This document shows, piece after piece, positions 1 through 64,000 of a stretch of 64,000 nucleotides of DNA (positions within the stretch are counted from its first letter, which is position 1; each line of letters begins with the position of its first letter). Source of the stretch: Chromobacterium sp. ATCC 53434 (GTDB lineage: Bacteria; Pseudomonadota; Gammaproteobacteria; Burkholderiales; Chromobacteriaceae); assembly GCF_002848345.1 (NCBI RefSeq), contig NZ_CP025429.1:3348001-3412000 (forward strand), given 5' to 3'. The position numbers were made by a program, and so were the translations under genes. Below the pieces are notes generated by a model. The model was not told the DNA's origin. It saw only the letters and a program-made list of their open reading frames with translations, and searched no databases.

Positions 1-463
1 CGCCGAGCTGGGCCAGGTCGCGCGCGATGTCGCGGCGGGCGTCGAACAACAGGCCGTTCCAGCGCGTCAGCTCGGTCTGGCCGAGATTCAGGCAAGGCGT
101 TTCCGGGAAATGCGGCGCGCCGACCAGGGTGCCGGCGGCGTCGTAGGTCCAGCCGTGCAGATTGCAGACGATATGGTTGCCGTTGCCGCGGCCCTTGTAG
201 ATCACCGCCTGGCGGTGGCGGCAGACATTGGAGATCAGCTTGACCTCCCCGTCGACATTCTTCAGCATCTTGCCGTGGCCCAGCCACTCCAGCGTGTGAT
301 AGTCGCCGGCATCGGGCACCATCAATTCATGGCCGTAGTACTGCGGCACGTCGGCAAAAAGCAGCCGCTGCTCGAGGGCGTGGCAGGCTGGATCGAAATA
401 GGTATAGACGGGTAGCTGGGCTGCAGATGCTTGAAGCAGTTGAGCAGAAGCCAGATCAGACAT
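1..463 (-). CDS. Rieske aromatic-ring-hydroxylating oxygenase, alpha subunit-like (partial, N-terminal part)
   Basis: Reverse-strand reading frame that runs off the left window edge. About 154 residues are visible. They contain a Rieske [2Fe-2S] signature: a Cys-Arg-His triplet near residue 81 and, about 20 residues later, CNLHGW supplying the second Cys/His pair. This is typical of the large subunit of ring-hydroxylating dioxygenases and of choline/carnitine monooxygenase-like enzymes, which use the cluster to pass electrons to a mononuclear iron site in the C-terminal half (not in the window). The start is set by ACGGAGGT at 473-480, 9 nt upstream of the ATG. The substrate cannot be told from this part. 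Confidence 0.85.
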   Translation of the reverse strand, partial: MSDLASAQLLQASAAQLPVYTYFDPACHALEQRLLFADVPQYYGHELMVPDAGDYHTLEWLGHGKMLKNVDGEVKLISNVCRHRQAVIYKGRGNGNHIVCNLHGWTYDAAGTLVGAPHFPETPCLNLGQTELTRWNGLLFDARRDIARDLAQLG

Positions 464-704
464 TATTCCCACACCTCCGTGGAAGAAGATATAAGACCAG
501 CCGAATCTCGCTTGGAACGAGTTTGCGGGACTATCAAAAACAATCAATCAAAACAAGGCCGAACCTTGCATTACGAGGGCGGAATTATGCCCTCCCCCTC
601 CCCCCGGGGCAAGCGTTAATTCTAGGTGACAATCAGCCTCATCCCCCCGACTGTGGCAACTTATGCCCAAACACCCCCATCACGGCAAACAATCTCAATG
701 CCGC

Positions 705-718
705 TTAATTAAAATCAA
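705..718 (+). promoter_or_regulatory. Candidate FNR/Anr box upstream of ackA
   Basis: TTAAT-TAAA-ATCAA matches the FNR/Anr consensus TTGAT-N4-ATCAA in 9 of 10 specified positions. Its centre is about 72 bp upstream of the start site predicted from the -10 at 772-777, a usual distance for class I activation. Acetate kinase and phosphotransacetylase make ATP in fermentation, so oxygen control would be sensible, but this is inference from one motif. Confidence 0.4.
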
Positions 719-747
719 AGACTTGCCACATTGAGTGCAGCGCAACA

Positions 748-777
748 TTAGAATTCATTAATCCTTGATGGTATACT
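748..777 (+). promoter_or_regulatory. Candidate sigma-70 promoter of ackA-pta
   Basis: -10 hexamer TATACT at 772-777, with a weak -35 (TTAGAA, 748-753) 18 bp upstream. A weak -35 fits an activator-dependent promoter. If used, the ackA leader is about 300 nt long. Confidence 0.4.
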
Positions 778-872
778 GCGCCTGAAATCGTTTTCTCACC
801 GACAGTCCGCATTTACCGCGTCGCTGCGCCCCTGCGCCGACGCCCGGACGCCGCCTCGCTTAAGCCCTTGAT

Positions 873-938
873 CCGGCTAGACCAGCGCCGCGGCAAACCG
901 GCGGGCTGTCCGATGCGACGACAGGCTGGTCAAACCGG
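873..938 (+). other. Potential stem-loop in the ackA leader
   Basis: Positions 873-886 and 925-938 are complementary in 11 of 14 positions and enclose a GC-rich segment that can fold further (CTGTC around 906 with GACAG around 919-923). It lies within the predicted transcribed leader. No known riboswitch family is recognised. Confidence 0.35.
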
Positions 939-1087
939 CCGCCATGCGCTACCACACGGTAAGAAGGCCCCCGCCGCGCCACCCCCTATCACCGGGTGTC
1001 GCCCGGGCAGCAAATTGGCCTCAAGCGCATCGCAGTGAATTTTTTCATCGATTTAGTCCTTTTTTTTCAAATTACATGTTCAAAGCT

Positions 1088-2281
1088 ATGAATTCCAGCA
1101 TCCTCGTCATCAATTGCGGCAGCTCTTCCCTGAAATTCGCGCTGATCGACAGCGCCAGCCATGAAGCGATCATGACCGGCCTGGCAGAGAAGCTGGGCCT
1201 GGCCGACGCCTGCATCACCTTCAAGCACGACGGCGGCAAAGAGACCGCCCTGCTGTCGGCCCCGGACCACGCCGCCGCCATGCACGCCATCATCGAGAAA
1301 CTGCAGCAGGTTTCGCTGCTGGACAGCGTCAAGGCCATCGGCCACCGCGTGGTCCACGGCGGCGAGCACTTCAAGCAATCGGCGTTGCTCGACGATGTCG
1401 CGATCGACGAGATCGAGCGCTGCATCAAGCTGGCGCCGCTGCACAATCCGGCCCACATCCTCGGCATCCGCACCGCGATCAAGGAATTCCCGAGCCTGCC
1501 GCAAGTGGCCGTGTTCGATACCTCCTTCCACCAGACCATGCCGGAAAAGGCCTATCTGTACGCGGTGCCGATGAAGCTGTACCGCGAGAACAGCCTGCGT
1601 CGCTACGGCATGCACGGCACCAGCTACCGCTTCGTCGCCGAGGAAGCCGCCAAGATGCTGGGCAAGCCGGCCGATGAAACCAGCCTGGTGATCGCCCACC
1701 TGGGCAACGGCGCGTCCATCGCCGCCATCCGCAACGGCCAATGCGCCGACACCTCGATGGGCCTGACCCCGCTGGAGGGCCTGGTGATGGGCACCCGCTC
1801 CGGCGACATCGACCCCAGCGTGTTCGGCTACCTGGCCACCGAGCGCGGCATGGACATTCAGTCCATCACCAATATGCTGAACAAGGAATCCGGCCTCTTG
1901 GGCCTGTCCGAGCTGTCCAACGACTGCCGCGAGCTGGAAGAAGCCGCGTCCAACGGCCACGAAGGCGCCAAGCGCGCGCTGGAAGTGTTCGCCTACCGTC
2001 TGGCCAAGTACGTCGCGTCGATGAGCGTCGGCGCCGGCCGCCTGGACGCCGTGGTGTTCACCGGCGGCATCGGCGAGAACTCGTCCTTCCTGCGCGCCGA
2101 AGTGATCAATCAGCTGGGCTTCCTGGGCCTGACGCTAGACGCGGCCGCCAACGAGGACTGCATCCGCGGCAAGGCCGGCCGCATCACCGCCGCCGGCTCG
2201 GTGCCGGCGCTGGTGATCAACACCAACGAAGAACTGATGATCGCCATGGACACCGCCAAGCTTGCCGGCCTGGCCGGCTGA
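1088..2281 (+). CDS. ackA: Acetate kinase
   Basis: Cytoplasmic enzyme that transfers phosphate between acetyl phosphate and ADP, giving acetate and ATP. With Pta next to it, it links acetyl-CoA and acetate. The protein of 397 residues has the usual family length (about 400). It shows the N-terminal phosphate-binding motif VINCGSSSLK (residues 6-15), HRVVHGG near residue 85, HLGNGAS near 205 and TGGIGENS near 325. The open frame extends upstream to 944, but the family alignment starts at MNSSILVINCG, so 1088 is preferred; an ATG at 1076 in the same frame is the alternative. Neither has a good Shine-Dalgarno site. The pta start follows 12 bp after the stop, so the two genes are co-transcribed. 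Confidence 0.95.
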   Translation: MNSSILVINCGSSSLKFALIDSASHEAIMTGLAEKLGLADACITFKHDGGKETALLSAPDHAAAMHAIIEKLQQVSLLDSVKAIGHRVVHGGEHFKQSALLDDVAIDEIERCIKLAPLHNPAHILGIRTAIKEFPSLPQVAVFDTSFHQTMPEKAYLYAVPMKLYRENSLRRYGMHGTSYRFVAEEAAKMLGKPADETSLVIAHLGNGASIAAIRNGQCADTSMGLTPLEGLVMGTRSGDIDPSVFGYLATERGMDIQSITNMLNKESGLLGLSELSNDCRELEEAASNGHEGAKRALEVFAYRLAKYVASMSVGAGRLDAVVFTGGIGENSSFLRAEVINQLGFLGLTLDAAANEDCIRGKAGRITAAGSVPALVINTNEELMIAMDTAKLAGLAG

Positions 2282-2293
2282 GGAGAGGACGCC

Positions 2294-4375
2294 ATGCAAA
2301 CGTTTTTCCTCGCCCCGACCGGTTTCAACTCCGGCCTGACCTCGGTTTCGCTCGGCGCCATCCGTTCGCTCGAGCAGGCAGGACTGCGCGTCGGCTTCGT
2401 CAAGCCGATCGCCCAGGGCACCCAGGACGGCGAAAGCGAACGCTCGACCCACTTCGCCCACGCCATCTGCCGGCTGAACGCGCCGCAGCCCATCAGCATG
2501 GAGCGCGTCGAGCGCCTGCTGTCGCAAGGCCAGGTGGACCAGCTGATGGAAGAAGTGGTCAGCCTGTTCCAGCAGGTCGCCCAGAATGTCGACGCCGTCA
2601 TCGTCGAAGGCCTGGTGCCGGACCAGAAGCAGGTGTTCTCCACCTTCCTGAACACCAAGATCGCCCGTAATCTGCAGGCACAGACGGTGCTGGTCGGCTC
2701 CGCCGCCGGCCACGGCGCCACCGAGATCGCCGAACAGCTGGAAATGAACATCCAGGCCTTCGGCGCCCAGGGCGTCGCCGGCTACATCCTCAACCACGTC
2801 GCGCCCGACGTCGATCGCCAGCAACTGGCCGCCGACATCCAGAACAGCGGCAGCCTGAAAAAGGCCGGCCTGCCATTGTTGGGCGTGATTCCGCACCAGC
2901 CCGAGCTGCTGGCGCCGCGGACGCTGGACGTGGCCCGCCACCTGGACGCCCGCGTGCTGCACGCAGGCCGCCAGGCCAGCCGCCGCGTGCGCACCATGGT
3001 GGTGACCGCCCGTACCGCGCCCAACATCGTCAATCTGCTGAAGCCGGGCGCGCTGATCATCGCGCCGGGCGAGCGCGAGGACGTGGTGATGGCCACCTCG
3101 ATGGCGGCGATGAACGGCGTGCCGCTGGCCGGCCTGCTGCTGACCTGCGACTCCGAGCCGGATCCGCGCATCCAGCAGCTGTGCCACCAGGCCTTCACCG
3201 GCGGCCTGCCGGTGCTGGCCACCGCGATGAACACGATGGAAACCGCCAGCGCGCTGAACGCGATGAGCCCGCAGGTTCCGTCCGACGATCTGGAGCGGAT
3301 GGAAAAGGTGATCGAGCACGTCGCCGAATATCTGGACGTCTCCACGCTGAAGGAAAGCGTCGGCGAGCCGCGCGAGATCCGCCTGCCGCCGCCGGCCTTC
3401 CGCTTCCAGCTGATGGAAAAGGCCCGCAAGGCCAACAAGCGCATCGTGCTGCCGGAAGGCAACGAGCCGCGCACCATACAAGCCGCCGCCATCTGCCAGG
3501 AAAAAGGCATCGCCCGTTGCGTGCTCTTGGGCAACCGCTCCGAAATCCTGCAAGTGGCCGAAGCCCAGGGCGTGACGCTGCCGGAATCGGTCGAGATTCT
3601 CGATCCGAACGAAATCCGCGGCCGCTACGTCGATCCGATGGTGGACCTGCGCAAGGGCAAGGGCCTGAACGCGCCGATGGCGCTGGCCCAGCTGGAAGAC
3701 ACCGTGGTGCTGGGCACCATGATGCTGGCGCTGAACGAGGTGGACGGCCTGGTGTCCGGCGCCGTGCACACCACCGCCAACACCATCCGTCCGGCGCTGC
3801 AGCTGATCAAGACCGCGCCGGGTTCCAGCATCGTGTCGTCGGTGTTCTTCATGCTGATGCCGGAACAGGTATATGTCTACGGCGACTGCGCGGTGAACCC
3901 GGACCCGAGCGCCGAACAGCTGGCCGACATCGCGATCCAGTCCGCCGATTCGGCCGTCGCCTTCGGCATCACCCCTCGCGTGGCGATGATCTCCTACTCC
4001 ACCGGCTCGTCCGGCAGCGGCAGCGACGTGGAGAAGGTGCGCGAAGCCACCCGCATCGCCCAGGAAAAGCGTCCGGACCTGCTGATAGACGGCCCGATGC
4101 AGTACGACGCCGCCTCGGTGGAGTCGGTCGGCCGCCAGAAGGCGCCGGACAGCCAGGTGGCGGGCCGCGCCACCGTGTTCGTGTTCCCGGACCTGAACAC
4201 CGGCAACACCACCTACAAGGCGGTGCAGCGTTCCGCCAACGTGGTGTCGGTGGGACCGATGCTGCAAGGCCTGCGCAAGCCGGTGAACGATCTGTCGCGC
4301 GGCGCGCTGGTCGACGACATCGTCTACACCATCGCGCTGACCGCGCTGCAGGCGGAACAGCAAAACCAGGCTTGA
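2294..4375 (+). CDS. pta: Phosphate acetyltransferase, long form
   Basis: Interconverts acetyl-CoA plus phosphate and acetyl phosphate plus CoA, working with AckA. At 693 residues it is the long enterobacterial type: an N-terminal BioD/CobB-like P-loop domain (about 1-200, starting FFLAPTGFNSGLTS), a DRTGG regulatory domain (about 210-330) and the C-terminal catalytic PTA domain (about 370-690, with SGAVHTTANTIRPALQ). The N-terminal domains in the long form usually sense metabolites. GGAGAGG at 2282-2288 lies 5 nt before the ATG. The intrinsic terminator after the gene is interrupted by an insertion sequence. Confidence 0.96.
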   Translation: MQTFFLAPTGFNSGLTSVSLGAIRSLEQAGLRVGFVKPIAQGTQDGESERSTHFAHAICRLNAPQPISMERVERLLSQGQVDQLMEEVVSLFQQVAQNVDAVIVEGLVPDQKQVFSTFLNTKIARNLQAQTVLVGSAAGHGATEIAEQLEMNIQAFGAQGVAGYILNHVAPDVDRQQLAADIQNSGSLKKAGLPLLGVIPHQPELLAPRTLDVARHLDARVLHAGRQASRRVRTMVVTARTAPNIVNLLKPGALIIAPGEREDVVMATSMAAMNGVPLAGLLLTCDSEPDPRIQQLCHQAFTGGLPVLATAMNTMETASALNAMSPQVPSDDLERMEKVIEHVAEYLDVSTLKESVGEPREIRLPPPAFRFQLMEKARKANKRIVLPEGNEPRTIQAAAICQEKGIARCVLLGNRSEILQVAEAQGVTLPESVEILDPNEIRGRYVDPMVDLRKGKGLNAPMALAQLEDTVVLGTMMLALNEVDGLVSGAVHTTANTIRPALQLIKTAPGSSIVSSVFFMLMPEQVYVYGDCAVNPDPSAEQLADIAIQSADSAVAFGITPRVAMISYSTGSSGSGSDVEKVREATRIAQEKRPDLLIDGPMQYDAASVESVGRQKAPDSQVAGRATVFVFPDLNTGNTTYKAVQRSANVVSVGPMLQGLRKPVNDLSRGALVDDIVYTIALTALQAEQQNQA

Positions 4376-4394
4376 AGCCAAGCCAGCTGAACAA

Positions 4395-4412
4395 ACGGCC
4401 CGCAAGGGCCGT
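4395..4412. terminator. Terminator stem of pta, separated from its T-tract by the IS
   Basis: ACGGCCC (4395-4401), GCAA loop and GGGCCGT (4406-4412) form a perfect hairpin, but no T-run follows. TTTTC instead appears at 5787, directly beyond the right end of the insertion sequence. Removing the element restores a hairpin followed by TTTTC. It probably served both pta and the convergent gene at 5796-6593. Confidence 0.8.
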
Positions 4413-4418
4413 AATGTG

Positions 4419-4428
4419 ATGGTCAGCC
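4419..4428 (+). repeat. Left subterminal inverted repeat of the IS1111 element
   Basis: ATGGTCAGCC; its reverse complement is at 5774-5783. The outer flanks of the two repeats differ, so the repeats are subterminal. Confidence 0.85.
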
Positions 4429-4435
4429 TGATTCA

Positions 4436-4471
4436 ACAGCCCTGCAGGCGTAAGCTGGCAGGGCTGTTTTT
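4436..4471 (+). terminator. Intrinsic terminator inside the IS left end
   Basis: ACAGCCCTGC (4436-4445) pairs perfectly with GCAGGGCTGT (4458-4467), followed by TTTTTC. It lies inside the element, between the left inverted repeat and the transposase gene, so it can stop read-through from pta into the transposase. Confidence 0.85.
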
Positions 4472-4492
4472 CTTTCGATACAGGAGACCATC

Positions 4493-5521
4493 ATGGCAAC
4501 CGTCACCCTCATCGGCATCGATATCGGCAAACACCATTTCCACCTCGTCGCGCACGACACCAAGGGCCATGTGTTGCTCAAGCGCCAATTCGGCCGTCAC
4601 GCGCTGATCGACTTTCTCGCTCGTCACTCCGCCTGCCGCATCGTGATGGAAGCTTGCTGTGGCGCCCATTGGCTGGCGCGCAAACTGGCCGGCTTCGGCC
4701 ATACCGTGCAATTGATTGCTCCGCAGTACGTCCGTCTCTTCGTTCAGGGCAATAAGAACGATTTCCTCGATGCCCAAGCCATCTGTGAAGCCGCTTCCCG
4801 CCCCACCATGCGCTATGTCGCCGCCAAGTCGCCGGAACAGCAGGCGCTGGCGGCGCTGCACCGGCTGCGCGAGGCGCGAATCGGTGAACGCGTGCAGACG
4901 GGCAACCAGATCCATGCCTTACTGCTGGAGTTCGGCATCGCGCTGCCTCAGGGGGCGCAGGGTCTGCAACAGGCGCGTCTGCTGCTGCGGGAGCGCGAGG
5001 TTGCGCTACCGCCGATTGCCTGGCGGGTACTGGAGGCCCAGCTGTCGCACCATGATCAGTTGCAGCAACAAATCGATGATTGGGACCGCCAGATCACGGT
5101 ACTGGCGAAACAGGACGACGTGGCGCGGCGGCTGATGACGGTACCGGGCATCGGCCCGATCACGGCCAGCCAGCTGGCTGCCGATGCCGGCCAGGCCAAG
5201 GGCTATCATTGCGCCCGCGACTTCGCGGCTTCGTTGGGCTTGGTGCCGCGGCAGCATTCGACTGGCGGCAAATCGACGTTGCTGGGCATCAGCAAACGAG
5301 GCGATAAAGCGTTGCGCCGCTTATTGGTGCAATGCGCGCATGTGATCATGATGAGTGCCAGACGCTGGCACAGTGCGATGGCGGAGTGGACGGCGAAGCT
5401 GATGTTGCGCCGGCATGGCAATGTGGTGGCGTGTGCGGTGGCGAACAAACTGGCACGGGTGGTGTGGGCGATCCTGGCGCACGGTGGCGAGTACCGCCCC
5501 TATCCGGAGACGGGGAAGTAA
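4493..5521 (+). CDS. IS1111-group transposase (DEDD recombinase)
   Basis: 342 residues. The N-terminal DEDD/RuvC-like domain starts with GIDIGKHHF (first Asp near residue 9), continues with VMEACCG (Glu near 53) and KNDFLDA (Asp near 92-95). The C-terminal Transposase_20 domain has VPGIGPITASQLAADAG near residues 220-236 and a Ser-containing segment QHSTGGKSTLLGISKRG where the family's catalytic serine lies. In IS110/IS1111 elements this recombinase works with an RNA from the element's noncoding end that pairs with donor and target DNA. AGGAGA at 4482-4487 gives the ribosome site. The frame appears intact, so the copy may be active. Confidence 0.93.
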   Translation: MATVTLIGIDIGKHHFHLVAHDTKGHVLLKRQFGRHALIDFLARHSACRIVMEACCGAHWLARKLAGFGHTVQLIAPQYVRLFVQGNKNDFLDAQAICEAASRPTMRYVAAKSPEQQALAALHRLREARIGERVQTGNQIHALLLEFGIALPQGAQGLQQARLLLREREVALPPIAWRVLEAQLSHHDQLQQQIDDWDRQITVLAKQDDVARRLMTVPGIGPITASQLAADAGQAKGYHCARDFAASLGLVPRQHSTGGKSTLLGISKRGDKALRRLLVQCAHVIMMSARRWHSAMAEWTAKLMLRRHGNVVACAVANKLARVVWAILAHGGEYRPYPETGK

Positions 5522-5786
5522 AAACCGCCGGGATGTGACCCGGCGGTAGGAGCAAGCCTGCTTTTGCGACGACAGACGCTGATGACGACAAACGGCCTAA
5601 GGCCCGACGACGAACCTGGAATGAAAAACAGTCTGTGAGACTGTGGGCGTTTTAAGGTCCGTCGGGTGCGACTCACATCATGGACCGGGCGAGTATGCCC
5701 ACCAAGAGTCCGGATAGATTAGAGCAAGCCTACCTTGTCAGTATCGCTCAGTATTCTGGGGTTGCAAAACTCGGGCTGACCATAGA
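5522..5786 (+). ncRNA. Candidate guide RNA (seekRNA/bridge RNA) region of the IS1111 element
   Basis: Noncoding right end of the element. It opens with a strong hairpin (CCGCCGGG/CCCGGCGG, about 5524-5545) and holds several other short stems. Two segments match the insertion site. ACAAACGGCC at 5588-5597 is identical to the left host flank at 4391-4400. AATGAAAA at 5620-5627 is the reverse complement of TTTTCATT at 5787-5794 in the right flank. A left guide like the top strand and a right guide complementary to it is the arrangement known for IS110-family guide RNAs. The RNA ends are not determined; the function is inferred. Confidence 0.55.
5774..5783 (-). repeat. Right subterminal inverted repeat of the IS1111 element
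   Basis: GGCTGACCAT, reverse complement of the left repeat at 4419-4428. Extending inward, 13 of 15 positions match. Confidence 0.85.
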
Positions 5787-5795
5787 TTTTCATTG

Positions 5796-6593
5796 CTAGA
5801 TATTCATCGTCTGCGTGCTGGTCGCGCCTCCCCCCGCCGGCACGTCGATATCGTACGGCGTCCCGCCGAAGTCGACGTAGTGGCGGCTATTGAACGTCCA
5901 GTTGGCGCCGGTCCAGTACAGGAAATTGGTGACCACCCGCGCGCCCGGCACCGCCTGCCCCGGCACCGGCATGCCCCACGGATAGTTGTGCGGATTGTAA
6001 TCGGCCACCAGGGCCGGGACCGGCCAGCCTCCCGGCGGGGCGCCGGCGCCGGTCCCCCCGTCGGCGTAGGCGGCGAAACGGACCGTGTAGCCGGCGGCGG
6101 CCCAGGTGGCCAGGCTGCGGTGGTCGTGGTCGTGGACCACGCGCAGATGGCCCGCCGCCAGCGCCGGCGCCCCGACCGGCACCGCGCTCAGCACCATCAG
6201 CGAGCAGCCGTTCATGCCGGTGGTGAACAGCGTGCGCGCGTCGGCGGGGCCGGGCGCGACGGGAATGTCGCAGAAAGGCAGCGCCGCCAGCGCGGTGCCG
6301 CCGGCGCTGGCATGGCAGTACTGCGCGTCTATCGTCGTTACCACGCCGCCGGGCGGCGGCAGCGTCACCGTCGGCGGCCCGCCGACGGGCTGCATCCTCA
6401 GCTTGGGCAAGGCGCCGGGCAAGGGCAGGCCGCCGGTGCCGGTATCGGTCGTCAGCGTGAAGCGGGTGCGCAGATTGTTGACGGCCGGCAACGCGCCGCC
6501 GGGCATGCTCTGGGCGATCTGCGCCAGCGTGATCGGATTGGGAACGATGAAGGTGGCCGGGCCGGCCAGAAAATTCGGGACGTTGTCTTGCAT
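5796..6593 (-). CDS. Protein of unknown function with a GCS...H arrangement as in CNF/BLF1-type deamidases
   Basis: 265 residues, rich in Pro, Gly and Ala, with no signal peptide and no membrane segment. I do not recognise a named family. Around residues 150-185 it has TTGMNGCSLMVL followed, 24 residues after the Cys, by VVHDHDH. Cytotoxic necrotizing factor and Burkholderia lethal factor 1 have a catalytic Cys in an SGC-like turn and a His on a following strand, so a glutamine deamidase-like fold is possible; this is a weak analogy from motif spacing only. The start at 6593 is set by AGGAG 8-10 nt upstream; longer frames upstream lack a ribosome site. The stop lies 10 bp from the IS end. The gene is monocistronic and divergent from the chemoreceptor gene. 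Confidence 0.75.
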   Translation of the reverse strand: MQDNVPNFLAGPATFIVPNPITLAQIAQSMPGGALPAVNNLRTRFTLTTDTGTGGLPLPGALPKLRMQPVGGPPTVTLPPPGGVVTTIDAQYCHASAGGTALAALPFCDIPVAPGPADARTLFTTGMNGCSLMVLSAVPVGAPALAAGHLRVVHDHDHRSLATWAAAGYTVRFAAYADGGTGAGAPPGGWPVPALVADYNPHNYPWGMPVPGQAVPGARVVTNFLYWTGANWTFNSRHYVDFGGTPYDIDVPAGGGATSTQTMNI

Positions 6594-6805
6594 GGATGTC
6601 TCCTGAATGGGATGCGGGCGTCGCCGAGGGTCCTCCTCTCCATCGTTCCGACGCGCGCAAAACCGGTCCGAGAAGGTCAGGCCGGCAGCCAAGGCGGCCG
6701 CGGAGCGCCCTCCCCGCTCAAACGGCACGGAAACCGGGCCGTGAAAACGGCAGCGGCGCGACACTCGACCCGAACGACATATTGCCTACGATCAAACATT
6801 TGTTT

Positions 6806-6832
6806 TAAAGTCCCATCCGGCTCGCCCGCTCA
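6806..6832 (+). promoter_or_regulatory. Candidate sigma-28 (FliA) promoter for the chemoreceptor gene
   Basis: TAAAGTCC, 11 bp, CCCGCTCA resembles the FliA consensus TAAAGTTT-N11-GCCGATAA (6 of 8 and 5 of 8). The implied start is about 45 nt before the ATG at 6888. Chemoreceptor genes are commonly in the flagellar late class, which supports but does not prove it. Confidence 0.4.
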
Positions 6833-6887
6833 ATAAAACCTTACAAATCAGGGCGCTTCAATTCGGAACATCCTTGGAGGGGAATCC

Positions 6888-8393
6888 ATGTCGATACAGG
6901 CCATCACAGAATGGTTCATCCCGGACGCCGTCAGGCAGATTCCGGAGCAGGCGATACGCGCCCGCACCGTCGTCGGCGTCGGCCTGCTCGCCGGCCTGAT
7001 GGCGCCGCTGTTCGCCGTCGAATACCTGATGCTGGGCCACTACCCGATGGCCGAGGGCATCGCGCTGGGCGGCCTCGGCCTGCTGTGCGGGCCGCTGCTG
7101 CTCAGGCTCAGCGGCGCGGTGCGCTTCACCGCGGAATTCACCACCAGTTGCATGTACGCGATGGTGTGCTGGATGGTGTTCGTCAACGGCGGCATCCTGT
7201 CGACCAGCCTGATGTGGTTCGCCGCCATCCCGTTCACCGCCGTCTTCATCGCCACCCGCCGCTCCGGCATGTTCTGGCTGGCGATGTCGCTGGCCGCCGT
7301 CGGCGTCATCATGTGGCTGTCCGGCATCGACGCCCTGCCCAAGAGCCCGCTGCCCCACGAGGAGCTGCCCAAGCTGCAGGCCAAGTCGCTGGCCGGCCTG
7401 TCGCTGGTGGTGCTGGTGCTGGCGCTGGCCTTCGACAAGGCCAAGAGCAAGAGCTTCGAGAAACTGGAGACCGCCCGCGCCGAGGCCGAGCGCGCCGGCG
7501 AGGCGCTGGCGCGGATGATGGAACAGATCGGCCACTCGATACGCGACGCCTCCGGCGCCAGCCGCCAGATCGCCGACAGCACCGGCAGCATCGCGCGCAC
7601 GATGGCCGAGCAGCGCGAGCGCTCCGAGGACATGGTCGTCGTCGCCCAGCAGATGGCCGTCGTCACCAGCCAGAACGCCGAGCAATCGACCAGCGCCACG
7701 CAGCTGGCGCAGAATTCCGGTGAGGCCGCTCGCGAGGGCGGCAAGGCGATGAAGCAGGCGGTGGACCAGCTGGGCCGCGCCGGCGAGGTGATAGGCCACG
7801 CCTCGGATAGGCTGGAGGAGCTGGGCCAGCGCAGCGCCGAGGTCAGCGGCATCGTGCAGCTGATCCGCGACATCGCCGACCAGACCAATCTCTTGGCCTT
7901 GAACGCCGCGATCGAGGCGGCCCGCGCCGGCGAAACCGGCCGCGGCTTCGCCGTGGTGGCGGACGAAGTCAGAAAACTGGCCGAACGCACGCAGAACGCC
8001 ACCAAGGACATCGAGAGCAAGATCCGCGTCATCGTCGACGGCACCAACCAGGCGCTGGTGGCGATGCGCGACGGCAATCAGCAGATGCAGGCCGGCCGTG
8101 GGCACGCCAAGGAAGCCCAGCTCAAGCTGTCCGGCATCATAGACGGCGCCGGCGAACTGGCCGGCCTGCTGCAGCAGGTGTCCCAGGCCGAGGCCAGCCA
8201 GAACCAGGGCTTCTCCCAGTTCGCCGGCGACATCGTCGCCGTCGGCGAATCCAGCCGCAGCCTGTCCGGCGAGACCCACAACATCGCCGAGGCGGTGCGC
8301 CGGCTGGACGAGCAGATGGACAAGCTGCACCAGGCGGTCGGCCGGCAGGAAGCCGCGCCCTCCGGCGCCGGCCGCGAACCCGCCTGGCGCTGA
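6888..8393 (+). CDS. Methyl-accepting chemotaxis protein with an N-terminal multi-helix membrane domain
   Basis: 501 residues. The first about 180 residues form about six hydrophobic helices with short loops instead of a periplasmic ligand domain; no HAMP domain is evident. A cytoplasmic coiled-coil signalling domain follows, with the conserved hairpin tip [20 protein letters not shown] near residues 331-350 that contacts CheA and CheW. The stimulus is probably sensed in the membrane or through partner proteins, as with redox or lipid-soluble signals, but nothing in the sequence identifies it. GGAGGGG lies 8 nt before the ATG. A GC-rich hairpin follows the gene at 8438. Confidence 0.93.
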
Positions 8394-8437
8394 GCGCCGG
8401 CGTGGGCCCGTCCTGCTCGTTCTTGTGAAAACGGCAC

Positions 8438-8466
8438 GGCCGGCCGCGAAAGCGGACCGGCCTTCT
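8438..8466 (+). terminator. Candidate terminator after the chemoreceptor gene
   Basis: GGCCGGCCGC (8438-8447), GAAA, GCGG-A-CCGGCC (8452-8462) form a 10-bp stem with one bulge, followed by only TTCT. It lies between the chemoreceptor gene and the convergent ridA pseudogene. Confidence 0.5.
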
Positions 8467-8830
8467 CGCCGCTCAGGCCGGCAGCGCCGCCAGCGCCTCC
8501 ACCTCGAACAGCATGCCGTCCAGCGCCAGTCTCGGCACCGGTATCAGCGTGCAGGTCGGCTTCATCGCCGCGCCCCACACCCGGTCCAGCGCCTCGCCCA
8601 ACACCCGCAGCCTCGTCTCGTCGTGATCGACGATCAATACCGTCAACTTGACGACATCCGCCGGTTCTGCGCCGGCGGCGGCCAGCGCGACGCACAGATT
8701 GGCCAGCGCCTGCCGCGCCTGGCCGGAGAAGTCCGGCGGCAAGCGGCCGTCCTCGGTCTCTCCGCCCTGTCCGGCGACGAAGACCAGCCGGCTGCCGGGC
8801 GCGACCACGCCCAGATGGGAATAGCCGTTA

Positions 8831-9096
8831 GAGCCTGTTTACGATCTTTTTGCGGCAGCGGCCGTTTTCTGTCGGATGCAGGGCGCGAAAAACGACCCGC
8901 CGCAGTGTCGTTCACTGCAAGGGACGTTTGACAAAGCCATGCGCCGGCAGAAAACGGCCCCGAAGGGCAGTCCAGCCAGCAGGCCATCTGCGGCGTTGTC
9001 AGGCTAGGCCTTGGAGTGCCAAGGCCTGCACCCTCCGCCTTGCATCTGGCCTGCTGGCTGGGCTGCGCTGCTCACAAGAAGACCGTAAACAGGCTC
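8831..9096. mobile_element. MITE copy 1 (266 bp) inserted in ridA
   Basis: Terminal inverted repeats GAGCCTGTTTACGATC and its near complement at the right end (19 of 21 matching), flanked by a 3-bp TTA duplication (8828-8830 and 9097-9099). It contains no transposase gene. It is about 90 percent identical to the element at 12822-13033 but carries 54 extra bp at 9006-9059. A small perfect hairpin (GCAGTG/CACTGC, 8902-8918) is shared by both copies. The TNA-type duplication and end sequence suggest mobilisation by an IS5-family (IS1031/IS427-like) transposase; that is inference. Confidence 0.88.
9006..9059. repeat. 54-bp segment present only in MITE copy 1
   Basis: Bounded by GGCT on both sides (9002-9005 and 9056-9059), and starting with a perfect hairpin AGGCCTTGG-AGTG-CCAAGGCCT (9006-9027). 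Copy 2 has a single GGCT here, so either an insertion or a deletion between the short repeats explains the length difference of exactly 54 bp. Confidence 0.75.
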
Positions 9097-9200
9097 TTAG
9101 GCGCCGGATCGTACAGTCCGGCCGGGTTGCTCAGCGTCAGGGCCGAACGGCCCGCGTTGTCTGCGTTCTGCATCAAAGCTCCCATGGAATGGATCAGGGC

Positions 9201-9665
9201 TTACAGCGCGTACTGGCCCGGCTGATACCCGCCGGCCGGCGTGTTGCAGCCGATGGAAACGCGGTTCCAGCCGTTGATCGCGACGATGGCCCAGCTTAGA
9301 TCGACGATCTCCTTGTCGTCGAAGTAGCGCGCCAGCTCGGCGCGCAGCGCCTCGTCCGGATGCCGCGCGGCCACCAGCGTCAACGCCTCGGCCCAGGCCA
9401 GCGCGGCGCGCTCGCGCTCGGTGTAGCACGGCGCCTCGCGCCAGGCCGACAGCAGATACAGCCGCTGCTCGGACTCGCCGGCGGCGCGCGCGTCCTTGCT
9501 GTGCATGTCTATGCAGAACGCGCAGCCGTTCAGCTGCGACACGCGGGTCTTCACCAGCTCCAGCAAGGCGTGGTCGATGCCGCAGCCGCGGATGTGGCGC
9601 TCCAGCGCCGCCTGGGCCTGGTAGCCTTGCGGCGCGATTTTCGTATAGTCGATGAAACGGGACAT
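9201..9665 (-). CDS. AhpD-like carboxymuconolactone decarboxylase-family protein
   Basis: 154 residues. It carries the CMD/AhpD core motif CAFCIDMHSKDAR near residues 50-62: a redox-active Cys-X2-Cys with the downstream His, as in alkylhydroperoxidase AhpD, where it reduces peroxides. The N-terminus is MSRFIDYTKIAPQGY, typical of the family. The start is set by AGGAG 8 nt upstream; the frame extends further without a ribosome site. The gene is the middle member of the operon 9703-10551, this gene, ridA, probably controlled by the divergent MocR regulator. It is likely a peroxide or organic-hydroperoxide reductase or an accessory antioxidant; the substrate is unknown. Confidence 0.88.
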   Translation of the reverse strand: MSRFIDYTKIAPQGYQAQAALERHIRGCGIDHALLELVKTRVSQLNGCAFCIDMHSKDARAAGESEQRLYLLSAWREAPCYTERERAALAWAEALTLVAARHPDEALRAELARYFDDKEIVDLSWAIVAINGWNRVSIGCNTPAGGYQPGQYAL

Positions 9666-9702
9666 CGGTGGTGCTCCTGAAATGGTTTGGGGAAATTTCG
9701 CG

Positions 9703-10551
9703 TCAGCCGCGCGGCGCGAACAGCGCCTGGGCGTCGGCATACGACAAAGGGGTTCTCAAGGCCGACAAGTCGCCGTCGTCCCGCAGCGCCGCCGCCGTCC
9801 GGCTCAGCGCCTGCATCGCCACCAGCGCCGGACCGATGGCGGTGCTGACGCGCGCGACGCCGAGCGCGGACAATTCGGCCAGACCGGGTAGGCCGGCCAT
9901 CGCGGCGACATTGACCGGCGCCGCCACCGCGTCGCAAAGCCGCGCCAGCAGCGCCGGATCGGACAGCCCTATCGGGAAGACGCCGTCGGCGCCGCCGTCC
10001 AGATACAGCCGGGCCCGCGCCAGCGTCTCGTCGAAACGGGCCTCGGCCGGGCCTTCGCCGTGCAGGAACAGATCGGTGCGGGCATTGATGAAGATGGGCG
10101 CGTCCAGCGCGTCGGCGGCGGCGCGGGCGGCCTGCAGGCGCTCGCGCATCTCGTCGGCGCCGCGCAAGCAAAAGCGGCCCGCGGCGTCGCGGCGGCCGTC
10201 TTCCAGATTGATGCCGGCCGCGCCGGCCCGGATCACCGCGGCGACGGTGTCCGCCACAGCCTCCGGACTGTCGCCGAAGCCGTCCTCCAGATCGACGCTC
10301 AGCGGCGCCTGCAGCACCCTGGCGATGCGGGCGACGGCGGCCACCAGCTCCTCGCGCGGCAGCTCGCCGCCATCGCGGTAGCCCAGCGACCACGCGACGG
10401 CGGCACTGCTGGTGGCCAACGCTTCAAAGCCAGCCTGCTCGAACACGCGGGCGCTCAACGCGTCCCAGGCATTGGGCAGCAGCAGCAGCCGCCCGGTCTG
10501 ATGCAGGCGGCGGAAGGTTCGGGCGCGGGATGCGGCGTCTTGATGACTCAT
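9703..10551 (-). CDS. Isocitrate lyase/PEP mutase-superfamily protein
   Basis: 282 residues, a TIM-barrel enzyme of the PEP mutase/isocitrate lyase superfamily. Visible landmarks are LLLPNAWDALSARVFEQAGF near residues 20-40, SVDLEDGFGDS near 85-95 (metal-binding acidic residues) and INLEDGRRD near 115-123. Members cleave or rearrange C-C or P-C bonds of 2-methylisocitrate, oxaloacetate or phosphonates; the substrate here is not evident, and the KKCGH-like loop of true isocitrate lyases is absent. AAGGA 6 nt before the ATG at 10551 decides the start over an ATG at 10557 that abuts it. First gene of the unit that continues with the AhpD-like gene and ridA. Confidence 0.85.
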   Translation of the reverse strand: MSHQDAASRARTFRRLHQTGRLLLLPNAWDALSARVFEQAGFEALATSSAAVAWSLGYRDGGELPREELVAAVARIARVLQAPLSVDLEDGFGDSPEAVADTVAAVIRAGAAGINLEDGRRDAAGRFCLRGADEMRERLQAARAAADALDAPIFINARTDLFLHGEGPAEARFDETLARARLYLDGGADGVFPIGLSDPALLARLCDAVAAPVNVAAMAGLPGLAELSALGVARVSTAIGPALVAMQALSRTAAALRDDGDLSALRTPLSYADAQALFAPRG

Positions 10552-10594
10552 GGCCATTCCTTGTCGTGGGCTTCCCGGCAAGATAGCGGTGGAA

Positions 10595-10625
10595 TGGTAT
10601 AATGATGAGTGCCAAAAATCGTCAA
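10595..10625. promoter_or_regulatory. Overlapping divergent promoters between the MocR gene and its neighbour operon
   Basis: Plus strand: extended -10 TGG-TATAAT (TATAAT at 10598-10603), 34 bp before the regulator start. Minus strand: TTGACG (10620-10625) and TATACC (10596-10601) with an 18-bp spacer, driving the operon at 10551. The two -10 elements overlap almost completely, so one bound regulator could repress one and shape the other, as in known MocR systems. Confidence 0.55.
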
Positions 10626-10637
10626 AACCAATAGGCC

Positions 10638-12068
10638 ATGATTCCCGCCGCCCTCCAGTTCCCCTTGCTGCGCGGACACGCGCCGCCACTGCATCGCCAG
10701 CTCTATCTGCGCATCCGCGAGGCCATTCTGGCCGGCCAGCTGCCGCCCGGCGTCCGCCTGCCGGCCACGCGGGTGCTGGCGGCCGACCTTGGCATTTCAC
10801 GGGGCACCGTCGACCAGGCTTACGGCCAATTGCTGGCCGAGGGCTTTCTGCTCAGCCGCGCCGCCGCCGGCACCGTGGTCCATCCCGAGCTGGCGTCCCG
10901 CCTGGTCAGCCCGCGGGCCGGCCACGCCTCGGCCGCCGGTATCCGGCCAACCAGCGCGGCCCCGTCCGAACCGGCCCCGCCGCGGCCATTCCAGCTCGGC
11001 CTGCCGGCGCTGGACGCCTTCCCGCGCAAGCTGTGGGCGCGGCTAGCCGGCCACCGCGCCAGGGCGCTGTCGCTGTCGGGGCTGGGCTACCCCGATCCGG
11101 CCGGCCATCGGCCGCTGCGCGAAGCCATCGTCCGCCACCTGGCGCTGTTTCGCGGCATCCATTGCGCCGCCGACCAGGTCTTCATCACCAGCGGATTCCA
11201 GGGCGCGCTGGCACTGGCGATCCGGACGATGCTGCGCCCCGGCGACCCGGTCTGGATGGAAGACCCGGGCTATTTTCGCGCCAGCGGCGCGCTGAGGCTG
11301 GCCGGCGCCCGGCTCACGCCGGCGCCGGTGGACCACAACGGACTGCGTGTCGACGAGGCGATGCGCCGCGCCCCCGACGCGCGCATGGCCTACTGCACGC
11401 CGTCGCACCACGCGCCGCTGGGCGTCGCGCTGTCGCTGCCGCGCCGGCTGGAGCTGCTGGACTGGGCCGAGCGGAACCAGGCCTGGATAGTCGAAGACGA
11501 CTACGACGGCGAATTCCGCTATGACGGCCCGCCGCTGCCGGCGCTGAGGAGCCTGGACCGCGCCGGCCGCGTGCTCTACGTCGGCAGTTTCAGCAAGACC
11601 CTGTTTCCCGGCCTGCGGCTCGGCTATCTGGTGGCGCCGCCCAGCGAGTCCTCGCGCCTGGCCCAGGCCTGCGATCTGCTCTGTCCCGCGCCGTCGATAC
11701 TGGACCAGGCGACGGCGGCGGACTTTCTCAGCCAGGGCCACTTCGCCCGCCACATCAAGCGCATGCGCGCGCTGTACGCCGGGCGCCGCGCCGCGCTGGC
11801 CGCCGCGCTGCAGGCCGAATGCGGCGAGCGGCTGCGGCTGGACGGCCAGCTCGTCGGCCTGCAATTGACCGCCTGGCTGCCCGACGGCGACGACGACCGT
11901 GCCGCGGCGGCGCGGCTGAACGCCCGCGGGCTGGCGGGCCAGCCGCTGTCTTCGTTCTGCCTGGAAGGCGGCCACCGTCCGGCGCTGTTGCTGGGTTTCG
12001 CCAATGTGCCGGCCGAACAAGCGCCGATCTTGGCGCGGCGGCTCAGGGAGGCGCTGGACGCCCGCTAA
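10638..12068 (+). CDS. MocR/PdxR-type GntR-aminotransferase transcription regulator
   Basis: 476 residues. An N-terminal GntR winged helix-turn-helix (about 15-80; PPLHRQLYLRIREAILAG, LGISRGTVDQAYGQL) is fused to a fold-type I aminotransferase-like domain (about 115-470). The PLP site is visible: VEDDYDGEFRY near 292-302 and the Schiff-base lysine in GSFSKTLFPGLRLG near 320. Such proteins bind PLP or a PLP-amino acid adduct and control a divergent gene set. Here that set is the PEP mutase-like/AhpD-like/RidA operon 86 bp away. RidA and PLP chemistry are linked through enamine intermediates, which fits. The Shine-Dalgarno site is weak. Confidence 0.92.
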   Translation: MIPAALQFPLLRGHAPPLHRQLYLRIREAILAGQLPPGVRLPATRVLAADLGISRGTVDQAYGQLLAEGFLLSRAAAGTVVHPELASRLVSPRAGHASAAGIRPTSAAPSEPAPPRPFQLGLPALDAFPRKLWARLAGHRARALSLSGLGYPDPAGHRPLREAIVRHLALFRGIHCAADQVFITSGFQGALALAIRTMLRPGDPVWMEDPGYFRASGALRLAGARLTPAPVDHNGLRVDEAMRRAPDARMAYCTPSHHAPLGVALSLPRRLELLDWAERNQAWIVEDDYDGEFRYDGPPLPALRSLDRAGRVLYVGSFSKTLFPGLRLGYLVAPPSESSRLAQACDLLCPAPSILDQATAADFLSQGHFARHIKRMRALYAGRRAALAAALQAECGERLRLDGQLVGLQLTAWLPDGDDDRAAAARLNARGLAGQPLSSFCLEGGHRPALLLGFANVPAEQAPILARRLREALDAR

Positions 12069-12109
12069 CCATGCCCCGCCGCCTACTCTGAATCTTTGGC
12101 GCGATAAAT

Positions 12110-12122
12110 GTTATGTTATAAC
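12110..12122. promoter_or_regulatory. Zur box 1
   Basis: GTTAT-GTT-ATAAC, within AAATGTTATGTTATAAC; it matches the core of the Zur consensus GAAATGTTATANTATAACATTTC. It lies 58 bp before the DUF1826 start. Confidence 0.75.
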
Positions 12123-12138
12123 TTGCTCAATATTTTAT

Positions 12139-12151
12139 GTAATGATATAAC
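12139..12151. promoter_or_regulatory. Zur box 2
   Basis: GTAAT-GAT-ATAAC, within TGTAATGATATAACATCTC, differing from the Zur consensus core by one base. The distance between box centres is 29 bp. Two boxes in front of a DUF1826/COG0523 pair strongly suggest zinc-responsive repression. Confidence 0.8.
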
Positions 12152-12179
12152 ATCTCAAAATTGCCATGATCCAACCGAA

Positions 12180-12821
12180 ATGACCGCCGCCGCCAACCGA
12201 TACGCAAGCGCCCGCCTTTCCGACAATCTGGCCGATCTCGCCGCCATCTTCGACGCCGGCGTCGAGCTCTGCCTGTACCGCCGCCCGCCGATCGCCGACA
12301 TCGCCGGCTATCTGCGCCGCGCCGGACGCGACGGCCTGCCCGGCCTGGGCTGGCGGCGCGTGCTGACGCCCGGCGAGGCCATCGACGCGCCGCTGGCCGA
12401 CCTGCCCGGCCGCGAGGCGCTCTACGCCGACATCGCCTGGCTGTGCGATCTGTACGCCACGCTGACCGGCTGCGACCGCGTCGGCGCGCGGCTGGAAGTG
12501 CTGAACGGCGCGATGTGCCCGCGCTTCCACGTCGACCGGATCGGCCTGCGCCTCTTGTGCTGCTACCAGGGTCCCGGCACCGAATGGCTGCCCGACGCCG
12601 CCGCCGACCGCGTCCGGCTGAGCGCCGGCGCGCGGGGCCTGTCCGACGCGCAGTCGGGCCTGATACGCGACGCCGCCGCCATCGGCCGGGCGCCGCCGTT
12701 CTCGGTTCTGCTGCTGAAGGGCGCCGAATGGCCCGGCGCCGACAGCGGCGTGATTCATCGCTCGCCGGTCCCCAGGGCAGGCGAGCCCCGTGTGCTGCTG
12801 GCGCTGGACGCCGTGCGCTAA
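12180..12821 (+). CDS. DUF1826 protein, probable zinc-limitation response
   Basis: 213 residues, cytoplasmic, with no signal peptide. The family hallmark is visible near residues 112-137: CPRFHVDRIGLRLLCCYQGP followed by GTEWL, with Cys and His residues that could bind metal. DUF1826 genes are regularly found beside COG0523 metallochaperones and zinc-free paralogues in Zur regulons; the biochemical role is not established. An upstream in-frame start at 12108 would lie inside Zur box 1, so 12180 is chosen, although its ribosome site is weak. The stop codon TAA (12819-12821) is also the target duplication of the MITE that follows. Confidence 0.85.
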   Translation: MTAAANRYASARLSDNLADLAAIFDAGVELCLYRRPPIADIAGYLRRAGRDGLPGLGWRRVLTPGEAIDAPLADLPGREALYADIAWLCDLYATLTGCDRVGARLEVLNGAMCPRFHVDRIGLRLLCCYQGPGTEWLPDAAADRVRLSAGARGLSDAQSGLIRDAAAIGRAPPFSVLLLKGAEWPGADSGVIHRSPVPRAGEPRVLLALDAVR

Positions 12822-13033
12822 GAACCTGTTCACGATCTTTTTGCGACAGCGGCCATTTCCTGCCGGATGCAGGGCGCGAAAAACAGCCCGCCGCAGTGTC
12901 GTTCACTGCAAGGGGCGTTTGACAAAGCCATGCGCCAGCAGAAAACGGCCCCAAAGGGCAGCCCAGCCAGACGGCCATCTGCCGCGTTGTCGGGCTGGGC
13001 TGCGCTGCTTGAAAAAAGATCGTGAACAGGTTC
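12822..13033. mobile_element. MITE copy 2 (212 bp) at the 3' end of the DUF1826 gene
   Basis: Starts GAACCTGTTCACGATC and ends with its complement, flanked by TAA at 12819-12821 and 13034-13036. It is about 90 percent identical to copy 1 and lacks the 54-bp segment. It contains no complete gene. It inserted exactly at the stop codon, leaving the DUF1826 protein intact but adding 215 bp before zigA. Confidence 0.88.
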
Positions 13034-13066
13034 TAAGCCCCTCCCCCGCAAACAAGGAGTCAAAAC

Positions 13067-14266
<1,200 letters not shown>

Positions 14267-14288
14267 TGCCCGGCGAGGCCGCCCGCTC

Positions 14289-14297
14289 TGCTATAAT
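14289..14297 (+). promoter_or_regulatory. Extended -10 promoter of hrpA
   Basis: TGC-TATAAT; the -10 hexamer at 14292-14297 is perfect and has the TGn extension, while no -35 is recognisable. It implies a leader of about 25-30 nt before the hrpA ATG. Confidence 0.55.
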
Positions 14298-14330
14298 CGG
14301 CGCTTTGCGCAATCCTCCGTTCTTTAGCCG

Positions 14331-17300
14331 ATGACACCAGCCGCCCGCCTCGCCGACCTGAAATCCGCCCTGTCCTCCTGCCTGATCCGCGACCGCCACG
14401 TCCTGCGCCGCAAGCTCGCCGACGTCGCCGAGCGGCTGAAGAAAAACCAGCCGGCCGACAAGCTGCTGGCCGACGTCGCCGGCCAGGTGGAGCGCTCGCG
14501 CGGCCGCGCCGACGCGCGCCGCGCGCATCTGCCCAAGCCGCAGTTCGACGACGCGCTGCCGGTCAACCAGAAGCTGGCCGACATCAAGACGGCGATAGAC
14601 CGGAACCAGGTGGTGATCATCTGCGGCGAGACCGGCTCCGGCAAAACCACCCAGTTGCCCAAGATCTGCCTGGAGCTGGGCCGCGGCGTGTTCGGCCTGA
14701 TCGGCCACACCCAGCCGCGCCGGCTGGCCGCGCGCTCGGTGGCGACGCGGATCGCGCAGGAGCTGGGTTCGCAGCTAGGCGAACACGTCGGCTTCAAGGT
14801 GCGCTTCACCGACAAGCTGTCGGAAAAATCGGTGATCAAGCTGATGACCGACGGCATCATGCTGGCGGAAACCCAGACCGACCGCTACCTGGAAGCGTAC
14901 GACACCATCATCATCGACGAGGCGCACGAACGCAGCCTGAACATCGACTTCCTGCTCGGCTATCTGAAACAGCTGCTGCCGCGCCGGCCGGACCTGAAGA
15001 TCATCATCACCTCGGCCACCATCGACGCCGACCGCTTCGCCCGCCATTTCGACGGCGCGCCGGTGATCGAAGTGTCCGGCCGCACCTACCCGGTCGAAGT
15101 GCGCTACCGGCCGCTGAAGCAGCGCGACGAGGACGAGCGCGAGATGGAGATGGAGGACGCCATCGTCGACGCGGCGGATGAACTGTCCCGCCAGGGCGCC
15201 GGCGACATGCTGGTCTTCCTGCCCGGCGAGCGCGAAATCCGCGAGACGGCGGAGAAGCTGCGCAAGTCCGGCATCCGCGGCTACGAGATCCTGCCGCTGT
15301 TCGCCCGGCTGTCCAACGAGGACCAGCAGAAGATATTCAAGCCGTCAGGCGGCCGCCGCATCGTGCTGGCCACCAATGTGGCCGAGACCTCGCTGACGGT
15401 GCCCGGCATCAAATACGTGATCGACACCGGACTCGCGCGCATCAACCGCTACAGCCCGCGCGCCAAGGTGGAGCAGTTGCAGGTGGAAAAGGTCTCGCAG
15501 GCCGCCGCCCGCCAGCGCGCCGGCCGTTGCGGCCGCGTCGAGGCCGGCATCTGCGTGCGGCTGTACGCCGAGGACGACTTCAACGCCCGCCCGGCCTTCA
15601 CCGACCCGGAAATCGTCCGCTCCAACCTGGCGGCGGTCATTCTGCGCATGGCCGCGCTGCGCCTGGGCAAGGTAGACGAGTTTCCCTTCCTGGAAGCGCC
15701 GTCCAGCCGCCTGGTCGCCGACGGCTACCAGGTGCTGACCGAGCTGGGCGCGGTGAGTGAAACAGGCGAGCTGACGCCGGTGGGCAAGGAGTTGGCGCGG
15801 ATACCGGTGGATCCGAAAGTCGGCCGCCTGCTGTTGGCCGGCCGCGACTACCACTGCGCGCGCGAAGTGTTGATCATCGCCGCCGCGCTGTCGATACAGG
15901 ATCCGCGCGAGCGGCCGTTCGAGGCCCGCGACGCCGCCGAGAAGGCCCAGGCCCGCTTCAACGACGAGAAGTCCGACTTCCTGTCCTTCCTGCACCTGTG
16001 GGACTTCTTCGCCGACGCGCTGAAGAACAAGAAGACCAATCGCCAGCTGATCAACGCCTGCCACGACCACTTCCTGTCGTATATGCGGATGCGCGAATGG
16101 CGCGAGCTGCACGCGCAACTGGCCGAGATCGCCGGCGAACTGGGCCTGATCACCCGCGACGAGGCCCATGCCGACGCCGAGCAGCCGGACGCGCAGATGT
16201 CGGCCAAGAAGCGCCAGCAAGTGGACGCCGTCGCCTACGAGAATCTGCACAAGGCGCTGGTGACCGGCCTGATCGGCAATATCGGCATGAAGAACCAGGA
16301 AGGCGACGACTACCAGGGCGCGCGCGGCGTCGCCTTCCACGTCTTCCCCGGCTCCGGTCTGAAAAAGGCCAAGCCCAAGTGGCTGGTGGCGGCCGAGCTG
16401 GTGGAAACCACCCGCCTCTACGCCCGCTGCGTCGCCAAGATAGAGCCGGAATGGGTGGAGAAGCTGGCGCCGCACCTGGTCAAATACCACTACTTCGAGC
16501 CGCACTGGGAAAAGAGCCGCGGCGAAGTCGTGGCCAGCGAGCGCGTGACGCTGTACGGCCTGACGCTGATCCCGCGCCGCGCGGTCAGCTACGGCCGCAT
16601 CGCGCCGGAGGAGGCCCGCGAGCTGTTCATCCGCGGCGCGCTGGTCAATATGGAATATGTCAGCAACGCGCCGTTCTTCCAGCGCAACCAGCAGCTGATC
16701 CGCGAAGTAGAGCAGCTGGAGCACAAGGCGCGCCGCCAGGACGTGCTGGTCGACGAGGAGGCGCTGTACGCCTTCTACAGCGAGCGCGTGCCGGCCGAGG
16801 TGGTGGACGCCGCCAGCTTCGAAGCCTGGCGCAAGGAGGCCGAGAAGGCCGAGCCCAAGCTCTTGCACCTGACCCGCGACGAACTGATGCGCCACGCCGC
16901 CCAGCACGTGACCGAAAACCAGTTTCCGGAATGGCTGGAGCTGGAGGACGGCAAGCTCAGGCTGCGCTACCGCTTCGAACCCAAGCATCCGTTGGACGGC
17001 GTCACCATAGACGTGCCGCTGGCCATCCTGAACCGCCTGACGCCGGCATCGTTCGAGTGGCTGGTGCCCGGCATGCTGCGCGACAAACTGCAGCAGCTGA
17101 TCAAGGGCCTGCCCAAGCAGATCCGCCGCTGCTGCGTGCCGGTGCCGGACTTCATCACCCGCTTCCTGCTGACCGGCCCGGACCTGCAGCAGGCCATCGC
17201 GCCGCAGCTGGCCCGCTTCATCCTGCGCGAGACCGGTGGCCAGAAGGTGGACATCGACGCGTTCAACACGCAGGAATTGCCGGAGCACATGCTGTTCAAC

Positions 17301-18272
17301 TTCCGCGTGATCGACGACGGCAAGCAGGAAATCGGCATGGGCCGCGACCTGGCCGCGCTGCAGAAGCAGTTCGGCCAGGCGGCGCAGCTGACCTTCCGCG
17401 ACACCAGCGCCGAATTCGAGCGCGACGACGTCAAGGCCTGGGACTTCGGCGAATTGCCGGAGAGCATACAGTTCGCCCGCGGCCGCCAGCAGCTGACCGG
17501 CTATCCGGCGCTGACGCTGGAGGAGGACCGCGTCGCCATCCGCCTGTTCGACACCCGGGACGTGGCGGAAAAGCATCATCGCCAGGGCGTGGTGAAGCTG
17601 CTGCAGTTGCAGTTGAAAGAGCAGATGAAGCAGCTGGGCAAGGGCCTGCCCGGCATGACCCAGATCGCGCTGCAGCTGCGCGCGGTGGCCAATGCCGACG
17701 ACCTGCTGGCCGACGCCATCGCCGCCATCTGCGACCGCGCCTTCATCGGCGAAGACGCGCTGCCGCGCAACGAGAAGGCCTTCAACGATCAGAAGACCCG
17801 CGCCCGCACCCGTCTGCCGGCGGTGATCCAGGCGGTGTCGCAATATCTGCAGCACATCGCCGGCGAATATGTGCCGCTGACGCAAAAAGTTCAGAAGCAT
17901 AAACTCGGCCATGAGCTAAAACAACAAATGGAAGCCTTGATTTACAAGGGCTTTCTGGCCGCCACGCCATGGAGCCAGCTGCCTCACCTGACGCGATACA
18001 TGAAGGCGATGAGCCTGCGGATGGACAAGCAGCCGACCAACCCGCAGCGCGACGGCCAGCGCGGTGCCGAAATCCGCGAGTTGTGGCAGCAGTGGCAGCA
18101 GCGGGTGGCGGAACAGCAGGAGCAGGGAGAGGCGGCGCCGGCGGTGCTGGATTTCCGCTGGATGCTGGAGGAACTGAGGGTCAGCCTGTTTGCCCAGGAG
18201 TTGAAAACCCCTTATCCGGTCTCGGTCAAGCGGTTGCAGAAGGTCTGGAGCGAGCTGCCGCGCCAGGCGTGA
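14331..18272 (+). CDS. hrpA: ATP-dependent RNA helicase HrpA
   Basis: 1313 residues, the usual length of bacterial HrpA (about 1300). DEAH-box helicase core: Walker A GETGSGKTT near residues 99-107, DEAH near 195-198, SAT near 227-229, and QRAGRCGR motif VI near 391-398. Helicase-associated winged-helix/ratchet/OB regions and the long DUF3418 C-terminal domain follow. HrpA unwinds structured RNA and has been linked to mRNA processing and rescue of stalled or collided ribosomes in E. coli. Monocistronic, with its own promoter 34 bp upstream. Confidence 0.96.
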   Translation: MTPAARLADLKSALSSCLIRDRHVLRRKLADVAERLKKNQPADKLLADVAGQVERSRGRADARRAHLPKPQFDDALPVNQKLADIKTAIDRNQVVIICGETGSGKTTQLPKICLELGRGVFGLIGHTQPRRLAARSVATRIAQELGSQLGEHVGFKVRFTDKLSEKSVIKLMTDGIMLAETQTDRYLEAYDTIIIDEAHERSLNIDFLLGYLKQLLPRRPDLKIIITSATIDADRFARHFDGAPVIEVSGRTYPVEVRYRPLKQRDEDEREMEMEDAIVDAADELSRQGAGDMLVFLPGEREIRETAEKLRKSGIRGYEILPLFARLSNEDQQKIFKPSGGRRIVLATNVAETSLTVPGIKYVIDTGLARINRYSPRAKVEQLQVEKVSQAAARQRAGRCGRVEAGICVRLYAEDDFNARPAFTDPEIVRSNLAAVILRMAALRLGKVDEFPFLEAPSSRLVADGYQVLTELGAVSETGELTPVGKELARIPVDPKVGRLLLAGRDYHCAREVLIIAAALSIQDPRERPFEARDAAEKAQARFNDEKSDFLSFLHLWDFFADALKNKKTNRQLINACHDHFLSYMRMREWRELHAQLAEIAGELGLITRDEAHADAEQPDAQMSAKKRQQVDAVAYENLHKALVTGLIGNIGMKNQEGDDYQGARGVAFHVFPGSGLKKAKPKWLVAAELVETTRLYARCVAKIEPEWVEKLAPHLVKYHYFEPHWEKSRGEVVASERVTLYGLTLIPRRAVSYGRIAPEEARELFIRGALVNMEYVSNAPFFQRNQQLIREVEQLEHKARRQDVLVDEEALYAFYSERVPAEVVDAASFEAWRKEAEKAEPKLLHLTRDELMRHAAQHVTENQFPEWLELEDGKLRLRYRFEPKHPLDGVTIDVPLAILNRLTPASFEWLVPGMLRDKLQQLIKGLPKQIRRCCVPVPDFITRFLLTGPDLQQAIAPQLARFILRETGGQKVDIDAFNTQELPEHMLFNFRVIDDGKQEIGMGRDLAALQKQFGQAAQLTFRDTSAEFERDDVKAWDFGELPESIQFARGRQQLTGYPALTLEEDRVAIRLFDTRDVAEKHHRQGVVKLLQLQLKEQMKQLGKGLPGMTQIALQLRAVANADDLLADAIAAICDRAFIGEDALPRNEKAFNDQKTRARTRLPAVIQAVSQYLQHIAGEYVPLTQKVQKHKLGHELKQQMEALIYKGFLAATPWSQLPHLTRYMKAMSLRMDKQPTNPQRDGQRGAEIRELWQQWQQRVAEQQEQGEAAPAVLDFRWMLEELRVSLFAQELKTPYPVSVKRLQKVWSELPRQA

Positions 18273-18281
18273 AAACTACCA

Positions 18282-18330
18282 GCTTGCGATGACATTAGAT
18301 TATCATCCCGTGAACATTGACATCGCAAGC
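18282..18330. repeat. 10-bp perfect inverted repeat before the HD-GYP gene
   Basis: GCTTGCGATG (18282-18291) and CATCGCAAGC (18321-18330) are separated by 29 bp. The pair lies between the hrpA stop and the next start. It could be a hairpin in the leader or a split operator. Confidence 0.5.
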
Positions 18331-18340
18331 GGCCATCACC

Positions 18341-19480
18341 ATGCCTGTGGACTCACCCAAAAAAACAAGCAAAGTCTATTCCTCGATGCTGTCCATCGGC
18401 AAAGAGCTGCAGATGGACGTCTTCTCGGAGAGCGGCTGCCTGCTGCTGAAGCGCGGCCATTACGTGCTGACGCCGGAGTTGAAGCAGAAGCTGATCAAGA
18501 TGGGCTTCGCCGAATCCAAGCCCGAGGCCAAGACGGCTGAAAAGCCCAATATCAACGACCACAAGAAGCATTCGCTGTTCGAGGACATCTCCTTCCTCCA
18601 ACTGCGCGTGCGCAATGTGCTGTACCACGCGCTGACCGCCCAGGGCTTCGAGGCCAAGGTGATGGAGATCGCCCAGGCGCTGATCCAGCTGGCGGAAAAA
18701 CAGCGGGACGCGCTGATCGCCTCCATCTTCCTGGTGCCATTCACCGAATACAGCGTCGCCCACTCGCTGCACACGGCGGCGCTGCTGTCGATACTGACCC
18801 GCCACATCACGCTGCCGCCCAAACACCGCGAGACGCTGATCTGCGCGGCGCTGACGATGAACATCGCCCAGGTCGAGCTGCAGAACGAGCTGTTCGCCCA
18901 GGCCGACCGCCCGGACGACGGCCAGCGCCAGGCGATATTCGACCACCCGATCATGAGCTCGGCCATCCTGCGCGAAGCCGGCATCGAGGACCAGCTGTGG
19001 CACACGCTGGTGCAGACCCACCACGAGTCCTGGCAGGGCAACGGCTACCCGTTCGCGCTGCCCAGGGAGCAGATCCTGCCGCCGGCCCACATGCTGCACC
19101 TGGCCGACATCACCTGCGCCAAGCTCTTGCCACGCCGCTATCGCTCCGCGCTGTTGCCGGCCACCGCGCTCGGCCACATCTTCCAGCGCAAGGACACCGA
19201 GTTCGACCAGGCCTTCACGACGATGCTGATCAAGGAGCTGGGCATCTATCCGCCCGGCAGCTTCGTGCGGCTGGCCAGCGAGGAGATCTGCGTGGTGATC
19301 TCGGCCGGCGCCAAGCCCAGCGAACCGCTGGTGGCGGCGATACGCCGCGCCGACGGCCCGCCGTACGGCACGCCGCTGCTGCGCGACACCGGCAAGCCCG
19401 GCCTCAAGGTCACCGCCCCCTGCCACGCCAGCGAGGCCAAGGTCAGGGTGTCCTTCCTCGCCCATCTGTGGAAATCCTAG
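18341..19480 (+). CDS. Degenerate HD-GYP-family protein
   Basis: 379 residues. A short N-terminal domain (about 1-70) precedes an HD-GYP-like region (about 125-310) resembling cyclic-di-GMP phosphodiesterases. The key HD diad is missing: where LLHDIGK is expected the sequence reads CAALTMNIAQ. Other landmarks survive: AHSLHTA, DHPIMSSAIL, HHESWQGNGYPF (HHE..DG.GYP lacking the acidic residue) and LHLADI. A catalytic phosphodiesterase is therefore unlikely; a c-di-GMP-binding or protein-interaction role is more plausible. An in-frame TTG at 18317 is an alternative start, but both lack a strong ribosome site. Confidence 0.82.
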   Translation: MPVDSPKKTSKVYSSMLSIGKELQMDVFSESGCLLLKRGHYVLTPELKQKLIKMGFAESKPEAKTAEKPNINDHKKHSLFEDISFLQLRVRNVLYHALTAQGFEAKVMEIAQALIQLAEKQRDALIASIFLVPFTEYSVAHSLHTAALLSILTRHITLPPKHRETLICAALTMNIAQVELQNELFAQADRPDDGQRQAIFDHPIMSSAILREAGIEDQLWHTLVQTHHESWQGNGYPFALPREQILPPAHMLHLADITCAKLLPRRYRSALLPATALGHIFQRKDTEFDQAFTTMLIKELGIYPPGSFVRLASEEICVVISAGAKPSEPLVAAIRRADGPPYGTPLLRDTGKPGLKVTAPCHASEAKVRVSFLAHLWKS

Positions 19481-19501
19481 GCTCCCCTCGGAATCACCCC
19501 A

Positions 19502-19532
19502 TCGTCATCCAATCTTAATATTCCGGTATCTT
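19502..19532 (+). promoter_or_regulatory. Weak Pho-box-like sequence and -10 before the alkaline phosphatase pair
   Basis: TCGTCATCCAATCTTAAT (19502-19519) partly matches the PhoB repeat CTGTCAT-N4-CTGTCAT, and a TATCTT -10 follows at 19527-19532 at roughly the spacing PhoB-dependent promoters use. The match is poor in the second half-site. Confidence 0.25.
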
Positions 19533-19592
19533 AGCAGAAACAAGCTGAAAATATCATTTGTGCGCATTTTTCAAATAAAAAAGGTTATTCCA

Positions 19593-21044
19593 ATGCGCAC
19601 CTTCAGTCTCAGCCTGACCCTGCTGGCGACGCTGTCGCTAGCGGCCTGCGGCAGCGGCGGCGGCAACGCCGCCGGCCGGCCCCAGGACAATGCCGAAAAC
19701 CGCCCCGCCGCCGCCAAGAACGTCATCTTCTTCCTTGGCGACGGCATGGGCATCGCCACCACCACCGCCGCCCGCATCTACGCCGCCGGCGAGGACGGCG
19801 AACTGACGATGGACACGCTGCCGGAGTCCGGCTTCGTCAAGACCTTCTCCAACGACGCCCAGGTCACCGACAGCGCGCCGTCGATGTCGGCCTATATGAC
19901 CGGCGTCAAGATGAACAACGAAGTGATCTCGATGTCCACCGACACCGTGGCCAAATCGCCGACCGCCGACCTGACGTCCAGCTGCGGCGCCGGCAACGGC
20001 AAGCCGGTATCCACGCTGTTGGAGCTGGCCAAGGCCGGCAACCGCGCCACCGGCGTCGTCACCACCACCCGCGTCACCCACGCCACCCCGGCCGCCACCT
20101 ATTCCCACGTCTGCCACCGCGACGCCGAATCCGACATCGCCGCCCAGCTGGTGCCCGGCGGCGCGCAGTACAACGCGGCGCTGAAGGACGGCGTCGACGT
20201 GGTCTTCGGCGGCGGCCGCCAGTTCTTCCTGCCCAAAACGGCGGGCGGCAAGCGCGCCGACGGCCGTGACCTGGTGGCGGAACTGAAGGCCAAAGGCTAC
20301 GGCTACGCCGCCGACAAGACCGCCTTCAGCGCCATCGATCCGGCCAAGACCCGGCGCGCCGTCGGCCTGTTCACCTCCAGCCACATGAGCTACGACCTGG
20401 ACCGCGACGCCGGCAAGGAACCCAGCCTGGCCGAGATGACGACCAAGGCCATCGCCATGCTGGCCAACCGGCCCGACAAGCAGGGCATGTTCCTGATGGT
20501 GGAAGGCGGCCGCATCGACCACGCCTTGCACGAAACCACCGCCAAGAAAGCGCTGCAGGACACCGTGGCCTTCGACCAGGCGATCAAGGCCGCCATAGAC
20601 GCGATGCAGCAGAAGGACCCGGGCCTGAAGAACACGCTGATCGTCGTCACCGCCGACCACGACCACACGCTGGTGCTGAACGGCTACGCCAAGCGCACCG
20701 GCAAGACCGCGCCGGGCAACCCGGGCGTGCTGGGCCTGGCCAAGGACTACGTCAGCGGCAAGAACCTGACCGACGCCGACGGCATGCCCTACTCCATCAT
20801 CGGCTTCGGCAACGGCGAAAACCGCGTCGCCGGCGACCGCAACGCGGCGGCCGCGCTGACCGACGACGCCGTCTCGGCCAACGACTATCACCAGGAGGCG
20901 GCGATACGGATGCCGGCCGGCGGCGAGACCCACGGCGGCACCGACGTCTACATCGCCGCGATCGGCCAGGGCGCCGACAGCGTCCACGGCTTCCTGGAAA
21001 ACATAGAAGTGTTCGGCCTGGTCAAGAAGGCCGCCGGCCTGTGA
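19593..21044 (+). CDS. Alkaline phosphatase, predicted lipoprotein
   Basis: 483 residues. The N-terminus is a lipoprotein signal (MRTFSLSLTLLATLSLAAC, lipobox LAAC, Cys19) followed by a Gly/Ala linker, so the enzyme is probably tethered to a membrane. The alkaline phosphatase fold is shown by NVIFFLGDGMG (metal Asp), TDSAPS with the nucleophile Ser94, EGGRIDHALH, TADHDHT and SETHGG-type ETHGGTDV metal ligands. It releases phosphate from phosphomonoesters in the periplasm. AAGG lies 8 nt upstream; a GTG at 19560 would spoil the signal peptide. The next gene, a close paralogue, starts 14 bp downstream, so this is a tandem duplication in one operon. Confidence 0.92.
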   Translation: MRTFSLSLTLLATLSLAACGSGGGNAAGRPQDNAENRPAAAKNVIFFLGDGMGIATTTAARIYAAGEDGELTMDTLPESGFVKTFSNDAQVTDSAPSMSAYMTGVKMNNEVISMSTDTVAKSPTADLTSSCGAGNGKPVSTLLELAKAGNRATGVVTTTRVTHATPAATYSHVCHRDAESDIAAQLVPGGAQYNAALKDGVDVVFGGGRQFFLPKTAGGKRADGRDLVAELKAKGYGYAADKTAFSAIDPAKTRRAVGLFTSSHMSYDLDRDAGKEPSLAEMTTKAIAMLANRPDKQGMFLMVEGGRIDHALHETTAKKALQDTVAFDQAIKAAIDAMQQKDPGLKNTLIVVTADHDHTLVLNGYAKRTGKTAPGNPGVLGLAKDYVSGKNLTDADGMPYSIIGFGNGENRVAGDRNAAAALTDDAVSANDYHQEAAIRMPAGGETHGGTDVYIAAIGQGADSVHGFLENIEVFGLVKKAAGL

Positions 21045-21058
21045 TGGAGAACAATAAG

Positions 21059-22417
21059 ATGAAAACCGCGATGAAAACCCTGATGGCCGCCGCCGTGCTG
21101 GCCGCCCTGCCCGCCGTTTCCGCCCACGCCGCCGGCGAGGCCAAGAACGTGATCTTTTTTCTCGGCGACGGCATGGGACCGGCCACCGTCACCGCTGCCC
21201 GTATCTACCAGTACGGCGAGGGCGGCAAGCTCGCTATGGAGAAGCTTGATCGCACTGCCAGGATCAAGACCTTCTCCAACGACGCGCAGACCACCGACAG
21301 CGCGCCGTCGATGTCGGCTTATATGACCGGCGTGAAGATGAACAACGAGGTGATCTCGATGTCGTCCGACACCCGCGCCATCGAGCCCAACAGCGACGGC
21401 ACCGGCAACTGCGGCGCCGGCAACGGTGCGCCGGCCGCCACGCTGCTGGAGCTGGCCAAGGCCAGGGGCAAGGCGATAGGCGCGGTCACCACCACCCGCG
21501 TCACCCACGCGACGCCGGCCGCCACCTACGCCCACGTCTGCCATCGCGACGCCGAATCCGACATCATCGCCCAGGCGGTGCCCGGCGGCGCCGGCTACAA
21601 CGCCAAGCTGGGCGGCGGCCTCGACGTGCTGATGGGCGGCGGCGGCAAATTCCTGCTGCCCAAGGCCAGCGGCGGCAAGCGCGCCGACGGCCGCAACCTG
21701 TTGCAGGAATTCGCCGCCAAGGGCTATCCGGTGCTGCAGAGCGGCGCCGATCTGGCCGCCTTCGACGCCAAATCGGCCAGCCGCGTCGTCGGCATCTTCG
21801 GCAAGGACCACCTGGAATACGAACTGGACCGCGTCAAGAACAAGGTGGACCAGCCCAGCCTGGCGCAGATGACCGCGGCGGCGATAGATGTGCTGTCCAA
21901 GAACGGCAACGGCTACGTGCTGATGGTGGAAGGCGGCCGCATCGACCACGCGCTGCACGGCACCAACGCCAAGCGCGCGCTGGTGGACGCCGTCGCCTTC
22001 GACGACGCGATCAAAACCGCGCTGGCCAAGGTGGACCTGAACAACACCCTGGTGGTCGTCACCGCCGACCATGACCACACGATGACCATCAACGGCTATT
22101 CCAAGCGCGGCAATCCGGTCCACGACATCTCGCGCGGCTACACCGACGGCCAGCCGTCCAAGGACGCCGACGGCGCCGTCTACACCACGCTGGTATTCGG
22201 CAACGGCCCCAACCGCAAGCCGACCCGCGTGTCGGTCGATTCGGCCACCGCCACCGCCGACGACTACCAGCAGGAGACCGGCATCCGCCTGTCCAGCGAG
22301 ACCCACGGCGGCGGCGACGTGATGCTGATGTCCGGCGGCGCCGGCAGCAAGGGCTTCAAGGGCGTGATGGACAACACCAAGGTATTCGGCCTGGTGAAGT
22401 CGGCGCTAGGTCTGTAA
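21059..22417 (+). CDS. Alkaline phosphatase, periplasmic paralogue
   Basis: 452 residues. A Sec signal peptide (MKTAMKTLMAAAVLAALPAVSAHA, cleavage after AHA) and no lipobox distinguish it from its upstream paralogue. The same catalytic set is present: VIFFLGDGMGPAT, TDSAPS with Ser81, EGGRIDHALHG, TADHDHTM and SETHGGGDV. The two proteins share most motif blocks word for word, for example YMTGVKMNNEVISMS. GGAGA at 21046-21050, 8 nt before the ATG, decides the start over GTG 21041 and ATG 21044. One soluble and one lipid-anchored copy would place activity in two locations. Confidence 0.93.
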   Translation: MKTAMKTLMAAAVLAALPAVSAHAAGEAKNVIFFLGDGMGPATVTAARIYQYGEGGKLAMEKLDRTARIKTFSNDAQTTDSAPSMSAYMTGVKMNNEVISMSSDTRAIEPNSDGTGNCGAGNGAPAATLLELAKARGKAIGAVTTTRVTHATPAATYAHVCHRDAESDIIAQAVPGGAGYNAKLGGGLDVLMGGGGKFLLPKASGGKRADGRNLLQEFAAKGYPVLQSGADLAAFDAKSASRVVGIFGKDHLEYELDRVKNKVDQPSLAQMTAAAIDVLSKNGNGYVLMVEGGRIDHALHGTNAKRALVDAVAFDDAIKTALAKVDLNNTLVVVTADHDHTMTINGYSKRGNPVHDISRGYTDGQPSKDADGAVYTTLVFGNGPNRKPTRVSVDSATATADDYQQETGIRLSSETHGGGDVMLMSGGAGSKGFKGVMDNTKVFGLVKSALGL

Positions 22418-22429
22418 TCCTCCTCGACG

Positions 22430-22453
22430 CGCGGCCGCCCGGCCGCGCGTTCC
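22430..22453 (+). terminator. GC-rich hairpin after the alkaline phosphatase pair
   Basis: CGCGCGGCCG-CCC-GGCCGCGCG is a strong stem but is followed only by TTCC, so it may act as a partial terminator or mRNA stabiliser before the next gene. Confidence 0.45.
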
Positions 22454-22469
22454 GCTTTGGAAGAAATCG

Positions 22470-23111
22470 ATGAAAGTCTTGTTTTTCGCCGCGCTGGCCC
22501 TGACCGCCCAGCAGGCTCTCGCCGCCCCGCCCGACCTGCAGGCCGTCGTCCGCTACGAAACCGTCAGTCTGGGCGCCGACGGCGTCGAGAAAACCGTCCG
22601 CTACAGCGAACGCTGGGTGCGCCAGGACGGGCACGCCTGGCGCGAACGGCAGAACGCCGGCGCGCCGCACCGCCACGATGACGACGGCCACCAGCATCTG
22701 GACTTCGCCGCCGCGCCGCGCCATGTCTGGCGCGACGCCAAGGGCAAGCTGCAAGTGGAGTTCATCCACGCCGCCAAGCAGGAAAGAATCGTCGTCGAGC
22801 CGCGCGAATGGCGCGACGCCGGCTTCGACGGCTCCTGGGCGCGGGCCAGCCAGCTGGTGGACCTGGCAGAGATGCGCGGCTTCGCCAAGAAAACCGGCGG
22901 CGCCGGCGTCGCCGTCTACGACAAGGCCGGCAAGACGCTGCGCTGGAGCGAGCGCTGGCAGATGCCGCTGCAGGTGTCGCTGCGCTCGGCCGACGGCCGC
23001 CAGCGCGAAACCATCACCGTGGAGCCGCGCCCGCTGCCGGCCGGCTTCGTCCCGCCCTGGCGGCGCAGCGCCGGCTGGCCGGCGCGCGACTACCTGGACA
23101 CGCTGGACTGA
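22470..23111 (+). CDS. Exported protein of unknown function with a His-rich segment
   Basis: 213 residues with a clear Sec signal peptide (MKVLFFAALALTAQQALAA). The mature part contains HRHDDDGHQH near residues 69-78, a possible metal-binding loop, and is rich in Trp/Arg/Glu (SERWVRQDG, SERWQMPLQ). I do not recognise a family. It lies 52 bp after the alkaline phosphatase genes on the same strand, separated by a hairpin, and may be read from the same transcript. Its 3' end overlaps the convergent AraC-type regulator by 22 bp. Confidence 0.8.
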   Translation: MKVLFFAALALTAQQALAAPPDLQAVVRYETVSLGADGVEKTVRYSERWVRQDGHAWRERQNAGAPHRHDDDGHQHLDFAAAPRHVWRDAKGKLQVEFIHAAKQERIVVEPREWRDAGFDGSWARASQLVDLAEMRGFAKKTGGAGVAVYDKAGKTLRWSERWQMPLQVSLRSADGRQRETITVEPRPLPAGFVPPWRRSAGWPARDYLDTLD

Positions 23112-23884
23112 ACGCCGTCCCCGGCCTGGGCGTAGCGCGCCGGCGTCTCGCCGGTATGCTGGCGGAAAAAGGCGATGAAGGCGCTGTCGCTGGCGAACTC
23201 CAGCCGCTGCGCCGTCTCGCCGGCGCTTGTCCCGTCGGCCAGCAGCTCCATCGCCCGCAGCAGGCGCCACTGCTGGCGCCAGGCCTGGTAGCTCATGCCG
23301 GTGTCGCGGATGAAGATCCGGCTGATGGTGCGCTCGCTCGCCCCCACTTTTTCCACCAGCTGATTCAGCCGCGGCGGCAATTCGCCGCCGCGCACCCCGT
23401 CCAGCCATGAGGACAGGCGGACATCCACCGGAAACGGCAAGCGCCAGTTCTCCCCCCGCGCCGCCAGCAACTCCTCGCCGAACACCGCCAGCAGGCCGGC
23501 CTGCTTTTCGACGGGCCAATCCCACGGCCAGAACGCCATCCGCTCTATCACCTCGCGCAGCAGCGGATTGACCTCCACCACCTGCAAGGGCGGCGCGGTA
23601 AACGGCAGATCGGCAACAAAATACAGCGAACGGTAGGCGACCACGCCGCGCATCAGCGCGCGATGGACGGTGCCGGCCGGAATCCAGGCGGCGCGGCTCG
23701 GCGGCAGCAGGCACAGCGTGTCCGCCAGCTCGATGGTGACGCAGCCGGCGGCGGCGAACAGCAGCTGGTGGCGGCGATGGCTGTGGCGGCCGGAATCGTG
23801 CAGGCCCATGTCGGCGGCGATGCCTATCACCGGCGCGGCGAAGCCGTCGGCGTCGAAGACCTGCCCTTCCTGAATCAAAGCCAT
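23090..23884 (-). CDS. AraC-family transcription regulator (NimR/YeaM-like)
   Basis: 264 residues. An N-terminal cupin-like sensing domain (about 10-110, with SGRHSHRRHQLLFAAAG) is followed by a C-terminal AraC double helix-turn-helix (about 160-255; VGASERTISRIFIRDTGMSYQAWRQ, then AQRLEFASDSAFIAFFRQHTGETPARY). This layout is that of the NimR group, which controls a divergent efflux transporter gene. Here the divergent neighbour at 23980 is an MFS exporter, 95 bp away, so it is the likely target. Confidence 0.92.
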   Translation of the reverse strand: MALIQEGQVFDADGFAAPVIGIAADMGLHDSGRHSHRRHQLLFAAAGCVTIELADTLCLLPPSRAAWIPAGTVHRALMRGVVAYRSLYFVADLPFTAPPLQVVEVNPLLREVIERMAFWPWDWPVEKQAGLLAVFGEELLAARGENWRLPFPVDVRLSSWLDGVRGGELPPRLNQLVEKVGASERTISRIFIRDTGMSYQAWRQQWRLLRAMELLADGTSAGETAQRLEFASDSAFIAFFRQHTGETPARYAQAGDGVQSSVSR

Positions 23885-23979
23885 CTGTCCGATTTTAAAT
23901 AGATAAAGTCCTTATCATTGTAATCAGACAAAACCGCTTTCTCTAGACTGGGCATCGTCAAGAAAGAAAGGAAAAAACA

Positions 23980-25125
23980 ATGAAAACGACGACCCGTCCG
24001 GCGCTGTGGCTGCTGACGGTGCTGATCCTGTTCCCGCAACTGGTGGAAACCATCTACAGCCCGGCGCTGACCGACATCGCCGCCGCCTTCGGCGTCAGCC
24101 AGGCGCGCGCCTCGCAGACGCTGTCGATCTACTTCGTGGCCTTCGCCGCCGGCGTCGCGCTGTGGGGCTGGCTCAGCGACGTTCTCGGCCGCCGTCCGGC
24201 GATGCTGCTGGGTCTGGCCTGCTATGGCGCCGGCTCCGCGCTGGCGCTGGTCGCCGCCGATTTCGACACGCTGTTGCTGGCCCGGACGATTTCCGCGCTG
24301 GGCGCGGCGGCCGGCTCGGTGGTGGTGCAGACCATGTTGCGCGACAGCTACGACTCTGTCCGGCTGGCGCGCGTATTTTCGCTGATAGGCGCGGCGCTGG
24401 CGCTGAGCCCGGTGCTGGGCCTGCTCAGCGGCGGCTGGCTGGCCGGCCATTTCGGCCACCGCGGCGTGTTCACAGCGCTGCTGCTGCTCGCCTTCGCGCT
24501 ATTGGCGCTGACGGCGCTGCGGCTGCCGGAAACCCGCCCGCTCGGCACGGTCCGTCCCGATATGGCGCGGCTCGCCGGCCGGATGCTGCGCGACGCCGAA
24601 CTGTGGCGCAACGCGATGCTGGTGGCGCTGTTCAACGCGATGCTGTTCAGCTACTACAGCCTGGCGCCCTTCCTGTTCGAGCGGCTGGGCTGGAGTCCCG
24701 CCCAGTTCGGCTGGTCCGGCGCCGCGCTGGCCGCCGCCTCGCTGTCGGGCAGCCTACTGAACCGCAAGCTGCTGGGAAGCGGATATCAGCCGGCTCGGCT
24801 GCTGCGGGCCGCCTGCCGACTGGCGCTGGCCTCCGGACTGGCAGCCTGGCTGCTTGGCGATTCGGCGTGGATACTGCTGCCGGTCGCCGGCGTGGTAGTC
24901 GCCTTCGGCGTCGCCATTCCGAATGTGCTGAGTCAGGCGCTGCGCCATTACCGCGAGCAGGCAGGCGCGGCCGGCGCGCTGTTCGGCCTCAGCTACTATC
25001 TGCTGCTGGGCATGATGCTGGCGCTGGCCGGCCTGGCGCAAAACCTCGGCCTGGTGCTGAGCGTCTGCGCCGCCGCCACGCTGTTGTGCCTATCGTCTGG
25101 AACGGCTGGAACACGCCGAGACTAA
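23980..25125 (+). CDS. MFS drug-efflux transporter of the Bcr/CflA type
   Basis: 381 residues with about 12 hydrophobic helices. The loop motif GWLSDVLGRRPAML near residues 61-75 is the conserved MFS motif A, and YSPALTDIAAAFGVS near the N-terminus and the motif C-like GAALALSPVLGLLSGGW near 140-155 mark proton-driven drug exporters. Inner-membrane efflux of small molecules; the substrate is not predictable. AAAGGA precedes the ATG. It is divergent from the AraC-type regulator and closed by a strong terminator. Confidence 0.9.
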   Translation: MKTTTRPALWLLTVLILFPQLVETIYSPALTDIAAAFGVSQARASQTLSIYFVAFAAGVALWGWLSDVLGRRPAMLLGLACYGAGSALALVAADFDTLLLARTISALGAAAGSVVVQTMLRDSYDSVRLARVFSLIGAALALSPVLGLLSGGWLAGHFGHRGVFTALLLLAFALLALTALRLPETRPLGTVRPDMARLAGRMLRDAELWRNAMLVALFNAMLFSYYSLAPFLFERLGWSPAQFGWSGAALAAASLSGSLLNRKLLGSGYQPARLLRAACRLALASGLAAWLLGDSAWILLPVAGVVVAFGVAIPNVLSQALRHYREQAGAAGALFGLSYYLLLGMMLALAGLAQNLGLVLSVCAAATLLCLSSGTAGTRRD

Positions 25126-25134
25126 AACGCAAAC

Positions 25135-25166
25135 GGGGCCTGGACGCTGACGCGTCCAGGCCCCTT
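25135..25166 (+). terminator. Terminator after the MFS transporter
   Basis: GGGGCCTGGACGC (25135-25147), TGAC loop, GCGTCCAGGCCCC (25152-25164): a perfect 13-bp stem. Only TTC follows. Confidence 0.7.
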
Positions 25167-25300
25167 CGCCGCATTCCCGCCTCCCGTCCATCGCGCCTAT
25201 CGCCATTCCATCCCCTGCATCGCGCATTCCGTCGCAATCCGATATCGCGTCGCCAGGCGGCCACCTACAGTCACGGTACACACCAACCCAGGAGAATCGC

Positions 25301-25561
25301 ATGAACCGGCAAAATCACTCGGAAGCCTTGGCCGACCTCGGCGCCGCCCGCCACAAGATAGCCATCTACTGGCGGCTGTACGTGGCCTGGCTGACGGAAA
25401 TCGGCTGGGGACGGCTGGCGCTGCTGTCGCTGCTCGCCGTCATCCTGGGCAGCATGCTGATGCTGCCGGGCCTGGCGACATGGCTGATACTGGTTTCCAT
25501 CGTGGTAAAGCTCTTTGCCGGCTCGCGCCGCCCGGCTCCGGCGCTGCCGGACAGATCATAA
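25301..25561 (+). CDS. Small membrane protein of unknown function
   Basis: 86 residues: a charged N-terminus and amphipathic stretch (HKIAIYWRLYVAWLTEIGW), then a hydrophobic hairpin of two segments (LALLSLLAVILGSMLML and LATWLILVSIVVKLFAG). AGGAG 6 nt before the ATG supports translation. No family recognised; isolated on the plus strand between two terminator-like or convergent boundaries. Confidence 0.7.
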   Translation: MNRQNHSEALADLGAARHKIAIYWRLYVAWLTEIGWGRLALLSLLAVILGSMLMLPGLATWLILVSIVVKLFAGSRRPAPALPDRS

Positions 25562-25613
25562 ACATGTCCGGACACGCCGCCGTCCATCGGCCGGGAAAGC
25601 CCCGAAGCGACAC

Positions 25614-26378
25614 TCAGGCGCCCGGCCACAGGCGGTAATACAGCATGCCCAGCGACTCCCTCAGCAGCGTGTGGCATTCGGCCATCGCGCTGCCGCTGGG
25701 AATGTAGCGGGCGGCCGCAGGGCCGTCGTAGCGTATGAAGGCGGTCGGCGCCGGCAACACCTGCAGGCCCTGATGCCGGAAAAACGGCACCGCGCGCGCC
25801 AGATGCCAGCCCTGGCTGACCAAGGCGATCCGCGTCGCGCCGTCGGCCTTCAGCATCGCCGCCGACAGCCTGGCGTTTTCCAGCGTGGTGTTGGAGCGGC
25901 TCTCCAGCCAGCGCGCATGGAGGCCGTAGTCTTGGCGAAGCACCCGCGCCATCACCTCGGCCTCCGGCTCGCCTCCCATCGGCGCGCCGCCGGTTACCAG
26001 CAGCGGCTTGCCGCTGTGCCGGGCCAGGTAGGCGCCGTAGCGCAGCCGGACCAGCGTGTCGGCGCCGGGCGCGTTGCCGTCGAACTCAGGCGCCTCTCGC
26101 TTGCCCCCGCCCAACACCACGATGGCGTCGACCGTGGCCAGATCGGCCGGCCGCAGCGCCGGATAGCGTTCGACGCCCTGCGCCAGCCACATCGCCGTCT
26201 GCGGAATCGACAGCAGATAGGTCAGCGCCACGCCGAAGGCCAGCAGCAGCCGGCCGGCATGCTGCCAGCGCCGGACCAGCATCGCGCCGGCGACGATGGG
26301 CAGCAGATTCAGAATCGGCGGCAACAGCAAGGCGCCCAGCAAGCGGTGCGCCAGCACCATCAGACTCGCTCCGTCCAT
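25614..26378 (-). CDS. YdcF/ElyC-family (DUF218) membrane protein
   Basis: 254 residues. Two N-terminal membrane segments (about 10-32 and 42-62) precede a DUF218 domain (about 85-245) with VDAIVVLGGGKRE, LLVTGGAPMGGE, ESRSNTTLENARLS and LVSQGWHLARAV. ElyC/YdcF proteins act in cell-envelope processes, including peptidoglycan precursor metabolism in E. coli; the reaction is not settled. GGAGGT lies 6 nt before the ATG. It follows the sensor-like gene at 26424-27788 after 45 bp on the same strand. Confidence 0.9.
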   Translation of the reverse strand: MDGASLMVLAHRLLGALLLPPILNLLPIVAGAMLVRRWQHAGRLLLAFGVALTYLLSIPQTAMWLAQGVERYPALRPADLATVDAIVVLGGGKREAPEFDGNAPGADTLVRLRYGAYLARHSGKPLLVTGGAPMGGEPEAEVMARVLRQDYGLHARWLESRSNTTLENARLSAAMLKADGATRIALVSQGWHLARAVPFFRHQGLQVLPAPTAFIRYDGPAAARYIPSGSAMAECHTLLRESLGMLYYRLWPGA

Positions 26379-26423
26379 CTCTGACCTCCATAGGCGGGAA
26401 ATGCCGACAGGATACCAGCCTTG

Positions 26424-27788
26424 TCACGCCGACGGCGGTCCGTCTCCGGACCTCAGCCCGAACGCCATCGCCAGCAACGGCGCCAGCAACGCCGCCGCCA
26501 ACCATTTCCACATCCGCTCCAGCACCTGCCGCGCGCCGCCCAGGGCGCCGTCGAAGGCCTGCTGATTGATCGCGCGGGTATGGTCCAGCGATTCGATGAA
26601 GTTGTCGAAGGCCCAGTCGGCGCGTCGCGGCTGGCCGCCCAGGCTCAAGGCCAGCGCCTGGCTATGGCGGCCGGCGTCCTCCAGTCCGCGGGCGCGGGCC
26701 GCGATGCGCAGATACTCGCCCCAGGCGCGCAGCGCCGCCGCGGCGCTGGACGCCTCGCCGTCGAAGTCTATGCTGGCCATCTCCTCCCCGAGCAGGCCCT
26801 TGTCCCTGAAACGGTCGGGCTTGGCGTCGAAGGCCCGCGCGTCGGCCGGCGGCTCGCCATGGAACAATCGGGCGGCGCTGGCGGCGAACAGCGCCTGCTG
26901 CGCCACCTTGTCCCGGCCGGGCGGCAGCAGCAGATAGATGCTCTGTTGGGCATTGGCCAGATAGGCCCAGGCCTTGGACTGCGCCAGCAGATAGACGGAA
27001 TCGAAGGCGTCCTCCTTCGCCACCTTCATCTGGTGGCCGATCTCGGCGCCACAGGACAGAAAGCCGCCGGCGGCCGTCAGCATCGCCAGCAGGCCGGCCA
27101 GCAAGACCGGACTGAGCCTGCGGCGGAAGCGGCGGGCGAGGAAGAACTGGGTCTCCAGCAACAGCAGGGCCAGCAGCCCCGTCGTCGCGACGAACAGATA
27201 GGTCCAGCCGCGCGCCAGCCGACGCTCGTCGGCGTATGCCTGGTTCAGATGCTTCTCATTGGTCTGATCCAGTTGCCGCGCCTGCGGCAGAATGCGCTCG
27301 CGCATCAGCGCGTCCGCCTGCAGCAGCGCCGCCGGATCGCCGCGTTGCGCCAGCGTCCTGCCGATCAGACGCTGGTATTCCGCCAGATGCCCCATCGTGG
27401 CCAGTATCGGCAGCCTCTCCTCCTCGCCGTAGGTGATGTTCTGCGCGGCCGACACCAGATGGTCGTTGGCCTGGGCGATGGACTGGCGGAAGGCCAGCGC
27501 GCTGGGTCCGGAGTCGCTCTCGCCGGCCAGCAGCACATTGACGATCTGGGTATGGGCGTCGGCCAGCGCGGTACGGATGTCCTGCGCGGCAATGATGGAC
27601 GGCGCTGCGTCGCGCCCGACCGTCTGCATCACATCGCGGACGGACAGCCAGGCCCCCAGGCCGGCCACGGCGGCCAGCAAGACCAGCGCGAGCGCCGCCC
27701 GCCGCCGCAGCCTCAATTGAAATGGCACCAGATGGCGCGTCGCCAGCAACACCGATTCGGCGATGGAAACAACTTGCCGGGTGGGCAC
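26424..27788 (-). CDS. Sensor-like membrane protein with two helical periplasmic regions and no output domain
   Basis: 454 residues, GTG start fixed by AAGGAG 6 nt upstream. Predicted order: membrane helix near 30-48, a helical periplasmic region (about 50-190) resembling four-helix-bundle sensors of chemoreceptors, two adjacent membrane helices near 195-215 and 225-245, a second helical periplasmic region (about 246-430) and a last membrane helix near 433-450 with a short tail. No HAMP, kinase, MCP, GGDEF or EAL domain follows. I do not recognise the family. It may signal through a partner, possibly the YdcF-like protein encoded 45 bp downstream. Confidence 0.78.
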   Translation of the reverse strand: MPTRQVVSIAESVLLATRHLVPFQLRLRRRAALALVLLAAVAGLGAWLSVRDVMQTVGRDAAPSIIAAQDIRTALADAHTQIVNVLLAGESDSGPSALAFRQSIAQANDHLVSAAQNITYGEEERLPILATMGHLAEYQRLIGRTLAQRGDPAALLQADALMRERILPQARQLDQTNEKHLNQAYADERRLARGWTYLFVATTGLLALLLLETQFFLARRFRRRLSPVLLAGLLAMLTAAGGFLSCGAEIGHQMKVAKEDAFDSVYLLAQSKAWAYLANAQQSIYLLLPPGRDKVAQQALFAASAARLFHGEPPADARAFDAKPDRFRDKGLLGEEMASIDFDGEASSAAAALRAWGEYLRIAARARGLEDAGRHSQALALSLGGQPRRADWAFDNFIESLDHTRAINQQAFDGALGGARQVLERMWKWLAAALLAPLLAMAFGLRSGDGPPSA

Positions 27789-27953
27789 TCGGTTCTCCTT
27801 AAAACGGGTAAGAGCCTGTTCGCGGCCGGATCATGACATTTAACGCACCCGGCCGCTTCCGGTGCACCGCTCGCATGCGAACCGGCCATCGGTTTGCCGT
27901 TATACTCAACGGAGCAGGGGCCGCCATGCCTGGCGGCGACTACGGAGAAAGCC

Positions 27954-28691
27954 ATGGCCCTCTGGCAGCAAGCATGCACACTCGTACTGTCCGCTTTCTT
28001 CTGCGCCGCCGCCTGCGCCGGCGAGTCCCTGATGCTGGGCGCCTCCGAATATCCGCCATACATGTCGCCGCGGATGGACAACGGCGGCGTCGCCGTGGCC
28101 ATCGTCCGCGAGGCCTTCCGCCGCGCCGGCTATCCGGTCAAAACCGTCTACCTGCCGTGGGCGCGCGCGGTCAACGAGGCCCACGACGGCCACCTGGACG
28201 GCATCGTCGGCCTGTGGACGACGCCGGAGCGCAAGCGCGGCTTCCTGTTCTCACAGGCCTTCCTCGACAACCACATCGGCTTCTTCAAGCGCCGCGGCGA
28301 CGCGATACGCTACCGGACGCTGGCTGACCTGAAGTCCTACACCGTCGGCACCGTGCGCGGCTACGCCAATTCGGAAGCCTTCGAGCGCGCCGGCTTGAAG
28401 ACCGACGAAACGCTGAGCGACGCCAGCAATCTGGCCAAGCTGGCGGCGCATCACATCGATCTGGCGCTGATAGACCGCGGCGTCGCCAACTATCTGCTGG
28501 GCGGCAGCCAGGCCGCGCTGGCGGGCAAGCTGGAATGGCTGCCGCCGGCCGTCGTCGTCTACCCGATGCACCTGGGCATCTCCAGGCGGCAGCCCCAGGC
28601 GGAAAAGCGCATAGCCGACTTCAACCGCGCGCTGGAGACGATGCGGCAGGACGGCACGCTGGACAAGATGCTGAAGCAGGCGAAGATTTGA
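27954..28691 (+). CDS. Periplasmic solute-binding protein (SBP family 3), orphan
   Basis: 245 residues with a signal peptide (MALWQQACTLVLSAFFCAAACAGES). The mature part has the family 3 fold landmarks: ASEYPPYM near the start, GVAVAIVREAFRRAGY, LDGIVGLWTTPERK and FSQAFLDNHIGFFKR. Such proteins bind amino acids or related polar ligands. No permease or ATPase gene is adjacent, so it may serve a remote transporter or act as a sensor ligand carrier. GGAGA lies 5 nt before the ATG; a -10-like TATACT is at 27901-27906. Confidence 0.87.
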   Translation: MALWQQACTLVLSAFFCAAACAGESLMLGASEYPPYMSPRMDNGGVAVAIVREAFRRAGYPVKTVYLPWARAVNEAHDGHLDGIVGLWTTPERKRGFLFSQAFLDNHIGFFKRRGDAIRYRTLADLKSYTVGTVRGYANSEAFERAGLKTDETLSDASNLAKLAAHHIDLALIDRGVANYLLGGSQAALAGKLEWLPPAVVVYPMHLGISRRQPQAEKRIADFNRALETMRQDGTLDKMLKQAKI

Positions 28692-28704
28692 GAATGAGAA
28701 CGTG

Positions 28705-28725
28705 AAAAAGCCGCCCACAGGCGGC
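28705..28725 (-). terminator. Intrinsic terminator of the liv operon
   Basis: On the minus strand GCCGCC-TGTG-GGCGGC is followed by TTTTT (plus-strand A5 at 28705-28709). A second strong hairpin (CCCCGCCGGC/GCCGGCGGGG, 28736-28757) lies between it and the livF stop. Confidence 0.85.
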
Positions 28726-28772
28726 CGATGCGGCGCCCCGCCGGCTCGCCGGCGGGGGATGGACCAAGCGTC

Positions 28773-29483
28773 TTACTCGCCCAGATAGGCGTTGCGGACC
28801 CGCTCGTCGTTGAGCAGCTCCTTGGCGTCGCCGCTCATCGTGATGCGGCCACTCTCCATCACGTAGCCGCGCTGCGACACTTCCAGCGCCAGCTTGGCGT
28901 TCTGCTCGACCAGCAGCATGGTCACGCCCTGCTTGGACACCATCTGGATGATCTCGAAGATCTTCTCGACGATGATGGGCGCGAGGCCCATCGACGGCTC
29001 GTCCAGCAACAGCAGCTTCGGTTTGGACAGCATCGCGCGGCCCATCGCCACCATCTGCTGCTCACCGCCGGACAAGGTGCCGGCCAGCTGCAGGCGGCGC
29101 TCCTTCAGCCGCGGGAACAGTTCGTAGACATGCTCGATCTCGCTCTGGATCGCCGCCTTGTCGTTGCGGTAGTAGGCGCCCATCTGCAGGTTCTCTTCCA
29201 CCGTCAGCTTGGCGAACACGCCGCGGCCCTCGGGCACCATCGCCAGGCCGTGGCGGACGAAATCGTACGACGGAATCGACGCGACGTCCTTGCCGTCGTA
29301 GACGATGCTGCCGCCGGTCTTCTTCACCATGCCGACCAGCGTCTTCAGCGTCGTGGTCTTGCCGGCGCCGTTGGCGCCGATCAGCGTCACCAGCTCGCCC
29401 TGGTCGATGTGAAAATCTATCCCCTTGACCGCCTTGATGCCGCCATAGGCCACTTGCAGGTCTTTGACTTCCAGAATGCTCAT
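28773..29483 (-). CDS. livF: Branched-chain amino-acid ABC transporter ATPase LivF
   Basis: 236 residues, the usual LivF length. Walker A GANGAGKTT near 37-45, signature LSGGEQQMVAMGRA near 137-150, Walker B LLLLDEPSMGLAP near 157-169. It pairs with LivG to drive uptake of leucine, isoleucine and valine through LivHM. Its start overlaps the livG stop by 4 nt, so the two are translationally coupled. Last gene of the operon, followed by an intrinsic terminator. Confidence 0.95.
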   Translation of the reverse strand: MSILEVKDLQVAYGGIKAVKGIDFHIDQGELVTLIGANGAGKTTTLKTLVGMVKKTGGSIVYDGKDVASIPSYDFVRHGLAMVPEGRGVFAKLTVEENLQMGAYYRNDKAAIQSEIEHVYELFPRLKERRLQLAGTLSGGEQQMVAMGRAMLSKPKLLLLDEPSMGLAPIIVEKIFEIIQMVSKQGVTMLLVEQNAKLALEVSQRGYVMESGRITMSGDAKELLNDERVRNAYLGE

Positions 29484-30250
29484 GCGTGGGCCGCTCCCAG
29501 GTAGGCTTCAATCACTTTCGGGTTACGGCGCACCTCGTCCGGCACGCCTTCGGCGATCTTCTTGCCGTAGTCCAACACGGCGATGCGGTCGCACAGACCC
29601 ATCATCAGCTTGACGTCGTGCTCGATCAACAGCACGGTGACGCCGCCGGCGCGTATCTTGCTCATCAGCGCCTTCAACTCTTCGGTCTCGCGCGGGTTCA
29701 TGCCGGCAGCCGGCTCGTCCAGCGCCAGCAGCTTGGGCTCGGTGGCCAGCGCGCGGGCGATCTCCAGGCGGCGCTGGTGGCCGTAGGACAGATTGCGGGC
29801 CCGTTCGTGGGCGACGTCGGCGATGCCGACATATTCCAGCAACTCCCAGGCCTTGGCCTCGATCGCGCTCTCCTCGGCCATCGTGCCCCTGTCGCGCAGC
29901 ACCGCGCCCAACGCCCCGGCCTTGGAACGGATGTGACGCCCCACCATCACGTTCTCCAGCGCCGTCATTTCGGCGAACAGGCGGATGTTCTGGAAGGTGC
30001 GGGCGATGCCGGCCGCCACCACCACGTGCGGCTTCTGCTGGAACAGATTGTGGCCGTCGAACTCGAAACGCCCCTCGTCCGGCACGTAGAGGCCGGTCAA
30101 CACATTGAACAAGGTGGTCTTGCCGGCGCCGTTCGGCCCGATCAGGCCGTAGATCTCGCCCTTGTTGATGGTGAGCCCTACGTCGTTCAACGCGTGCAGG
30201 CCGCCGAAGCGCTTGTGGATGCCTTCTATTTTCAGCAAAACTTCAGCCAT
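29480..30250 (-). CDS. livG: Branched-chain amino-acid ABC transporter ATPase LivG
   Basis: 256 residues. Walker A GPNGAGKTT near 38-46, ABC signature NLSYGHQRRLEIARAL (LSYG variant typical of LivG) near 152-167, Walker B KLLALDEPAAGMNP near 172-185. Partner of LivF in the importer. It follows livM with a 2-bp gap. Confidence 0.95.
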   Translation of the reverse strand: MAEVLLKIEGIHKRFGGLHALNDVGLTINKGEIYGLIGPNGAGKTTLFNVLTGLYVPDEGRFEFDGHNLFQQKPHVVVAAGIARTFQNIRLFAEMTALENVMVGRHIRSKAGALGAVLRDRGTMAEESAIEAKAWELLEYVGIADVAHERARNLSYGHQRRLEIARALATEPKLLALDEPAAGMNPRETEELKALMSKIRAGGVTVLLIEHDVKLMMGLCDRIAVLDYGKKIAEGVPDEVRRNPKVIEAYLGAAHA

Positions 30251-30252
30251 GA

Positions 30253-31341
30253 TTAACCTTTCTGCGCTGCCGCTTCTTTAGCGTGCTGGAACTCGGCCTT
30301 GCGGCGCTTGGACGGCCACATCCCTTCCGGGCGGACCAGCATCATCACCACCATGGCCAAGCCGAACAGCAACATGCGGGCGTTCTCCGGATCGATGATC
30401 ATCCGGCCGAAGGTTTTCATCTGCAAGGGACCGATCACGTCGCGCAGGATTTCCGGCGCGATGGTCAGCACCACGGCGCCGAGTATCACGCCCGGAATGT
30501 GGCCCATGCCGCCCAGCACGATCATCGCCAGGATCATGATGGACTCCAGCAGGCTGAATGATTCCGGCGACACGAAGCCCTGGAAGGAGGCGAACAGGCC
30601 GCCGGCCACGCCGCCGGACAAGGCGCCCAGGCCGAAGGCCAGGAGCTTGATGTTGCGGATGTTGATGCCCATCGCCGCGGCGGCGATGTCGTCCTCGCGC
30701 AGGGCCACCCAGGCGCGGCCGATGCGGGAGTGCTGCAGGCGCCAGGCCATGATCACCACCAGCACGGTCAGCGCCAGGAACAGGTAGTAGTACAGATAGA
30801 CGCTGTGGAAGCTCAGGCCGAACAGCTCGATGGTCTGGCCCAGCGACGCGCCGCCGATGTGGATCGGGTCGATCAGGTTGATGCCCTGCGGACCGTTGGT
30901 GATGTTGACCGGCGAGTTCAGGTTGTTCATGAAGATGCGCACGATCTCGCCGAAGCCCAAGGTCACGATGGCCAGGTAGTCCCCCTTCAGCTTCAGCACC
31001 GGCGTGCCCAGCAGCACCCCACCCAGCGACGCGCAGGCGGCGCCCAGCGGAATGGTCAGGAAGAACAGCCAGTGGATGTCGAAGTGCGGGGAGCTGAGCA
31101 AGGCGTAGGTATAGGCGCCGATCGCGTAGAAGGCGATGAAGCCCAGGTCCAGCAGGCCGGCGAAACCGACGACGATGTTCAGGCCCAGCGCCAGCATCAC
31201 GTACAGCAGCGCGAAGTCGACGATGCGCACCCAGGAATTGCCCAGCGCGCCGCCGACGACGAAGGGCAGCACCAAGAGCGCGATGGCGCTGAGGGCGAAC
31301 AGACCCATCTTCTTGTTGGTATCCAGAGTATTCAGATTCAT
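30253..31341 (-). CDS. livM: Branched-chain amino-acid ABC transporter permease LivM
   Basis: 362 residues with about eight to ten membrane helices and the family motif GALSGGVAGGLFAS near residue 240. LivM and LivH form the membrane channel of the importer. A highly charged tail (SKRRKAEFQHAKEAAAQKG) ends the protein. It starts 15 bp after the livH stop. Confidence 0.95.
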   Translation of the reverse strand: MNLNTLDTNKKMGLFALSAIALLVLPFVVGGALGNSWVRIVDFALLYVMLALGLNIVVGFAGLLDLGFIAFYAIGAYTYALLSSPHFDIHWLFFLTIPLGAACASLGGVLLGTPVLKLKGDYLAIVTLGFGEIVRIFMNNLNSPVNITNGPQGINLIDPIHIGGASLGQTIELFGLSFHSVYLYYYLFLALTVLVVIMAWRLQHSRIGRAWVALREDDIAAAAMGINIRNIKLLAFGLGALSGGVAGGLFASFQGFVSPESFSLLESIMILAMIVLGGMGHIPGVILGAVVLTIAPEILRDVIGPLQMKTFGRMIIDPENARMLLFGLAMVVMMLVRPEGMWPSKRRKAEFQHAKEAAAQKG

Positions 31342-31356
31342 GTCTTTCTCTCCGGA

Positions 31357-32286
31357 TCAGGCGCGATCGGCCATTTTTTCGCCGAGCAGGCCGGACGGGC
31401 GGAAGATCAACACCACGATCAGCACGATGAAGGCGATGATGTCCTGGTAGTTGGAGCCGAGGAAGCCTCCGGTCAGCGTGCCGATATAACCGGCGCCCAG
31501 GCTCTCGATGATGCCGAGCAGCAGGCCGCCGGCGACCGCGCCGCCCAGATTGCCGATGCCGCCGAGCACCGCGGCGGTGAACGCCTTCAGGCCTATCATG
31601 AAGCCCATGTAGTAGTGGGCCTGCTCGTAGTTGGTGGCCACCATCACGCCGGCGATGGCGCCGAGGCCGGAGCCGATGACGAAGGTCGCGGAGATGATGG
31701 TGTTGACGTTGACGCCCATCAGGCCGGCCACCGCCGGGTTCTGGCTGGTGGCGCGCATCGCGCGGCCAAGCTTGGTCTTCTCCACCATCAGCAGCAGGCC
31801 GGCCATGATGGCCAGGCACAGCACGATGATCAGGATCTGCAGCTTGGTGATGCTGGCGCCGAAGACGGTCACGACGTCGTGATCGATGATGGACGGGAAC
31901 GGGATGTAGTTGCGGCCCCAGATCAGGATGGCCACCTGCTGCAGCACGATGGACATGCCGATCGCGGTGATCAGCGGCGCCAGCCGCTGCTTGCCGCGCA
32001 GCGGGCGGTAGGCGATGCGCTCGATGGTGAAGCCCAGCAGCATGCAGGCCGGAATCGCCACCAGCATGCCGATCAGCACCAGCGCCGGCCCCGGCAGATT
32101 GACGCCGGCGCCCATCAGCGCATTGACGACGGTGATGGTGACCATGGCGCCGAACATCACCACTTCGCCATGGGCGAAGTTGATCAGCCCCATGATCCCG
32201 TACACCATGGTGTAGCCCAGCGCGATCAGCGCGTAGATGCTACCCAGAACGAGACCGTTCAGGATTTGTTGCAGAAAAATGTCCAC
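31357..32286 (-). CDS. livH: Branched-chain amino-acid ABC transporter permease LivH
   Basis: 309 residues, hydrophobic throughout, starting with the characteristic segment FLQQILNGLVLGSIYALIAL and INFAHGEVVMFGA near residue 40. First gene of livHMGF. GAGGAGA precedes the ATG. No periplasmic Liv-binding protein is encoded next to it, so the binding protein must be elsewhere. Confidence 0.95.
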   Translation of the reverse strand: MDIFLQQILNGLVLGSIYALIALGYTMVYGIMGLINFAHGEVVMFGAMVTITVVNALMGAGVNLPGPALVLIGMLVAIPACMLLGFTIERIAYRPLRGKQRLAPLITAIGMSIVLQQVAILIWGRNYIPFPSIIDHDVVTVFGASITKLQILIIVLCLAIMAGLLLMVEKTKLGRAMRATSQNPAVAGLMGVNVNTIISATFVIGSGLGAIAGVMVATNYEQAHYYMGFMIGLKAFTAAVLGGIGNLGGAVAGGLLLGIIESLGAGYIGTLTGGFLGSNYQDIIAFIVLIVVLIFRPSGLLGEKMADRA

Positions 32287-32409
32287 GTTTGGAGATCTCC
32301 TCTGATTGTCGACCGGCAGCTTGGCGAGGTGTTACCTCTTGTTGACTGCTGCCTGTTTTATCTACCTGCGGCGAGCCTTTTCCTTGGCTTCTGTCCGACA
32401 GGCGAACCG

Positions 32410-32439
32410 ATTATCACCATGTATCCAATCGACTGTCAA
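32410..32439 (-). promoter_or_regulatory. Sigma-70 promoter of livHMGF
   Basis: On the minus strand TTGACA (32434-32439), 18 bp, GATAAT (32410-32415): perfect -35 and 5 of 6 in the -10. The leader to livH is about 115 nt. Confidence 0.7.
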
Positions 32440-32892
32440 TTACGCATACCGCCAAAAAAACCGAGCACCGTAAAGCATTTATTTTCAAATCATCTAATTG
32501 ATTTTTAAGACTTTTTAGGACAAATCTCCAGATCGAATTTTTATAGAGACCAGTATTGGCAAAAGTCTTTCCCTTTCCTTACCGCTTTCACATTTTGGTC
32601 ATACTCTCCATCACTTTTATTCACATGCGAACATTCAACCGATAGTCTCGGCATGCATTGTGAACAATCGACGATGAGTATCGTTCATTTGCATACAATC
32701 TACAGTACCAATTGCTATCCATTAATTCGCTGACTTCGAATATTAAAAAATTCTGCAGCACGCCCGAACCGACGCTGGCGACTTCCACCACACAACGCTG
32801 CCGATATGCAACAACCATGCCAATTTTCAACATAGCCCCCGTCTGGAATGACGGTACGCCAAGTTTGTTAACAGCGATGGGCCGGAACAATG

Positions 32893-32927
32893 AAAAAGCC
32901 CGTCCCGGCGCGGGCCGGAACGGGCTT
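32893..32927 (-). terminator. Intrinsic terminator of the aru operon
   Basis: On the minus strand AAGCCCGTTCCGGC pairs with GCCGGGACGGGCTT (one mismatch) and runs into TTTTT. It lies 21 bp after the astB stop. Confidence 0.88.
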
Positions 32928-32948
32928 GAATGAAACGGCGGACCGGGC

Positions 32949-34295
32949 TCAGGCCAGCTGGAACGGATAGACCTTGCCCAGGCCCAGGATGCGGGTCAAT
33001 TCGTCCAGCGCGCCGCGGCATTCGTTCAATAGCTGCGGATCGGCCAGATCGGCCGGCGCCAGCCGGTCGCGGTAATGGCGTTCCACCCAGTCGTTCAGCG
33101 TCGCGAACAGCGCGTCGCTCATCAATACCCCGGGATTCACCGCCGCCAGCTCGGCCTCGTTCAGCGCGACGCGCAAGCGCAGGCAGGCTGGACCGCCGCC
33201 GTTCTGCATGCTCTGCTTCAGATCGAAGGCCCTGACCTCGTCGATCGGGCCGCCGCCGGCGACGAGCTTCTGCAGATAGCTCCACACCCGCTCGCTGTTG
33301 CGGCACTCTTCCGGCACCACGATCAGCATCTTGCCGTCCGCCTTGGAGAGCAGCTGGCTGTTGAACAGATAGCTCTTCACCGCCTCCTCCACCGTCACCT
33401 CGGCGCGCGGCACCTCGATGGCGGCGAAGCGGCCGCCGCGCGCCGCCAGCTTGCGGGCGAGCTCGTCCAGCACCTCGGCCTGGTTCAGGAAGGCCTGTTG
33501 GTGGTGGAACAGCACTTCGCCGTTGCCGACCGAGATCACGTCGTTGTGGAAGACGCCGGCGTCTATGGTGTCCGGGTCCTGCTGCGCGTAGACGACGCCG
33601 GGCTCGGCCAGGCCGTGCAGCCTGGCCACCGCCCGGCTGGCCTCCAGCGTCTGCCGCGCCGGAAACTTGGCCGGCTTCGGATAGCGGCTGTCGAAGGCCG
33701 CCGCGCCGAACACGAAGAACTCGACGCCCGGCTGACCGTAGCCGGCGCAGAAACGGGTGTGATTGGCCGCGCCCTCGTCGCCGAAGTGCATCTGCGCCGG
33801 CAGCGCCTCGTGCACGGCGAAGCGCGCCTCGTCGGCGAACATCGCCCGCAGCACGCGGCCGGTTGTCGGATGCTCGATCGAGCGGTGGAATTTGTTGTTC
33901 AGATTGGCCGGCGTGAAATGCACGCGGCCGTCGGCGGTGTCGGCCGACGGACTGACCGTGGCCGCGTTGGCAGTCCACATGCTGGACGCGGACGTCGCCG
34001 CCGCCAGCATCGCTGGCGCCTCCTTGGCCGCCGCCGCGATCACCTCGGCGTCGCTGCCGGCGAAGCCCAGCCGGCGCAAGGACGCCACGTCGGGCCGCTC
34101 CTGCGGCGCCAGCACGCCCTGCTTGAAGCCCAGGTCGTGCAGCGCCTTCATCTTCTGCAGGCCCTGCTTGGCCGCCAGCTTCGGGTTGGACGCCGCGCTG
34201 ACATTGTTGGTGGACGCGACATTGCCGAAGGACAAGCCGCTGTAGTTGTGCGTCGGGCCGACCAGGCCGTCGAAATTCACTTCATAGGCATTCAT
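32949..34295 (-). CDS. astB: N-succinylarginine dihydrolase
   Basis: 448 residues, typical length (E. coli AstB 447). It hydrolyses N2-succinylarginine to N2-succinylornithine, CO2 and two ammonia, the second step of the arginine succinyltransferase pathway. N-terminal [19 protein letters not shown] and [12 protein letters not shown] with the catalytic Cys near residue 366 mark the family. Last visible gene of the aru operon; the astD-astB gap contains a repeat element of about 145 bp. Confidence 0.96.
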
Positions 34296-34402
34296 GTGAG
34301 AAACCTCTGTTGCCTCTATCCGTCTTGATGGCGGGGCGATCCGCCGAACCGTCCCGTCTTGCCGCCTTGCTCATGCCTTGTCGCCAGACCTTGTCGGCTG
34401 GC

Positions 34403-34548
34403 GCCCCCTCTCCCCAAGCCCTCTCCCGCCAGGGGAGAGGGGCTTGCGCGATACCTCCAGTCCAATTTCGACAGAGGCCGGTCGACTGCCGTCGCACCGA
34501 TTTTCTCCCCTCTCCCCTTGCGGGAGAGGGGCCGGGGGAGAGGGGGCT
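34403..34548. repeat. Inverted-repeat element between astD and astB
   Basis: Two arms of about 42 bp (34403-34443 and the complement of about 34507-34548) are near-identical inverted copies built on CCCCTCTCCC. Each arm also folds on itself: GCCCTCTCCC/GGGGAGAGGGGC (34418-34443) and CCCCTCTCCC/GGGAGAGGGG (34507-34531). About 64 bp separates the arms. No coding capacity. It may be an intergenic palindromic repeat or MITE remnant, and could stabilise or attenuate the operon mRNA. Confidence 0.7.
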
Positions 34549-34551
34549 CTC

Positions 34552-37046
<2,495 letters not shown>

Positions 37047-37057
37047 CGCCTCTCTCC

Positions 37058-38077
37058 TCACGCTTGCTGCAGGCCGGCGACGCGCACCGCGTCGCCGCTG
37101 GTCACGCCCAAGGCCTTGGCCGCGTCCGGGTTGATGAAGGCCACGCCGTCCACCACCGCGACGCGGGCAATGGTGGCGGCGAAGCCGGCCAGACGCTGAT
37201 TGCCGAGCAACTGCGGCGCGGCCTGGGCCGGCAGGCTGGCCTGCACTTCCACCGGGTAGACGCCGCTGTGCTCCACCGTCTTCAGTCGGTCCAGCTCGGC
37301 GGTCAGCACCGCGCCGCCGTCGAAGATGTCCAGATAGTTGTCGGCCTCGAAGCCCTCGTGGCACAGCAGCCGGCACACGCGCTCGAAGTGCGGATGGATC
37401 TGGCCTATCGCCTGCTGCGCCTCGTCCGGCAGCAGCGGGACGTAGATCGGATAGCTGGGCATCAATTCGGCGATGAAGGTCTTGCTGTGGCTGACGAAGG
37501 CCTGCTCCACCTGCAGGAAATCCATATTGAAGAAGCGGCGGCCGATCGCGTTCCAGAACGGCGACTGGCCGGCGTCGTCGTGTATGCCCTGCATCTCGGC
37601 GATGATGCGGCGGCCGAAGCGCTCGCGTTCGCCGGCGATGAACAGCAGCCGGGCCCGCGACATCAATTCGGCGGCGATCGGCTCCAGGCCGCCGTCGACA
37701 AAGAAGCCGCACAGCTGCACGGTGCCGGTCAGATCGTGGCAGATGTTCAGCACATGGATGCGGTTGTTGACCTTCAGCGCGCGGGAGGCGTGCACCGCAG
37801 TCTCGCTGCGGTAGCTGTAGAACGGCTGGTCGAAACCGGCCGACGCGCAGATAGACGCGGTGCCGACCACGGCGCCGCCATGCTCCAGCACGAACATATA
37901 GTATTCGCTGCCGGCGTCGCCGGTGGCTTCATGCTCGAAGGCGTCGACCGATTGCCGGATGCGCTCGAACAGTTTCTCGCGGTTGCTCGGCAGGCTGGTG
38001 ACGCCGATGCCGCTGGCCTTGGCCAGCCGCTCTATCGCGGGCAGGTCCGAGGTGCGGACGGGACGCACGGTAAACAT
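37058..38077 (-). CDS. aruF: Arginine N-succinyltransferase, alpha subunit
   Basis: 339 residues, the paralogue of AruG in the same operon: TVRPVRTSDLPAIERLAKAS at the start, QSPFWNAIGRRFFNMDF near 172-188 and FIAELMPSYPIYVPLLP near 203-219. Forms the heteromeric enzyme of the first aru step. Eleven base pairs separate it from aruG. Confidence 0.94.
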   Translation of the reverse strand: MFTVRPVRTSDLPAIERLAKASGIGVTSLPSNREKLFERIRQSVDAFEHEATGDAGSEYYMFVLEHGGAVVGTASICASAGFDQPFYSYRSETAVHASRALKVNNRIHVLNICHDLTGTVQLCGFFVDGGLEPIAAELMSRARLLFIAGERERFGRRIIAEMQGIHDDAGQSPFWNAIGRRFFNMDFLQVEQAFVSHSKTFIAELMPSYPIYVPLLPDEAQQAIGQIHPHFERVCRLLCHEGFEADNYLDIFDGGAVLTAELDRLKTVEHSGVYPVEVQASLPAQAAPQLLGNQRLAGFAATIARVAVVDGVAFINPDAAKALGVTSGDAVRVAGLQQA

Positions 38078-38221
38078 GGGAACTCCTCCCTGGTTGTGCT
38101 GCGCCGGCGCCGAATCGGGCGCAGCCGCAGCCGCGACCCGGCCGGAGGCGGGGTCGTGGCGATGGAATCGGGATTGCTCGAAACCAGCCGCGCGCCCGCT
38201 AGATAGGCGCGCGGCTCGGCC

Positions 38222-39436
38222 TTACTGGCCGGACAACAGGTCGGCGATGGCGGCGTCGAGGCGCTGCAGGCCCTCGTCGATGTCGGCGTCGCTGATCACC
38301 AGCGACGGCGCCAGGCGCAGCACGCTGAGGCCGGCCACCAAAATCATCAACTGCCGCTTCTCGGCGGCCTTCAGGAATTCGCGGGCGCGGCCGTTGTATT
38401 CGTCGGTCAGCACGCAACCGATCAGCAGGCCCTTGCCGCGCACCAGCTTGAACACCTTGTGCTTGGCGTTGATCGCCTCCAGGCCGGCCACCAGACGCTG
38501 ATGACGGGCCTCGACGCCGGCGAGCACCTCGGGCGAGCTGATGATGGACACCACCTTGTGCGCGACCGCGCAGGCCAGCGGGTTGCCGCCGTAGGTGGAG
38601 CCGTGGCTGCCGATGCCGAAGCTCTTGGCCACTTTTTCGGTGGTCAGCATCGCGCCGATCGGGAAGCCGCCGCCTATGCCCTTGGCCGACGACAGGATGT
38701 CCGGCATCACGCCGTACTGCTGATAGGCGTACAGCGCGCCGGTGCGGCCCATGCCGCTCTGCACCTCGTCGAAGACCAACAGCGCGTTGTGCTTGTCGCA
38801 CAGCTCGCGCGCGGCCTTCAGGAATGCCGGATCCGCCGGCAGCACGCCGCTCTCGCCCTGGATGGGCTCGATGACCACCGCACAGGTCTTGTCGGAGATC
38901 GCCGCCTTCAGCGACTCGATGTCGTTGAACTCGAAGTGGGCGATGCCGCCGGGCACCGGGCCGAAGCCTTCGGTGTACTTGGGCTGGCCGCCGACGCTGA
39001 CGGTGAACAGCGTGCGGCCGTGGAAGGAATTGACGCAGGACAGGATCTGGTTCTTGTCCGGGCCGAAGTTGTCGTACGCGTATTTGCGCGCCAGCTTGAA
39101 CGCGGCCTCGTTGGCCTCGCCGCCGGAGTTGCAGAAGAACACGCGATCGGCGAAGGTCTTCTCCACCAGCAGGCTGGCCAGCTTCAGCGCCGGCTCGTTG
39201 GTGAACACATTGGACACATGCCACAGCTTGTTCGCCTGCTCGGTCAGCGCGGCCACCAGTTCCGGATGGCAATGACCCAGCGCGTTGACGGCGATGCCGC
39301 CGGCCAGGTCGACGAATTCGCGACCGTCCTGGTCCCAGACGCGGGAACCTTCGCCTCGTACCGGGATGAAACCGGCCGGGCCGTAATTGGGCACCATGAC
39401 CTGGTCGAAATCAGCGCGGCTTACCGAATTGCTCAT
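38222..39436 (-). CDS. aruC: Succinylornithine/acetylornithine aminotransferase
   Basis: 404 residues, class III PLP aminotransferase: [17 protein letters not shown] near 105-121, [13 protein letters not shown] near 218-230 and the Schiff-base lysine in [15 protein letters not shown] near 246. In the aru pathway it converts succinylornithine to the semialdehyde; the same fold also serves arginine synthesis, so a dual role is possible. First gene of aruCFGDB, with AAGGAAGG before the ATG. An aruE/astE gene is not in the window. Confidence 0.93.
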
Positions 39437-39700
39437 TGATGGTTTTCCTTCCTTGTTCTGTCTTGCGCCAGCGCTTTTTCCGCGCGGCTGTTTTTACATG
39501 CTCGATCGATTCTAAAGGAAGCTGACGAGAAGTCACTATCCTGTTTGCGACACCGGCGTACAAAAAGCATCCGACAAATCATGGTTTAGTGTCAGACAAT
39601 CAGCATTGTCCATTTTTTCACCCCCTCCTCCCCGCCGTTTCCCTCCCACGCTCCGCCGTCGTCTGTCAAACAAAAAAATACCGATACGCAGTCAACCATT

Positions 39701-39719
39701 GAGAATGATTTTCGTTTTT
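39701..39719. promoter_or_regulatory. Candidate Fur box 1 of the iron operon
   Basis: GAGAATGATTTTCGTTTTT matches the 19-bp Fur consensus GATAATGATAATCATTATC in 13 positions, best in the left half. Confidence 0.55.
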
Positions 39720-39794
39720 CTATGCTGAAACAGTCCACTGCCGTACAGCGGCGGCGGTCATGGCTTCGCGGCCGGCGCTGTCGGTCGAATAACG

Positions 39795-39813
39795 AGAACG
39801 ATACGCATTAATC
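39795..39813. promoter_or_regulatory. Candidate Fur box 2 of the iron operon
   Basis: GAGAACGATACGCATTAAT matches the Fur consensus in about 12 of 19 positions; it lies about 38 bp before the porin start. Two weak sites and an iron-transport operon together support Fur control. Confidence 0.45.
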
Positions 39814-39850
39814 AGGATGCAATGGAACCCCTCTTGGGAGATGTGACACT

Positions 39851-41344
39851 GTGAAACGATACGCACCACCCCATCCGCGCCGGCTGCTGGCCTGCGCCGT
39901 CGCCGCCGGCCTGCTGCTGACCGGTCTCGCTCGCGCCGCCGACAGCGTCGACGCCGACGTCAATCCCGCCGATCTGCCCGAGGCCGACCAGACCATCAAG
40001 GCCAAGCCGGACAACCAGTGGACCGGCTGGTGGAACCGCTCCACGCTGCTGGGCGACATCGGCGGCCTGCGCTCCGCCCTGGGCCGTCACGGCGTCACGC
40101 TGGGCCTGACCGAGAGCAGCGAATACCTGCGCAACGTCAGCGGCGGCATCCAATACGGCGGCGCCTATCAGGGCCTGTCCACGCTGACGCTGGGGCTGGA
40201 TACCCAGCGCGCCGGCTGGTGGGACGGCGGCAGCTTCAACGTCAGCGTGCTGGACATCCACGGCAAGCCGTTCAGCGCCGACCACGTCGGCAGCATACAG
40301 AGCGCCAGCGGCATCGAGGCCGACCGCACCACCCGGCTGTGGGAAGCCTGGTTCCAGCAGCAGCTGAACGGCGAACGGCTGGACCTGAAGATAGGCCAGC
40401 AGAGCCTGGACCAGGAATTCATGGCGTCGCAGTACGGCGGCGCCTTCATCGGCACCATGTTCGGCTGGCCGGCGGTGCCGTCGGCCGACCTGCCGGCCGG
40501 CGGACCGGCCTACCCGCTGTCCGGCCTGGGCGTGCGGCTGCGCGGCAAGATAGGCGACAGCATCACGCTGCTCGGCGGCGTCTTCGCCGGCGACCCGACC
40601 CGCGACGCGACGCAAAACCCCGACTCGCAACAGTTGAACAAGCACGGCACCACCTTCAGCACCCACGGCGGCACGCTGTTCATCGGCGAGCTGCAGTACG
40701 GCCGCAACCTGCCGTCGAACGGCGCGCTGGAAAGCCCGCGCCCGCTGAACGGCATCGGCGGCCTGCCCGGCACCTACAAGCTGGGCTTCTGGTATCTGAA
40801 CCACAAGACCGCCGACACCCGTTGGGACGCCAACGGCCAGCCGATGGCGATCACCGGCGCCGATCCGATGCTGCACAACGGCAACTACAGCGTCTACGCC
40901 GTGGCCGACCAGACCGTGTGGCGCCCGGCCGAGGACAGCAGCCGGACGCTGAACGTGTTCACCCGCCTGATGGGCGCGCCCGGCGACCGCAATCTGGTCA
41001 GTTTCTCCGCCAACGCCGGCGTGACGCTGACCGCGCCATTCGCCGGCCGCGACAACGACACCGTCGGCCTGGCCTTCGGCTACGTCAAGGTGGGCAACCA
41101 CGCCGCCGGCAACGACATCGACACCGGCGTCGCCAACGGCAACCCGCTCTACCCGGTGCGCGGCAACGAAACCCAGGTCGAGGCCACCTATATTTATCAA
41201 TTGACGCCATGGTGGCAGTGGCAGGCCGATGTGCAGTACGTGCGCAATGTCGGCGCCGGCGCGGTATCGCCGAACGACCCGAGCCAGACCCAGCGCATCC
41301 CCAACAACTGGGTGGTGGGCCTGAAGACCAATATCACCTTCTGA
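39851..41344 (+). CDS. OprB-family (carbohydrate-selective type) outer-membrane porin
   Basis: 497 residues, GTG start with GGGAGA about 10 nt upstream. A signal peptide (LLACAVAAGLLLTGLARAA) precedes a beta-barrel sequence with alternating aromatic segments and ends in Phe (TNITF), as outer-membrane barrels do. OprB landmarks include WNRSTLLGDIGGLRSAL and the LKIGQQSLDQEF strand. Although OprB porins are known for sugars, this gene heads an operon with a DyP peroxidase and a ferric transporter and follows Fur-like boxes, so a role in passage of iron or an iron complex is possible. This is inference from context. Confidence 0.85.
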   Translation: MKRYAPPHPRRLLACAVAAGLLLTGLARAADSVDADVNPADLPEADQTIKAKPDNQWTGWWNRSTLLGDIGGLRSALGRHGVTLGLTESSEYLRNVSGGIQYGGAYQGLSTLTLGLDTQRAGWWDGGSFNVSVLDIHGKPFSADHVGSIQSASGIEADRTTRLWEAWFQQQLNGERLDLKIGQQSLDQEFMASQYGGAFIGTMFGWPAVPSADLPAGGPAYPLSGLGVRLRGKIGDSITLLGGVFAGDPTRDATQNPDSQQLNKHGTTFSTHGGTLFIGELQYGRNLPSNGALESPRPLNGIGGLPGTYKLGFWYLNHKTADTRWDANGQPMAITGADPMLHNGNYSVYAVADQTVWRPAEDSSRTLNVFTRLMGAPGDRNLVSFSANAGVTLTAPFAGRDNDTVGLAFGYVKVGNHAAGNDIDTGVANGNPLYPVRGNETQVEATYIYQLTPWWQWQADVQYVRNVGAGAVSPNDPSQTQRIPNNWVVGLKTNITF

Positions 41345-41378
41345 GCGCGGGCCTCTGCCCCCACTGGAGAATGCAGCA

Positions 41379-42500
41379 ATGAAACTGGAATTTCCGCAGC
41401 GCAAGCTGCTCGCCGCCGCCGCCACCCTGCTGGCGCTGGCGGGCGGCGCCCACGCCGGCGACGCCTTCCTGGCCGGCGTCAAGCGCCATACCGTCCTGAC
41501 CAACACCGTGCCGGACAACGGCGACCAGAACCCGTACGCCATCGTCGTCTCACCGATCACCTCCGGCAAGATCAAGGCCGGCGACGTGCTGGTGGACAAC
41601 TTCAACAACGCCGCCAACCTGCAAGGCATGGGCAGCACCATCGTCAACTACCACCCGGACAGCAAGAACCTGACGCTGTTCGCGGAAATACCGCGCACGC
41701 TGGCGCAGTGTCCGGGCGGCGTCGGCCTGTCCACCGCGATGACGGTGCTGAAGAGCGGCTGGGTCATCGTCGGCAGCACGCCCAGCAACGACGGCACCAC
41801 CGACACCAAGGGCGCCGGCTGCCTGATGGTGCTGGACACCGAGGGCAAGCTGGTCGACGTCTGGTCCGGCCCGGACATCAACGACCCCTGGGGCAATATG
41901 GCGGTGATAGACAACGGCGACAAGGCCACGCTGTTCGTCAGCAACGCCGGCTTCGGCGTCGGCAGCGCCAAGGGCACGCCGCCGGTGATCAACCAGGCCA
42001 CCGTGCTGAGGCTGGACCTGGAAATCCCGGCCGGCAAGCCGCCGAAGATCGCGGGCCGCACCGTCGTCGCCAGCGGCTTCGGCGAACAGGCCGACAAGGG
42101 CGTGTTCCTGGTCGGCCCCACCGGCCTGGTCTACGGCAAAGACGACAAGCTCTACGTGTCCGACGCGCTGGGCAACCGCATCAGCGAGATCTGGGACGCC
42201 ACCACCCGCACCACCAGCGCCGGCGTCGGCCGCACGCTGACCCACGACGGCCTGCTGCTGCGCCCGCTGGCGCTGACGACGACGCCGCAAGGCCATCTGC
42301 TGGCCACCAACGGCTCCAACGGCAAGGTGGTGGAGATAGACCCGGCCAACGGCGAGCAGCTGGGCGCGCGCTGGATAGACGCCAACAAGGCGCAGACCCC
42401 GCCCGGCAACGGCGACCTGTTCGGCATCGCCGTGACGCCTGAGGGCGACGGCTTCTACTACGTCACCGACGACAACAATAATCTGGTGCTGGCGAAATGA
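41379..42500 (+). CDS. Exported beta-propeller protein of unknown function
   Basis: 373 residues with a Sec signal peptide (LLAAAATLLALAGGAHAG). The mature protein is made of repeated blades of the NHL/six-bladed type (GPTGLVYGKDDKLYVSDALGNRISEI; TPQGHLLATNGSNGKVVEID; TPEGDGFYYVTDDNNNLV). No catalytic residues are recognised. GGAGA lies 8 nt before the ATG; the end overlaps the DyP start by 4 nt. Its place between porin and peroxidase suggests a periplasmic partner in iron handling. Confidence 0.82.
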   Translation: MKLEFPQRKLLAAAATLLALAGGAHAGDAFLAGVKRHTVLTNTVPDNGDQNPYAIVVSPITSGKIKAGDVLVDNFNNAANLQGMGSTIVNYHPDSKNLTLFAEIPRTLAQCPGGVGLSTAMTVLKSGWVIVGSTPSNDGTTDTKGAGCLMVLDTEGKLVDVWSGPDINDPWGNMAVIDNGDKATLFVSNAGFGVGSAKGTPPVINQATVLRLDLEIPAGKPPKIAGRTVVASGFGEQADKGVFLVGPTGLVYGKDDKLYVSDALGNRISEIWDATTRTTSAGVGRTLTHDGLLLRPLALTTTPQGHLLATNGSNGKVVEIDPANGEQLGARWIDANKAQTPPGNGDLFGIAVTPEGDGFYYVTDDNNNLVLAK

Positions 42501-43786
42501 GCGACGGCCAAGCTCCGAAGCAGCCGTCCCGGCGGGGCTTCCTCGCCGGCGGCGGCGCGCTGGCGCTGGCCGGCTGGCTGGGCGGCGCGCCGGGCCTGGC
42601 CCGGGCGGCCGCCGGCCGCGCCAAGACCGCGCCGGCCAAGGACCAGGAGGCATTCTACGGCCCGCACCAGGGCGGCATCGTCACGCCGCAGCAGCAGAAC
42701 AGCTATTTCGCCGCCTTCGACCTGGCCGACACCGCCAAGCGCGAGGACGTGATCGCGCTGTTGAAAGCCTGGACCGACGCCGCCGGCCGCCTCGCCCGCG
42801 GCCTGCCGGCGCGCGCGCTGAGCGGCCAGGCCGACAAGGCGCCGCTGGACTCCGGCGAAGCGGTCGGCCTCGCCACCGCGCGGCTGACGATCACCTTCGG
42901 CTTCGGCCCCGGCCTGTTCTCCAAGAACGGCGTCGACCGCTACGGCCTGGCCGCGCGTCGGCCGGAAGCGCTGGTGGACCTGCCCAAGTTCAACGGCGAT
43001 CAGCTGGTGCCGGAGAAGAGCGGCGGCGACCTGTCCATCCAGGCCTGCGCCGACGATCCGCAAGTGGCCTTCCACGCGGTGCGGCAGCTGGCCGCGCTGG
43101 CCGACGGCGTCGCCGCCGTGCGCTGGGTGCAGACCGGCTTCGCCAGCGGCGCCCCCGGCGGCGGCACCCCGCGCAATCTGATGGGCTTCAAGGACGGCAC
43201 CAACAACCCGTCGACCAAGGACCCGTCGCTGATGAACCAGTTCATCTGGGTCGGCGACGAAGGCGGCTGGATGAAGGGCGGCAGCTATTTGGTGGCGCGC
43301 CGCATCCGCATCGCCCTGGAGCACTGGGACAAGACCGAGCTGGGCTTCCAGCAGGAAGTGGTGGGCCGCTACAAGGAAAGCGGCGCGCCGCTGGGCCAGA
43401 AGCACGAATTCGAGCCGCTGAAGCTGGACGCCGTGGACAAGGACGGCAATCCGGTGATTCCGGACACCGCCCACTCGCGCGTGGCCTCGCCGCAGGAAAA
43501 CGACGGCGCGCGCATCCTGCGCCGGGCCTACTCGTACAACGACGGCGCCAACTTCACCGCCGAGCGCTGGCCGCCGTGGCGCCAGGGCATCGAATACGAT
43601 GCCGGCCTGTTCTTCCTCGCCTACCAGCGCGACCCGCGCACCGGCTTCATCCGCATCAACAAGAAGCTGGCGGCGATGGACATGATGAACCAGTACATCA
43701 CCCATGTGGCCAGCGCCGTCTTCGCCTGCCCGCCCGGCGCGCGTCCCGGCGGCTATATCGGCGAGACGCTGTTCGCCGGCCTGTGA
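42497..43786 (+). CDS. efeB: Tat-exported DyP-type heme peroxidase (EfeB-like)
   Basis: 429 residues. The N-terminus carries a twin-arginine signal SRRGFLAGGGALALAGW, so the folded heme protein is exported to the periplasm. DyP landmarks: GFKDGTNNP near 230-238 (distal Asp) and a proximal heme His in DTAHSRVASP near 325. EfeB proteins oxidise ferrous iron or release iron from heme as part of EfeUOB. Here EfeU and EfeO are absent and an FbpABC system follows, so the enzyme may supply ferric iron to it. ATGA overlap with the propeller gene. Confidence 0.9.
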   Translation: MSDGQAPKQPSRRGFLAGGGALALAGWLGGAPGLARAAAGRAKTAPAKDQEAFYGPHQGGIVTPQQQNSYFAAFDLADTAKREDVIALLKAWTDAAGRLARGLPARALSGQADKAPLDSGEAVGLATARLTITFGFGPGLFSKNGVDRYGLAARRPEALVDLPKFNGDQLVPEKSGGDLSIQACADDPQVAFHAVRQLAALADGVAAVRWVQTGFASGAPGGGTPRNLMGFKDGTNNPSTKDPSLMNQFIWVGDEGGWMKGGSYLVARRIRIALEHWDKTELGFQQEVVGRYKESGAPLGQKHEFEPLKLDAVDKDGNPVIPDTAHSRVASPQENDGARILRRAYSYNDGANFTAERWPPWRQGIEYDAGLFFLAYQRDPRTGFIRINKKLAAMDMMNQYITHVASAVFACPPGARPGGYIGETLFAGL

Positions 43787-43811
43787 CCCCCGCTTGCAAA
43801 GGAAAGACAAT

Positions 43812-44816
43812 ATGAAAACGAAGAAACTGATTGCCGCGCTGCTCGCCGGCGGCCTGCTGGCGGCCAGCCAGCTCTCGCTCGCTGCCAGCCTGGTGCTGTA
43901 CAACGCCCAGCACCCGCAAACCATCAAGCTGTTGACCGACGACTTCGAGAAAATGAGCGGCATCGGCGTCAAGATCCGCTCCGGCGAAGGCCCGGAACTG
44001 TCCGCCCAGCTGCTGGCCGAGGGCAAGGCCTCGCCGGCCGACGTCTATTTCGCCTCCAACTCGCCGGAGCTGATGCTGCTGGAAGGCAAGCAGATGCTGG
44101 CCAAGCTGCCGGCCGCCACCTTGTCGCCCATCCCGGCGCGCTACAGCTCGCCGCAGGGCGAATGGGTGGGCGTGATGGCGCGCGAGAACGTGCTGGTCTT
44201 CAACAACAAGCTGGCCGCCGGCGCCCAGATGCCGGCCTCGCTGCTGGATCTGGCCCGCCCGCAATGGAAGGGCAAGCTGGCCATCGCCCCGTCCGACGGC
44301 GACTTCCTGCCGCTGGTCAGCGCGGTGCGCGCGCTGAAGGGCGAGCCGGCGACGCTGGCCTGGCTGAAGGGCCTGCGCGACAACGCCCAGACTTTCGACG
44401 ACAACGAGGGCGTGGTGGCGGCGGTAAACCGCGGCGGCGTGGCCGTCGGCGTCATCAACAACTACTACTGGACCCGCCTGCAGGTGGAACTGGGCAGCAA
44501 GGGCATGCACAGCCAGCTCTACCACTTCGGCAACGCCGACGTCGGCGCGCTGATCAACGTGTCCGGCGCCGGCATCCTGAAAACCGCGCATAACGCCGAC
44601 GCGGCGCACAAATTCCTGGCCTACCTGGTCAGCCCGCGCGCCCAGCAGCTGATCGCCAAGAGCAATATCACCTTCGAATACCCGCTGCTGCCCAGCGTGG
44701 CTCCGGCCCCGCAGCTGAAGCCGTTCAACCAGCTGAACCCGCCGCCGCTGGACATGCAGAAGCTGGGCGACGACAGCCAGTCGGCCAAGCTGCTGCGCCA
44801 GGCGGGGCTGCTGTAA
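43812..44816 (+). CDS. fbpA: Ferric iron ABC transporter substrate-binding protein (FbpA/FutA-like)
   Basis: 334 residues with a signal peptide (LIAALLAGGLLAASQLSLAAS). It begins LVLYNAQHPQTIKLLTDDFEK, typical of the ferric-binding family, and has the paired tyrosines NNYYW (Tyr218 and Tyr219) that ligate Fe(III). AAAGGAAAG lies upstream; a longer frame starting at 43704 overlaps efeB and lacks a signal. The permease gene starts immediately after the stop. Confidence 0.93.
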   Translation: MKTKKLIAALLAGGLLAASQLSLAASLVLYNAQHPQTIKLLTDDFEKMSGIGVKIRSGEGPELSAQLLAEGKASPADVYFASNSPELMLLEGKQMLAKLPAATLSPIPARYSSPQGEWVGVMARENVLVFNNKLAAGAQMPASLLDLARPQWKGKLAIAPSDGDFLPLVSAVRALKGEPATLAWLKGLRDNAQTFDDNEGVVAAVNRGGVAVGVINNYYWTRLQVELGSKGMHSQLYHFGNADVGALINVSGAGILKTAHNADAAHKFLAYLVSPRAQQLIAKSNITFEYPLLPSVAPAPQLKPFNQLNPPPLDMQKLGDDSQSAKLLRQAGLL

Positions 44817-46436
44817 ATGAACGCAGCGGTCTTGCGCCTGGCCGCCGGCGCCCGCCGGCGGCCGCTGAGCCTCACCGCCTGCGCCGCGCTGGTGGCGGCG
44901 CTGGTGCTGCTGCCGCTGGGCTTCACGCTGTGGCAGGCGATCAGCTACGGCGGCGGCGACGCCGCCGAGTTGCTGTTCCGCCCCATCGTCGCCCGGCTGG
45001 CCGGCAACACCGCGCTGATCGTCTTGGCCAGCACCGCCAGCTGCGCCGTCGCCGGCACCGCCTCGGCCTGGCTGGTCGAACGCACCCGGCTGCCGGGCCA
45101 CAAACTGTGGGCGCTGCTGTGCGTCGCGCCGCTGGCCATCCCGCCGTTCATCACCAGCTTCGCCTGGGTGTCAATCAGCCCCGATCTGCAGGGTTTCTGG
45201 GGCGCCTGGCTGGTGCTGACCACCGCCTACACGCCGCTGGTCTACCTGCCGGTGTCGGCGGTGCTGCGCAATATGGACCCGGCGCTGGAGGAAACCGCCC
45301 GCGCGCTGGGCCTGTCGCCGTGGTCCTGTTTCCTGCGGGTGACGCTGCCGCAACTGAAGCCGGCGTTGCTGGGCGGCATGCTGCTGGTGGCGCTGTCGAC
45401 GCTGTCCGAGTTCGGCGCCTTCATGCTGCTGCACTTCCACACCTTCACCACCGAGATCTACGCCGAATACCGCGCCAGCTTCGACAGCGCCGGCGCCTCG
45501 CTATTGGCCAGCGTGCTGATGGCGGCCGGCGTGCTGATCCTGCTGGCCGAGCTGCGCGTGCGCGGCCAGAGCCGCTACCAGCGGCTGGACCGCGGCGCGC
45601 GCCGCGCCGCCGGCCGGCTGGCGCTGGGCTGGAAGCGCTGGCCGGCGCTGGCCTGGCTGTTGCTGCAAGCGTCGGCCACGCTGCTGGCGCCGATCGCCAC
45701 CATCCTGTACTGGACGCTGCAGCCGGGCGCCGACGCGGTGACGCCGGCCGAAGTGTCGCCGCAGCTGCTGCTGTCCGCCACCGCCTCCTCGCTGGGTCTG
45801 GGCCTGTCCGCCGCCGCGCTGACCACGCTGCTGGCGCTGCCGCTGGGCTATCTGCTGGCGCGCCATCCGGGCCGGCTGGCCCATCTGCTGGAACGGGTGG
45901 TATATCTGGCCCAGGGCGTGCCCGGCATCGTCATCGCGCTGGCGCTGGTCAATCTGGCCATCCAATGGCTGAAGCCGCTGTACCAGAGCGCGGCGATGCT
46001 GGCGCTGGCCTACGCCATCATGTTCCTGCCGCTGGCCCTGGTCAGCGTCAGGAGCGCGCTGTTGCAGGCGGAAAGCCGGCTGGAGGAGCTGGCGCGCTCG
46101 CTGGGCCTCAACTGGTGGCAATCGCTGTGGCGGGTGGTGCTGCCGCTGGCCGCGCCCGGCCTGGGCGCCGCCGCCAGCCTGGTCTTCGTCTCGGTGATCA
46201 CCGAGCTGACCGCCACGCTGCTGCTGGCGCCGATAGGCACCGAGACGCTGGCCACCCAGGTGTGGGCCGACACCGCCGCGCTGGCCTTCGCCGCCGCCGC
46301 GCCGTATGCCGCCATCCTGATCGCGCTGTCGCTGTCCGCCACCTGGCTGTTGATGTCCTGCCTGGGACGCGGCGCGGTGCTGGACGGCCAGGCGCAACCA
46401 TGGAATCAACAGGAAGATCCGCCATGTCGGAACTGA
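44817..46436 (+). CDS. fbpB: Ferric iron ABC transporter permease (FbpB-like)
   Basis: 539 residues with about 12 membrane helices in two homologous halves. Each half has the EAA loop that contacts the ATPase: EETARALGLSPWSCFLRVTLPQ near 160 and LEELARSLGLNWWQSLWRVVLP near 425. A fused-duplicate permease is characteristic of Fbp/Afu/Sfu ferric importers. Start codon directly follows the fbpA stop. Confidence 0.94.
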   Translation: MNAAVLRLAAGARRRPLSLTACAALVAALVLLPLGFTLWQAISYGGGDAAELLFRPIVARLAGNTALIVLASTASCAVAGTASAWLVERTRLPGHKLWALLCVAPLAIPPFITSFAWVSISPDLQGFWGAWLVLTTAYTPLVYLPVSAVLRNMDPALEETARALGLSPWSCFLRVTLPQLKPALLGGMLLVALSTLSEFGAFMLLHFHTFTTEIYAEYRASFDSAGASLLASVLMAAGVLILLAELRVRGQSRYQRLDRGARRAAGRLALGWKRWPALAWLLLQASATLLAPIATILYWTLQPGADAVTPAEVSPQLLLSATASSLGLGLSAAALTTLLALPLGYLLARHPGRLAHLLERVVYLAQGVPGIVIALALVNLAIQWLKPLYQSAAMLALAYAIMFLPLALVSVRSALLQAESRLEELARSLGLNWWQSLWRVVLPLAAPGLGAAASLVFVSVITELTATLLLAPIGTETLATQVWADTAALAFAAAAPYAAILIALSLSATWLLMSCLGRGAVLDGQAQPWNQQEDPPCRN

Positions 46437-47533
46437 AAATAGAAAATCTGGGCAAGCGCTTCGGCGCGCACCGGGTACTGGACGACATCAGCCTCACGGT
46501 AGAGCAAGGCTCGCTGCTGGCGCTGCTGGGCCCGTCCGGCAGCGGCAAGACCACGCTGCTGCGGCTGTTGTGCGGCTTCGAGCGCTGCGACGAAGGCAGC
46601 ATCGCGATAGGCGGCCAGCTGGTCGGCAGCCCGCAGGTCCATCTGCCGCCGGAAAAACGCCAGATCGGCTACGTGCCGCAGGAAGGCGCGCTGTTTCCCC
46701 ACCTGTCGGTGGCCGACAACATCGTCTTCGGCCTGCCGCGCGCCGAGCGTCGCGAACGGCGGCGGGTGGCCGAGCTGCTGGACATGGTGGGCCTGCCGGC
46801 CGACTTCGCCGGCCGCGCGCCGCAGCAGCTGTCCGGCGGCCAGCAGCAACGGGTGGCCCTGGCGCGCGCGCTGGCGCCGAAGCCGGCGCTGGTTCTGCTG
46901 GACGAGCCGTTTTCGGCGCTGGACGCCGCCTTGCGCGCCGAAACCCGCCAGGCAGTGGCCGACGCGCTGACCGCCAGCGGCACCACCGCGCTGATGGTGA
47001 CGCACGACCAGGCCGAGGCGCTGACCATGGGCCGCCGGGTGGCGGTGCTGTGGCAAGGCCGGCTGCTGCAGGTGGCCGCGCCGCTGGCGCTGTACCAGCG
47101 CCCGGCCAGCCCGGAACTGGCGGACTTCGTCGGCGACGCGGTGCTGCTGCCCGGCCGCGCCCACGGCGGCGAGGCGCAATGCGCGCTGGGCTGGCTGCCG
47201 CTGCTGGACGGCATGCCGCAGGGAGACGTGACCGTGCTGCTGCGGCCGGAACAGATCCGCCTGCTGCCGGCCGGCGACGCCGGCGTGCAGGCCAGGGTGC
47301 TGGACGTCAGCTTCTACGGCCACGACGCCAGCGTGCGGCTGGCGCTGGACGACGGCGGCCTGCTGGCGGCCCGCGTGCCGGGCCACCGCTGCCCGCGGCC
47401 AGGCGAGGCGGTGGCCTTGCAGGTGGAAGGTTCGGTCGCCTGTTTCGCCGCGGCCGGCGCTTCGAGCGGCGGCAGCGGCATCGCCGCCACCCGGCTGCAA
47501 CACAGCCCGGCCTTGTTCCGCCAGGGAGAGTGA
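46424..47533 (+). CDS. fbpC: Ferric iron ABC transporter ATPase (FbpC-like)
   Basis: 369 residues. Walker A GPSGSGKTT near 36-44, signature QLSGGQQQRVALARAL near 137-152, Walker B LVLLDEPFSALDA near 157-169 and switch His in THDQAEAL. A C-terminal TOBE-like regulatory region follows (about 245-345). It starts inside the end of fbpB (13-nt overlap); AGGAAG gives the ribosome site. Last gene of the operon. Confidence 0.94.
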   Translation: MSELKIENLGKRFGAHRVLDDISLTVEQGSLLALLGPSGSGKTTLLRLLCGFERCDEGSIAIGGQLVGSPQVHLPPEKRQIGYVPQEGALFPHLSVADNIVFGLPRAERRERRRVAELLDMVGLPADFAGRAPQQLSGGQQQRVALARALAPKPALVLLDEPFSALDAALRAETRQAVADALTASGTTALMVTHDQAEALTMGRRVAVLWQGRLLQVAAPLALYQRPASPELADFVGDAVLLPGRAHGGEAQCALGWLPLLDGMPQGDVTVLLRPEQIRLLPAGDAGVQARVLDVSFYGHDASVRLALDDGGLLAARVPGHRCPRPGEAVALQVEGSVACFAAAGASSGGSGIAATRLQHSPALFRQGE

Positions 47534-47843
47534 GCCTTATCTTCAACAGAGAACAAAGCCAACGCTCGTAAAAAAAAACCTTCCCGAAATGAGAAGGCTT
47601 TTTCATTTTCGATATGATCGAACAACATAAATTGGAATCAGTGGCTGGATACACCGCCTCAGTAAGCTGAAGTAGAGACCTGTTAAATGGCATCCACCAG
47701 TCAAATTGAGTAAAAAATCAGGACTGCAAAGTAGCCTGAATAGAATGAAGCCCAACGTTTATCAAGAACACTCATCATAATCATCATTGTAAATATCAAA
47801 ATAAGCGCAGAACGGCACAAGCTCAATCCAATCATACTCTTTT
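47534..47843. other. AT-rich junction between the iron operon and the AT-rich islet
   Basis: 310 bp. Base composition drops sharply after the fbpC stop. A bidirectional terminator lies at 47568-47602. No further feature recognised. Confidence 0.6.
47568..47602. terminator. Bidirectional terminator after fbpC
   Basis: A run of eight A (47570s), CCTTC, loop, GAAGG, then CTTTTTC. Short stem with A-tract and T-tract on either side, placed between the convergent fbpC and the 47844-49421 gene. Confidence 0.6.
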
Positions 47844-49421
47844 CTAATTCAGAGTAAATTCAGGAACCATCTTCTGCTCATCGAATCGTAAAATAGAGCC
47901 ATTATCAGATATGCAGAAAAACAAATGCATATCTTCGTCACTGACTATTTTCTTACAAACCCCTGGGCTAGATTTGGATATCAATGTTGATTTTTTATCA
48001 CTGGATTCATATTGACTCAACTCATAGCTAGTGCTAAGCAAACCCATATCAATACCGACGGTAATCGCATGAGAAGGTGACGTAAAAATAATATCCTGTA
48101 CAGTCACTCCAGGTGACTGAGTCGGTACCCACGATTTTCCGTTGTCAGTGGAAATACTGAGCTTTGAGAAAATTCCTTGCATTTTGTAAGCCGTAAAAAC
48201 ATTGGACCCTTTATCGTAATTCAATGAAGTTATTTCATGCCCAGGCCCAGCCAAGCTCCAACTTCCCTGTCTAACATCAAACACATGCAAATCATTCAAA
48301 CCATTAACAAAATACTTACCATTTACATATTTCACCGCCGGTCTGAAAATTGCTAATTCGCTATCAATCGGTATTTTCTTTATTTGAATCAAACCAGAAA
48401 AGCCCTCATCCGCTTGGTAAATTGACATATCCTTCAAAGCAGAAAATTCCGAATAACTGCTCGAAATTACCTTCCCGGCAAGAATTAACCAGCCTTCTGA
48501 CGTATGAGTCAAGCCTAGTATTTGAATCTTTTCGGGCAAAACAGCAACATTTTTCCACTGCTTGTTATTTTTCTTAAATATTTTTCCTTGATTAGTTGCC
48601 GCAACAACTGTCTGATTCTCAATGGCAATGGCTGTGATGCTATCAAGCGTACCCGTATCCAAGGAAGACCATGAACCATTCATATCTCTTACCCGAATCT
48701 GCCCTAATTCCGCCCCAAAATATTGCTCTCCATGCAATCCATTTACCCCTGAGTGAGTGATGGGAGGGAATGTACGTTTCGCTGCAGCCAGAAATTCCTC
48801 TGAATCTCCCATATCAATCAACTGTTTATTAAAACCCGACATACCTATTTTTCGACCATGTTCAAGCATCAGGTCAATAACCACACCTTGGTTTGAAATT
48901 TCATGCGGAATCAACACAGGAGAAGCTACGCTGCTTGGCTTCCAAACCTCAACTCTATGATCTAACAAATATAAAGCTTGCTTTTCTTCTACTGCCTTCA
49001 CCTGAAGATCAAGTTCCGGGTGATGAATAGATAGCAACACTCTTTTATCTTGACCAACACCAACCCATATCAACCCTCCAATATCAGTAAAAGAGCCAGC
49101 CCTCACTTTAATTGGAGGGTAGGAGTGTTTTCTTAATGAATCGCCAAACATCTCCACTAGCTCATAATTACCCGCAGGCAACCACAATCCAAATCCGCCA
49201 CACAGCTGATCACTTTGCTGCAATGTATATAAACTTCCATCCTCTTGTGACCGAAGCTGCACTTCGCTCACATCTGACAATGAGCTTTGAACTTTTGGAG
49301 AAAACACAAATCCATGTGTAAATTTCAATGCTTCTGGATTTTGTGGCACCAAAGGAGTCATCGCACACCCTGCCAACAGAGAAACCATAATTAGAGAAAT
49401 AATTTTGGCAATAGCATTCAT
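47844..49421 (-). CDS. Predicted lipoprotein with C-terminal beta-propeller-like repeats
   Basis: 525 residues. The signal MNAIAKIISLIMVSLLAGC has a lipobox (LAGC), so it is probably a lipoprotein. The first half contains a beta-sandwich-like region (about 25-140). The second half (about 215-520) contains repeated strands such as GQIRVRDMNGSW, NQGKIFKKNNKQW, LSISTDNGKSWVPTQSP, resembling BNR/YCF48-type propeller blades. GC content is far lower than in neighbouring genes and codon use differs (many AAA, ATT, TTT), suggesting acquisition by transfer. Function unknown. Confidence 0.82.
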   Translation of the reverse strand: MNAIAKIISLIMVSLLAGCAMTPLVPQNPEALKFTHGFVFSPKVQSSLSDVSEVQLRSQEDGSLYTLQQSDQLCGGFGLWLPAGNYELVEMFGDSLRKHSYPPIKVRAGSFTDIGGLIWVGVGQDKRVLLSIHHPELDLQVKAVEEKQALYLLDHRVEVWKPSSVASPVLIPHEISNQGVVIDLMLEHGRKIGMSGFNKQLIDMGDSEEFLAAAKRTFPPITHSGVNGLHGEQYFGAELGQIRVRDMNGSWSSLDTGTLDSITAIAIENQTVVAATNQGKIFKKNNKQWKNVAVLPEKIQILGLTHTSEGWLILAGKVISSSYSEFSALKDMSIYQADEGFSGLIQIKKIPIDSELAIFRPAVKYVNGKYFVNGLNDLHVFDVRQGSWSLAGPGHEITSLNYDKGSNVFTAYKMQGIFSKLSISTDNGKSWVPTQSPGVTVQDIIFTSPSHAITVGIDMGLLSTSYELSQYESSDKKSTLISKSSPGVCKKIVSDEDMHLFFCISDNGSILRFDEQKMVPEFTLN

Positions 49422-49914
49422 AAAATCACTCTGTAGCGATACGAAAAACGTTAGTAGTTAAAATATTACAAGGATAGCAAGGTGAGTTAAACAGAACGAA
49501 ATCCAACACTCACTTGAAATGGTTGCCATGAACACTATTGTGAAGTGCACAGTGTACGTTGCCCCTCAAGTTAAGCCCAATCTACGACCCACCAACACCA
49601 AAGCATATAATAAACGGTTTTGGTATTTATTGAAAATATGACTGACAAAAATTCTGGAGTAATTGAAAAACAAGCGCGACGCTCAGAATGCTACACCTCA
49701 AAACTAGTAGTTTAAGTTCTTGCAATTAGCCAGGCATATTATTTTATCTCATAACAGCCCGTCTTAATGATCAATCTATCTCATGACTAGCGAGGGACTA
49801 TGGATTAATGGGATACCCTCCCGGTTGAGTCGGCTTCAGAACACTAGGCTGCTCATAGCCAAATCACCCGAGAAGGAATCCATTTCATTAAGCTACGGCC
49901 CTACCTTGCTTAAC
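49422..49914. other. AT-rich intergenic region in the islet
   Basis: About 490 bp of AT-rich DNA between two minus-strand genes. Apart from a promoter for the lipoprotein gene (49463-49491), no gene, terminator or mobile-element end is recognised. Confidence 0.55.
49463..49491 (-). promoter_or_regulatory. Candidate promoter of the lipoprotein gene
   Basis: On the minus strand TTTAAC (49486-49491), 17 bp, TAATAT (49463-49468), about 42 bp before the ATG at 49421. Confidence 0.4.
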
Positions 49915-50682
49915 TCACTGCGCCGCCTTGTCAGTCAGCCTGTATTTTCTCTTGAGCTCCAGGATCAAAGGCTGGTTTTTGGTAAGAAATTCATTGAACT
50001 GCTTGATCACATCACCTTGCCGGATGCTGGAGAGAGAAAAATCATTACTTTCAAACGGAAGCTTTTTGTCAAACACTAGCGCGCCTGGCTTGTGAATAAT
50101 CTCATCAAGATAGTAATTGATGACTATCGGGCTGGCATAGACGGCGTCGTAGTGCCCGGTCATCCCCAAGGAGATCAATTTGCCGAACGAATCCTCCTGA
50201 TAGACTCGAATGGTTCCATTATTGACCTTTTGCCGCATGGCCTTATCAAAAGGCCAAGGCGTGAATCCTCGCATGGTCACGATAGATTTAACAGAAATTT
50301 CCGATAACTGGTCAAACTTTTCTGGCTTTACCAGCAAGCCTTCAATGACATTTACCACTGGATCGCTGTAGAAGATGGGCTTGCCTTTCTTCATGTCGGC
50401 TTGCCAATGCGGATTGTCAGGATATTTAAAATCAATCGAGTTTTCGTTCAGAAATGTATGGAACAGTCTTGAAACCGGAAGCGATACATAAGTAAAAGAA
50501 TGGCCTGACTGCTTTGCGAATGCATCCAGTAAATCTCTGCCATACCCGGAAAAATTCCCGTTGACACAACGATGCAACGGGTAATAGTCGACCTCTTCAA
50601 CGCCTATGGTGAATGAGCTTGCCATGGCGGAGCCAGCAAGCCCCATGTAAATGAATGCCATTGAAATCCATGCCACTCTCAT
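49915..50682 (-). CDS. Periplasmic solute-binding-like protein (SBP family 3)
   Basis: 255 residues with a signal peptide (WISMAFIYMGLAGSAMASS). The mature part opens FTIGVEEVDYYPLHRC and has GRDLLDAFAKQSGHSFTYVSLPVSRLF, a family 3 periplasmic-binding layout. Its GC content is lower than the surrounding backbone, like the lipoprotein gene downstream. No transporter subunits are nearby. Proteins of this type in this setting may bind amino acids or act as sensors; the ligand is unknown. Confidence 0.8.
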   Translation of the reverse strand: MRVAWISMAFIYMGLAGSAMASSFTIGVEEVDYYPLHRCVNGNFSGYGRDLLDAFAKQSGHSFTYVSLPVSRLFHTFLNENSIDFKYPDNPHWQADMKKGKPIFYSDPVVNVIEGLLVKPEKFDQLSEISVKSIVTMRGFTPWPFDKAMRQKVNNGTIRVYQEDSFGKLISLGMTGHYDAVYASPIVINYYLDEIIHKPGALVFDKKLPFESNDFSLSSIRQGDVIKQFNEFLTKNQPLILELKRKYRLTDKAAQ

Positions 50683-50823
50683 TTGGCATCACACCATTTA
50701 ATGCGCATACAATAAAACATGAACAAACCCCGCTACTGAAGGGTTGATTATTGCTTATTACTGTAGAGCAAACAGGCAAACTCTGGCTTAGAAAATAATT
50801 GCCCACTCACTCAGCTCAGGAAA

Positions 50824-51255
50824 CTACTCCCGCACAAACCCAAGAACACCCCTTCCCATTGCCTTTCCTTCCGCCAAGGGATTCGGCATCCAGTTGGTGA
50901 AAACTTCAAGCGCGTCGCCGTCCAGCCGGTAGAATCGTTGCTGTTCGGTGCCGTTCCAGGCTTCGTTCCAGCATGCGTCCACCATGACGATGAAGCTGTC
51001 CCCGTCTAGCCGATACCGCCCGGTATAGGCCATCACGGTACGGAACAGCGCCGCCTGCTGCTCGTCGGAGCTACCCGGTTCCCGCGCCTTGGCGGTCACC
51101 AGCACCATCATCCGCCCGTCGGCGCCGAAAATGAGATGGCCATTGGGGTCCGCGCCCCATGGCTGGGTGCGCGCCTTGGACGCCTGCAGTTCCATTTCAA
51201 AAGAAACCAGCCGCCAGCTGCCGTGCAGCCGGGTATCGCGCTCGGGCATATTCAT
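50824..51255 (-). CDS. Lipocalin-like domain protein
   Basis: 143 residues resembling the Lipocalin-like (PF13924-type) family: HGSWRLVSFEME near the start, GHLIFGADGRMMVLVTA near 45-60, YTGRYRLDGDSFI near 85-97 and WNGTEQQRFYRLDGD. A small cytoplasmic beta-barrel of unknown ligand. Normal GC returns here, marking the end of the AT-rich islet. ATG 51255 is used; ATG 51249 in the same frame has the better-spaced ACAGG and is equally possible. Monocistronic. Confidence 0.8.
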   Translation of the reverse strand: MNMPERDTRLHGSWRLVSFEMELQASKARTQPWGADPNGHLIFGADGRMMVLVTAKAREPGSSDEQQAALFRTVMAYTGRYRLDGDSFIVMVDACWNEAWNGTEQQRFYRLDGDALEVFTNWMPNPLAEGKAMGRGVLGFVRE

Positions 51256-51510
51256 CCTGTCGTCGTTCGTCTGAAAATGTGCTCGCCTGTCGAATACAGA
51301 GCAAGCCGCCTGCCAACCAGTCCGCGGGAGACGCACGCGCCGCCGATGGCGGGCGAAATCATGCTAGCACGAAGGCATAATCCGCCGCATGGGCCGGGGC
51401 GGCTTGCAAGGAAAACGGCGGGCCAACAGGCCCGCCGTCTCTTTCCAGCCAAACCAAGCATTCACTGAATGCATCCGGCTTTCAAACCACGGGCAAGCGC
51501 CCGCGCCCGC

Positions 51511-54147
<2,637 letters not shown>

Positions 54148-54230
54148 CGTCCACTCCCTTGTTGTTCACTGCATCGTGACGCCGGTCCGGCATCGCGCTT
54201 CCCGGCGCTTGGCGCCGTCATGCCGACGGC

Positions 54231-54249
54231 ATTGGTATTTAATTGGTAT
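54231..54249. promoter_or_regulatory. Direct repeat in the chitobiase promoter region
   Basis: ATTGGTAT occurs at 54231-54238 and 54242-54249, one helical turn apart, 84 bp before the chitobiase ATG. The TTGGTAT half-site resembles operators of HutC-type GntR regulators of GlcNAc use (NagR/DasR), so it may be a chitin-sugar operator. Confidence 0.4.
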
Positions 54250-54437
54250 GTCCAGCGCAGGGCAAGCGGTACTGCCAATTAGGACTGCTGCAATGCAAAT
54301 CATTGCTTTTCGGACTTGCCGACAACCGGCAATCAGGCTAGTGCCCGCCACCCATTGTGACTGAAACGCTAAGTCCTTAATTCACAAGACCCATTAGCAT
54401 TCCATTCACATTAATGACTTGTTCATTCACTTTATGC

Positions 54438-54486
54438 TTGACACATGACATCGATTGAATATAACTTTAAACGATAATCATTATCA
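54438..54486 (+). promoter_or_regulatory. Promoter and Fur box of the catecholate siderophore operon
   Basis: TTGACA (54438-54443), 16 bp, TATAAC (54460-54465). Directly downstream, CGATAATCATTATCA (54472-54486) is a near-perfect 7-1-7 Fur site and overlaps the predicted transcription start. Fur with Fe(II) would block RNA polymerase here. Confidence 0.88.
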
Positions 54487-54505
54487 TTACCGTTTGGAGC
54501 CTGCC

Positions 54506-55674
54506 ATGCGCACGCAATCCGCGACGACCGCCGACGATGGCGAATCCTACTATTTCATGTCCGCCCATCGCAGCGTGAAAGCCACCGGCATCCACTCCCG
54601 CCTGCGCCTGCCGGCCTGCGACGGCGGCGATGCCGGCGGCGCCTTCGCGCGCGCCGCGGCCGACGCGTTCGCCCGCGCCCGAGCCGACGGCATCCGCGAA
54701 CCGGTGCTGATGGGGGCCATCCCCTTCGACATGGACAAGCCGTCGGAGCTGTTCATCCCCCGGCAACACGCCTTCTTCGACCGCGAGGAGCGGCTGAACG
54801 CCGCCCGCCTCCCCGCCGGCGGCGCCCATGCGCTCAGCGCGCGCAGCATTCCTGACGAGCAGGGCTTCAAGCACGCGGTCAGCCAGGCCATCGCGCGCTT
54901 CGCCGACGGCGACATCCGCAAGGCGGTGCTGTCTCGGGTGCTGGAAGTGGACTTCGACCAGCCGGTGTCGGCGGAACAAGTGTTCGACGCCGCCTGCGCG
55001 CAGAATCCCAGCGGCTACCAGTTCCAGCTGCCGCTGGACGGCGGCGCCCATCTGATAGGCGTCAGCCCCGAGTTGCTGCTGCAGAAGGACGGCGGCCGCA
55101 TCCGCACCTTCCCGCTGGCCGGTTCGGCCAAGCGCCAGGCCGACGCGGCCGCCGACGCCGACGCCGGCCAAGGCCTGCTGGCGTCGGCCAAGGACCATTA
55201 CGAGCACAGCCTGGTGATAGACGAGATCCGCAGCGTGCTGACGCCGCACTGCGCCGAGCTGATGATTCCCACCCAGCCGTCGCTGCTGGGCACCCGCGCG
55301 ATGTGGCATCTGGGCACGCCGATAGACGGCGCGCTGGCCGACCCGGCCATGTCGGTGCTGCAACTGGCCTGCCAGTTGCACCCGACGCCGGCGATATGCG
55401 GCTTCCCTACCCAGGCCTCGCGACAGCTGATCCGCCAGATCGAACCGTTCGAGCGCGGCGTGTTCAGCGGCATGGTCGGCTGGTGCGACGAGGCCGGCAA
55501 CGGCGAATGGGCGGTGACGATACGCTGCGCCACCGTCGAGCGGCAGCGGGTGCGGCTGTTCGCCGGCGCCGGCATCGTCGCCGCGTCGACGCCGGAATCG
55601 GAATGGGCGGAAACCCAGGCCAAGCTCGGCACGATGCTGGCCGCCTTCGGCCTCGCCGGCACGGAGGCGCTGGC

Positions 55675-55678
<4 letters not shown>
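54506..55678 (+). CDS. entC: Isochorismate synthase
   Basis: 390 residues, chorismate-utilising (MST) family. It converts chorismate to isochorismate, the first step to 2,3-dihydroxybenzoate. Landmarks: [12 protein letters not shown] near 136-147, [28 protein letters not shown] near 180-207, [12 protein letters not shown] near 230 and [18 protein letters not shown] near 290. GGAG 6 nt upstream sets the start; a longer frame from 54455 would overlap the Fur box. The stop overlaps the next start (ATGA). In C. violaceum the equivalent gene is named cbaC, from memory. Confidence 0.94.
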
Positions 55679-57282
<1,604 letters not shown>

Positions 57283-57287
57283 ACACA

Positions 57288-58163
57288 ATGAGCATTCCCA
57301 AGCTGAACGCCTACCCGCTGCCGCAGGCGGCCGACTTCCCCGCCAACAAGACCGCCTGGCGCGTCGAACCGGCGCGCGCCGCGCTGCTGATTCACGACAT
57401 GCAGCGCTACTTCCTGGCCTTCTACGGCGAGGACAGCCCGCTGATGCAACAGCTGACCGCCCGCGTCGCCGCGCTGCGCGACTGGGCCGACCGCCACGGC
57501 GTGCCGGTGATCTACACCGCCCAGCCCACCGAGCAGAAAGCGGAAGACCGCGCGCTGCTGAACGATATGTGGGGCCCCGGCCTGACCACCGCCGACCCGG
57601 CCCTGCAGGCGGTGACGCCGGCGCTGGCCCCGCGCGAGCGGGACACGGTGCTGGTCAAATGGCGCTACAGCGCCTTCCAGCGCAGCGATCTGCAGGAGCG
57701 GATGAAGGCCTGGGGTCGCGACCAGCTGGTGATCTGCGGCGTCTACGCCCACATCGGCTGCATGATGACCGCCTGCGACGCCTTCATGCGCGACATCCAG
57801 GCCTTCATGGTCGGCGACGCCGTCGCCGACTTCAGCGAGGACGAGCACAAGATGGCGCTGCGCTACGTGGCCACCCGCTGCGGCGCCGTCATCGCCGCGG
57901 CCGATCTGACCGACGGCGGCGCCGAGGCGATCACCCGCGACTGGCTGAAGGCGCAGCTGCTGGCGGTGCTGGAGGACGGCGACGACAGCCTGGCCGGCGA
58001 CGACAATCTGCTGGACTACGGTCTCGATTCGATACGCGTGATGGAGCTGGTGGGCCGCTGGCGCGAACAGGGCCTGGACATCGGCTTCGAAGACCTGGCC
58101 CGCACGCCGACGCTGGACGGCTGGTGGGCGGCGATAGCGTCCCGGCTGCCGCAGGAGGCCTGA
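57288..58163 (+). CDS. entB: Isochorismatase with aryl carrier domain
   Basis: 291 residues. The N-terminal isochorismatase domain (about 1-205; LLIHDMQRYFL with the catalytic Asp near 37, GVYAHIGCMMTACDAF near 151-166) forms 2,3-dihydro-2,3-dihydroxybenzoate. The C-terminal aryl carrier domain (about 215-290) has LDYGLDSIRVMEL, where Ser248 receives the phosphopantetheine arm. EntE charges this domain for delivery to a nonribosomal peptide synthetase, which is not encoded in the window. Begins 5 bp after entE. Confidence 0.95.
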   Translation: MSIPKLNAYPLPQAADFPANKTAWRVEPARAALLIHDMQRYFLAFYGEDSPLMQQLTARVAALRDWADRHGVPVIYTAQPTEQKAEDRALLNDMWGPGLTTADPALQAVTPALAPRERDTVLVKWRYSAFQRSDLQERMKAWGRDQLVICGVYAHIGCMMTACDAFMRDIQAFMVGDAVADFSEDEHKMALRYVATRCGAVIAAADLTDGGAEAITRDWLKAQLLAVLEDGDDSLAGDDNLLDYGLDSIRVMELVGRWREQGLDIGFEDLARTPTLDGWWAAIASRLPQEA

Positions 58164-58165
58164 GC

Positions 58166-58933
58166 ATGCGCGGACTGGATTTCACCGGCCAATGCGCGTG
58201 GGTCACCGGCGCCGCCCAGGGCATAGGCCGCGAAGTGGCGGCCCGCCTGCTCGAAGCCGGCGCGCGCGTGATCGCGCTGGATCTGCAGTTCGACGGCCCG
58301 GCGGCCGATGGCGGCGGCGCGCTGCGCCAACTGCCGCTGGACATCCGCGACGCCGACGCCGTGGCGGCGCTGTGCCGCCGCTTGGCCGACGAGAACGCCC
58401 TGCCGGACGTGCTGGTCAACGCCGCCGGCGTGCTGCGCTTGGGCCAGCTGGACGCCCTGTCCATCGACGACTGGCAGCAGTGCCTGGCCGTCAACGTCAG
58501 CGGCCCCTTCTATCTGCTGCGCGCGCTGATGCCGCATTTCAAGGCGCGCCGCGCCGGCGCCATCGTCAATGTCGCGTCCAACGCCGCCCACGTGCCGCGG
58601 CTGGACATGGCCGGCTACGGCGTGTCCAAGGCGGCGATGGTCAGCCTCAGCCACAACGTCGCGCTGGAGCTGGCGCCGTACGGCGTGCGCTGCAATGCGG
58701 TGTCGCCCGGCTCCACCGACACGCCGATGCTGCGCGGCATGTGGCAGGACGACAACGGCGCCGCCCGAACCATCGCCGGCAAGCCCGAGGCCTACCGGCT
58801 CGGCATTCCGCTCGGCAAGCTGGCCACGCCGGCCGACATCGCCGGCGCGGTGCTGTTCCTGGCCTCGGACCTGGCCGGCCACATCACCATGCAGGACGTG
58901 GTGGTGGACGGCGGCGCCACGCTGGCAGCCTGA
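58166..58933 (+). CDS. entA: 2,3-dihydro-2,3-dihydroxybenzoate dehydrogenase
   Basis: 255 residues, short-chain dehydrogenase: NAD-binding TGAAQGIG near 14-21, NAAG near 85, catalytic YGVSK with Tyr151 and Lys155. It oxidises the dihydrodiol made by EntB to 2,3-dihydroxybenzoate. AGGAGG lies just before the ATG, within the end of entB. Fourth enzyme of the set. Confidence 0.94.
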   Translation: MRGLDFTGQCAWVTGAAQGIGREVAARLLEAGARVIALDLQFDGPAADGGGALRQLPLDIRDADAVAALCRRLADENALPDVLVNAAGVLRLGQLDALSIDDWQQCLAVNVSGPFYLLRALMPHFKARRAGAIVNVASNAAHVPRLDMAGYGVSKAAMVSLSHNVALELAPYGVRCNAVSPGSTDTPMLRGMWQDDNGAARTIAGKPEAYRLGIPLGKLATPADIAGAVLFLASDLAGHITMQDVVVDGGATLAA

Positions 58934-58998
58934 ACCCGCGGCCCCGCCGCCAACAACGGATGCATCCGCCCCCCGAGGCGCATACCGTGGAGAACATC

Positions 58999-60105
58999 AT
59001 GACTACGCTTGCCAAGCCGCCGCACGGCCTACTGGCGCCCGAGCCCCCCCACCCGACGCCGCCGTCCAGCCAGGCCGACTACCACGCGATGGCCAGTCCG
59101 ATCGAACTGCTGCGCAGCCTGCCGGCCAGCCCGCGCGCCCACGCCTCGGTCCACGCCGGCCGCGCCGCGGTGAAGCGGGTGCTCAGCGGCGAAGACCCGC
59201 GCTGGCTGGTGGTGGTGGGGCCCTGCTCCATCCACGACCCGCGCGCCGGCCTGGACTACGCTGCCCGCCTGGCCGAACTGGCCGCCGATGTCGACGACAC
59301 GCTGCTGATCGTGATGCGCGCCTATTTCGAGAAGCCGCGCACCAGCGTCGGCTGGAAAGGCCTGATCAACGACCCTTACATGGACGACAGCTGCTGCCTG
59401 GACGAAGGCATGCACATCGCCCGCCGCTTCCTGCTGGCCGCCGCCGAGCTGGGCCTGCCGCTGGCCGGCGAGGCGCTGGATCCGCTGTCCCCGCTGTATC
59501 TGGCCGATCTGTACAGCTGGATGGCGATAGGCGCGCGCACGACGGAATCTCAAATCCACCGCGAGCTGGCCTCGGCGCTGGACTGCGCCGTCGGCTTCAA
59601 GAACGGCACCGACGGCACGCTGGACGCGGCGCTGAACGCCATCGTCTCCGCCAGCGCGCCGCACGCCTATCTGGGCATGGGCCGCGACGGCCGCGTGGCC
59701 GTGGTGAACAGCCGCGGCAACCCGCACTGCCACCTGGTGCTGCGCGGCGGCGGCGGCCGGCCCAACTACGACTCGGTCAGCATCACGCTGGCCGAGCAGG
59801 CGCTGAAGAAACGCGACATCCCGCCGGCCATCATGGTGGACTGCGCCCACGGCAATTCGTGGAAGAACCACCAGTGGCAGCCCAGGGTGCTGACCGACGT
59901 CGTCGGACAGATCGTCGGCGGCAACCACGGCATCCGCGCCGTGATGCTGGAAAGCTTCATCGAGCCGGGCAACCAGCCGATCCCGGCCGACCTGTCGCAG
60001 TTGCGCTACGGCTGCTCGGTGACCGATCCCTGCGTCGACTGGGACACCACCTCGCTGATACTGCGCAACGCGCGCAACAGGCTGCGGCCGCTGCTGGGCA
60101 ACTGA
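58999..60105 (+). CDS. 3-deoxy-7-phosphoheptulonate (DAHP) synthase
   Basis: 368 residues, type I AroFGH-like: VVVGPCSIHDPRAGLDYA near 73-90, MRAYFEKPRTSVGWKGLINDP near 111-131, GEALDPLSP near 157, GFKNGTDG near 197-204 and VDCAHGNS near 276-283. It makes the first committed intermediate of the shikimate pathway from PEP and erythrose 4-phosphate. Placed 65 bp after entA in the Fur-controlled operon, it is likely a dedicated isoenzyme that raises chorismate supply during iron starvation. GGAGA precedes the ATG. Feedback sensitivity cannot be judged here. Confidence 0.93.
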   Translation: MTTLAKPPHGLLAPEPPHPTPPSSQADYHAMASPIELLRSLPASPRAHASVHAGRAAVKRVLSGEDPRWLVVVGPCSIHDPRAGLDYAARLAELAADVDDTLLIVMRAYFEKPRTSVGWKGLINDPYMDDSCCLDEGMHIARRFLLAAAELGLPLAGEALDPLSPLYLADLYSWMAIGARTTESQIHRELASALDCAVGFKNGTDGTLDAALNAIVSASAPHAYLGMGRDGRVAVVNSRGNPHCHLVLRGGGGRPNYDSVSITLAEQALKKRDIPPAIMVDCAHGNSWKNHQWQPRVLTDVVGQIVGGNHGIRAVMLESFIEPGNQPIPADLSQLRYGCSVTDPCVDWDTTSLILRNARNRLRPLLGN

Positions 60106-60960
60106 ACCGCCCCCGCAAGCCATGCCGCCCGGCATGGCTTGCCCCCCCCTCCCCGGCCGTCTCCAGGCCGCCAGTCTCCCCCATTCAACTGCGTCAACCG
60201 GCGCTGCGGCCTGCCGACGCGGCAAGCCATCGCCCGCGCCCCGCGACAACCCGCGCCAAAGCTGAATTAAAAATTCTTGCTTTATTCTGTTTCAACAAAT
60301 ACATTAAAACCAACGCAGGGAGACACCGCCGCGCCGGCGTCACGGCCCTGCTCCGTCAGCGAGGCGGCTTGATCATGCCCGCGCGGTGAATGACTTGATG
60401 GGAGAGATATCAAAACCGGTTTTGCGCCGAGGGCGTTGAAATCCCTTTCGATGCAAAAACGAAAACCGCCAAACGCAATCGGCGGACCACCATTCGCCTG
60501 GCTTTAATCTGAACGCGCGGCCTATGCCAATAGATTTAAAAGGCGCTCTGTTTTTCCCCTTGACGGAAATCGCAAGCCAAATCCTTTTGAACGCGTAAAA
60601 CGGCCTCAGACGAATTGCGTCAGGAGGTTTGATCATATTTGATTTCGGATGGGGAATTTTTGAAAATACATCGGTTTGCAAAAAGAACGACCTCTGCTTA
60701 TAAATGCTAAAGGCCTGCGCCAATAGGCCAAAAAGCGCAATAGGTCAATATACCGGCTCAAACTACGACATCCAGCTTGACTCGAAAACTGTCCAATAGC
60801 TTGATCAAATAGAGGATTTGAAATACTGAAATAGGGATATAAGCGACTATCTCTCTGCGGCTTCAATTGAAAAACAGCTTACATAACTTCTATCGGCTTA
60901 AAGCCGGAACATTTGGGGATTCTATGGAAAATCTGCATCACAAGTCTGTTGGAGTTGGCA
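60106..60960. other. Long AT-rich region before the exoprotein gene
   Basis: About 855 bp without a supported gene. A hairpin GCAAGCCATGCC/GGCATGGCTTGC (about 60115-60142) follows the DAHP synthase without a T-run. A possible promoter TTGCTT-N16-TACATT lies at 60278-60305. CAAAACCGGTTTTG (60411-60424) is a perfect 14-bp palindrome. A short CCGCC/GGCGG stem (60466-60485) with A-tracts could be a weak minus-strand terminator. Open frames of 77-116 codons on the minus strand lack ribosome sites and similarity that I recognise. Confidence 0.55.
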
Positions 60961-63900
60961 ATGAATCGTATCTACAATGTCATCTGGCATCACCTGACAC
61001 AGCAATGGACAGTTGTGTCCGAGCACACCTGCGCCAAGAAACGCCGGTCCTCTTCCGGGAAGAAAATCACCCCGATCATGCTGAGCCTGCTGGGTTGCCT
61101 GGCCAATGAAGCCACGGCTGCGCCAGCTGGCGGCCAAGTCACAAGCGGTAGCGGCAATATCCGGCAAGCCGGCACCACCACCACCGTTGTCCAGAACAGT
61201 CAAAACCTGGCATTAAACTGGAATAGCTTCAATGTCTCGTCAAACGAGACCGTCAATTTCATCCAGCCGAATCGCACCGCGCTCGCGGTAAACTACATTC
61301 GGGACAATTCGCCCAGCCAGATAATGGGCCATTTGAACGCCAATGGTCAGTTATGGCTGATCAATCCGAATGGGATGATCTTTGGCCGCAATGCCCAGGT
61401 CAATGTCGGCAGCCTGATCGCCTCGACGCTGTCCGCCGACAACAACGCGAACAACGGCACGATAAAATTCACCGGCTCCGGAACCGGGAGCATCGTCAAC
61501 CAGGGACAAATCAATGCCGCGCAAGGCGGCTATGTCGCCTTCCTCGGCAATGCCGTCAGCAATCAGGGGACGATAAACGCCAGCGCCGGCGCCGTCGCGC
61601 TGGCCGGCGGCAGCGAAATCAGCGTGGATTTCGCCGACCATCAGCTGGTCAGCGTCCAGGTAAATGAAAGCACCTTGAACAATCTGGCGGAAAACCGGCA
61701 GTTGATCCAGGCCGACGGCGGCCAGGTCATCATGACCGCGGGGGCCCACGACAGCATCTTGAGCAGCGCCGTCAACAATAGCGGCATCATCGAAGCGCGC
61801 ACGCTGGAAAACCACAACGGCACGATCACCTTATTAGCCGGCATGACCGCGGGCACGACCAGCGTGGCGGGCACGCTGGACGCATCGGCCCCCAACGGAG
61901 GCGACGGCGGCCATATCGACACCTCCGCGGCCCATGTCGATGTCGCGCCCGGCGCGAACATCACGACCAAAGCGCCGAACGGTTCGACCGGCTCCTGGAC
62001 GATAGACCCGCAGAACTACACGATCGCCGCCAGCGGCGGCGACATCACCGGCTCGCAAGTCAGCAGCCTGCTGGCCAGCAACAACATCATCATCTCGTCC
62101 ACCCAGGGCGCCACCGCCGGCAGCGGCGACCTGAATGTCAACGACGCGATCAGCTGGAGCAACGCCAACTCGCTGACCCTGAACGCGGTGCGCAATGTCA
62201 GCTTCAACAGCGGCGGCACGGTGACGAATACCGGCGGCGGCACCTTGTCGGCCAGGGCCGACGCCAATGCCAGCGGCACCGGCACGGTGATCATGAATGG
62301 CGGCAGCATCAATGTCAGCGGCACCGGCGGCGCGGTCAATTTCTATTACAACCCGGCGGTGTTCGGCACCGCGTCCAGCTTCAGCAATGTCACCGTGGGC
62401 AGCGGCGACAAGTTCACGGCCTATATGCTGATCAACAGCGCGAGCAAGCTGCAGTCGATGTCGGTCAACACCGCCGGCAATTACGCATTGGGCACCAATA
62501 TCGACGCGTCTTCGATCAGCAACTTCACGCCCGTCGCGTTTACCGGCAATTTCGATGGCCTGAATTACGCGATCAGCAATCTTACCGTGAACGCCAGCGC
62601 CAATAACGCAGGCTTGTTCAGCACGGCGAGCAGCGCGGCGACCATACAGAACGTGACGCTGAGCAATGCCTCGATCACCGGCCACGCGGCTGTCGGCGCC
62701 TTGGTCGGCAACAACGCCGGCACGATCAAGAACATCACGGTCAGCGGCACCGTCAGCGGAAGCAGCGACGAAATCGGCGGGGTGGTCGGCTATAACACCG
62801 GCACCCTGGATCGCATCAACTCGTCAGCCACGGTCAACGGCACCGGCGTCAGCGGCGCCAGCGACTATGTCGGCGGACTGATCGGCTATAGCACCGGCGG
62901 CGCCATCAGCAATGCGTCGGTGACCGGGGCGGTCAATACCGCGGCGCATAATTACTATGTCGGCGGCTTCATCGGCTACAGCAACAGCACGATCAGCAAC
63001 TCATCGGCCACCGGAAACGTCAATTCGATATTCGGCGGCTACACCGGCGGATTCATCGGCTATGCCGGCGGCGGAACGGTATCGACTTCCTATGCGACCG
63101 GCTCGGTAAGCGCCGGCGATTATGGTTACGACGATAACGCGGGCTTTATCGGCGTCAACTATGCGCCGATCACCAATTGTTATTCGACCGGCACCGTCAA
63201 CCTTGCGCAATCGTGGTACAGCGGCAGCTTCGTCGGACAAAACCGCGCCAATATCAGCAATTCCTACTCCACCGGCAACATCACCGTCAGCAGCGGACCG
63301 GCGGCCGGCGGCGACGGGTCCGCCACCTATACCGACAGCGTCGGCGGCTTCGTCGGCTACAACGTCTCCGGCAACCTGAGCAATGTCTACGCGACCGGCA
63401 GCGTCACCTCCACCGGGCAGGGCGCGAACGGCACCTACTACGGCAGCTATTATGTCGGCGGCCTGGTCGGCTATGTCGGGTCGGGCAATATCACCCATTC
63501 CTACGCGACGGGCAATGTCACGGCCACCGCGCTGATCCGGGGAGCGGGCGGGCTGGTCGGCGAAGGCGTCGCCGGCACCTATACCAATGACTACGCCAGC
63601 GGCAATGTGACGGCGACGCAAGCCGGCTACAGCTCGCCCCCCAGCTATGTCGGCGGCTTGCTCGGCTATCCCGGCGCGACGCTGGTCAATACCTATTCGG
63701 TGGGCAATGTCAGCGTTTCCGCCGGCACCACCAACTCCGGCGGCCTGACCGGCGCGGCGACCACCATCACCGGCAGCTCGTTCTGGGATACCACGACCAG
63801 CGGCAAAGCCACCGACCCTTCCACCCACGCGGTCGGAATGAATACGGCCAATATGCAGACACAGGCCAACTTCACCTCGGCGACGGCGGCCAATGGCAAC

Positions 63901-64000
63901 AGCAACCCGGCCTGGGATTTTTCCACTGTCTGGAAAATGGGCTCCGGCTCTTATCTGTACCCGGTATTCCAGACACCAGACGGACCGACCAGCACGCCCG
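60961..64000 (+). CDS. Two-partner-secretion exoprotein (TpsA/filamentous hemagglutinin-like), partial at the window end
   Basis: At least 1013 residues; the frame is still open at the window edge. The N-terminus MNRIYNVIWHHLTQQWTVVSE is an extended signal peptide region, typical of large type V secreted proteins, followed by a signal sequence ending near NEATAA. The TPS (hemagglutination activity) domain spans about 54-200, with NRTALAVNYIRDNSPSQIMG and the NPNGMIFG motif. From about residue 530 on, many GLUG-type repeats appear (VGGLIGYSTGG, VGGFIGYSN, VGGLVGYVG), likely a long beta-helix. It would be exported by a TpsB pore, which is not in the window. GGAG 6 nt upstream sets the start. 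Probable role: adhesion or surface display. Confidence 0.93.
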   Translation, partial: MNRIYNVIWHHLTQQWTVVSEHTCAKKRRSSSGKKITPIMLSLLGCLANEATAAPAGGQVTSGSGNIRQAGTTTTVVQNSQNLALNWNSFNVSSNETVNFIQPNRTALAVNYIRDNSPSQIMGHLNANGQLWLINPNGMIFGRNAQVNVGSLIASTLSADNNANNGTIKFTGSGTGSIVNQGQINAAQGGYVAFLGNAVSNQGTINASAGAVALAGGSEISVDFADHQLVSVQVNESTLNNLAENRQLIQADGGQVIMTAGAHDSILSSAVNNSGIIEARTLENHNGTITLLAGMTAGTTSVAGTLDASAPNGGDGGHIDTSAAHVDVAPGANITTKAPNGSTGSWTIDPQNYTIAASGGDITGSQVSSLLASNNIIISSTQGATAGSGDLNVNDAISWSNANSLTLNAVRNVSFNSGGTVTNTGGGTLSARADANASGTGTVIMNGGSINVSGTGGAVNFYYNPAVFGTASSFSNVTVGSGDKFTAYMLINSASKLQSMSVNTAGNYALGTNIDASSISNFTPVAFTGNFDGLNYAISNLTVNASANNAGLFSTASSAATIQNVTLSNASITGHAAVGALVGNNAGTIKNITVSGTVSGSSDEIGGVVGYNTGTLDRINSSATVNGTGVSGASDYVGGLIGYSTGGAISNASVTGAVNTAAHNYYVGGFIGYSNSTISNSSATGNVNSIFGGYTGGFIGYAGGGTVSTSYATGSVSAGDYGYDDNAGFIGVNYAPITNCYSTGTVNLAQSWYSGSFVGQNRANISNSYSTGNITVSSGPAAGGDGSATYTDSVGGFVGYNVSGNLSNVYATGSVTSTGQGANGTYYGSYYVGGLVGYVGSGNITHSYATGNVTATALIRGAGGLVGEGVAGTYTNDYASGNVTATQAGYSSPPSYVGGLLGYPGATLVNTYSVGNVSVSAGTTNSGGLTGAATTITGSSFWDTTTSGKATDPSTHAVGMNTANMQTQANFTSATAANGNSNPAWDFSTVWKMGSGSYLYPVFQTPDGPTSTP

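Follow-up and report, generated by a model that had tools for sequence, protein, structure and literature searches.

An IS1111-group insertion sequence between the hairpin and T tract of a predicted intrinsic terminator in Chromobacterium sp. ATCC 53434, and the guide RNA predicted in its right end

Described systems and anatomy of the element

Guidance by a seekRNA is established for the IS1111 elements ISEc11, ISPa11, ISKpn4 and ISPst6, whose guides follow the order top-strand complement, then bottom-strand match; the portions of the source available here give a GL-P----S(t)G motif and a transposase of 330-350 residues as family criteria, and a short linear site, attC ends and REP sequences as targets (PMC11187229). 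In the accessible sections on IS621, of the IS110 group, one bridge RNA with a target loop and a donor loop is encoded in the left end, its donor loop is a simple internal loop and its targets are palindromic REP sequences, a kind of target already known (PMC11208160, PMC1525189), and for IS1111 members a donor loop within a multiloop has been predicted (PMC11208160). Group IIC introns insert after intrinsic terminators and, as far as the excerpted text goes, are retroelements with a ribozyme and a reverse transcriptase and no DEDD recombinase, for which the hairpin is a recognition determinant (PMC3898094).

The window analyzed here is a stretch of 64,000 nucleotides of Chromobacterium sp. 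ATCC 53434 (NZ_CP025429.1, positions 3,348,001 to 3,412,000 of the forward strand), in which positions 4412-5786 are occupied by an IS1111-group insertion sequence of 1,375 bases, the register of its ends being taken from the self-insertion of a relative. It is composed, in order, of the 7-base extension TAATGTG, a 13-base subterminal inverted repeat, the transposase gene, a noncoding end, the second repeat and the 3-base extension AGA; the repeats are complementary at 12 of 13 positions, and the noncoding lengths are 265 bases on the right (5522-5786) and 81 bases on the left. The insertion point falls exactly between the stem and the T tract of a predicted terminator, and a long upstream reading frame ends 36 bases before the element. 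From its sequence, this frame is presumably pta. Features of the element and its site are, all on the forward strand:

4396-4411, forward: hairpin CGGCCC-GCAA-GGGCCG of the interrupted host terminator, the left target half (-12.9 kcal/mol; ends at the junction, 20 bases past the upstream stop codon)
4412-5786, forward: whole IS1111-group element (1,375 bases)
4412-4418, forward: left terminal extension TAATGTG, the left donor sequence
4419-4431, forward: left subterminal inverted repeat ATGGTCAGCCTGA (92% complementary to 5771-5783)
4437-4476, forward: terminator-like hairpin with T-rich tail inside the left end, a putative replacement terminator (-23.9 kcal/mol)
4493-5521, forward: transposase of DEDD type, 342 residues (PF01548, PF02371; motifs)
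5762-5786, forward: predicted circle-junction promoter, right half (TTGCAA at 5762-5767, 17-base spacer, GATAAT completed by 4412-4415; a match to consensus only)
5771-5783, forward: right subterminal inverted repeat
5787-5794, forward: T tract TTTTCATT of the same predicted host terminator, the right target half

Pfam domains PF01548 and PF02371 scored above the cut-off, and the protein holds only IS110-type domains; the D/E/D/D motifs DIGK, VMEA and NDFLDA were placed by eye, GLVPRQHSTG at residue 249 matches the IS1111 motif, and 342 residues lie within the 330-350 range. On its sequence the element is thus a member of the IS1111 family, with a DEDD transposase of fitting motif and length, subterminal repeats, a long downstream noncoding region, two target matches and a structured RNA. 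The nearest named relative in the searches comes from Chromobacterium sinusclupearum (83% over 301 residues). It agrees with the seekRNA-guided elements, as the available portions describe them, in a DEDD transposase of 330-350 residues, subterminal repeats, a downstream noncoding region, two short ordered target matches and no net target duplication, and differs from them in taking intrinsic terminators as targets and in carrying a terminator-like hairpin inside the left end (PMC11187229). The lack of net gain or loss of target bases was seen for a related element inside a noncoding end of its own type, other than the window copy. From IS621, as covered by the sections cited, it differs in having its RNA in the right end and another target class, and resembles it in having one RNA with a target and a donor loop (PMC11208160). 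With group IIC introns, by the excerpted account, it shares the position behind terminator hairpins (14 of 14 nearest sites), a likeness of target choice and not of membership, as it has no reverse transcriptase or catalytic intron RNA (PMC3898094).

IS4321 and IS5075, taken from plasmid records (transposase 46.7-47.3% identical), show the same noncoding-end layout, and their right guide TAAAACGGAA, at the same position in the noncoding end, fits the right flank TTCCGTTTTC at 9 of 10 bases. They differ from the window element in their target, reportedly the terminal inverted repeat of Tn21-family transposons, and in a left end without a comparable hairpin. In the open-licence PMC literature, intrinsic terminators were nowhere found among the targets given for IS1111 or IS110 elements, a weak indication that no such report exists, and term look-ups in the available text of PMC11187229, PMC9208149, PMC11208160 and PMC1525189 returned no report of terminators as an IS1111 target. 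RNA guidance of IS1111 elements being known already, what appears to be new here is the predicted terminator target class together with the terminator-like hairpin in the left end.

Three further observations concern the window and its genome. A distant transposase relative (42% identical) lies elsewhere in the genome (G000:C1:9713-10697; L003, L004) as two overlapping pieces in different frames and is probably broken. On the minus strand, a strong hairpin followed by TTTT at 5524-5547, directly 3' of the transposase gene, could be a stop for antisense transcription from the convergent gene on the right. A simple terminator scan returned three minus-strand sites; the left-end hairpin and the host hairpin cut by the element were not among them.

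Relatives, predicted RNA and guide segments

Relatives were sought among genome contigs and plasmids of the genus, family, order and phylum and of one gammaproteobacterial genus; the order and phylum searches gave a match in 3 of 399 and 5 of 398 genomes, the element's own included, and viral contigs yielded no relative. Thirty distinct noncoding-end types with transposase identity of at least 45% and recognizable ends were retained; in end reading 23 loci were dropped in which both ends were not found, seven Legionella/Legionellales loci had been left out beforehand, and duplicates of L001 and pta-end loci were not entered. In five loci of genome G816 (L129, L135, L140, L146 and L148) and in L113, L115 and L121, from three other genomes of the same genus, the left end was replaced from one shared point (ATACAAG|ATGGTC) by constant sequence of up to about 1,150 bases, with an apparent, oppositely directed start of an IS110-type transposase upstream, as judged by eye. 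These elements seem to have been hit repeatedly in their left end by a second insertion sequence.

A consensus fold was derived from 26 of the 30 noncoding ends (L037, L111 and L104 left out by choice and L026 for a wrongly picked end) and contains 36 pairs, 16 of them with compensatory changes, with 97.5% of cells paired. None of 500 shuffles reached the observed value on any of five measures, some of which favor the fold because it was derived from the alignment on which it was tested, and sliding the partners by 1-3 columns lowered paired cells to 30-43%. The single window sequence folds no better than its shuffles (z -1.23), and an Rfam search over 4300-5900 gave five hits with E of 0.037-0.88, no group II intron among them; all were below gathering scores, and assignment to an Rfam family was rejected. 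Judged from the covariation and the guide matches below, a seek/bridge RNA with two guides is very likely encoded in the noncoding right end and has the following predicted parts:

5588-5604, forward: conserved scaffold hairpin ACAAA-CGGCC-TAA-GGCC (its first strand belongs to the weak helix 2 and its final bases to helix 3), including the left segment of the initial annotation
5602-5609, forward: 5' strand of the stem closing the target loop, pairing with 5660-5667 (helix 3; 7 of 9 pairs with compensatory changes)
5620-5628, forward: right target guide AATGAAAAA, complement of the top strand on the right side of the insertion point (fits 8 of 9 at each of the element's two copies)
5629-5643, forward: inner stem-loop between the two guides (helix 5)
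5645-5653, forward: left target guide GGGCGTTTT, in top-strand sense from the stem foot into the T tract (fits 8 of 9 at each of the element's two copies)
5660-5667, forward: 3' strand of the stem closing the target loop (covariation)
5674-5678, forward: predicted left donor guide CACAT, complementary to 4414-4418
5677-5715, forward: stem-loops on the donor side (helices 6 and 7), one pairing about 5677-5686 with 5706-5715 and one an inner hairpin
5714-5720, forward: predicted right donor guide ATAGATT, in the same sense as 5782-5788

In the alignment two variable segments flank the paired inner stem; the first is the reverse complement of the right flank, and the second (5645-5653) has the sense of the left flank running on into the T tract, so that the window element has the top-strand complement first and the bottom-strand match second. 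The left guide is accordingly predicted to be GGGCGTTTT, located 3' of the right guide across the RNA loop. Guide fit was scored with one site per type, leaving out loci below 45% identity and 7 of the 30 types with an end of non-standard form (L037, L099, L111, L113, L115, L121 and L148). Over the 23 remaining types the right guide fitted its own target at 7.04 of 9 positions (5.56 when shuffled) and the left guide at 7.52 of 8 (5.69 when shuffled), values reached by 0 of 20,000 permutations in either case. The fit exceeds shared T-richness, since it holds within the 13 TTTT sites (p = 0.0015 for the right guide and 5e-5 for the left). Weak fits were L097 on the right (5 of 9) and L103 and L104 on the left (6 of 8), and at the two copies of the window element the left guide matches 8 of 9 positions, the mismatch differing between the copies. 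Relatives directed at other targets have guides to match: CATTTGAA for TTCAAATG in L092, TAAACGTCA for TGACGTTTA in L117 and GCAAAAGAA for TTCTTTTGC in L103.

Independent support for the place of the left guide and for the register of the ends comes from G816, where an element has entered another copy of its type within the left guide, between GCGGT and TTTTTAGG, and the flanks exactly rebuild the uninterrupted guide. The locus is L138 (G816:C1:1837000-1839598), and L111 has the same junction; since the guide copies the target, it can be targeted as well. In genome G157, L092-L094 carry guides for CAG followed by TTCAAATGGGC, a word present in at least two flanks that resemble related coding sequence, and this element appears by its sequence to be a member redirected from terminators to another target.

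Letters on the donor side vary with the ends of the elements. Types with TAATGTG have CACAT as left donor segment (5 of 5), the single type with TAATGGG has CCAT, and those with TAATGAG and a readable segment have CTCAT (16 of 16); on the right, ATACATT accompanies the right end ACA in 3 of 3 types. The fit is incomplete for L092 (TAATGAT, with TTCAT) and for the right ends AGG of L083 and AGT of L081. We read these covarying letters as the donor loop predicted in the part of PMC11208160 at hand.

The initial annotation had recognized an IS1111-group element with a terminator-like palindrome as its target, which the present comparison bears out, and had proposed ACAAACGGCC (5588-5597) and AATGAAAA (5620-5627) as the two guides of a bridge/seek RNA. 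The underlying matches are real: ACAAACGGCC is identical to the left flank at 4391-4400, AATGAAAA is the reverse complement of TTTTCATT at 5787-5794, and the terminator-like hairpin described around 5588 can be read as CGGCC-TAA-GGCC at 5593-5604. As a test it had named another copy in unrelated flanks with 5588-5627 unchanged. Such a copy is present in the same genome, complete and with a noncoding end identical over 265 bases, and its flanks, ...GCCACAGCCTTGCGCTGTGGCG on the left and TTTTCATTGC... on the right, show another stem that is again split from its T tract, the right flank, TTTTCATT, again starting TTTTCATTGC. This supports the right segment, which with one further A (AATGAAAA plus A, 5620-5628) is one of the guides, and removes the left one, as ACAAACGGCC and its complement are absent within 100 bases on either side of copy 2. 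The ten-base identity with the left flank was indeed improbable by naive chance (about 0.005 for the noncoding end against a 30-base flank), yet it fails this comparison, copies the far arm of the host hairpin at 12 or more bases from the insertion point, and belongs to a hairpin kept in most relatives, including those with other targets, so that we regard 5588-5597 as almost certainly not a guide. From the sequences compared, the match of ACAAACGGCC is a coincidence of two GGCC palindromes and 5588-5597 belongs to the RNA scaffold; intrinsic terminators as the likely target class had been missed. An empty site with five T, which would have lengthened the right match to ten bases, was also rejected, as the end register from the self-insertion of the relative gives four T (GGGCCG followed by TTTTCATT) and a right-guide fit of 8 of 9.

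At the orthologous place of copy 2 in another species (L152) the same hairpin stands uninterrupted and is directly followed by TTTTTT (GCCACAGCCTTGCGCTGTGGCGTTTTTTATTTC), and in other species the gene at this site is followed by other hairpins with T tracts. For pta, no empty site was seen among 24 pta-end loci inspected in 18 other genomes of the genus; as the loci were printed in contig orientation, only the 11 with a plus-strand match show the terminator side, and all of these have other terminators. No true empty site was seen from a strain of the same species. The empty site behind pta is predicted to read GGGCCGTTTTCATTGC.

Terminators as a target class

The nearest elements (transposase 67-100% identical) comprise the window element and 13 copies of it or its closest kin, leaving out L085 (left end missing), L021 and L082 (contig ends) and partial copies in G010. 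Of their 14 readable sites all 14 have a hairpin that runs up to the junction, with energies of -12.9 to -22.4 kcal/mol. In the host background of the same loci, hairpins of -8 or below precede 37 of 467 TTT positions and 734 of 9,770 other positions, and 3.8% of random positions over all loci (n=7,949) reach the threshold. A frame of at least 190 codons ends 27-129 bases upstream in the direction of the element at all 14 sites, and at 13 of them a further frame of 80 codons or more runs towards the element from the right and stops within 100 bases of it, the frames having been called mechanically, with some possibly spurious; this arrangement suggests bidirectional terminators between convergent genes. 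The target thus appears from the sequences to be a class of intrinsic terminators, predicted to stop transcription. Two loci from one Achromobacter genome (L028 and L031) are shortened elements of 1,216 and 1,162 bases; their noncoding ends are nearly identical, they lie at two different terminator hairpins, and they may be copies with internal deletions that were mobilized in trans.

The same gene-end positions could arise without terminator targeting if insertion were wider and selection kept the harmless events, since insertions within genes would be purged and the 14 nearest sites all lie at gene ends. We consider this very improbable as the sole explanation: it accounts neither for the exact register that all 14 sites share, with the stem on one side and the T tract on the other, nor for the fit of guides to targets. 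Selection may nevertheless add to targeting in less GC-rich genomes.

How closely the guide word coincides with terminators depends on the genome. In G007, of the same genus, eight copies each lie behind a different hairpin ending in GGGCT, and the guide word GGGCTTTTT occurs ten times in 400 kb, nine times at hairpins and once within the left guide of an element itself. Of the nine, two are a single hairpin counted on both strands and a third is the stem next to an insertion already present. In this GC-rich genome the word is, on sequence, close to a synonym for terminator. Among more distant elements 11 of 33 sites have a hairpin at -8 or below, 11 of the 33 being copies from one genome; in G816 the corresponding word GCGGTTTTT stands at a hairpin in 2 of 14 cases in 400 kb sampled, and 4 of 11 element sites have a hairpin at -8 or below while 7 have none. 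With words and sites in G816 mostly lacking hairpins, the terminator address does not hold for every member or genome.

These counts also bear on whether the recombinase recognizes the terminator hairpin itself, as a DNA cruciform or hairpin, with the guides in a minor role, as is thought for group IIC introns, whose insertion at terminators is reportedly dealt with in Robart 2007. The hairpin at 14 of 14 nearest sites speaks for such recognition, as does the use of the hairpin as a recognition determinant by group IIC introns in the excerpt cited (PMC3898094), and the G816 element sites exceed the background words in hairpins (4 of 11 vs 2 of 14), numbers too few to decide. Recognition mainly of structure is nonetheless unlikely, given guides that covary with targets over 23 types, elements with matching guides at plain sites (e.g. 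L093/L094 and L117) and the 7 of 11 G816 sites without a hairpin at -8. On the word and site counts in G007 and G816, a sequence-guided mechanism is best supported, in which the hairpin is a property of the target class and not a requirement, with some preference for structure possible.

Left-end hairpin and proposed mechanism

Directly inside the left repeat the window element carries a hairpin with a T-rich tail, CAGCCCTGC...GCAGGGCTG TTTTTCTTTC. A left-end hairpin of -8 or stronger with a T-rich tail was found in 20 of 25 types tested (5 of the 30 were skipped for non-standard left ends), two of which fall outside the following comparison for a doubtful right end. It is present in 13 of 13 types found at hairpin sites, each at -14.7 kcal/mol or stronger, and in 5 of 10 types not at hairpins (L026, L036, L097, L101 and L103; missing in L092, L104, L107, L110 and L117). 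The left ends of L029, L030, L041 and L105 lack such a hairpin, that of L216 reaches -3.7, and in two IS4321/IS5075 copies the best hairpin with a T-rich tail is no better than 0.4 kcal/mol. The association between left-end hairpin and hairpin site points to a replacement of the broken terminator that would also insulate the transposase gene; shared ancestry could explain it as well.

Joined ends of the element would form TTGCAA-17-GATAAT, a predicted circle-junction promoter upstream of the left-end hairpin, where the hairpin would also hinder expression of the transposase. It may accordingly control transposase expression, as an attenuator of the junction promoter or a block to translation, instead of replacing a terminator; its place between this promoter and the transposase start and its occurrence in 5 of 10 types not at hairpins agree with such control, which is disfavored by the contrast of 13 of 13 types at hairpins with 5 of 10 others lacking it and by its absence from the IS4321/IS5075 copies and from L029, L030, L041 and L105. 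We hold expression control to be possible but the less probable of the two roles, which are not exclusive.

Taken together, it is highly probable that the window holds an IS1111-group element placed where hairpin and T tract of a predicted intrinsic terminator meet, likely aimed there by the seek/bridge RNA predicted in its right end. Positions, matches, covariation and target class are read from the sequences, and from them we infer production of the RNA, its pairing, its driving of transposition and the replacement of the terminator. Both guides would lie in one internal loop of the predicted RNA: to the right of the insertion point AATGAAAAA would pair with TTTTCATT of the top strand, and GGGCGTTTT would pair with the bottom strand over the stem foot and the T's. 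The two ends of the element itself would be recognized by a predicted donor loop, with CACAT at 5674 and ATAGATT at 5714. Intrinsic terminators have in common a word made of a GC-rich stem foot and the T tract after it, so that a fixed guide of 8-9 bases could serve as a general terminator address, at least in a GC-rich genome. The direction of the terminator would set that of the element, so that the transposase gene comes to lie behind and in line with the host gene, and the left-end hairpin with its T-rich tail would take the place of the interrupted terminator and protect the transposase gene against read-through. Guided landing at terminators would thereby put the element where harm is small.

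A wider reading, which we somewhat favor, is that an RNA-guided IS1111 lineage uses intrinsic terminators as a general docking address and brings a built-in replacement terminator, a natural form of safe-harbor integration. A guide of about nine bases, copied from a generic half-terminator (GC foot and T tract), would then fix the direction of insertion behind host genes and offer on the order of a hundred sites per genome, by the nine hairpin words in the 400-kb sample. A recombinase with one fixed guide could in this way find many sites of one functional class through a word common to that class, and how RNA-guided insertion sequences limit harm to their hosts would become directly testable. 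The aligned set of elements with known and new targets would place the target and donor guides of IS1111 RNAs more firmly than one element can, and in laboratory strains the terminator guide pair may provide a natural safe-harbor rule for bridge-RNA tools.
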